Source of the DNA: Bacteroidia bacterium
Lineage (GTDB): Bacteria > Bacteroidota > Bacteroidia > J057
Direction of reading: 5' to 3'
NCBI GenBank assembly: GCA_030731845.1
Contig: JANQTF010000332.1
Location: 1-34,258 of the forward strand
Length of the DNA stretch: 34,258 nucleotides
Numbering within the stretch: position 1 is the stretch's first letter; each line of letters opens with the position of its first letter. The position numbers and the translations under genes were made by a program. The notes under the pieces were generated by a model. The model was not told the origin of the DNA. It worked only from the letters and a program-made list of their open reading frames with translations, and ran no database searches. This document shows, piece by piece, positions 1 to 34,258 of the stretch.

Positions 1-63
1 AAACCCCAAAATCCTCGATTAGAAGCTTTAGAGGCCGAAAATAACGCATAAAATGCTGGCAAA

Positions 64-103
64 TCCCCCAGAAAATGGCAAAACTAAGCCAAAACCTGGG
101 GGA
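64..103. repeat. Interrupted inverted repeat / stem-loop
   Basis: TCCCCCAG at 64-71 is the exact reverse complement of CTGGGGGA at 96-103. Nested inside, TGGC (76-79) pairs with GCCA (88-91). The two stems are separated by A-rich internal loops. Only a short T run (about 107-110) follows on the plus strand. It could be a weak terminator for a gene left of the window or a structured leader. No protein family or RNA family is recognised. Confidence 0.45.
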
Positions 104-246
104 AACTTTTATAATCATGCCACAAATACCCATAACCGTCTGATAAACAGCACTAATTTAGCCGAATTAGAAGCTTCAAAAGGCAATTGATCAGATTATG
201 GAAAAATTCCAGGACCGGAATTGCTTCCTTGCTTTTTTATTTTAAC

Positions 247-267
247 TTGATGTTGTAATGACATCAA
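247..267. promoter_or_regulatory. Inverted repeat just upstream of the lipoprotein gene
   Basis: TTGATGT (247-253) and ACATCAA (261-267) form a perfect 7-bp dyad around a 7-base centre. It ends 12 bases before the ATG at 280. The position fits a repressor operator or an mRNA hairpin that hides the start, but no regulator can be assigned. Confidence 0.35.
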
Positions 268-279
268 CTTGTTTTAACA

Positions 280-726
280 ATGAAAGCAACAACCCTTCTG
301 ATGGCTGCATCTTTGTTGGCAGTCATGCTCGCCTGTGAGCCCGTGCTCCAAGCCCCCGTTGCCGAGGCAATTCCAGCCATGAAAGAGATTGAAACCTCTG
401 AGACATCCACCCGCAAGTGGGAGGTGAGTGATGAGGCGTTTGTGAATGAATTCGCCCAGATTCTCACAAATGAATTTGACGGAAATGAGGATGTGATAAT
501 GCTCGCTCCACAACACGAAACCGTCGGCATCACATTGCATGAAGGAGTTCGATCTCTATATTTAGATTCCGAAATTCTACATCCACAAGAACACATGAAC
601 GATGTCGCTTGTGCAGAGGGATATGAGGTGAATCTTGAGATGTTGATCAACAACAAGCTGAAAGACGGCGAGCGAATGGAAGTGTGGAGACACGACGGAA
701 TCACCTACGCCAAGGCAGCGGAGTAA
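280..726 (+). CDS. Small predicted lipoprotein, function unknown
   Basis: This 148-residue protein starts with a lysine, then a hydrophobic segment, and a lipobox-like end MLAC with Cys19 as the probable lipidated residue. It would be exported and anchored in a membrane. The mature part is acidic and soluble, with no repeats or further membrane segments. It contains two short hydrophobic stretches, around EDVIMLAP and GVRSLYLD, that suggest a small alpha/beta fold. I do not recognise the family. The gene stands alone: a dyad precedes it and a strong terminator follows within 25 bases. The lipobox -3 position is Met instead of Leu or Val, so lipidation is likely but not certain. Confidence 0.7.
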   Translation: MKATTLLMAASLLAVMLACEPVLQAPVAEAIPAMKEIETSETSTRKWEVSDEAFVNEFAQILTNEFDGNEDVIMLAPQHETVGITLHEGVRSLYLDSEILHPQEHMNDVACAEGYEVNLEMLINNKLKDGERMEVWRHDGITYAKAAE

Positions 727-748
727 TCTCCTGAGCCAGAAAAGCAGA

Positions 749-784
749 AAAGAGCAGCGACATCACTTGCTGCTCTTTTTTTTT
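749..784 (+). terminator. Rho-independent terminator after the lipoprotein gene
   Basis: AAAGAGCAGC (749-758) pairs perfectly with GCTGCTCTTT (769-778) across a 10-base loop. A run of nine T (776-784) overlaps the end of the stem. It isolates the lipoprotein gene from ddl. Confidence 0.88.
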
Positions 785-868
785 GTACACATCCCCAAGC
801 AGATGCCGCAATTATCTCCCCATTCCTGACAAATACGCAGAACCTATTCACGGAAATAAATCCTCCCT

Positions 869-876
869 TATCTTTG
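869..876 (+). promoter_or_regulatory. Bacteroidota-type -7 promoter element for ddl
   Basis: TATCTTTG matches the Bacteroidota -7 consensus TAnnTTTG exactly. TTC at 847-849, 19 bases upstream, is a two-of-three match to the -33 TTG. Transcription would begin near 882, giving a leader of about 40-50 bases before the ddl start. Confidence 0.6.
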
Positions 877-930
877 TCACATGATCGCAAGGGGCAACTC
901 CGCCCCGCAACTGCCCTCATGCGTCGCCAC

Positions 931-2010
931 ATGAACCGATTGAAACTAGGCCTTGTCTTCGGAGGCAAATCTCCCGAACACGACATCTCCATTCGCTCTG
1001 CCAGAAACATCGCTGCCGCCCTCGATCCGGCAAAATATGAGATCATCCTGATCGGCATCTCGCGCAGTGGCGCGTGGGTACACGCCACCGAGGCCGAGCT
1101 CCGCGAGCCCGGCACCGAAATCGGCTCACAGGGCAAGGCTCTTGCCCTGCTGCCAGGCACCTCCTCGCCGATCGCGTATCGCGATGGCAGTCACTTTGAC
1201 TGCCCCGAGGTGCTCTTCCCCATCACCCACGGCCCCATGGGCGAGGATGGCAGCCTCCAGGGCTTGTTTCACCACCTCGATCTGCCCTTCGTGGGGCCCG
1301 ACACCCTCGCATCTGCTGCCGCCATGGACAAAGACGTGACCAAGCGCCTCCTGCGTGACGCAGATCTGCTCGTGGCTCCCTGGCTCACCTTTCACTCCTA
1401 CGAGCAACACGCCATCGACTTCGCCGCTGTGATCAACCAACTCGGCCTGCCGCTCTTCATCAAGCCTGCCAACATGGGCTCCTCCGTGGGCGTGAGCCGC
1501 GCAGCCAATGCGCTTGAATTTGCCAGCGCTGTGGAGACCGCCTTTCAGTTCGATACCAAAATCCTGGTGGAGCAGGCCATCGTGGGCCGCGAGCTCGAAT
1601 GTGCGGTGATGGGCAATGGTGAAATCGCAGCCTCCAGCATCGGCGAGGTGGGCATGACCACCGACGATTTCTACGACTACGAGTCCAAATACGAGAGCGA
1701 CGATGCCGCCAACATTCTCATTCCCGCACCCAATCTCGACGATCAGACCCTGGCCAAACTCATCCTCGTGGCCAAAAGTGCCTACCAAACCATCGGCTGT
1801 GAAGGCATGACGCGGGTCGATATGTTTCTCACAGACGATGGCTCGGTGTATGTAAACGAGTTAAATACCCTGCCGGGCTTCACCAACATCAGCATGTATC
1901 CCAAGCTGTGGGAACACGCCGGCACAGGCTATGCAGAGTTGCTCGACGAGCTGGTTTCGCTGGCTATCTCGCGAGGAGAGCGCGACAAACTGCTCAAACG
2001 AGGGCGATAA
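931..2010 (+). CDS. ddl: D-alanine--D-alanine ligase
   Basis: This enzyme joins two D-alanines with ATP to make the dipeptide used in peptidoglycan precursors; it is cytosolic. The 359-residue length fits the family. Visible landmarks are LVFGGKSPEHD near the N-terminus, HGPMGEDGSLQG (about residues 100-111), GPDTLASAAAMDKDVTK (122-138), KPANMGSSVGVS (178-189, ATP-grasp loop) and NELNTLPGFT (about 309-318, Mg/ATP site). I chose the ATG at 931 because homologues begin a few residues before the FGG motif; ATG 919 is also possible. An upstream in-frame TTG at 874 lies inside the promoter -7 element and cannot be the start. No mur or fts gene is nearby, and vanH/vanX partners are absent, so this is ordinary Ddl. 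Confidence 0.96.
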   Translation: MNRLKLGLVFGGKSPEHDISIRSARNIAAALDPAKYEIILIGISRSGAWVHATEAELREPGTEIGSQGKALALLPGTSSPIAYRDGSHFDCPEVLFPITHGPMGEDGSLQGLFHHLDLPFVGPDTLASAAAMDKDVTKRLLRDADLLVAPWLTFHSYEQHAIDFAAVINQLGLPLFIKPANMGSSVGVSRAANALEFASAVETAFQFDTKILVEQAIVGRELECAVMGNGEIAASSIGEVGMTTDDFYDYESKYESDDAANILIPAPNLDDQTLAKLILVAKSAYQTIGCEGMTRVDMFLTDDGSVYVNELNTLPGFTNISMYPKLWEHAGTGYAELLDELVSLAISRGERDKLLKRGR

Positions 2011-2111
2011 AAAAGACGCAGCGAATCGATCATTTCCTACGTTTTATGAATATTGGGGATGGACCTGGAAGCTAATTCCCTATCTTATTCTTAGAAACGA
2101 CCTCCTTTCTC

Positions 2112-4280
2112 ATGAAGCGCCTTGCCCTCTTTGTTATCTTGATCTGTGTAGGATTTACCTCCCTCACCGCCCAGCACACCGTAGCCCGGCAGTGGAATGA
2201 AGTGCTGCTGCAAGCCATTCGCGACGATCAGGCGCGGCCCACAGTGCATGCCCGCAATCTCTTCCACAGCTCCGTGGCCATGTATGACGCATGGGCAGCC
2301 TATGACCAAACGGCCAGCCCGTTTTTCCTGGGCCAACTCACGGGCGATTATTATTGCCCGTATTCGGGGCTCACCTTTTCGGGAGATGTGAAAGCAGAAC
2401 GGGAAAAAGCCATTAGCTATGCTGCCTATCATCTCATCAAATTTCGCTTTACCCATTCGCCCGGCGTCCTCAAAACATGGCGTCAGTGCGACAGCCTGAT
2501 GGATCTTCTGGGATACGATCGCCTATATTCTTCCCTCGATTACCTCGACGGCGATGGGGCAGCCTTGGGCAATTATCTCGCTCAATCTCTCATCGACTTT
2601 GGCCTTCAGGACGGCTCCAACGAGCGGAACCTGTATGCCAACAAGTACTACCAACCTGCAAACCCTCCACTAGACCCTAGGAGAATCGGCGGCTTCATGG
2701 TCGAACCCGACCGCTGGCAGCCCCTGGCATTTGACCTCTTCATCGATCAAAGTGGTGTCCAATCCAGTGGCGTAATTCCTGCTTTTTTGGGGCCTGAGTG
2801 GGGAAATGTGGTTCCATTTGCGCTCACAGATGCCGATCGGAGTAAGTTCTCTCGAAATGGATTTCCCTATCAGGTCTATGATTCTCCCGGCCCACCGCCT
2901 TCTATTTCAGATTCCTCGGGCGATTACCAATGGAACTTTGGCCTGGTGGCCTGGTGGTCTTCGCATCTTGATCCTTCAGATAGTGTGAAATGGGACATCT
3001 CGCCCGCTGCCTTTGGCAACATCTCGGATCTTCCGGTCAACAAGAGCGAGTGGCGCAATTTCTACGACGCCTTCGAAGGCGGAGATCCCGGGCAGGGTCG
3101 CCCCCTGAATCCTGCAACAGGCCAGCCCTACGCCCCCAATGTAGTGTATCGCGGCGACTATACCCGCGTGTTAGCTGAGTTTTGGGCCGATGGCCCCGAT
3201 TCCGAGACGCCTCCCGGCCACTGGTTCACCCTCCTCAACTATGTCAATGACCACCCTGCCTTTGTCAGAAAATACAAAGGGCAGGGACAGGAACTCGACC
3301 CCCTGGAGTGGGACGTAAAAAGCTACTTCTCCCTCGGAGGAGCGATGCACGATGCCGCTGTAGCCGCCTGGAGCATCAAAGGATGGTTCGACTATGTGAG
3401 ACCCATTTCCGCGATCCGATACATGGCTAGTCTGGGGCAGCGAAGCGATCCTTCTGCCAATAACTACCACCCCTATGGATTTGATCTCGTGCCGGGACTC
3501 GTGGAGACAGTGGATTACGGTGATGAACTTGCAGGAGATTTTGACCAACACGTGGGGAAAATCAAGATTTTTGGCTGGCGAGGCCCCGAGTATATCCCTG
3601 ATCCGAGCGTCAATGATGCTGGAGTGGGCTGGATTCTTGCCGAAAACTGGTGGCCATATCAGCGCCCCACCTTCGTGACACCGCCCTTTGCCGGCTATGT
3701 ATCAGGCCATTCTACCTTTTCCAGAGCCGCTGCCGAGGTGTTGACCGAAATCACAGGCGATCCTTTTTTTCCGGGTGGAATGGGTGAGTTTGTCGCAAAA
3801 AAGAATGAGTTCCTGGTATTCGAAGAAGGCCCCAGCCAGGATGTCGTGCTGCAATGGGCCACCTATCGAGATGCTTCCGACCAGACAAGCCTGTCCAGAA
3901 TCTGGGGGGGCATTCACCCGCCTTGCGACGACATTCCGGGCAGGTTGATCGGTGAAAAAATTGGCAGGAACGCCTTTGCCCTCGCCGACCAATATTTCTC
4001 CGGAAGCAAGCCCACGATTCTGGCACCGGAGGCAGTAGTTGCTTTCCCCAACCCGCTGGAGATTGGACGACTACTCAATGTAAAAATCGTAGCACCAGAC
4101 ACTGATGGCGAAGCCGTCTTTGCTGACCTGCAAGGTCGCGAGCTGGCAAGAGTGCCATTTCGGGCTTCCTCCAGCGATTTATTTGTGCAGTTCTCCACCG
4201 ATCAGTTGCCCACGGGCATCTATGTGGTATCGGTGAGGCATGGCGATAAGAAGCGGTGGGGAAAAGTGCTGGTGCAATAG
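2112..4280 (+). CDS. Secreted vanadium-haloperoxidase/PAP2-type enzyme with T9SS sorting domain
   Basis: A 722-residue exported enzyme. A signal peptide (residues 1-20, ending LTAQ) precedes a large all-helical acid phosphatase/vanadium haloperoxidase domain. The three signatures of that superfamily are intact: K-x6-RP (KGWFDYVRP, from Lys423), SGH (531-533) and SR-x5-H-x3-D (SRIWGGIHPPCD, 595-606). These residues bind vanadate in haloperoxidases or phosphate in phosphatases, so oxidation of halides by peroxide is likely but phosphatase activity is not excluded. The last 80 residues form a T9SS type A C-terminal domain, with FPNP and LPTGIYVVSV followed by a KVLVQ end. The protein should therefore cross the outer membrane through the system that includes the PorU/PorV encoded nearby. 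It follows ddl by 101 bases and has no clear partner gene. Confidence 0.88.
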   Translation: MKRLALFVILICVGFTSLTAQHTVARQWNEVLLQAIRDDQARPTVHARNLFHSSVAMYDAWAAYDQTASPFFLGQLTGDYYCPYSGLTFSGDVKAEREKAISYAAYHLIKFRFTHSPGVLKTWRQCDSLMDLLGYDRLYSSLDYLDGDGAALGNYLAQSLIDFGLQDGSNERNLYANKYYQPANPPLDPRRIGGFMVEPDRWQPLAFDLFIDQSGVQSSGVIPAFLGPEWGNVVPFALTDADRSKFSRNGFPYQVYDSPGPPPSISDSSGDYQWNFGLVAWWSSHLDPSDSVKWDISPAAFGNISDLPVNKSEWRNFYDAFEGGDPGQGRPLNPATGQPYAPNVVYRGDYTRVLAEFWADGPDSETPPGHWFTLLNYVNDHPAFVRKYKGQGQELDPLEWDVKSYFSLGGAMHDAAVAAWSIKGWFDYVRPISAIRYMASLGQRSDPSANNYHPYGFDLVPGLVETVDYGDELAGDFDQHVGKIKIFGWRGPEYIPDPSVNDAGVGWILAENWWPYQRPTFVTPPFAGYVSGHSTFSRAAAEVLTEITGDPFFPGGMGEFVAKKNEFLVFEEGPSQDVVLQWATYRDASDQTSLSRIWGGIHPPCDDIPGRLIGEKIGRNAFALADQYFSGSKPTILAPEAVVAFPNPLEIGRLLNVKIVAPDTDGEAVFADLQGRELARVPFRASSSDLFVQFSTDQLPTGIYVVSVRHGDKKRWGKVLVQ

Positions 4281-4331
4281 GGCAACGCTCACGATACCGC
4301 GCTAACCCAGAAATCAGGGCTTGCCAGACGG

Positions 4332-5603
4332 CTACCCCAGCCAGGCATGAATGCCTTCGATGAGTTTGTCAAGGTCGCGAGGCGCGGTGTACACATGCGG
4401 CGAAATGCGATACAGGTGCTCGTCTCCCACGCTGGAGTGTCCAATAATGATATTTCGCTCAATGAGCAAGTAACTGTCGAGTCGCTCCTCACGCGAGGGG
4501 CAAGTGAAGCTGGCCAGTGCCCCATATCGCTCTGGAGAGGAGAGATTGGTTTTGAGGGTGAATCCAGGCAAATCCTGGATCTGCTCCCACCAGTATCTGG
4601 TGAGAAATTGCAGTCGGGCCAGTTTCCGGTCCGCACCGATTTGGAGATCAAAATCGATGGCGCTGCGAATGGCGAGCTCTGTGCTCAGATTGCGGGTACC
4701 GAGATGCTCAAATTTACGAATGTCATTCTCCTGACCTTCCACAGCACCGATTGTGGGCCACAAGTCCGCAATTTTTTCCGGATTCACCCATAGCATTCCT
4801 GTGCCCAGTGGTGCACTGAGCCACTTATGAAGGCTCGATGCAAAATAATCACAGCCAAGCATTGCGGGACTCACCTGAAAATGCCCCACTGTGTGCGCGC
4901 CATCCACCGCGACTTGGATGCCGCGCTGCCTGGCCAGGGCACAAATTTCCTGCGTGGGCATTCTCTCCCCTGTTTGAAAGAGCACATCGCTGAAAAGGAG
5001 AAATTTTGTTTGATCAGAAAAAGCATTGCTGATCAGGGAAACGGTGTCTTCCCAGCTGCCAAGAGGTTGTGGCAATTGGAGTTTTCTGACTTTCCACCCC
5101 CTGCGTCTGGCATAGAGGTCCAGGGTATGTAGCACCGTGGGGTAGTCCTGATCCGTAGTGAGCACCTCGCTACCTGAGGGCAAATCCAGTCCCTGTATCA
5201 CAGTAGCAAGGGCTTCAGTGGTATTTCTCAGGATCGCGATCGACTCTGAATCACAGCCCAGAAAGCTCCCCAAAGCCCGGCGCATCTGTTCGCGCTGACG
5301 GATTTGACTTCTCCATAAGAAAAACGAGGGGGCATGCCTCGCCACTTCCCGCTGATGACTTTCATCGTCAAAGGCGATGGTGGATGAAGGACTCGAGCCG
5401 CCATTGTTGAGGTAAATAAATTGCCCATTGATCTGGTATGCCCGCCGCACCTCATCCCAAAAAGATTCGTCGAGGGCGGCCTCTTCAGGGCGGCTATGTT
5501 TCCAGGCCTGAATAGTCTTTCCAAGCGATTGGCTGGCAACAAGGCTGGTACCCCCAATCATTCCCGCCTTCAAGGTTTTAGAAACAAATTGTCTTCTATT
5601 CAT
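4332..5603 (-). CDS. Tat-signal class V aminotransferase-fold protein (isopenicillin N epimerase/cysteine desulfurase-like)
   Basis: A 423-residue PLP-dependent fold type I protein. VAVDGAHTVGHF holds the pyridine-binding Asp234 and His237, and SSLHKWLSAPLGTG holds the Schiff-base Lys260. LNNGGSSPSS near residue 66 is the usual N-terminal glycine/serine loop. The N-terminus, MNRRQFVSK followed by a small-residue hydrophobic segment, is a twin-arginine signal, so the protein probably folds with its cofactor in the cytoplasm and is then exported. Family members include CefD-like epimerases and cysteine desulfurase relatives; the substrate cannot be told here. It converges with the haloperoxidase gene (51-base gap) and lies 103 bases downstream of the 209-residue gene on the same strand, so the two may be cotranscribed. 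Confidence 0.87.
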   Translation of the reverse strand: MNRRQFVSKTLKAGMIGGTSLVASQSLGKTIQAWKHSRPEEAALDESFWDEVRRAYQINGQFIYLNNGGSSPSSTIAFDDESHQREVARHAPSFFLWRSQIRQREQMRRALGSFLGCDSESIAILRNTTEALATVIQGLDLPSGSEVLTTDQDYPTVLHTLDLYARRRGWKVRKLQLPQPLGSWEDTVSLISNAFSDQTKFLLFSDVLFQTGERMPTQEICALARQRGIQVAVDGAHTVGHFQVSPAMLGCDYFASSLHKWLSAPLGTGMLWVNPEKIADLWPTIGAVEGQENDIRKFEHLGTRNLSTELAIRSAIDFDLQIGADRKLARLQFLTRYWWEQIQDLPGFTLKTNLSSPERYGALASFTCPSREERLDSYLLIERNIIIGHSSVGDEHLYRISPHVYTAPRDLDKLIEGIHAWLG

Positions 5604-5706
5604 GCCTGATCAGGTCCTTTTTGATGGTGATCCCGAAAAAGTATAACAAAGAAGGGAAGATGCCAAATAGCGGGAAGATGACAAGGACAAGGATTCGGCT
5701 GATTGG

Positions 5707-6336
5707 CTAAATTGTAGAGAGAAAAACAATGATAATGATGCCCTGTAGCGCAGCACCGAAGGCGTAGCCTTTGATCACTTGTTTCACTTTGTTTCGGTGG
5801 GCTTGCTCGCGATAGCCTTCGGCATAGGAGCCATTTGATTGATAAAGCACTGGATCAGGTGTATCGACATAGTCAATGGTAGGCGGAATCGCTCCTACGA
5901 TCAAGCCAGTCACAATGCCTGTGAAGAGCCCTACAACCGGATAAAACGCGGTAGCACCAAAGGTACCCCAGAATGGCGATTTTCTCTGATAATATTCAAC
6001 AGCCTGTGTCACCCCAAGTTCATAGAGATCGGCATCATAGAGACTATCAGGCACTACTTGCCCATTCATCGTAACAATGATCGGCGGGAGATCGTCAGAA
6101 GAAAAAAACTGCTTCATGCCGTCCTGAAAGAGGATATAGGAAATATCCGCTTTGGCGATTTTGGCCGGAGTCGCATCTGGTTGATCATAGGGCCGATAAT
6201 ACACATGCCATTTCTCGATTTGTGTGACCTGGCTGATAATTTCTTCGTTGCCTTGGAGCACAATCAGGTCTTGACCAAATAGGGGCATGATGCCAGCCAG
6301 AAAGCAAAGAATGCAAAACCGTATGAGATGATTCAT
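5707..6336 (-). CDS. Exported two-TM protein of a Bacteroidota-type family, function unknown
   Basis: This protein has 209 residues when started at the ATG at 6336, which begins a clean signal peptide (MNHLIRFCILCFLAG, cleavage near LFGQ). A short beta-rich domain follows, with DLIVLQGNEEIISQVTQI then WHVYYRPYD, a pattern common in exported Bacteroidota proteins. A glycine-rich hydrophobic segment (about residues 120-148) and a second one at the extreme C-terminus (about 190-207) look membrane-embedded. The charged part between them could face the periplasm or cytoplasm. An upstream in-frame start at 6381 would overlap the promoter and spoil the signal peptide. The function is unknown. Confidence 0.7.
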   Translation of the reverse strand: MNHLIRFCILCFLAGIMPLFGQDLIVLQGNEEIISQVTQIEKWHVYYRPYDQPDATPAKIAKADISYILFQDGMKQFFSSDDLPPIIVTMNGQVVPDSLYDADLYELGVTQAVEYYQRKSPFWGTFGATAFYPVVGLFTGIVTGLIVGAIPPTIDYVDTPDPVLYQSNGSYAEGYREQAHRNKVKQVIKGYAFGAALQGIIIIVFLSTI

Positions 6337-6362
6337 GAGAATAGGGTAACTTCGAATTTCCA

Positions 6363-6396
6363 GAAAGATAACAAACAACACTGTCTATCCGCCCAA
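6363..6396 (-). promoter_or_regulatory. Promoter for the 209-residue exported protein
   Basis: On the minus strand, TATCTTTC (6370 to 6363) matches the -7 consensus TAnnTTTG at seven of eight positions. TTG (6396 to 6394) lies 23 bases upstream as a -33 element. The start codon is at 6336. Confidence 0.5.
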
Positions 6397-6523
6397 ATAT
6401 GCAGACGAAAGCCACGGGCAAATCGCTGCCCGGAAGCTGGAGAAAACGACTCGGCCCAGAATCCGTTCAATGAATGAGCGCTTTCTCGCCCAATCTGAAG
6501 ATGGCTTTAAGATCTTAACCTCA

Positions 6524-7183
6524 ATGAAAGTACGAATCATTTTTTTCTGCCTTATGGCCATTCCCGGCCTCCTTGCAGCACAGGAAGCACCAACCCTGAA
6601 AATTGCCAAGCTCAAATATAACGGGGGGGGCGATTGGTATTCCAACCCCACAGCTCTGCCAAATCTGATCGAGTATGTGAATAACAACACCACCGTATCG
6701 CTTGAGCGCCTCGAAGAAGTCGTGGAGCCGGGCGGCTCACAAATTTACCAATATCCGTATGTCTATGCCACCGGGCATGGAAATATTACTTTTTCAGAGG
6801 CTGAAGCAAAAAACCTCCGCACCTATCTGCTCTCCGGCGGATTTCTTCACATTGATGATAACTATGGGATGGACAAGTTTGTGCGTCGCGAGATGAAAAA
6901 AGTATTCCCTGATCTGGAATTTGTTGAGCTCCCATTTAGTCACCCACTATTCCATCAGCATTATGATTTTCCGGGCGGATTACCCAAGATTCATGAGCAT
7001 GATGGAAAGGCTCCCCAGGCCCTCGCTCTCATTTGGGAAAACAGGATTGTGTGCCTCTATACCGTGGAATGCGACCTCGGTGATGGATGGGAAGATCCCA
7101 CTGTACACAATGATCCGGAAGAAATAAGGCAGCAAGCACTTAAGATGGGTACGAATGTCGTATTATATGCGCTTGACAATTAA
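6524..7183 (+). CDS. Exported DUF4159 protein
   Basis: A 219-residue protein of the DUF4159 family, recognised from KLKYNGGGDWY, NLIEYVNNNT, YVYATGHGNITFSEAE, LLSGGFLHIDDNYG and PEEIRQQALKMGTNVVLYAL. The last of these is the usual C-terminal helix. The fold resembles a glutamine-amidotransferase-like Rossmann domain, but no catalytic triad is obvious and the role is unknown. The ATG at 6524 gives a signal peptide (MKVRIIFFCLMAIPGLLAAQ); the earlier in-frame ATG at 6470 would place 18 polar residues before it. Codons around residue 34 contain a run of eight G (6623-6630). The EF-hand/coiled-coil gene starts 44 bases downstream with no terminator between, so an operon is likely. Confidence 0.85.
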   Translation: MKVRIIFFCLMAIPGLLAAQEAPTLKIAKLKYNGGGDWYSNPTALPNLIEYVNNNTTVSLERLEEVVEPGGSQIYQYPYVYATGHGNITFSEAEAKNLRTYLLSGGFLHIDDNYGMDKFVRREMKKVFPDLEFVELPFSHPLFHQHYDFPGGLPKIHEHDGKAPQALALIWENRIVCLYTVECDLGDGWEDPTVHNDPEEIRQQALKMGTNVVLYALDN

Positions 7184-7227
7184 CACTTTGGCCTGATCTT
7201 GGCTAGAACTAACGAGTCAGACATCTT

Positions 7228-9768
7228 ATGATCCCAGCTCGTCATATTCTGCTAACAGGCATTTTGCTTGTTACGATCCTCGCATGGCTCCCTGCACAGC
7301 AGGCGAGAAGCACTTCCGATTGGTTTTTGCGACAGGCTTTTTTACTGGCAGATTTTAATGGAGATGGCCAACTCTCTCTATCTGAAACCCCTCAGATGTG
7401 CTCCCAGCTCGATTATTACTCGACCGAGAAAGGGTTTGGTGACAGCGATCACAACAGTGACCAACTTCTCTCCTTTGAGGAAGTCAAAGCCACAGCCTGG
7501 CAGGCCATGGTCCACCGCCTTTCTGCAGATGAGCAGGAACTGATCAGACTCAAAAGCCAGTATTCTCATCTGGGAGAAGCCCAGATACAGTATCTTCGCC
7601 GATACCCGGGACTTAGCTCTCGCCTCCTTGCCAATGTAGTTTGGACCCGAGAGCACCTCGGCTTAGTTACCAAGCTCTCAAGAGATCGCACCTGGCTCCG
7701 AGAAAATCCCGAAGCGGCCGATGCACTCCAGAACAATCTCATATTTTGGGTAGAGCACCCCTTTATTGCCAGAGAATATTATGAGCGACCCCCAGCTGGC
7801 AATGTTGCTGCCCTCTACGAGGCCTGGAGATCCCTCCATCGGCCATATCTCCAGGCTCAGAATAAGCTTCCTTCCTACTTAGCCCTCGACTTCCCCTACA
7901 CCGCAATTCCTGAAAAAGAAATTGTCACTGAAAGCTCTGACAGGCCTATCGTTGCAATAGCTGAATCCCGAAGAACTTCAGGACCTGAAAACATCGTTGA
8001 CTCGATGAAAACCGTTTTGAAAGCCGCGGAGGACAAAATCAAAAGGCTGGAGAACGTTATTGCAGCCCTGTCTAGTACACAGGAATCTGGCGTTTCACAA
8101 AGCTCCAATGCGGAGCAGGAACTGAGAAGGCTTAGGATTGAACAAAAATTAGCACGAATTGAGGAAGACTCTCTCCTCGCCACCACCATCCGACAAAGGA
8201 AATATATTACCTATCTGGAGGGACGGCTCACCACAGACAGCCTCCAGTATAGTCAACCCGTTCAGGACATGATGACCGAAAGGCGAAATCTGGAAAAAGA
8301 TCTCTCCGGGCTCAAATTATTTGTCCAAAGCCAGGCACGATACCTCGACTCCCTCAATCATGCCTTTCTGGAAAAGGATCTTCTCCTCAGAAAAGAACAA
8401 CAGAAATTAGCAGCACTCACGCAGGTCCAGGCCGAGCAGCAATCAAGCGTTTCGGCATCCTACCAAAGCCTCACCAATTCTCTGTCTTCACTCAGAGACA
8501 GCCTCCAAGAGAGCCAGAGCAGCTCCGCGCGACTTGCTCATCAACACCAAAGCAATCGCCTTGTGATAGACTCCCTACGGCTGGAGTTGCTTCAATCCAA
8601 CTTGCGCAGGCAGTCGCTCATGGATAGCATGCTCTATCTCAATCAGATTGCGCGTATCAAATACGATTCTCTGGCATTTCTCATGAAAGTCGCCATGGAT
8701 TCTCCACAGCCCATCCTTCATGCAGATACCAGGGCCTATGCCGACAGCCTCCTGATGGCACTCAGGCGTGCCGAGCAAACCAGGCATTCTGCAGACCTGT
8801 TTTGGCAAATGAAGCTGGATTCTATGTCGCTCCTGTTGGCCAATACCCAATCTCCCCACATTGCCTACCGAACTTCTGATGAACCAGAATCGAATGAGGT
8901 GATCGCTGCCATCAGAAAAACAGAGGCCGCCCTTCGCTACGACAATCAAAAATTGAGAGAGCAGCTTGATGTCATGGCTGGCATTAGTCAAAATCAGGAG
9001 ACCATTCTTCGTGAGCAAATCAATGCCGTGTTAAAAAACAACCGAAGGCTGGAATACCAAAATCGACAGTTGAGCAGACGCCTCGATTCAAGACGGGTTC
9101 CGTCTTCTACGGTGGCCATCGACCGAATGGATGCCGCCAACTTTGAACTCCAGGAAACCAAATCTAAAGTGGAAGATTTGGAAAGGCTCAATGAAACGCT
9201 CTTGTTGCAGTTGCAAGCCAGTCAGGCCTACATCCTACAGCGCCTCCCCATTGAGCAGCAGTCCAACGATCGATTAGGTAAGGAAATGGCAGGTGCTACC
9301 TCAGCGCGATACAAGGCTGATACCCTGAGCATTGCCCTGGCAAATGCCTTGAGAAATAGCTGGCCCGATACCGTGAACCTCCTCCGCGTAAAAATTCAGG
9401 AAATGGAGCGCGAAAACAAGGTGCTCGAACGCAGAGCTGTGAACGCAAGGTCTCTCTATCTGCAGCAGCGTGATTCTTTGACTGATGTCATCAACCAAAA
9501 AGACCTTGAACTCATTCGCAAGCAACAGACCTCTTCCGTAGATCTTCAACGAATCACCAAAATTGAGGCGAAGGAAGCTGAACTCAACGCTTTGGAAAAT
9601 CGCCTCCTCGAAAGGAAACAGTTGCTCGATCAGAGAGAGCAGGTGATCATTCAAAAAACAGAGGAGACGGCCATTAAGGAGGCAAGATATCAGCAGCTTG
9701 ACCAATGGGAAGCCGACCTCAAAAAGCGGGAGCAAAAGCTCAGAAATCAAGGCGGCGGCAACAACTGA
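7228..9768 (+). CDS. Exported EF-hand protein with long coiled coil
   Basis: An 846-residue protein. After a signal peptide (ending near LPAQQA, residue 26) come two calcium-binding EF-hand loops: DFNGDGQLSLSE (42-53), which is canonical, and DHNSDQLLSFEE (74-85), with Gln instead of Gly at position 6. A helical region follows to about 250. From about 265 to the end the sequence is almost entirely heptad-rich Glu/Lys/Gln/Leu coiled coil, broken by a few polar segments. There is no C-terminal sorting domain or membrane anchor beyond the signal. Known relatives of this layout have no assigned function; a periplasmic scaffold or spacer is an inference. It is probably cotranscribed with the DUF4159 gene and ends 12 bases from the convergent aroE. 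Confidence 0.8.
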   Translation: MIPARHILLTGILLVTILAWLPAQQARSTSDWFLRQAFLLADFNGDGQLSLSETPQMCSQLDYYSTEKGFGDSDHNSDQLLSFEEVKATAWQAMVHRLSADEQELIRLKSQYSHLGEAQIQYLRRYPGLSSRLLANVVWTREHLGLVTKLSRDRTWLRENPEAADALQNNLIFWVEHPFIAREYYERPPAGNVAALYEAWRSLHRPYLQAQNKLPSYLALDFPYTAIPEKEIVTESSDRPIVAIAESRRTSGPENIVDSMKTVLKAAEDKIKRLENVIAALSSTQESGVSQSSNAEQELRRLRIEQKLARIEEDSLLATTIRQRKYITYLEGRLTTDSLQYSQPVQDMMTERRNLEKDLSGLKLFVQSQARYLDSLNHAFLEKDLLLRKEQQKLAALTQVQAEQQSSVSASYQSLTNSLSSLRDSLQESQSSSARLAHQHQSNRLVIDSLRLELLQSNLRRQSLMDSMLYLNQIARIKYDSLAFLMKVAMDSPQPILHADTRAYADSLLMALRRAEQTRHSADLFWQMKLDSMSLLLANTQSPHIAYRTSDEPESNEVIAAIRKTEAALRYDNQKLREQLDVMAGISQNQETILREQINAVLKNNRRLEYQNRQLSRRLDSRRVPSSTVAIDRMDAANFELQETKSKVEDLERLNETLLLQLQASQAYILQRLPIEQQSNDRLGKEMAGATSARYKADTLSIALANALRNSWPDTVNLLRVKIQEMERENKVLERRAVNARSLYLQQRDSLTDVINQKDLELIRKQQTSSVDLQRITKIEAKEAELNALENRLLERKQLLDQREQVIIQKTEETAIKEARYQQLDQWEADLKKREQKLRNQGGGNN

Positions 9769-9780
9769 TCCGCCCTCCCC

Positions 9781-10530
9781 TCAGGCTCCGGCACCATTCC
9801 ACAATTCCCAGGATTTTTCTGCCTGCAGCACCAACATCCGCAACCCATTTGCAGCATTTGCACCAAATGACGCAGCCGCAGCCATAAAAGCTGTTTCTGA
9901 TGGGTTGTAGGTCAGGTCGAATGCCAGATGACCCAGGGCAAATTTTTGATACGGAAGCTCCGGGCGAGCATCCACCTGCGGATACATGCCCAAGGGCGTT
10001 GTGTTTACCACGATCCGGTATTCCTGCCAATCCAATTGCGTTAGCTCATCATAGCTAATTTCCTGCGGCCCCTTTGGGTGGCGCGACACCGTGAGCACAT
10101 GCCCGATGCCTAGCTTGTGTGTCAGAACAAATGTCACCGCCTTGGCTGCGCCGCCGCTCCCGAGCACCAAGGCTCCCGTTGGCCATGCACCAGACCAGGA
10201 TTCGCGCAGCGACTGCTCAAATCCCACCACATCTGTATTGTGCCCCTCCAGGCCTTTCGCTGTCGGAATGATCGTATTCACCGCGCCAATCCTCTCTGCC
10301 TCAGGTGAGAGGTAGTCCAGAAACGGGATCACCGCTTCTTTGTAGGGAATGGTCACATTAAGTCCCGAGATTCCTGGATATTGCCGAAGTAGTGCTTGAA
10401 AATCCGCAATCTCAGGCAGTTCAAACAATTCGTAGGAGGCTTCAATTCCTTCCCGCTGAAATTTGTCTGTGAAATATTGCTTGGAGAAACTGTGCTTCAG
10501 GGTTTTTCCGATCAGTCCGTAGAGAGCCAT
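9781..10530 (-). CDS. aroE: Shikimate dehydrogenase
   Basis: This enzyme reduces 3-dehydroshikimate to shikimate with NADPH in the aromatic amino acid pathway; it is cytosolic. At 249 residues it is slightly short but complete. Landmarks are GLIGKTLKHSFSKQYF (substrate-binding serines, about 5-20), GLNVTIPYKEAV with catalytic Lys64, GAVNTI, GHNTDVVGF with catalytic Asp100, and the nucleotide-binding loop VLGSGGAAKAV (122-132). It lies downstream of porV on the same strand, but a strong terminator separates them, so it is likely expressed on its own. No other aro gene is in the window. Confidence 0.95.
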   Translation of the reverse strand: MALYGLIGKTLKHSFSKQYFTDKFQREGIEASYELFELPEIADFQALLRQYPGISGLNVTIPYKEAVIPFLDYLSPEAERIGAVNTIIPTAKGLEGHNTDVVGFEQSLRESWSGAWPTGALVLGSGGAAKAVTFVLTHKLGIGHVLTVSRHPKGPQEISYDELTQLDWQEYRIVVNTTPLGMYPQVDARPELPYQKFALGHLAFDLTYNPSETAFMAAAASFGANAANGLRMLVLQAEKSWELWNGAGA

Positions 10531-10609
10531 AGAAGGTCAGCGTTGAAAAAAAATCGGTAAGGTTTCGACCTGCTCGGGTAATCCAGGTACAATTAGGAGG
10601 TTTAGAGAC

Positions 10610-10644
10610 AAAAAAAGGGAGAGAGCTGGTCAGAACTCTCTCCC
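10610..10644 (-). terminator. Rho-independent terminator of porV
   Basis: GGGAGAGAG (10617-10625) pairs perfectly with CTCTCTCCC (10636-10644). On the minus strand the hairpin is followed by seven T (10616 to 10610). It sits just after the porV stop and before aroE. Confidence 0.9.
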
Positions 10645-10670
10645 GGTCTATAAAAGATCAGGTGCACGTA

Positions 10671-11846
10671 CTATTGGTTTCCTACAGACTCAAAGTCATA
10701 AGTGAGCGTGAATCGCAGGGTGTTTTGCAGCGGGTGGTTTTGCTGCAGTGGCGCGAGATAGGCGAAGTTGAGTCCAAAGACATTGTACTTCAGGCCTGCA
10801 CCAAGGGTGATAAATTTCCGGTTGCCTTTGAGGGGATCTTCGTAGAAAAACCCTACACGAGCTGAGAACAGGTCGCGGTACCAGTATTCACCGCCAACGG
10901 AGATGTTTACTTCGGAAAATTCTTCGCCGATGCCATTTTGAGCATCGCTAAAACTTCCAAAAATTCCTGGAAGGAGAGCGATATCTGATCTTCCGCCTCC
11001 TGTGCTCACGCCATTGGAGTCAATGACTACAGAAGGAACCAACAGCTTGTTGAAATCGTTGGTGAAAGTGAAGCTGTTGTACTCATCCAGGAAAAACTTG
11101 AATGCGTATCCAATCCGCAGGTTGATCGGAATGAAGTCTCTGTTGGCTGTAGAAGCGGAATAAGAGACCTTTGGCCCGATGTTGGAGATATTTACACCAG
11201 AGGTGAATCTCACTGGAATTGGTCCTGTGCCGCCGTTCATGGAGAAGTCATTTTTATACATAAATGACAAGTCACCGGCGGCACTATTCACGGGCTTGGC
11301 ATCTCCAGGCAAGGCGCCATTGGAGGCGAGGCGGCTCTGGAAATAGCGAAGCGTAAGTGCTGCAGAAAACTGCTCAGACACCTTGAGGGCATAAGCCACA
11401 TCAAGGGCAAACTCGTTGGGCTTGTCGCTACCAATCGGCTGCCCGAGACCGTCTGTGAAGTCGATTTGACCGAGGGAGAAGTAGCGAAGAGAAGCTCCGA
11501 TCACCCCTGCATCGCCGGTATTCAGATACCCGGAAAGATACATCAGGTTGATATCAGGAATCCCAAGGGCGCGAAGCCAGGGCGAATAGGACATACTGAA
11601 TCCCATTCTGTTATCGATAAACGCTAATGCTGATGCATTCCAGTGCATGGCGTTGGCGTCATCTGCGATGGCCACACCTGCTTCACCTATGCCCGCACTG
11701 CGAGAATCGGGAGCCACAAGCAAAAAGGGAACGGCAGTCGTGATGGTTTTGGGTCCATCCTGACCTGCTGCGTTTTGTGCGTATGCGGGGCGTGTGCTGA
11801 CTGCCAACAGAGTGAGGCAAGCCGCGGTTACAAAAATTTTCCTCAT
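10671..11846 (-). CDS. porV: Type IX secretion outer-membrane protein PorV
   Basis: PorV is an outer-membrane beta-barrel of the FadL type. In the T9SS it binds CTD-bearing cargo after translocation and hands it to the sortase PorU. The 391-residue protein has a signal peptide (ending AYAQ) and the family N-terminus: TTAVPFLLVAPDSRSAGIGE, then GVAIADDANAMHWNASALA. Alternating amphipathic strands follow to a terminal aromatic strand (LRFTLTYDFES). porU lies upstream on the same strand; their adjacency is common in Bacteroidota. The 285-base gap between them contains a perfect -7 element, so porV probably has its own promoter. Confidence 0.95.
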   Translation of the reverse strand: MRKIFVTAACLTLLAVSTRPAYAQNAAGQDGPKTITTAVPFLLVAPDSRSAGIGEAGVAIADDANAMHWNASALAFIDNRMGFSMSYSPWLRALGIPDINLMYLSGYLNTGDAGVIGASLRYFSLGQIDFTDGLGQPIGSDKPNEFALDVAYALKVSEQFSAALTLRYFQSRLASNGALPGDAKPVNSAAGDLSFMYKNDFSMNGGTGPIPVRFTSGVNISNIGPKVSYSASTANRDFIPINLRIGYAFKFFLDEYNSFTFTNDFNKLLVPSVVIDSNGVSTGGGRSDIALLPGIFGSFSDAQNGIGEEFSEVNISVGGEYWYRDLFSARVGFFYEDPLKGNRKFITLGAGLKYNVFGLNFAYLAPLQQNHPLQNTLRFTLTYDFESVGNQ

Positions 11847-12006
11847 GTCAATGCTACCTTAATTGAAGGCGTTGGATATATTGGTCCAGTGTAGCATTCA
11901 AATCATAGGCAGGAGAATATCCTAATGGTGAATGATAAGTCGAAGGTAAAAGCAATTCAGCGGGTTTCCAACGTCACTGATATGCTTTCCTTACTTTAGA
12001 TGGGGT

Positions 12007-12014
12007 CAAATATA
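12007..12014 (-). promoter_or_regulatory. -7 promoter element for porV
   Basis: TATATTTG on the minus strand (12014 to 12007) is an exact match to TAnnTTTG. No good -33 TTG sits at the usual distance. It would give porV a leader of roughly 150 bases. Confidence 0.45.
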
Positions 12015-12131
12015 AGGAAATTTCAAAACGTCGCAGGATTTGTTTTCCAAACATACTGACCAACGCTCTACGCTTAGCTTTCCTCCCAACGAAGAGATTA
12101 CCCCAAAAGCTGCCTTGCCCCCTTCACAAAA

Positions 12132-15100
12132 TCAGGGACGCAACAGAACCAGACGCTTAGCAGCTTTGATTTCTTCGCCCGTGGCAGTGTTCTTTAGCAG
12201 CACATGATAAACATAAAACCCATCTGTGAGGGGGCGTCCTCCATCCGTGGTGCCATCCCAGGTGAGTTCACGACTCACATTGCCAGAGGCAGTAAACTCG
12301 CTGTTGAGCTGCTTCACCAACCTGCCATCTACGGTATAGATATGAATATTCAACTCCAGATCCTCACCCGCCTGATTGTGTGCCACCAAAAACGTGGTTT
12401 GGTCTGTCATTGGATTTGGGTAATTCAATATCTGATCGATCACAAGCCGGGCATTGTCGGTGACGATAAACTTTGTTTCCGCCTCACTGGCATTGTTGGC
12501 CACATCCCACACCCTGATACGCAGATTGTGCTCGCCCAACTCCAGGTCCCGAAGCAGGTATCTCACACTTCCTGAGCGGTATTCATTGATATCAGCCTCA
12601 TAAAATTCATTCAAAATCAAGATGTTGGACTCATCTTCATCCAGCACAGCGGTGATTTCATGACCAATGCCAGCGCCGGCAGTATTGATGCCGTTTTCGT
12701 CATATACCCGGGCAAACAGGTATGGATTGGCATCGGTAAGGCCACCGCTCACCCAGTTTTCATCATTGATAAACAATTGCACTTGTGGGCCTTGGTCGTC
12801 AAGCAGGGCATCAGGGTCGGTTCCCCCTACATACAGGGCTTCGTAGCAGCCACTGCCATCGCTCACATCATTGTGGAAGTAAAGGCTGATTTTTCCTTGT
12901 CCATCTTCATAGGAGATGTCGATCGGAACAACGAATGAGAAGGCAAACTCCCCATCTTCCACAGAGCATCGACCATTGAAGATCCTGTTTTTCTGCCAGG
13001 TGAAAGAATAATTGGAAAGGCGGGTAGTGAAAAGGCTGGGCTTGTCAAATACCGTGATGTCCATGTCGCCATTGTAGGTAGAAAGCGGATTCCCGAATTC
13101 ATCCTGAATGATTCCTTTCACCTCAAATTTACCGAGTGATTGGAGGGAGTCGAGCTGTCCTTCCTGAATCGGGTCTCCATTGATATGGGTAACCACAGCC
13201 TCATATTTTGGATAATTGAGAATGAGGCCGGGATCGCCGAGGAGGGTGAAGTTTCTGGAGTTAAGATTGGCGAGAGTGCCGGTGACAAAGGTGCGGTTTT
13301 TGGTGCGATACATGACCTCGCCGAGGGTAGGCATTCTGCCTGCGAGACTATCGAAGGTGAATATTTCGCGATAAAAATTCTGATTCAGGGTCTGGTTGGG
13401 AGATGAATATACCAACCTCACGGTAGTGAAGAGGGCGATGGCCCCCACCTCTGGAGTCATGGTCATGATTTCGGCACCGGATCTCACGGTAGGGTCATCA
13501 AATCGACCAAATTCGCAGGTAGCAGTGATCACCGCCGGGGTGCGATAGGTATTCTTCATTTTCAGGATATCGGAGTTTTCCAGTATCCGGGAGTTGGACC
13601 ATGCCTGCTCTCCACCGTGGCCGGTGTAGTTCATGATGAGGGCCCCCTCATCAAAGGCTGTAAGGAGTGCCTCGCGACCTTCAGGAAAGCGGGTGAGGCC
13701 TCCTGTGAGCGTGAGGGCATAGTTGTCCATAAAGATTTTATCGACATTGAAGCAGGGGTTGGCTGCATTGATCTGGGCTGTGTAGCCATTGGATTGGCGC
13801 ACATGGGTGTTGCCCTCTCCTTCTTTGTGGTCGGCTACCAGCACAATGCGATTGCGCCAGTCACCGTAATATTCCGATCCTGGGTTGGTTGCATAGTTGA
13901 TGATTTTGCTTACGATTTCCCTGGCTTGTTCCACCGTTTCGATGGGCAAGCGACCAATGGCTGCATCGAGCGTATTCACCTGCACCTGCACATCTCCACG
14001 TGCGCCAGAGTTTTCTCCCCAAAAGCCTTCATTGTCTTCCAGAAGCACAAAAAAATCGTCACTTGTGTAGGAATCTGTTGGCTCCCACGAGTCACGGCTC
14101 TGGTAGGTAGGCACAAAGTTGGTCGAGTTATTCACATTCTGGCTGATGTTTTTATAGATATAACTTCCATCTCCAAACATCAACACAAACCCTGGCGACA
14201 CCCCACCTGATTTGACCCAAAACATCCGGATGAAATCGCGGATCGCAGAAACGTCCTGCATCCCGGAAGAAAATTCGTTGAAAATTTGCTGCGGCGTGAC
14301 TACTGCTGTGCTGCGGCCATAATGCTCCTGATGAAAGGTAGCCAATCGGTTAGCTTCTTCCCGAAACGGTTCGGCAGTAATGATCAGATAATCTACTAAC
14401 GAAAGTCCGTGCAGGTCCTGATTGGCTACAGGCTCGGAGCTGAGCGCAACTGGCATAGGATTGCGAAAGGCGAGCAGCTCTGCTGAGGCCGTTTCGGCGG
14501 TGATACTGACATTGGCTGTGTTGCCATTGAGGCTAAATGGCAGCGCTACTGGCTTCACAGGATCTCTGACATCCCAGAGCCGATAGTTGTTGGACATTCC
14601 TGCGATATTTATACTGGCCACCTGACCGGCTCCACTTTGCTTTTCGGCCATGCGAAACATCGCCCGCTCCCGATTCGCAATATTATACTCAGCATCATAT
14701 TCTACTTCCAGCCAATCGAGCCATCCTTCGGAGCGGGAAGACCCTCCCTTTTGGTAGGTAAAGGTCACCCGAAGCGAATCTGATGCAGGCAGCTCTGTAA
14801 CCGGCAGCACAAAGCTTGCAGGCTTGGTCCAAAACCTTCTTGATTCGCTGTCGCCTATGCTTACACTGCTGAGCGAAACAGTCCCCAGCGTTTTATTTCC
14901 CACAGAGACCACAAAACTGGTGTTGACATCGCTGAGCGCACCAACCTGCACACGCACACGCAGCACTCCGCTATTGTTGATCGCATGGAGTGGGAAGCCG
15001 TAGGTGCGGGTAGTGGTGATATCAAATCGCTCGCCGAGCCAGTACCGGCCAGATTTAATGGGATTCTCGCGTTCTACTTCGTGCCAAAAAATTTCTCTGT

Positions 15101-15605
15101 GGCTAGAGGAGGTGAAGGAAGCAGCTCCGGGAGCCGCCGCATCCTGAATTCTCAGCCCTTGTGTTGGCCCGACTGTGAGATACACGTAGTTGGTGTCTGA
15201 ATATAGATGAAGTTCATGCTGATACTGCTCAGATTCTGCGATGTATTTCCACCCGTGAGCGCCCTGTGCATAAAAGTAGATTCGGTCGCTACTATTGAAA
15301 ACGCCGTCATCTTCTCCAGTGACCTCAATGGCCATTTCTGGCAGGTCGTCGGGCCGCTCTACGTCATTCGCCTGTGGCAACATGGCGCCTCCCCGCCCAA
15401 ACATGCGGATCTGACGCGGGTCAAGACCATTGAGATTAAATCCAGCACTCTGCAGAAAATCTGCATTCAGCATGTATGGGCCATCTTCTACAATGGCAAT
15501 ACGAACCCATTTGCCTTGCTGCAAAACAGAGTGATCGGCATAGGTCTGGGCCTGACCGCTGAGGGCAAAGCAAATGCTTATACCAAGAATAAGTAGGCGC
15601 TTCAT
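12132..15605 (-). CDS. porU: Type IX secretion sortase PorU (C25 gingipain-like peptidase)
   Basis: PorU is the cell-surface cysteine peptidase that cuts off the C-terminal sorting domain of T9SS cargo and joins the cargo to a lipid anchor. The 1157-residue length fits. A signal peptide ends near GQAQ. An N-terminal beta-rich region contains the family pattern WVRIAIVEDGPYML and IRMFGRGG. The C25 domain carries the catalytic pair: His663 in NYTGHGGEQAW and Cys697 in ITATCEFGRFDDP, with spacing like gingipains. Immunoglobulin-like strands follow, and the protein ends with its own CTD-like module (ILNYPNPMTDQTTF to AAKRLVLLRP). PorU is known to keep its CTD and to work in a complex with PorV, encoded just downstream. 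Confidence 0.96.
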   Translation of the reverse strand: MKRLLILGISICFALSGQAQTYADHSVLQQGKWVRIAIVEDGPYMLNADFLQSAGFNLNGLDPRQIRMFGRGGAMLPQANDVERPDDLPEMAIEVTGEDDGVFNSSDRIYFYAQGAHGWKYIAESEQYQHELHLYSDTNYVYLTVGPTQGLRIQDAAAPGAASFTSSSHREIFWHEVERENPIKSGRYWLGERFDITTTRTYGFPLHAINNSGVLRVRVQVGALSDVNTSFVVSVGNKTLGTVSLSSVSIGDSESRRFWTKPASFVLPVTELPASDSLRVTFTYQKGGSSRSEGWLDWLEVEYDAEYNIANRERAMFRMAEKQSGAGQVASINIAGMSNNYRLWDVRDPVKPVALPFSLNGNTANVSITAETASAELLAFRNPMPVALSSEPVANQDLHGLSLVDYLIITAEPFREEANRLATFHQEHYGRSTAVVTPQQIFNEFSSGMQDVSAIRDFIRMFWVKSGGVSPGFVLMFGDGSYIYKNISQNVNNSTNFVPTYQSRDSWEPTDSYTSDDFFVLLEDNEGFWGENSGARGDVQVQVNTLDAAIGRLPIETVEQAREIVSKIINYATNPGSEYYGDWRNRIVLVADHKEGEGNTHVRQSNGYTAQINAANPCFNVDKIFMDNYALTLTGGLTRFPEGREALLTAFDEGALIMNYTGHGGEQAWSNSRILENSDILKMKNTYRTPAVITATCEFGRFDDPTVRSGAEIMTMTPEVGAIALFTTVRLVYSSPNQTLNQNFYREIFTFDSLAGRMPTLGEVMYRTKNRTFVTGTLANLNSRNFTLLGDPGLILNYPKYEAVVTHINGDPIQEGQLDSLQSLGKFEVKGIIQDEFGNPLSTYNGDMDITVFDKPSLFTTRLSNYSFTWQKNRIFNGRCSVEDGEFAFSFVVPIDISYEDGQGKISLYFHNDVSDGSGCYEALYVGGTDPDALLDDQGPQVQLFINDENWVSGGLTDANPYLFARVYDENGINTAGAGIGHEITAVLDEDESNILILNEFYEADINEYRSGSVRYLLRDLELGEHNLRIRVWDVANNASEAETKFIVTDNARLVIDQILNYPNPMTDQTTFLVAHNQAGEDLELNIHIYTVDGRLVKQLNSEFTASGNVSRELTWDGTTDGGRPLTDGFYVYHVLLKNTATGEEIKAAKRLVLLRP

Positions 15606-15785
15606 GAGCGGGTGGGTTTGGGAGGTCTAAGAATCTGATCTTAATACACCGAATATCGGGATTCCCCTATTCATAAAGGGGGTAAAAATTTCGGACCCTG
15701 AGCTCTGAATGAGATAGCAAGGTCAAAAAATGCGAATAGCACAGTTGTCTGGCAGCTTACCAAATGCTGGAAACGCAAGAGTAAA

Positions 15786-15890
15786 TCAGCCTTTGGAGTA
15801 CTTGATAAAGTAATAAATCGTGATCAGCATCACCACAATTGCGCCACCAAGCAGGCCGGCAGTTATCAGAATATCATTGACAAATTCCAT
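15786..15890 (-). CDS. 34-residue single-TM peptide upstream of porU
   Basis: Reading the minus strand from the ATG at 15890 gives an uninterrupted 34-codon frame to a TGA. The peptide starts MEFVNDI, continues with about 22 hydrophobic residues (LITAGLLGGAIVVML then ITIYYFI) and ends KYSKG. That is one membrane helix with a GG pair and a positive C-terminus, so the N-terminus probably faces out. It lies 180 bases upstream of porU on the same strand in an otherwise empty 489-base gap. A clear ribosome-binding site is not visible, as for many genes here. I recognise no family. The opposite-strand frame through this DNA has no protein-like character. Confidence 0.55.
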   Translation of the reverse strand: MEFVNDILITAGLLGGAIVVMLITIYYFIKYSKG

Positions 15891-16056
15891 GGAAAGTAGC
15901 ATTAAAATAGTGAAAACCATATATAGCTCGATTCTCAAAACGAAGCCAGCATCTCAATGGTTTATAAAAATACAGAATTTTTGTCAGCTATTTTGCCTAC
16001 ACTTGTCCAGGTTAGATATATTCCAATATTACGTATTAAAATCAGCCAACAATCAT

Positions 16057-16064
16057 AATCTTTG
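16057..16064 (+). promoter_or_regulatory. -7-like promoter element for the acidic secreted protein
   Basis: AATCTTTG matches TAnnTTTG at seven of eight positions, with TTA (16036-16038) 18 bases upstream as a poor -33. It lies about 30 bases before the ATG at 16095. An in-frame TTG at 16062 falls inside it and is unlikely to be a start. Confidence 0.35.
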
Positions 16065-16094
16065 CCTCACCAAGCATCGAAGTACATTCCAGAT

Positions 16095-16688
16095 ATGAAA
16101 ATTCAACAAATCTCCGTCTCCCTGTTTCTCCTTTTTTCCGGGGTTGTAGTTGCCCAGCAAGGATCCAACGGTCCCATGGTGCAAATTCCCCCACAACCGG
16201 ATCAACTCTCCACCACTACGCTGCTACAGCAAGAATTGGAATCCGAAAATGTCTCACGGCTACGAGCTGAAGTTGCCCCAAGCATACACGACAATGGAGA
16301 TGAAGCCTACGGGGCAGAGCTCGAAGAATGGCTACTCACAGAGCCAATAGCACCTGAAATCGAGGTATCGGATGCCAGATCTTCGCTTGAGGCGCAGCTT
16401 GCTACGCTGGAGCAAGTATATCAACGCACCCATGACGACGGCTTCCTCAGCGATCAAGTCGAAGAACCGGAATGGGAAGGCGTAGAATTTATGCTGGATA
16501 GGGAGTCCACCCTTCGCAGCATGGAGTTGGCCATGCTTTCTCAGCAGATCCATGCCATCCAAATCGAGCTCGCTACCATCGGCTCTGATCAGGAGTCATG
16601 GGATCAAGTCGTTTATCTGGAAATACCCTCAGAAGATATAGAAGCTGTGCAGTGGCTTTTGGGCGCTGAAACCGGGAATCCTCAATAA
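16095..16688 (+). CDS. Secreted acidic protein, function unknown
   Basis: This protein has 197 residues when started at the ATG at 16095, which begins a good signal peptide (MKIQQISVSLFLLFSG, cleavage near VVAQ). The mature part is very acidic and mostly helical by composition, with many Glu, Gln and Leu residues and no cysteine. There is no membrane segment after the signal, no lipobox and no T9SS sorting domain, so it should be periplasmic. I recognise no family. It stands alone between porU's divergent upstream region and the convergent fumarylacetoacetase gene; an inverted repeat that may terminate both lies in the gap. Confidence 0.7.
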   Translation: MKIQQISVSLFLLFSGVVVAQQGSNGPMVQIPPQPDQLSTTTLLQQELESENVSRLRAEVAPSIHDNGDEAYGAELEEWLLTEPIAPEIEVSDARSSLEAQLATLEQVYQRTHDDGFLSDQVEEPEWEGVEFMLDRESTLRSMELAMLSQQIHAIQIELATIGSDQESWDQVVYLEIPSEDIEAVQWLLGAETGNPQ

Positions 16689-16720
16689 TACGCGACCAGG
16701 TTGAGGAGTTGGCAAAACTA

Positions 16721-16756
16721 AGGAGGAATCATTCCGAATTTTTTGGAATGACTCCT
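16721..16756. terminator. Possible bidirectional terminator hairpin
   Basis: AGGAG (16721-16725) and TCATTCC (16729-16735) pair with GGAATGA (16745-16751) and CTCCT (16752-16756), leaving a 3-base bulge. The loop is T-rich, but T tracts after the stem are weak on both strands. It lies between two convergent genes. Confidence 0.5.
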
Positions 16757-16804
16757 CTTTGGCTTATTTCGCTATCTGATTATGATTAACAGGTCCAAGC
16801 AGCA

Positions 16805-18070
16805 CTAGGCGGGAAGAACCTCTCCCGATACTTCTCCAAAACCGATTCTTACGCCATCTTTTACACAAGAAGCGCGCATGATGACCCGATCATGATCCTG
16901 AATAAATTTGCGCTCAGTGCCGTCAGGCATCTTCACGGGATTGGCTCCCCGCCAGGTAATTTCGAGCATGGATCCAAAACTACCCTTTTCCGGACCAGAA
17001 ATAGTTCCTGAAGCCATCAAGTCGCCCACAGCAACATTGCAACCGTTTACGGTGTGGTGAGCAAGTTGCTGGGCCATGTTCCAATAGAGGTGCTTGTGGT
17101 TGCTCCGACATACCACCATGCCCTGACCAGATGGCGGCACAATCTTCACTTCCAGCTCGATATCATAATTTCGGGCTCCTTCAAATTGGAGGTAAGGCAA
17201 CACGGGGGGATTTTGCACGGGGCCTTGCACACGAAATGGCTTGAGGGCATCCATCGTTACTACCCAGGGAGACATGGAGGATCCAAAATTTTTCCCCAGA
17301 AATGGCCCTAGAGGCACATATTCCCAGGCTTGAATGTCGCGGGCGCTCCAATCATTGAAAATCACCATGCCAAAGGTGTGGTCATCTGCTTCAGCTACAC
17401 TCACCTGCTGCCCCATTCGTGTGCTTTTGCCCACGATGAAGGCCATTTCGAGCTCAAAATCGAGCAGATTGCTGGGTCCAAACACGACCTCGCCCTCAGG
17501 CGTTGATTTTTGACCATGTGGCCGTCGGATAGGCGTTCCCGACACCACGATAGAGGAAGCACGGCCATGATAGCCTACTGGCAAATGTTTCCAGTTGGGC
17601 ATCAGCGCGTTCTCTTTGCCGCGAAACATGGTTCCTACATTGGTCGCATGCTCCTCGCTAGAGTAAAAATCTGTGTAGTCTCGCACATACACAGGCAGTA
17701 GCATCTGCAATTCGTTGAGCGGGATGAGCACCTTCTGCCGGGCAGAATGATCACCCTTGAGACTCTGCATAGTATCAATGCGGAGAATGTCGGAAAGTCG
17801 ATTTCGCACAGCCCTCCAGGTTCCTTTCCCTTGCTCGATGAACCAGTTGAGATTATCCTGCGCAAACACCCCCCAAGGCAGGTCTATGCCTTCGAAGTAG
17901 CCCATGCCCATGAGTTTGTGGAGATTAATTCCAAACTGCCCAATGGCGCTATAAGCCGCCACCTCGTCATGATGGCGGGCTATGCCAAAAGGCAGATTTT
18001 GAATGGGGAAATCGCCGGTTGGTTCGGTATGAATCCAGCTACGCAAGGAAGGATGGTTGGAAGAAAGCAT
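16805..18070 (-). CDS. fah: Fumarylacetoacetase
   Basis: This enzyme hydrolyses 4-fumarylacetoacetate to fumarate and acetoacetate, the last step of tyrosine/homogentisate breakdown; it is cytosolic. The 421-residue length matches FAH, including the N-terminal SH3-like domain (FGIARHHDEVAAYSAIG, then GINLHKLM). The catalytic domain shows DYTDFYSSEEHATNVGTMFR with metal ligand Asp134 and catalytic His141, then HLPVGYHGRASS, the ligands Glu206 and Glu208 in DFELEMAF, and Asp240 in FNDWSARDIQ. The C-terminal part GDLMASGTISGPEKGSFGSM is also typical. No homogentisate dioxygenase or other tyrosine gene is in the window. It is divergent from the carboxylesterase gene across 127 bases. Confidence 0.96.
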   Translation of the reverse strand: MLSSNHPSLRSWIHTEPTGDFPIQNLPFGIARHHDEVAAYSAIGQFGINLHKLMGMGYFEGIDLPWGVFAQDNLNWFIEQGKGTWRAVRNRLSDILRIDTMQSLKGDHSARQKVLIPLNELQMLLPVYVRDYTDFYSSEEHATNVGTMFRGKENALMPNWKHLPVGYHGRASSIVVSGTPIRRPHGQKSTPEGEVVFGPSNLLDFELEMAFIVGKSTRMGQQVSVAEADDHTFGMVIFNDWSARDIQAWEYVPLGPFLGKNFGSSMSPWVVTMDALKPFRVQGPVQNPPVLPYLQFEGARNYDIELEVKIVPPSGQGMVVCRSNHKHLYWNMAQQLAHHTVNGCNVAVGDLMASGTISGPEKGSFGSMLEITWRGANPVKMPDGTERKFIQDHDRVIMRASCVKDGVRIGFGEVSGEVLPA

Positions 18071-18197
18071 GAGGGCAGTTTGAGGAAATCAGCCAGCAAG
18101 ATAGTGAATTGATTGGACTGGAAAGCAGCGGCAGTTGCACAAGTTGTCTTTCTGCGAAATCTGACGTATCATAGAGACGGATTTTCTTTCCAACAAA

Positions 18198-19754
18198 ATG
18201 AATATCAGATCTATTGCTCCGATTTGCTGTCTTTTTTTTCTGCTGATTTCTTGCGAAGAGAAAGTAGAAACCCTCGATATCATCCGGCTAGAAGCTGGTA
18301 GTGTTTCTGGAACCAGATCTACCGATGGCCAGGTGCTGGCATTTCAGGGAATCCCTTATGCTAAGCCTCCGGTTGGCGAGTTGAGGTGGCGACCTCCACA
18401 GGCAGTAGAAGCCTGGACGGGGATTAAGGCTTGCACAAGCTTTGGGCCCAGCCCGATGCAGCAGGCTCCTACGCCCTTTATGATGTACACCGCCGACTAC
18501 CTCATTCCCGCATCTCCTATCTCCGAAGATTGTCTCACCCTCAATGTCTGGACACCAGCGACTACGGCCACAGAAAAGCTTCCAGTGTTTGTGTGGATCT
18601 ATGGGGGAGGATTTGTGTCAGGCGGGAGCGCCGTGCCTATTTATGATGGAGAGGAATTCGCGAAAAAAGGAGTCGTATTCGTCTCGGTCAATTATCGGGT
18701 AGGAATCTTTGGGTTTTTCTCTCACCCTGATCTCACGGCAGAGTCGCCATTTCACGCATCTGGCAACTATGGCCTCATGGATCAGCTCGCAGCCCTGAGG
18801 TGGATACAAAAAAACATTGCTGCATTTGGTGGCAACCCAGATCAGGTTATCATCGCAGGCCAATCGGCTGGGTCGATGAGCGTAAACGCCCTGGTGGCGT
18901 CTCCCCTGGCTACCAGCCTGTTTCACGGTGCCATTGGCGAAAGTGGGGCAAGTGGCACCCGCCCCATGCTCTCTCGCACTGAGGCCGAGTCCAGAGGCCT
19001 CGCGGTGGACTCCCTGCTTGGCAATATAGGGCTGAAAGGGTTGCGGGCACTTTCCGCAGATACGCTCCTTGCCAAAGCTGGCACGGGCAATGGCGTAGTG
19101 ATTGATGGCTATGTGCTTCCTAAGCCAGTACGGGAGTTGATGACAGAAGGCAACTACAATGATGTGCCCCTCATCACCGGCTGGAATGCCAATGAAGGCT
19201 TTTTGCCTAACCCCAAGAATAGCCAGGATTTTATTCAGTCACTCAAAGAGGAATACGGCCCCGAAGCAGCTGAGATTTTGTTGCGCCATTATCCCGCCTA
19301 TACCGATGCACAGGCGCTGGAGTCCCAATCTCGCCTCAGCACCCATCTCATGTTTGGGTTACCAGATCTGGACTGGGCAGAAGTACAGTCAGGATCCGGG
19401 AAATCGTCCGTTTTCCTATATTATTTTGACCACACGCCGCCCGGCGAATTCACCCAATACAAAGCGCATCACACAGCCGAAGTCCCCTACGCCCTCAGCA
19501 CCCTCGATCAGCTCGATCGGCCATGGGAACCGGTGGACCTCAAGCTCGAAGATATCTTGTCTGATTATTGGGTGAATTTTGCCAAAACCGGCAATCCCAA
19601 TGGACCCGGCTTGCCAGTGTGGGTGGAATACGAATCCGCTGACCCGACCCTCATGCAGCTCAGCAGCACCAAAACAGATGTCATGACTGGCATGGTCCCG
19701 GTACCACATCTGTCTGGTCTGAAAGCCCTGCGGACAATTTTGACAGAGGAGTAG
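18198..19754 (+). CDS. Type B carboxylesterase lipoprotein
   Basis: A 518-residue alpha/beta hydrolase of the cholinesterase/carboxylesterase type B family, which cleaves carboxylic esters of unknown origin. Seen in order: QGIPYAKPPVGELRWRPPQ, SEDCLTLNVWTP, the oxyanion loop WIYGGGFVSGGS, the nucleophile elbow GQSAGSMS (Ser223), the likely acid Glu333 in NANEGFL, and His425 in HHTAEVPYAL. The N-terminus ends in a lipobox, LLISC with Cys19, followed directly by EEKVE. Acidic residues right after the lipidated cysteine resemble the surface-export signal of Bacteroidota lipoproteins, so it may face outward. The gene is alone on its strand; a 167-base gap separates it from the next small gene. 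Confidence 0.93.
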   Translation: MNIRSIAPICCLFFLLISCEEKVETLDIIRLEAGSVSGTRSTDGQVLAFQGIPYAKPPVGELRWRPPQAVEAWTGIKACTSFGPSPMQQAPTPFMMYTADYLIPASPISEDCLTLNVWTPATTATEKLPVFVWIYGGGFVSGGSAVPIYDGEEFAKKGVVFVSVNYRVGIFGFFSHPDLTAESPFHASGNYGLMDQLAALRWIQKNIAAFGGNPDQVIIAGQSAGSMSVNALVASPLATSLFHGAIGESGASGTRPMLSRTEAESRGLAVDSLLGNIGLKGLRALSADTLLAKAGTGNGVVIDGYVLPKPVRELMTEGNYNDVPLITGWNANEGFLPNPKNSQDFIQSLKEEYGPEAAEILLRHYPAYTDAQALESQSRLSTHLMFGLPDLDWAEVQSGSGKSSVFLYYFDHTPPGEFTQYKAHHTAEVPYALSTLDQLDRPWEPVDLKLEDILSDYWVNFAKTGNPNGPGLPVWVEYESADPTLMQLSSTKTDVMTGMVPVPHLSGLKALRTILTEE

Positions 19755-19921
19755 GAATCTCGAGAGAAGGTGGTCGGCTCAATTTCATTTTTTCAGGAAT
19801 TGTCTTACTTTGTGAGGAGGCCTTACAGCAGGCGAATTTCCGTCATTGTGGACCCTTTGTCCTGTATTTGGCCTTTCATTGCTGCTCCATTCCATCATTC
19901 CCATTCTTTCTCTCTTCGCTC

Positions 19922-20113
19922 ATGATTTTTCGAATACTGGTATTGGCTACCTTATTCACCGTGGTGTATTACGGGATCAACCAGGTCAAGGCGATTTTTC
20001 CGCTTAATCGATGCAAAAAGTGCGATGGAATGGGCTTTTGGCGTGGCACGAGAGGGGAGCGAAACCCATGTGACCAATGCCATGGATCAGGGAGAATTTC
20101 CCCTAAACAATGA
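19922..20113 (+). CDS. Small membrane protein with DnaJ-type CxxCxGxG zinc motif
   Basis: A 63-residue protein. An N-terminal hydrophobic helix (MIFRILVLATLFTVVYYG) leads to a short linker and two CxxCxG repeats: CKKCDGMGF and CDQCHGSGR. These are the halves of one DnaJ-like zinc-binding unit, here without J-domain or substrate domains. The zinc knuckle probably lies on the cytoplasmic or periplasmic face of a membrane. I chose the ATG at 19922; an earlier in-frame ATG at 19868 adds an unlikely cysteine- and phenylalanine-rich stretch. A -7-like TTACTTTG lies at 19805-19812. The deformylase gene begins 25 bases downstream, so the two are probably cotranscribed. Confidence 0.72.
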   Translation: MIFRILVLATLFTVVYYGINQVKAIFPLNRCKKCDGMGFWRGTRGERNPCDQCHGSGRISPKQ

Positions 20114-20138
20114 GGTTGCCTTGTCTGTTTACACGCGT

Positions 20139-20783
20139 ATGACAACAAGTATTCCCATGCGTGTTCCTTTCGTTTTGATCATCCTGATTGGTGTAACGAG
20201 TTGCACGGGCCTGTTGCCTGGCAAGAAGGCAGACACTTTTTCTCCTTCTCAGTCGTCTATGATCATGGCCGCGGCAGCCGATGTGCCGATGAGGATTTTT
20301 GTCATCACTAATTACGAAGATTCATTGCTGCTGCGCAGCAAAAGCGAAGACATTATCCCCAATCCCAAAGATAAAGAGTTGCAGCATTTCCTGCTGCGCC
20401 TACAGCGCACTGTGACCGACAGCATGGCTATGGGCGTGGGGATTGCGGCTCCCCAGGTTGGGATTCTCAAAAACATCGTGCTTGTGCAGCGATTCGATAA
20501 AGAGGGGTTTCCTTTTGAAGCCTATCTCAATCCTGTGATCCGACAATACAGCGAGAAGAAACGGCCTTGCAGAGAGGGATGCTTATCTATTCCGGGCCGG
20601 GTGGACACGACCCAAGATCGTTCATACGCAATCCTGATCGAATACGATCGGCCCGACGGCAGCCACAACATCGAAATGGTGGAGGATTTCACTGCCGTTA
20701 TTTTCCAGCACGAGATCGATCATCTTCATGGGATTATCTACCTCGATCACCTTGCCAAGGAAATAAAAGATTCCAGGCATTGA
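20139..20783 (+). CDS. def: Peptide deformylase with a lipoprotein signal
   Basis: Peptide deformylase removes the formyl group from N-terminal formyl-methionine with a bound metal ion. All three family motifs are intact: GVGIAAPQVG (motif 1), EGCLSIPG (motif 2, metal-binding Cys) and QHEIDHLHG (motif 3, HExxH). The odd part is the N-terminus. From the ATG at 20139 the protein (214 residues) begins with a basic/hydrophobic segment ending in the lipobox GVTSC, Cys22, then a linker of about 40 residues before the catalytic domain. A start at 20157 (MRVPFVLIILIG) keeps the lipobox. Housekeeping deformylases are about 150-190 residues, cytosolic and lack this. It is therefore probably an exported second copy. 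It follows the small zinc-motif gene by 25 bases. Confidence 0.87.
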   Translation: MTTSIPMRVPFVLIILIGVTSCTGLLPGKKADTFSPSQSSMIMAAAADVPMRIFVITNYEDSLLLRSKSEDIIPNPKDKELQHFLLRLQRTVTDSMAMGVGIAAPQVGILKNIVLVQRFDKEGFPFEAYLNPVIRQYSEKKRPCREGCLSIPGRVDTTQDRSYAILIEYDRPDGSHNIEMVEDFTAVIFQHEIDHLHGIIYLDHLAKEIKDSRH

Positions 20784-20798
20784 GCAGGAGGAAGCTAC

Positions 20799-21386
20799 TC
20801 AGCCATGAATCGTCTCCGATTTTCCGTATCGCGAGATCACCTCTCCTTCAAATTCGAGAAACTCGGCCCAGCGAGCATCTACATCAAAATTGGGACACAG
20901 ATTGTGGGCCAGCCTGATGAACATGGTGTAGTGCCTTGCCTCAGAGATCATAAGCTTGTGGTAGAAGGTGGAGAGATCCTCGTCGGCAATATTTTCTGAG
21001 AGCACTTTGAACCGCTCACAACTCCGCGCCTCTACCATCGCAGCAAACAGCAACTTGTCGAGCAGCAGCTCTTCCCGCCCTTTGCCCTTGCCTTTGATGA
21101 ATTTCACCAATTCATTGACATAAGAATCTTTTCTCTCACGGCCCAGGGTGTAGCCTCGATCCATGATTTTCTTATGCACCATGCGAAAATGCCCCATCTC
21201 CTCCTGGGCGAGATCTGCCATTTGACTCACGAGGTCAGGATGCTCAGGAAATAAGATGATGAGAGATATGGCTGAGGAAGCCGCTTTTTGCTCGCAGTAG
21301 GCATGATCTATGAGAATCTCTTCTATGTTCTGCTCGGCGATATGCTTGACCCAAAGCGGGTCTGTTTTCATCTTTAGTTTCAGCAT
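20799..21386 (-). CDS. miaE: tRNA hydroxylase MiaE-like diiron protein
   Basis: MiaE hydroxylates the isopentenyl side chain of ms2i6A at tRNA position 37 using a non-haem diiron centre. This protein has 195 residues and a ferritin-like four-helix bundle with the expected ligands: Glu32 in DHAYCEQKAA, Glu63/His66 in EEMGHF, Glu119 in VEARSCERF and Glu149/His152 in SEARHYTMF. The start at 21386 (MLKLKMKTDPLWVKHIAEQN) matches the family N-terminus; an in-frame start 75 bases upstream adds an unlikely extension across the promoter. It converges with the deformylase gene with only 15 bases between stops. Other tRNA-37 genes are not in the window. Confidence 0.88.
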   Translation of the reverse strand: MLKLKMKTDPLWVKHIAEQNIEEILIDHAYCEQKAASSAISLIILFPEHPDLVSQMADLAQEEMGHFRMVHKKIMDRGYTLGRERKDSYVNELVKFIKGKGKGREELLLDKLLFAAMVEARSCERFKVLSENIADEDLSTFYHKLMISEARHYTMFIRLAHNLCPNFDVDARWAEFLEFEGEVISRYGKSETIHG

Positions 21387-21404
21387 GTTCGTAGCGTTGG
21401 GGTG

Positions 21405-21412
21405 CAAAGGTG
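21405..21412 (-). promoter_or_regulatory. -7-like promoter element for the miaE-like gene
   Basis: CACCTTTG on the minus strand (21412 to 21405) matches TAnnTTTG at seven of eight positions and lies 18 bases before the ATG at 21386. The upstream DNA is strongly A/T-rich. No clear -33 element is seen. Confidence 0.35.
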
Positions 21413-21670
21413 CAGATAAAATAAAAAAATACATATCGCGCAATAGGTATTCCCTAACCATTTCCGCAGCGAAATGAAGACTTGATCAGGCATTTTGGGC
21501 CTTTCGGGTAAGCCCTCTCTCACTCATAGAATCTTTCGCGTACATTTCATACATCAAATCATTCCTCACCTGATTGCCAGCTCCCCCCCCAAGGCTGATA
21601 GAATGATCCCATTCAGAAAGTGATTTGATCGTGTCTCCATTTTATCAGTTTCACCTTGACCCTTTTCATC

Positions 21671-22801
21671 ATGAAGAATGTAAACCCTACGCTTACCCTG
21701 GCCATCATCCTCTTTAGTTTCACGCAGTCGTTTGCCCAGCTGCCATTTGCCAGAAACTTTGGTCCTACGATTGGATGCGAAGCAGGTAGCAACGGCTACT
21801 TCTATGCTGGAGAAGTAACCAGTACTACCTACGATGCGATCTACACCGAGGAGTGCTACTACCAAAACACGAAAACGATCAGACTCAGTCCCCCGCTGAC
21901 CACTGGCGTTACCTATACCATGTTTTTGCACTTCACCGAAATCTATTTTGGAAAAGGAAACCCCGTGCACACCCTCGGCGACGGAGCCCGGATTTTCCAT
22001 ATAGATGTAGATGGTGTTCGGGTGCTCACCAATTTTGATATTCATGCTAATGTAGGTCCACGCGCAGCGATGGTATTCCAGTATGATTTCGTGGCTGATG
22101 CAGATGGCTTTGCAGACATTACCCTCACACCCGTTGTCAACAATGCCAAGATTTCAGCTGTCGAGATTGTGGCACAGGGAAGCACCTCTGCATTTCCTCC
22201 TACTTCGACCATCATCGATCTGAACAATACTACTTTTCCTGTAGAATGGTTTGAGATCAATGCTGAAAGTCGTGGCAACAACGCCCAGATCACATGGACC
22301 ACTGCATGGGAATCCAATAATGCTGGGTTTGAAGTACAAATGGGCAACGTTGGCGGTTCTTTTGAGACAGTCTCTTTCGTAGAAGGTGCAGGAACAACTA
22401 CCGAACCAACTTCTTATCAGTTCACAACTGAAGCACTTTCCCCTGGATCCTATGTGTTCCGTCTCAAGCAGCGCGACTTCGACGGACAAATTTCTCTCAG
22501 CCCGATGGTGGAGGTTACAATCGGCGAAATGGCAGGAATCAGTATGCAGCCCCTGATGCCCAACCCGGCCATAGATTATACCCTCATCAGATTTTTTGGC
22601 CATGAAGGAGACGATGTGAGACTGACCATCCACACCCTCTATGGACAGCAGGTAGCAGAAGTGTTCAAAGGCAAACTCGACAAAGACGGTCAGCACAGCT
22701 TCCCCGTTTCTACCGAAACCATGGCCGCAGGATACTACTTTGTTCAGTTGGTACAAGGAAGAAATATCACGACTCAGCGCCTGCTGATTTCTCCTAAATA
22801 A
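21671..22801 (+). CDS. Secreted malectin-domain protein with T9SS sorting domain
   Basis: A 376-residue protein. A signal peptide (MKNVNPTLTLAIILFSF, cleavage near SFAQ) precedes a malectin-like carbohydrate-binding domain (about 25-170). Its marks are FARNFGPTIGCEAGSNGYFYA, split around the invariant glycines, then YTMFLHFTEIYFGKGN, GARIFHIDVDGVRVLTNFDI and the closing strand ISAVEIVAQ. A fibronectin-like linker domain follows (ITWTTAWESNNAGFEVQ to YVFRLKQRDFDG). The end is a T9SS type A sorting domain with LMPNPAIDYTLI and MAAGYYFVQLVQG. It would bind a sugar at the cell surface or outside; the ligand is unknown. The ATG at 21671 is preferred over an in-frame TTG at 21656. A strong terminator follows the gene. 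Confidence 0.88.
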   Translation: MKNVNPTLTLAIILFSFTQSFAQLPFARNFGPTIGCEAGSNGYFYAGEVTSTTYDAIYTEECYYQNTKTIRLSPPLTTGVTYTMFLHFTEIYFGKGNPVHTLGDGARIFHIDVDGVRVLTNFDIHANVGPRAAMVFQYDFVADADGFADITLTPVVNNAKISAVEIVAQGSTSAFPPTSTIIDLNNTTFPVEWFEINAESRGNNAQITWTTAWESNNAGFEVQMGNVGGSFETVSFVEGAGTTTEPTSYQFTTEALSPGSYVFRLKQRDFDGQISLSPMVEVTIGEMAGISMQPLMPNPAIDYTLIRFFGHEGDDVRLTIHTLYGQQVAEVFKGKLDKDGQHSFPVSTETMAAGYYFVQLVQGRNITTQRLLISPK

Positions 22802-22835
22802 TCTTTAATTAAGCATACCAGATCACACATACTTT

Positions 22836-22867
22836 ATGGCTTCCCAATTTTGGGAAGCCATTTTTTT
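22836..22867 (+). terminator. Rho-independent terminator of the malectin gene
   Basis: ATGGCTTCCCA (22836-22846) pairs perfectly with TGGGAAGCCAT (22851-22861) across a 4-base loop, followed by seven T (22861-22867). The ATG in the left arm opens a frame into tetR but belongs to the terminator. Confidence 0.93.
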
Positions 22868-22969
22868 GTGGCAGTTCCAGGCCTTGATCGCTGGGCGAAA
22901 AGGAGCTGGTTTACTTCAAAAACAGTCAGGCTTCCAAAACTTCGAGAAAAATTTTTCGACTGAGAGCCA

Positions 22970-22977
22970 AATCTTTG
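22970..22977 (+). promoter_or_regulatory. -7-like promoter element for the TetR gene
   Basis: AATCTTTG matches TAnnTTTG at seven of eight positions and lies 38 bases before the ATG at 23016. No good -33 TTG is at the usual distance. Confidence 0.4.
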
Positions 22978-23015
22978 TACCTTCCCGACACCTAGCAATT
23001 GACCAATTACCGTCC

Positions 23016-23666
23016 ATGGTTCCGGATACAAAGACCCGAATCCTTCAAACAGCTCTGAGTCAGTATAACGAAAACGGGGTGTATAACCCCCACGGAGAAC
23101 AAGTGACCGCGCGCAGCATTGCCGCAGCGCTAAAAATGAGTGACGGGAACCTTCGCTATCACTTTCCAACCCGGGAAGACATCCTCAGAGGTCTCTACGA
23201 TCAGTTTTCCGATCGGCTCAACCTCATTACCAACGACATTCCTCTCGGCAAAGCAGATTGGAAAGCCTGGCTCCAGGGTTTTGGGCAAGTCTATGAGCTG
23301 ATGTATGCTTACCGCTTCCTGTTTCGTGATGTGGTGGGGATCATGCAGCATCAGCCTGAGCTCAATGTCCATTTCACATTCCTGAAAAAGGAACGTAGAA
23401 AGATGTTTGGGCAAATGCTCCAGACCCTGCAATACCAAGGGTACCTGAGGCCTGAGCCGGGCAAGGGCCAATTTGAGCGGCTCTATGAGCAGCTTCAGCT
23501 CCATGCTGATTTCTGGGTTGCCAATGCCGCACTGTCTTCGGAAGAACATTCCAATGACCGATGCCTTCACGCTACTGTCCAAACTTTCAGTTTATTTGCC
23601 CCATACTTGTCTGTTATTGGTCTGGACAAATGGCAGCAGGCTTTGGACGAGGTATTGCCTGTCTGA
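23016..23666 (+). CDS. TetR-family transcriptional regulator
   Basis: A 216-residue cytosolic repressor-type protein. The N-terminal helix-turn-helix is clear: TKTRILQTALSQYNENG, then VTARSIAAALKMSDGNLRYH and FPTREDILRGLYDQF, the usual YHF and turn positions. The rest is an all-helical ligand/dimer domain with no family-specific marks, ending in VIGLDKWQQALDEVL. The start at 23016 is firm because the upstream frame runs through a terminator hairpin and a promoter element. The dikinase gene begins 79 bases downstream on the same strand with its own -7 element, and it is the most likely target, together with tetR itself. No ligand can be inferred. Confidence 0.92.
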   Translation: MVPDTKTRILQTALSQYNENGVYNPHGEQVTARSIAAALKMSDGNLRYHFPTREDILRGLYDQFSDRLNLITNDIPLGKADWKAWLQGFGQVYELMYAYRFLFRDVVGIMQHQPELNVHFTFLKKERRKMFGQMLQTLQYQGYLRPEPGKGQFERLYEQLQLHADFWVANAALSSEEHSNDRCLHATVQTFSLFAPYLSVIGLDKWQQALDEVLPV

Positions 23667-23726
23667 GTCTCTCCCTTATAATTCCAACGAAAGTGGTCAA
23701 ACTCAATGAGTTTATCCGAAATTCCG

Positions 23727-23734
23727 TAGTTTTG
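23727..23734 (+). promoter_or_regulatory. -7 promoter element for the dikinase gene
   Basis: TAGTTTTG matches TAnnTTTG exactly. It ends 11 bases before the ATG at 23746, so the leader would be only a few bases. No good -33 is seen, as expected if a regulator is involved or if the match is chance. Confidence 0.4.
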
Positions 23735-23745
23735 CCCATAGCCCT

Positions 23746-25854
23746 ATGAGCAAGTTGTCACAACTGATCATGTTTGATGCCTTGGGCATCCCTACCCCTG
23801 CTTTCGCAGCGGTAACTTATGAGGCATTTCGCCTCGATAAGTATCAGCCTGACATTGAGCAACTTAAATTCCCAGTCGTAGTAAGATCTACCTTTGAAGA
23901 AGAAGACAGTGCAGTAGCCTCCCTGGCTGGAAAATTCAAAACCGTGCTGTCGGTGGATCGGGAGCATCTCTTCGAGGCAATAGATAGGGTATTCGCTTCC
24001 TACCCCAATCCTGAGCATCAGTCTATCATTGTTCAGGAAATGATAGAAGCAGAATACAGTGGTGTTCTATTTGCCTTCAGAAACCATCTTTGGAAAACGG
24101 AGATCGGCGCTGGTATAGGTGCGGTAGGGAGTGGGAAAGAGCCCGAGTCGGTAGTGTTGGTTCCCAAATTTACCCGAGCCGATTTTCAATGGTCGTACCT
24201 GCACCGATTTTGGCGACCCTTCCAGAAAGGTCCAAAAAGGAAGCTCAACCGCCCGCTGATTGGTCTTTCGGCCTATGTGGGCGAATTGATGAAAGAATAT
24301 AACGAAAGGGCGCCCCACGGCCTCGATGTGGAGTATGCCATCGCAAAAGGGAAAGTATGGCTGCTTCAGTCACGCCCCATCACTACGCCGCAGGAGGCCG
24401 AAGAAGTGCTCAGTTCTGCCAATCACAAAGAGATTCTCCCACCGCAGCCATCTGCCTTCATGAGCGGCATGATTGCCTCTTGCTCCCGTCATCTCTTTGC
24501 CTATTATCAGCACCTCGACCCCAGGTTGGATTCCCGCTCTTTTATCGAGTTGGCTGGTGGAATGCCCTGGATCAACCTCTCCTCCTTGCTCGACATCATG
24601 GTGGAGTGGGGGCTACCAACCAACCTGGTAACCCGATCTGTGGGTGCCACAGATTTCTATCGGGTGCACACCCGGCCTTATCAGGCGCTGCGCAAGGTGC
24701 ACGTGTTTGCGAAAGTGCTGAAAGACCAGCTCGGGATCGTGGGCAAGGCCAAATCCTGGGTAGAAAAAACAAGTGTCATCCTGCAAAATGATATTGAATC
24801 CAGAAGGCTCATGTGGTTCAATGATCCAGATATCGCCTACACCAACTGGCTCACACAGGTTCAGCTGATTTATGTGGAACTCGTAGGGCTCATCCAGGGT
24901 CTCACTGCGGCTGCATCTGGACCGGCTCGCTTGCTCGACCGCTGGGGATTGCTCGAAAAACTAGGCGGTGATGATCCCAGCCTGCAATATATGGAGGCAT
25001 ATCGGCAGCTTGTTGCCGGAGAGAGCAGTCGGGAGGCATTTCTGCGCGAATATGGCCACAGAGGATTTTACGAATCCGACCTCGGACAGCCCCGATTTTC
25101 GGAGCTCAGCGAAGCCTCGTGGCAGGAGTTACTACCCGACCACACCTCACTCTCCACGCCGCCGCCGGGCAAGGGCCTTTGGGCGATTTTACTCAGCAAG
25201 TTGCTAGATCCCGTCATCTCGCTGGTGTCAACCCGCGAATGGTTGAGACACGAGACCATGAAAATGTTCTTCTCCCTGAGAGAAGAAATCTTAGATCAGA
25301 CCCGGGGTCGGTTTGGCCCCGCGTTTGACTTTTCTTCCTTTAGCCCCGAAGATCTCGCCCGCGGAATAGAGGAAAACTGGAGCCCCACACAGTGGGCAGC
25401 CATCAGCTATGCTACGCCCATGGGCTGGGACATGGATACCTTTTTGGCCAACCGCATGGGGCGACGATTGCCCCTACGCCAGGTGGATGGCCTCCCCAAT
25501 TTTGACAACGCCGATCAGCCTATCGGGATCTATCCGGGCAAAGTGCGCGGCCAAATCTGGAAGGTGGAACTAGCAGAGCCTGCCCCCAAGCTCAAACCCC
25601 CTTTTGATTCTACCATTCTCCTTACCGAAAGTCTCGATCCGGGATGGATTCCCTTCTTTGTTCAGGTAGATGCAGTGCTCTCTTACTCTGGCGGCATTCT
25701 CTCTCATGCCTCTATCATTCTCAGGGAATCAGGGCTGCCTTCCATTACCCGCATCTCACGCAATCTAAGCCTCAAGACAGGCGATTGGGTAGAAATAGAC
25801 GGAAAAACCGGGAGCATTATCGTTCTTGAAAAAATAAAATTACCATCCGTGTAG
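23746..25854 (+). CDS. PEP-synthase/rifampicin-phosphotransferase-like dikinase
   Basis: A 702-residue two-part enzyme of the ATP-grasp plus swivelling-histidine type. The N-terminal ATP-grasp region shows FPVVVRSTFEEEDSAVASLA (Arg47), IIVQEMIEAEYSGVLF, and DVEYAIAKGKVWLLQSRPI near 220, all typical of PEP synthase and pyruvate phosphate dikinase. A helical middle domain of about 350 residues has no clear match. The last 80 residues are the phosphohistidine domain, with His654 in YSGGILSHASIILRESGLP. There is no C-terminal PEP/pyruvate barrel, so it is not a true PEP synthase. The layout resembles rifampicin phosphotransferase, but the N-terminus lacks about 70 residues, including the glycine-rich GGKGANLG segment. 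The substrate is unknown. A TetR gene lies just upstream. Confidence 0.82.
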   Translation: MSKLSQLIMFDALGIPTPAFAAVTYEAFRLDKYQPDIEQLKFPVVVRSTFEEEDSAVASLAGKFKTVLSVDREHLFEAIDRVFASYPNPEHQSIIVQEMIEAEYSGVLFAFRNHLWKTEIGAGIGAVGSGKEPESVVLVPKFTRADFQWSYLHRFWRPFQKGPKRKLNRPLIGLSAYVGELMKEYNERAPHGLDVEYAIAKGKVWLLQSRPITTPQEAEEVLSSANHKEILPPQPSAFMSGMIASCSRHLFAYYQHLDPRLDSRSFIELAGGMPWINLSSLLDIMVEWGLPTNLVTRSVGATDFYRVHTRPYQALRKVHVFAKVLKDQLGIVGKAKSWVEKTSVILQNDIESRRLMWFNDPDIAYTNWLTQVQLIYVELVGLIQGLTAAASGPARLLDRWGLLEKLGGDDPSLQYMEAYRQLVAGESSREAFLREYGHRGFYESDLGQPRFSELSEASWQELLPDHTSLSTPPPGKGLWAILLSKLLDPVISLVSTREWLRHETMKMFFSLREEILDQTRGRFGPAFDFSSFSPEDLARGIEENWSPTQWAAISYATPMGWDMDTFLANRMGRRLPLRQVDGLPNFDNADQPIGIYPGKVRGQIWKVELAEPAPKLKPPFDSTILLTESLDPGWIPFFVQVDAVLSYSGGILSHASIILRESGLPSITRISRNLSLKTGDWVEIDGKTGSIIVLEKIKLPSV

Positions 25855-26018
25855 GAAAAACAACGATTTACCCCAAGCCCCCACAGGCCTCCGGCATATC
25901 TGAGTAAATTAATCCTTCAACCCTCTTCCGTTCTTCCCTCAAACGATATTGATTTCATTCGCATGGCATCTCGAGCAAAGAAATTTGTCTCAGATGCCTA
26001 GAATTGCATGGTTGGATT

Positions 26019-26783
26019 ATGAAGAAACAAGATCTCACGGCACTCCCTGCCGCCTGGGAATTTTACTTTTGCTCTATCGAAAAACACCCGGCGTCAATCA
26101 TGGTAGATCTCGCCTGGGAGGAATTTGCGCCCGTAAGGGGACATGCTGAGCTGGTAGAAGTAGAGCTTCTCCTCCTTTCTCCCGATGGTGATGGCCTGTC
26201 GGACACCTCAGAAGCTCCCCGGCTATTTGCTATGGAAGACCAGCTTGCCGCAGGTATGGCAAAAAGCCTGAATGCATGGTATGTTGGCAGGCTCACCGGC
26301 AAGGGCAAGCGGGTCTTTTATTTTTATACTCCTACTTCCATGGATATCAGCCATGCAGTAGATGCCACTCTGGAAGATTTTCCCGAATACAACTGGCTGG
26401 TGAAGCACCAGTATGATCCTGAATGGACACTATATCGGGAGTTGCTCTTGCCTTCAGAAGAAGAGGCTCACCTCATTCGCAATCGCAGGGCTTTTGATGA
26501 GCTCGCCCGCCGTGGCGATACTTTTTCTGCCCGCAGGCCCGTGAATCATCAATTCACCTTTCCCACCCAAAAGCAAGCAGAGTCATTTCTCAAAAAGGCA
26601 GGAATGGGGTCTATCGCCTATCAGACAGAGCCTAAGGATTCGGGAACCACCCTTACCTTTTCTACAACCCATGCCATGATGCGCGCTGAGTTGGATGAAA
26701 TTACCTGGGATTTTGCGCAGCTCGCCAAATCTTGCAAAGGCAGCTACCTCGGCTGGAGAAGCGAAGTGGTTACCTTCGGCTGA
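26019..26783 (+). CDS. DUF695-RraB fusion protein
   Basis: A 254-residue cytosolic protein. The first half (about 8-130) matches DUF695, with ALPAAWEFYFCSIEKHPASI, VEVELLLLSPDGDGL and GRLTGKGKRVFYFYTP. The second half (about 145-250) is an RraB-like domain: DELARRGDTFSARRPVNHQF, FPTQKQAESFLKKAG and the end GSYLGWRSEV. RraB in gamma-proteobacteria binds RNase E and reduces its activity; whether the same happens here is unknown, and this fusion is often seen in standalone proteins. The start is ATG 26019; an in-frame TTG at 26004 falls in a TAGAATTG promoter-like element (25999-26006). Its 3' end overlaps the convergent transporter gene by 14 bases. Confidence 0.8.
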   Translation: MKKQDLTALPAAWEFYFCSIEKHPASIMVDLAWEEFAPVRGHAELVEVELLLLSPDGDGLSDTSEAPRLFAMEDQLAAGMAKSLNAWYVGRLTGKGKRVFYFYTPTSMDISHAVDATLEDFPEYNWLVKHQYDPEWTLYRELLLPSEEEAHLIRNRRAFDELARRGDTFSARRPVNHQFTFPTQKQAESFLKKAGMGSIAYQTEPKDSGTTLTFSTTHAMMRAELDEITWDFAQLAKSCKGSYLGWRSEVVTFG

Positions 26784-28035
26784 CACGGATTTTGTGTGCT
26801 ACCACGGCCAGTAGTCCTGCAATCAGGAGCAAATACCATGGTAGCAGCTCTTCTATGGGCAGAAGGTCAAGTCCGGTGATGCTGGCAAATACACGGGTAA
26901 GCTGTATCAGGCCGATCAGCGTGGTGACACCGAGCACCAAAAGCCCCAGCAAGTTTGCGATGGGAGAATTCTGGTGTGATGCCATCTCTTTGTTCATCAT
27001 CAGCAATAAAAAATAGGTAATCAGAGGAAGGACCAGCCCATTAAGCGCTTGAGCCATGATGATTACCGGCACAGGTTTCAGGCCTGAGAGGCCAAATACC
27101 AGTCCTGCCAACAAGACAATCGCCCAGATGATTTGAAAGCGGGTATTGCTGGAATTAGGAGCAGGAAACAGGCTGCTGAGCGCAAGGGCAGAAGCCCAAG
27201 GCGCGGTGACAGCAGAGGTAAACCCTGCCACAGTCAAACCCAGCCCGACAATCCAGCGAGCGCCCAGCTTATTTTCTACGATATTGGCAAGGGCTTGAAA
27301 GGAAAAATCGCCTTCTACCCCAATCGCCGCTACGAGCACCGCCATGCTGATGATGCCCCCCAGCATCACCGCCACGGTCATGCCAAATCGCATATCAGCG
27401 ATGGATTGGCCTCCACCGATGCTGCCCCCCAGAAAAAGATTGTAGGGAACGATGGTTGTGCCAATGAGCCCCAGAATGACCCAGCCGCCATCGGCAGGAA
27501 AGCTCGGGATCACCGCGCCATGGAGTAAAGCCGTAGGCTCTGGATTTTGAAGCAACGCCACAATCAGGAAGCCCAGGCCCATGAGGAGCACCCCTCCTCC
27601 CAGCACCTTGGCGATGGCATTTGCGTTGCGCTGAAGCAGCACCAGGGCAGCAGCAATCACAAGACAGCAGATCGTAACAGGGCGAAACCAGGGGCCAGTC
27701 TCTGGCAACAGGAGCTCGATCCCAGCGAGGGCTCCGAGCAAATTACCCGCTTCAAAGGCAATGCCGCCCAAACCGATGGCAGCGGCTATGAGGCCCCGCA
27801 CCCAGCGAGATGGATACACCATTCGAATGCGATCTCCCAGCGAAAGCCCCGTGACAAGCCTACTGCGGGCAGACATTTCCTGAAGCAGCAGGCAGGCCAG
27901 GGTAGAAAAAGACAAGGCCCATAGCAACTCATAGCCATAGGAGGCTCCTGCTGTTGCTGCCGTGGTCACTGTGCCCGGACCAATGAAGGCGGCAGCGAGT
28001 ACCGACCAGAATAATACGAGTCCGGCTTGCTTCAT
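26770..28035 (-). CDS. Divergent Nramp-family metal transporter
   Basis: A 421-residue inner-membrane protein with about eleven hydrophobic helices and the Nramp fold pattern. In typical Mn/Fe transporters, TM1 has DPGN and TM6 has a Met-Pro-His metal site. Here TM1 reads FIGPGTVTTAATAG (Gly19-Pro-Gly-Thr22) and TM6 reads TTIVPYNLFLGGS (Val196-Pro-Tyr-Asn199). The Asp, the Asn of TM1 and the Met are thus all absent. Similar losses are known in Nramp-related Mg and Al transporters, so the substrate may not be Mn or Fe. The gene starts 10 bases after the adenylyl cyclase stop and is likely in its operon. Confidence 0.85.
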   Translation of the reverse strand: MKQAGLVLFWSVLAAAFIGPGTVTTAATAGASYGYELLWALSFSTLACLLLQEMSARSRLVTGLSLGDRIRMVYPSRWVRGLIAAAIGLGGIAFEAGNLLGALAGIELLLPETGPWFRPVTICCLVIAAALVLLQRNANAIAKVLGGGVLLMGLGFLIVALLQNPEPTALLHGAVIPSFPADGGWVILGLIGTTIVPYNLFLGGSIGGGQSIADMRFGMTVAVMLGGIISMAVLVAAIGVEGDFSFQALANIVENKLGARWIVGLGLTVAGFTSAVTAPWASALALSSLFPAPNSSNTRFQIIWAIVLLAGLVFGLSGLKPVPVIIMAQALNGLVLPLITYFLLLMMNKEMASHQNSPIANLLGLLVLGVTTLIGLIQLTRVFASITGLDLLPIEELLPWYLLLIAGLLAVVAHKIRVSRR

Positions 28036-28045
28036 CAGGCGAAAA

Positions 28046-29758
28046 TCAGGAGCGCCAGATTGGCGAAGGTGCGGTGGTAGCAGGGGTCATGTTGCGACGA
28101 GGAGAGGTGATCTGCTTCACAAAATACATGGGGATGGAGCCTTTGTTTTTAACCGGCAGAGGCCCCCTTGCGATACAGCTCGCTTTTCCTCTGATCAACT
28201 GATGTGTATCCTCGGATATGTTGACCTCCCAGGCTTCGCCGGCAGCTTCCATCCGGGAGGCAATGTTCACAGCATCGCCCCATACATCGTAGGCAAATTT
28301 CTTGTTGCCGATGACACCCGCCACTACGCTACCGCTATTCACCCCGACCCGAAGCTCCCAGGGCACTTCGCCACGCATCTCTTTTTCTACCTTCCACTTG
28401 TGCATAAAGGCTTGCATCTCTAGTGCTGCGGCCACGGTATCGATCGCATGATCAGAATTTTTGGCCTGGAGGCCCCCTACAGCCATATAGGCATCGCCGA
28501 TGGTTTTGATCTTTTCGAGTCCATATTGATCCACGATATGATCAAAATAGTTGAACACATAGTTGAGTTCTTTGATGAGCTGATCTGGCGTGAGCTTGGA
28601 AGCGATATCGGTGAAGCCTTTAAAATCTGTAAACAAAATGGACACCTGATCATGCTCCCGCGGTTTCACCACATTCTTCGCGATGAGTTCTTTGGCTATA
28701 TCAGTAGGGAGAATGTTGAAGAGGAGTTCTTCCGACTTCTGCTTTTCATGCTCTACAGCTTCCTTGGCTTTCTTTCTGAGGCGTGCCCGATTGTAGAGAA
28801 ATAGGATGATCAAAAAAAGAAAGGCAGTCACCGCAATTCCGGCGAGATACATCGTCTCTTGCTGCGCTTCCTTCATATCAAGGAGCGCATCCTTGTTGGC
28901 GACCTCCAGTAGCTGGGCCTTAATCACGGCAGAGTCTTTTCTCCGCTCAATGTTGAGCAAGTTGGTTGTGCTGATGAGTACCTTATTGGAATCCATTTGT
29001 GAGGAAAGAGAATCTCGCACCCCTTGGATTTGGGACTGCACCTCTTCTACCTCCATCTGAATCTGCTGTTTTTCAAGATAATTTTGGAGAAGCACTACAC
29101 TGGTAGCCACATTTTTTTCCACCGTCCTCCTCAGAGAAGCGTTTCCACTTGTGCGAGCAATTGGCAGGGCTTGGTTGTAATGGGTGATGGCCTTTTGAAA
29201 GTTTTCGAGTTTGATCTGGACTTCCCCCATTCGGTTGTAGGCAAAGGCAGTTTCTTCGGCGTTTTTGCTCCTGATCGCATACCCAACGCCCGATTGATAC
29301 GCTTCGTAGGCCTTGTCGAGTCTTCCCTTTTCCTCCCAGGCATTGCCGATAAGGCGGTAGTCTCGGGCCAGCTCCAGAAGATTATCAGAAGTATTAGACA
29401 GATTTTGATTGCGCCAGGTAGTGGTCTGCTCGAGGTGAGAAATCACCTGATCATACGCTTTCATCTTATAATACAGAAATCCAAGATTGGAAAGAGCCAG
29501 GCCTCTTTCTTCTTTGAGACCAAGACTTGCCGCCATGGTAATAGCCTGCTTGGCATAGGTGATAGCCCCCTCTTGATTGGAGTCAAATACGGCGCGAGAT
29601 CCTGAAATGAGCTTCAGCACCTTTGCGGTACCATTGTCCATTTGGTCAAGATCGGTGCGCAGTCGCTGCACTTCGGTTTGGGCAGAGAGAGGGAGGCTCA
29701 GGCAACAGAGTAGGCTGCCAAAACAAAGCAGAAAAGCTGCGAAAGAAAATCGGGACAT
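28046..29758 (-). CDS. TPR-membrane class III adenylyl cyclase
   Basis: A 570-residue signalling enzyme that should make cAMP from ATP. A signal peptide (ending LSAQ, residue 27) leads to about four TPR-like helical repeats (80-220), a coiled coil (about 225-300), one membrane helix (303-322, LAGIAVTAFLFLIILFLYN) and a cytosolic cyclase domain. The cyclase holds both metal Asp residues (378 in FTDFKGFT and 422 in GDAYMA), the adenine-selecting Lys418 (EKIKTIGD) and Asp491 (YDVWGDAVN), and Asn498/Arg502 (VNIASR). The TPRs are thus probably in the periplasm and sense a protein partner or ligand. Nramp follows 10 bases downstream; a cNMP-binding protein is divergent across 180 bases. Confidence 0.92.
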   Translation of the reverse strand: MSRFSFAAFLLCFGSLLCCLSLPLSAQTEVQRLRTDLDQMDNGTAKVLKLISGSRAVFDSNQEGAITYAKQAITMAASLGLKEERGLALSNLGFLYYKMKAYDQVISHLEQTTTWRNQNLSNTSDNLLELARDYRLIGNAWEEKGRLDKAYEAYQSGVGYAIRSKNAEETAFAYNRMGEVQIKLENFQKAITHYNQALPIARTSGNASLRRTVEKNVATSVVLLQNYLEKQQIQMEVEEVQSQIQGVRDSLSSQMDSNKVLISTTNLLNIERRKDSAVIKAQLLEVANKDALLDMKEAQQETMYLAGIAVTAFLFLIILFLYNRARLRKKAKEAVEHEKQKSEELLFNILPTDIAKELIAKNVVKPREHDQVSILFTDFKGFTDIASKLTPDQLIKELNYVFNYFDHIVDQYGLEKIKTIGDAYMAVGGLQAKNSDHAIDTVAAALEMQAFMHKWKVEKEMRGEVPWELRVGVNSGSVVAGVIGNKKFAYDVWGDAVNIASRMEAAGEAWEVNISEDTHQLIRGKASCIARGPLPVKNKGSIPMYFVKQITSPRRNMTPATTAPSPIWRS

Positions 29759-29783
29759 GTAGTTCGTATCAGGGATTCATGTA

Positions 29784-29801
29784 GTATCCGACTAAGGATA
29801 C
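29784..29801. promoter_or_regulatory. Dyad in the cyclase/cNMP-protein divergent region
   Basis: GTATCC (29784-29789) and GGATAC (29796-29801) form a perfect 6-bp dyad with a 6-base centre. It lies 26 bases upstream of the cyclase start and 138 bases upstream of the cNMP protein start. It may be an operator for one or both genes; a chance dyad of this size is possible. Confidence 0.3.
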
Positions 29802-29938
29802 GTCAAGATACAAATTCAGAAAGTATTCGGAAGCTATCGACCTTGCGGATTACCGAAATGATTTTCTTTTTCTCAAAAGAGACGGCCAGCAATCCCGCCG
29901 AACTCCCTATCTTGTGGCTACCCTTGGGCTAATTGGAT

Positions 29939-31333
29939 ATGGAACTGCGAAAAAATCAACACATCGACGCCTTGGCGGCCTCCCCGCTATTTGCAGACTG
30001 CTCTCGCGAGATTTTGGAAAAAATTGTGTCGCGGGTAAAGTTTCGCCAGTATTTTCCTCAAGATGTGATCGTGTGGCAGGGACAACCCAGCACATCGCTC
30101 TTTCTCATCACAAACGGCATTGTGGCTGTGAAGCAGCGGCATCGCAATGCGGAGCATGTCCTCGCCTACCTCATGTCGGGAAACTCTTTTGGAGAAGTGG
30201 GAATTCTGGAGAATCAGCCTCGCTCGGCCACGGTACAGGCGCTTTCGGAGGTTGATGTGCTCGTGATTCAACGAGAAGATTTTCTGGAAATTCTGGAGAC
30301 CTACTCCAAGGTAGCCATTTCTCTGGCCAAGGTGCTTGGTACCTACCTTCTTAAGACCAACCGTAGGAAAAGCGGAGAAAATGCGCAAAGCCGCGTGATG
30401 CTGATCATTCCTACCGAAAAATCAATGGGGGCAGGCACCTTGGGTACGCTCATGGCCGCAGAAATGGTTCATTTCCGCCAGAGTCCAACCGCGATCCTCG
30501 ACTACCCCGATGCACATCGCATTCTGGGCGGGTTTCAGGTAGATTTGGGGAAGCTATCTTTTCGCCATCCTGATGGCTTCGATCTGCTCCTCCCACAAAT
30601 GGACCGCCACCTGCCTTCCAGCACACGAACCACCATCCTCATGGAGCAGCTCCTGGAAACCTATGACAACCTCGTGGTTATTTTGCGTGGTGATCTCGAT
30701 GAAGGAGCCTCTACCATTCTCGATCACGCAGACCAAATCATCATCGTGGCTCCCCCTACCGAAGAGGGCAAAAAGGAAGTGGCGCATATTCGGCGAAAGC
30801 TAAAGGGAAAAATACGGCCCGAAGAAACCAATGTCATGCTCCTGCACAACAGGCCTCATCCCTCTTTGGCGGATATCCCTGAGGATGATAGCGCCGACCT
30901 GGACCTGCCCTATTTGCCTGATTTCCCCTCCTTTCAGATTCCCCCTCCAGACCTCGTAGAAGTGCCCGAAGCACTCGCGCAGTTGGTCAAGACCTGCGTG
31001 GAGCGCCTCGAGCGCAACCAAAGCATCGGAATCTTCATTCCGACTACCATTGATGTAAACCTCAGCTCCGACACCTCCAAGCAGATGGATGAGGCAATGG
31101 CTTTTATGGCGGAAAAATTTGGAGGTGCTACCTGCAAAATTGTCAATGGCGTATGGCTCAGCGATCGACTCGGCCTCGTGGGCGAGGTCGTGTATGTGGT
31201 TTATTCCTACCTCACCCAATCTGATATGACCCGCCACCTCGACGAAGTCGTAGAATACCTCAAGACCCTGAAACGCGAACTAAAACAAGAGGCCATGGCC
31301 CTCGAAATCAACCGGAAAATGACCATCATCTGA
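29939..31333 (+). CDS. Cyclic-nucleotide-binding protein with MinD-like domain and C-terminal domain of unknown function
   Basis: A 464-residue soluble protein. Residues 10-135 are a cNMP-binding domain with the phosphate-binding cassette FGEVGILENQPRSATV (Glu86 and Arg95 in the ligand-contact positions), so it can probably bind cAMP. Residues 150-310 resemble a MinD/CpaE-type P-loop domain: SRVMLIIPTEKSMGAGTLGT, AILDYPDAHRILGG, DNLVVILRGDLDEGASTILD and HADQIIIVAPPTEEG. The P-loop lacks the usual GK[TS] (Gly166 is in the Lys position), so ATP binding is doubtful. An acidic proline-rich linker (305-345) leads to a C-terminal domain of about 105 residues (NQSIGIFIPTTIDVN, FGGATCKIVNGVWLSDRLG) that I do not recognise. 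No HTH or membrane segment is seen. The start is ATG 29939. Confidence 0.82.
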   Translation: MELRKNQHIDALAASPLFADCSREILEKIVSRVKFRQYFPQDVIVWQGQPSTSLFLITNGIVAVKQRHRNAEHVLAYLMSGNSFGEVGILENQPRSATVQALSEVDVLVIQREDFLEILETYSKVAISLAKVLGTYLLKTNRRKSGENAQSRVMLIIPTEKSMGAGTLGTLMAAEMVHFRQSPTAILDYPDAHRILGGFQVDLGKLSFRHPDGFDLLLPQMDRHLPSSTRTTILMEQLLETYDNLVVILRGDLDEGASTILDHADQIIIVAPPTEEGKKEVAHIRRKLKGKIRPEETNVMLLHNRPHPSLADIPEDDSADLDLPYLPDFPSFQIPPPDLVEVPEALAQLVKTCVERLERNQSIGIFIPTTIDVNLSSDTSKQMDEAMAFMAEKFGGATCKIVNGVWLSDRLGLVGEVVYVVYSYLTQSDMTRHLDEVVEYLKTLKRELKQEAMALEINRKMTII

Positions 31334-32563
31334 TCACCCTCCGATCACCTGAAGCGGAGTCGGAGTAAAGCACAAAATAAAAATCAGAATAGCGACCCAG
31401 CCCAGGACCTGTCGTGGGCGATTCACCCGATGCTCAAAAGTAGCTGGCGGATGGTCAAGCCCTACGAAGCGTACTACCATGAAGGTATAGATCAGCCAGA
31501 TCATATTGGGCTGAATGTCAGGAAAATTCCAGGCGATGAGCGCTTGCATCAAAAACACAAGCAGGGAAATTGCCCCCACTTCCTTCCAGCGTTCTTTCCC
31601 AAAAATGAAACTGAACACGTAGATCATAAACATCAGATACAGCCCGATGTACAAAAATCCCCAGGCATCCACCCCTTCAAATTTCACCAACCCCGTTCCG
31701 CCCAAAAACAGCAGCAGCACCGTGGCTCCTCTGGCGATGTAGCCCGAGGCCTTTCTGCCAAACATCCCGTACATGACATGCCCGCCATCGAGCTGCCCGA
31801 TTGGCAGGAGGTTGAGCGCGGTGAAAAATAAGGTGATATATCCGACAAATAAGAAGGGATAGTGCAGCAGGTCAAAATGCGTCGGCATTTGCGACATATC
31901 CTCGACCAAAACCGCCTTCATTCCTTCAAACAACAGGCTTGTACCCACATAGTAGGCCATAACCTGTACATCGTCTCCATCTGCCGCTTCTGCTTGAATG
32001 AAGGAAAATAACTCTTGCTCGCTGGGCACATGGCCAAAATACCGGATATAGTCGGGCTCACGATCGGTGACATAGGTTTCTTTTTCGGGCAGATGGGTAA
32101 ATCCATAGCCAAGCAACAAGAGCGAAATCACAAAGCCCGCGATTGGGCCTGCGATGCCGATATCAAAATATTTGCGGGTAGTAGAGGGAATTTGTCGCAG
32201 GCGGATCACTGCGCCAAGAGAGCCAATATTGAGCATGCCCGGAATCGGAACAAACAAGGGCAAGTAGTAGGGCAGCGAAGCCTTGACCTGATGATATCTG
32301 GCTGTGAAATAATGGCCAAATTCATGAAACGTCAAAAAGGACAGGAAGGAAAGTGCATAGGGCAGACCCAGCCAAATCTCCTGAAGCGCCAGAATGCGCT
32401 CCGGAGGATACATCCCTTCATAATTCAACCAAAACTTTCCGCTATTGAGCTCAGCACCTGCAAGGAGTGTGGTACATAGCGCCAGGAGAAACAATCCGCC
32501 GTGGATCAAGGCTGTCTTTCCTACCGATGGTCTGCGATTCTCGCGTTGGCTGGGTGGCTGCAT
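31334..32563 (-). CDS. M50-family (site-2-type) membrane metalloprotease
   Basis: A 409-residue inner-membrane zinc peptidase of the site-2 protease superfamily, which cuts substrates within the membrane. Visible marks are the HEFGH motif (His80-Glu81-Phe-Gly-His84) in FLTFHEFGHYFTARY and NLLPIGQLDGGH, with metal ligand Asp259. There are about six to seven hydrophobic helices and a periplasmic or cytoplasmic loop of roughly 60 residues (about 155-215) between the motifs. No PDZ domain is present, unlike RseP. The start lies 73 bases from the divergent psuG start. The stop abuts the stop of the cNMP-binding gene with no base between, making TGATCA. Whether this position matters is unknown. Confidence 0.88.
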   Translation of the reverse strand: MQPPSQRENRRPSVGKTALIHGGLFLLALCTTLLAGAELNSGKFWLNYEGMYPPERILALQEIWLGLPYALSFLSFLTFHEFGHYFTARYHQVKASLPYYLPLFVPIPGMLNIGSLGAVIRLRQIPSTTRKYFDIGIAGPIAGFVISLLLLGYGFTHLPEKETYVTDREPDYIRYFGHVPSEQELFSFIQAEAADGDDVQVMAYYVGTSLLFEGMKAVLVEDMSQMPTHFDLLHYPFLFVGYITLFFTALNLLPIGQLDGGHVMYGMFGRKASGYIARGATVLLLFLGGTGLVKFEGVDAWGFLYIGLYLMFMIYVFSFIFGKERWKEVGAISLLVFLMQALIAWNFPDIQPNMIWLIYTFMVVRFVGLDHPPATFEHRVNRPRQVLGWVAILIFILCFTPTPLQVIGG

Positions 32564-32636
32564 GCAAAGATGATGATTTGAAAATCAAAGGAAACCGAAT
32601 TACGGCAATCTTTCTGGATTCCGCTATCTTCGTGCC
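32564..32636. promoter_or_regulatory. Divergent promoter region of the M50 gene and psuG
   Basis: Within 73 bases, TATCTTCG (32625-32632) precedes psuG and CATCTTTG on the minus strand (32572 to 32565) precedes the M50 gene. Each matches TAnnTTTG at seven of eight positions. Both lie within a few bases of the ATG, implying very short leaders or chance matches. A second candidate for the M50 gene is TTCCTTTG (32593 to 32586). Confidence 0.3.
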
Positions 32637-33566
32637 ATGCCTGTATCCTCCTATTTGGATCTCCACCCCGAAGTAGCCCAAGCCATTGCGGCTGGCGCGC
32701 CCGTAGTAGCGCTGGAATCTACGATCATCTCTCACGGGATGCCTTATCCCGAAAACCTCGAAACCGCGCAGAGGCTCGAAGCCATCGTGCGCGAAGAAGG
32801 CGCCGTTCCAGCCACCATTGCCATCATTGGCGGGCGCGTGAAGGTAGGGCTCGAAGAGTCTGATCTCCTCTTGCTTGCCCAGGGCAAGCAAGGACCTGTG
32901 TTCAAAGCAAGTCGCCGAGACTTGTCGATGCTCCTGGCACAAAAACAATATGCCGCCACCACCGTGGCAGCCACTATGATCTGCGCCTCGTGGGCAGGCA
33001 TCAAGATGTTTGCCACCGGTGGCATTGGGGGGGTGCACCGTGGTGCAGGAGATAATTTCGACATCTCCGCAGATCTCACTGAACTCGCCACTACCCCTGT
33101 AGCCGTGGTATCGGCAGGCGTCAAATCCATTCTCGATATCGGCTCCACCCTCGAATATCTCGAAACACTCGGTGTGCCTGTCATGTGCCTGGGATCAGAC
33201 GAATTTCCGGCTTTCTATACCCGCAGCAGCGGCTTTCCTGCACCTGCGCGTGTAAACGACCCAGAAACCGCGGCCCGCATTCTTCACACACACTGGGACC
33301 TTGGACTTGGCGGCGGTGTCCTCATCGCCAATCCTGTGCCCGAGCAATATGCCATGGACCCGGCAACCATTCAACTAGCCATTGATCAGGCACTGGCCGA
33401 ATGTGAGCAGCAAAAAATCACCGGCAAGGAGATTACGCCCTTTTTGCTTGGGAGAATCAAAACACTTACCGAAGGCAAGAGTTTGTTTTCCAATATGCAA
33501 TTGGTCTATCATAATGCCCGGATGGCTGCTGCGATTGCAAGACATTGGGCTCAGCTTTCTTCATGA
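32637..33566 (+). CDS. psuG: Pseudouridine-5'-phosphate glycosidase
   Basis: PsuG reversibly splits pseudouridine 5'-phosphate into uracil and ribose 5-phosphate; in the cell it works mainly in the breakdown of pseudouridine from RNA. The 309-residue length fits. Landmarks are VVALESTIISHGMPYP with catalytic Glu27, IIGGRVKVGL, GGIGGVHRGAGDNFDISADL and the Schiff-base lysine, Lys163, in SAGVKSILDIGSTLE. The metal/active-site end PARVNDPETAARI and NPVPEQYAM also match. The usual kinase partner psuK is not adjacent within the window. The stop overlaps the alkB-type start by four bases, so the two genes are translated together. Confidence 0.96.
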   Translation: MPVSSYLDLHPEVAQAIAAGAPVVALESTIISHGMPYPENLETAQRLEAIVREEGAVPATIAIIGGRVKVGLEESDLLLLAQGKQGPVFKASRRDLSMLLAQKQYAATTVAATMICASWAGIKMFATGGIGGVHRGAGDNFDISADLTELATTPVAVVSAGVKSILDIGSTLEYLETLGVPVMCLGSDEFPAFYTRSSGFPAPARVNDPETAARILHTHWDLGLGGGVLIANPVPEQYAMDPATIQLAIDQALAECEQQKITGKEITPFLLGRIKTLTEGKSLFSNMQLVYHNARMAAAIARHWAQLSS

Positions 33567-34159
33567 CATTTCCCGGACAGCACCTCTGCGACGAGCAACT
33601 CGAACTTTGGTGGGCGCCTGATTTTTTATCAGCCTTTGAAGCCGACGCGCTTTTCAGTCATCTAAGCCAATCTCTTGCCTGGCAACAAGGGCAAGTCCGA
33701 ATGTTTGGAAAATGGATCGACGAGCCACGGCTCACCGTGTGGTATGGCGACCCCGGTGCCAGCTATACTTATTCTGGCAAACAGCAGCAGCCCTTGCCGT
33801 GGACGCCAGCGCTCTTGGCACTCAAAGAAAAGATTGAGACTAGTTCCTCCACTTCCTTTAACTCCGTGCTCGGAAATTACTACCGGAGCGGACAAGACTC
33901 CATGGGATGGCACAGCGACAACGAAAAAGAGCTTGGAATTCGGCCACTCATTGCCTCCTTGAATTTGGGGGCCACCCGAACCTTTCAGCTCAGAATGATA
34001 AAAGACAAATCCCGAAAACTATCGCTCGATCTCTCTCATGGTAGCCTGCTTATCATGTCTGGAGAAACACAGCATCACTGGCAACATCAAATTCCGAAAA
34101 CGAAAAAGGCGGTCGGTGAGAGATTGAACTTCACCTTCCGCCTGATTCTTACTGATTAA
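33563..34159 (+). CDS. alkB: AlkB-type 2-oxoglutarate/Fe(II)-dependent dealkylase
   Basis: AlkB-type dioxygenases remove alkyl damage such as 1-methyladenine from DNA or RNA by oxidation. At 198 residues this protein is close to the ALKBH2/3-like bacterial form. Visible ligands are His117 and Asp119 (MGWHSDNEKELG), His175 (HHWQHQIPKT), and Arg187/Arg193 for 2-oxoglutarate (ERLNFTFR). YYRSGQDSMGWHSD and SLNLGATRTFQLR are typical of the family. The ATG at 33563 shares ATGA with the psuG stop, which supports this start over an in-frame TTG at 33545. Coupling to psuG is the striking context; a role in nucleic acid repair or in handling modified nucleotides is possible. Confidence 0.94.
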   Translation: MTFPGQHLCDEQLELWWAPDFLSAFEADALFSHLSQSLAWQQGQVRMFGKWIDEPRLTVWYGDPGASYTYSGKQQQPLPWTPALLALKEKIETSSSTSFNSVLGNYYRSGQDSMGWHSDNEKELGIRPLIASLNLGATRTFQLRMIKDKSRKLSLDLSHGSLLIMSGETQHHWQHQIPKTKKAVGERLNFTFRLILTD

Positions 34160-34166
34160 CCCCCTG

Positions 34167-34217
34167 AAAAAAAATTAGGGGACTCAACCCCGGTCATACC
34201 GGGAGAGTCAACCCTAA
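34167..34217 (-). terminator. Long hairpin at the right end, terminator for minus-strand transcripts
   Basis: TTAGGG (34175-34180), GACTC (34181-34185) and CCCGGT (34189-34194) pair with ACCGGG (34198-34203), GAGTC (34205-34209) and CCCTAA (34212-34217) around a CAT loop, a 17-bp stem with small interruptions. On the minus strand it is followed by eight T (34174 to 34167). This would stop a convergent gene lying right of the window. On the plus strand, after alkB, no T tract follows. Confidence 0.7.
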
Positions 34218-34258
34218 CCCCTAGCTTCTGTATCTGGCGTGTTGCCTAATACATCAGC

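Follow-up and report, generated by a model that had tools for sequence, protein, structure and literature searches.

A divergent class III adenylyl cyclase and cNMP-binding protein form a conserved pair in Bacteroidota, with a probable nontranscriptional output through a PII/SAM-lyase-like domain

RESULTS

Genes at the locus

The window, by which we mean the whole stretch of 34,258 nucleotides that was analyzed, contains a class III adenylyl cyclase gene and, on the opposite strand, the gene of a putative cNMP receptor that is transcribed away from it. The features referred to below are as follows.

26770..28035, minus strand: Nramp-like transporter, a loosely associated neighbor (Pfam Nramp, 3.3e-50)
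28046..29758, minus strand: TPR-transmembrane class III adenylyl cyclase, 570 aa (ORF, Pfam, catalytic residues)
28115..28666, minus strand: class III cyclase catalytic domain with D378, K418, D422, D491, N498, and R502 (Pfam, residues)
28793..28855, minus strand: single transmembrane helix of the cyclase, residues ~302 to 322 (hydropathy)
29114..29590, minus strand: TPR sensor region of the cyclase, predicted to be periplasmic, residues ~57 to 215 (TPR_1, TPR_12, and TPR_MalT; FimS similarity)
29759..29938, no strand: divergent intergenic region between cyclase and receptor, 180 bp (~156 to 273 bp in relatives)
29939..31333, plus strand: putative cNMP receptor, 464 aa, with a CNBD, a pseudo-MinD domain, and a DUF3574/SAM-lyase-like domain (ORF, Pfam, AlphaFold2)
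29969..30373, plus strand: receptor CNBD, residues ~11 to 145, with the cassette FGEVGILENQPRSATV (Pfam, PDB CNBDs, Foldseek)
30377..30964, plus strand: receptor MinD-like alpha/beta domain without the P-loop lysine, residues 147 to 342 (AlphaFold2, VpsO profile match)
30965..31330, plus strand: receptor C-terminal beta-alpha-beta-beta-alpha-beta domain, DUF3574-type and SAM-lyase-like, residues 343 to 464, with invariant W406, E416, Q450, and E451

The receptor likely starts at the ATG at position 29939, two codons after the listed TTG at 29933. The Nramp-like ORF is on the cyclase's strand and follows the cyclase at a distance of 10 bp, and an earlier, sequence-only reading of this DNA had suggested it as an effector or cargo of the pair. 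That suggestion now looks weak: an Nramp gene follows the cyclase at only three of six loci (the window, L057, and L058), and the DPGN and MPH metal-site motifs of Nramp metal transporters are absent from the sequence. We therefore treat it as a loose neighbor, and a place for it in the circuit is unsupported.

A cyclase with adenine selectors and a FimS-like sensor region

The cyclase consists of an N-terminal hydrophobic stretch, TPRs, one transmembrane helix, and a class III domain, and its residues 365 to 548 matched the Pfam model Guanylate_cyc at 2.6e-53. The canonical residues occupy each of the six class III catalytic positions: the metal-binding aspartates D378 and D422, the adenine selectors K418 and D491, and the transition-state residues N498 and R502. 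These six residues are identical in all of the paired homologues that reach those positions, with K418 found in 8/8 and D491 in 7/7 aligned sequences (one is truncated). The description of this gene in the sequence-only reading, a TPR-membrane class III cyclase with Lys418 and Asp491, was thus confirmed by the ORF and by the full catalytic set. The N-terminal hydrophobic stretch is signal-like and, together with the single transmembrane helix, suggests a periplasmic location for the TPR region. Additionally, residues 15 to 231 were similar to the sensor part of the Bacteroidota sensor kinase FimS (2.6e-10), so an envelope-sensing cyclase would fit. The protein resembles other membrane-sensor class III adenylyl cyclases in its six catalytic residues, its adenine selectors, and the single transmembrane helix between sensor and catalytic domains, while it differs from them in the FimS-like TPR sensor and in its divergent pairing with one specific receptor.

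A CNBD protein without a DNA-binding domain

The receptor matched cNMP_binding over residues 36 to 122 (3e-21) and gave no other Pfam match; no HTH was found by Pfam in the 25 members examined, and no Pfam or NCBIfam model covers the architecture as a whole. The phosphate-binding cassette residues G85, E86, G88, R95, S96, and A97 were invariant in all 39 distinct receptor homologues, and both PDB sequence matches and Foldseek showed a resemblance of the CNBD to the domains of CRP, PKA, PKG, and HCN. The intact cassette suggests that the protein binds cAMP. The divergent gene product had been read from the sequence as having a complete cassette and no HTH, which holds across the homologues. An AlphaFold2 model built from 25 homologues (pLDDT of 84 and pTM of 0.66) placed an alpha/beta domain after the CNBD, followed by a domain of beta-alpha-beta-beta-alpha-beta order.

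The best PDB profile match of the middle domain was the BY-kinase VpsO (E = 0.002), and judging from the model, a MinD-like fold is plausible. However, the lysine at P-loop position 165 was missing in 39/39 receptor homologues, which makes ATPase activity unlikely and led us to reject a MinD/ParA ATPase with deviant Walker A lysines. The sequence-only reading had called this domain "MinD-like." The receptor shares the complete cassette with CRP/FNR proteins and with the regulatory CNBDs of PKA and PKG, having R-S-A as in CRP. Unlike them, it carries neither an HTH nor a kinase; its CNBD is followed by a pseudo-MinD and a DUF3574-type domain. A CRP/FNR transcription regulator was rejected on these grounds, since alpha/beta and ferredoxin-like domains stand where the HTH would follow the CNBD. 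The missing HTH and the three-domain build also support the previous view that the receptor is not a Crp-type activator.

The C-terminal domain is DUF3574-type and most like SAM lyases

The C-terminal 122 residues are better conserved than the middle domain (mean column identities of 68% and 44%, respectively), and the AlphaFold2 secondary structure predicts a ferredoxin-like beta-alpha-beta-beta-alpha-beta order for residues 361 to 457. Because the best 50 Foldseek PDB matches of the receptor were CNBD matches only, the fold of this domain was judged from its predicted topology, from matches to phage proteins, and from profiles. Stand-alone proteins annotated as DUF3574 on Priestia plasmids are homologous to the domain (34 to 35%, ~1e-15), as are phage proteins; the full receptor was not found on any plasmid record. 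A viral fold search returned proteins of 100 to 130 residues. Lactobacillus phage Bacchae contributed one of them and also encodes a sequence homologue of that size. When the Bacillus phage homologue was used as the query of a viral scan, there were no matches. The DUF3574-type family is broad.

When a profile of 17 sequences of the C-terminal type was compared with all PDB sequences, the top four matches were SAM or SAM-AMP lyases; the SAM lyase of phage Svi3-3 was matched at an E value of 0.052, which is nonsignificant alone, and a second profile matched the same SAM and SAM-AMP lyases at E values of 0.08 to 0.3, below significance. The T3 SAM lyase gave no match by profile comparison. In the profile alignments, resting on matches of E = 0.05 to 0.3, receptor residues E416 and Q450 fall on Svi3-3 residues E69 and Q104, and W406 and E451 are aligned with Y58 and E105. 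E69 and Q104 are the two residues that have been reported as conserved in structure from SAM lyase to SAM-AMP lyase, and replacing them reduces activity (PMC12255297; for E69, also PMC7877911), while Y58 and E105, which have also been tested in Svi3-3, matter to a lesser degree (PMC7877911). All four receptor residues were invariant in 39/39 receptors, and E416 and Q450 were also kept in the homologues from plasmids and in the two nearest ones from phages. Compared with the PII-superfamily lyases, the phage enzyme Svi3-3 and the type III CRISPR SAM-AMP lyase, the receptor domain has the same order of secondary structure elements and aligned positions for the T-loop Glu (E69/E71) and the B-loop Gln (Q104/Q108); it differs in being joined to a CNBD within a cellular protein, and the similarity is nonsignificant. 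There is fair evidence that the domain belongs to the PII superfamily, and for lyase chemistry the aligned residues offer a lead, not proof. The sequence-only reading had seen a C-terminal domain here but left it unidentified; it can now be described as a DUF3574-type ferredoxin-like domain with SAM-lyase catalytic positions.

Conservation of the pair within the family

Full-length receptors with 47 to 52% identity to that of the window were found in seven other genomes of its family. In six of these seven, and thus in 7/8 with the window, an orthologous cyclase (36 to 41% identical to the window cyclase) lies adjacent and divergent to the receptor, whereas the flanks beyond the pair are mostly unrelated between loci. 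The seven paired cyclases grouped in one clade (99/90) when 68 cyclase domains were placed in a maximum-likelihood tree, and the remaining cyclases of those genomes fell outside it. The remaining receptor genome, G004, is a fragmented assembly with an unrelated gene beside the receptor and no cyclase of the paired clade, its nearest cyclase coming from another clade, although with such an assembly the loss may be only apparent; the neighboring ORF was checked as a possible cut-off cyclase and rejected as unrelated. The five family genomes without a receptor lack close matches to the paired cyclase, except that G006 has one cyclase belonging to a different clade. The pairing of cyclase and receptor is real.

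Distribution beyond the family

A scan of ~85,000 genomes yielded 24 full-length or nearly full-length receptors, of which five were the family members again and 19 came from outside the family, mainly from Cytophagales, plus one Anaerolineae MAG. None of these 19 loci had an adjacent cyclase. The refuting condition named in the sequence-only reading, rare adjacency in other genomes, is thus contradicted within the family (6/7 other receptor genomes), but adjacency does not extend beyond it. All 19 genomes encode class III cyclases, with exactly one such cyclase in six of them (Cytophagales). The co-occurrence check that had been proposed came out in favor of the pair: among 241 sampled Cytophagales genomes, a match to the paired-cyclase profile (cutoff of 1e-60, with the best five cyclase candidates per genome scored) was present in 25/25 genomes with a receptor versus 42/216 others (Fisher P = 3e-16, shared descent ignored). 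The flanks of the Bernardetiaceae receptors contained no genes linked to cNMP.

A metallo-beta-lactamase protein linked to both genes

At three loci of the Cyclobacteriaceae type (L082, L083, and L085), a run of genes on one strand ends with the receptor, which follows, at a distance of 10 to 15 bp, a gene for a protein of ~731 aa with a metallo-beta-lactamase (MBL) domain and CNBDs. At L087, the MBL-CNBD protein and the receptor are fused into one protein of 1,167 aa. In 11 Cytophagales genomes, one or two TPR cyclase genes are followed, in the same orientation, by the gene of the MBL-CNBD protein or of a shorter version that lacks CNBDs. Homologues kept the HxHxDH motif at 37/37 loci examined, and the protein was found in 34 of the 241 sampled genomes, with the cyclase in 34/34 and the receptor in 22/34 of these; it is absent from the family of the window. 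Each pair is joined by gene order somewhere and MBL-CNBD protein and receptor also by the fusion, so cyclase and receptor, cyclase and MBL-CNBD protein, and MBL-CNBD protein and receptor are all linked.

The Dictyostelium cNMP phosphodiesterases GbpA and GbpB likewise have an MBL domain followed by CNBDs (PMC11988041), and because of this domain order, a cNMP phosphodiesterase is the natural guess for the bacterial protein. It resembles these class IIb phosphodiesterases in having an HxHxDH MBL domain and then CNBDs, but it is bacterial, is linked to cyclase or receptor genes, and is not part of the window's family.

DISCUSSION

The architecture of the two proteins, their conserved pairing, their co-occurrence, and the link to a phosphodiesterase-like protein were computed. 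A cAMP circuit at this locus is likely, and we consider it probable that cyclase and receptor are a dedicated signaling pair whose output runs through the PII/SAM-lyase-like domain rather than through transcription. A periplasmic or envelope cue would act on the TPR region of the cyclase, which, from its topology and catalytic residues, would then make cAMP in the cytoplasm; the intact cassette suggests that cAMP is received there by the CNBD of the divergent gene's product. Binding may be passed on through the MinD-like scaffold, in which the P-loop lysine has been lost, to the C-terminal ferredoxin-like domain and change the activity, ligand binding, or partner binding of that PII/SAM-lyase-like domain. 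Since the C-terminal domain is DUF3574-type and most like the SAM and SAM-AMP lyases of the PII superfamily, this domain, and not transcription, is most likely the output. We infer the identity of the ligand, the direction of regulation, and the chemistry.

The receptor could be a general sensor of a cNMP pool fed by all cyclases, with the adjacency an old arrangement in the family that stems from shared regulation and not from a private circuit. The ten cyclase-domain and nine CNBD loci in the genome and the receptors without an adjacent cyclase in Cytophagales and in G004 would agree with this, but the pair has been kept in 7/8 genomes despite the turnover of its flanks and no cyclase clade but the paired one occurs at these loci, so we regard a general pool sensor as unlikely. 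Pure coincidence of the two genes, for which the lack of adjacency outside the family might speak, is extremely improbable given the same divergent order in six other genomes with mostly unrelated neighbors, the co-occurrence, and the fusion. A Pycsar-like defense pair, in which cyclase and CNBD effector (here a SAM-lyase-like one) act on infected cells, is also a nucleotide cyclase beside a CNBD protein; PADLOC matched the cyclase to PycC at 1e-13 and the receptor CNBD to PycTIR at 4e-17, and relatives of the C-terminal domain occur on phages and plasmids. However, the PADLOC matches are limited to the shared cyclase and CNBD domains, and PycC carries pyrimidine selectors (PMC11224242), whereas the window has a TPR-transmembrane cyclase with the adenine selectors K418 and D491. 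Moreover, there is no TIR or transmembrane effector and the pair is retained family-wide instead of being scattered. We rejected Pycsar membership on both the cyclase and the effector and find a defense role very improbable.

In its boldest form, the proposed circuit makes the receptor a chromosomal bacterial enzyme, a cAMP-gated lyase that acts on SAM, SAM-AMP, or a similar adenosyl compound, and this we think doubtful. A noncatalytic PII-like domain for sensing or oligomerization, with the receptor working by protein-protein contact, overlaps with the circuit that we favor, disputing only its chemistry, and stands at about an even chance. The E values to the SAM lyases are marginal, PII proteins are mostly ligand sensors (PMC7877911), and the literature search found no functional paper on the broad DUF3574-type family; on the other side, the Svi3-3 residues E69, Q104, E105, and Y58 all have counterparts that are invariant across the 39 receptors.

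Bacterial cAMP is usually read by CRP-type transcription factors. The proteins described here are likely cAMP receptors that form a conserved family with another kind of output; gene order, co-occurrence, and fusion tie them in Bacteroidota to a cyclase and a phosphodiesterase-like protein. Cyclase and CNBD are of known kinds. Our literature search found no paper describing the receptor architecture and no cAMP pathway of such a kind in Bacteroidota, including Cytophaga and Bernardetia. If the C-terminal domain is catalytic, cAMP would be connected to SAM metabolism, and with a cAMP-gated lyase, an envelope-sensing adenylyl cyclase would control how much S-adenosylmethionine, or how much of a signal derived from SAM, is available. 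Catalytic or not, the receptor suggests a role for the DUF3574-type domain. Across the phylum, a strong class III cyclase match was present in 117/395 genomes. Cross-talk with the pair is possible, since the window's genome holds nine further cyclase-domain loci and eight further CNBD loci.

Small stand-alone DUF3574-type proteins were found on plasmids (loci L203, L205, and L206) and in phages (L200, L207, L208, and L209). Like the receptor C-terminal domain, these proteins have the GG and the B-loop Gln at conserved positions, and most of them also have the T-loop Glu of that domain. The plasmid and phage proteins possibly constitute a SAM-lyase-like family of mobile elements.

Bacterial proteins joining a metallo-beta-lactamase to CNBDs (MBL-CNBD) were encoded at L082:5792-7987, L083, L085, L087:5811-9314, and L163-L199, with a domain order identical to that of the Dictyostelium phosphodiesterases GbpA and GbpB, and their genes adjoin either TPR cyclases or the receptor. 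A tandem pair of TPR cyclases preceded the MBL-CNBD gene in genomes G452, G455, G456, G487, G502, G517, and G543. The MBL-CNBD-receptor run starts with a predicted multihaem cytochrome c of ~770 aa carrying HEAT and TPR repeats (L082:3340-5652; also L083 and L085). In an Anaerolineae MAG (L081:3573-9377), an nSTAND1-WD40 protein is followed ~20 bp on by a receptor with a longer N-terminus.

In the window, the Nramp-family protein (26770-28035) lacks the metal motifs DPGN (TM1) and MPH (TM6). The protein at 26004-26783 of the window combines RraB-like and DUF695 domains; a homologue of this protein adjoins the Nramp gene at the family locus L057.
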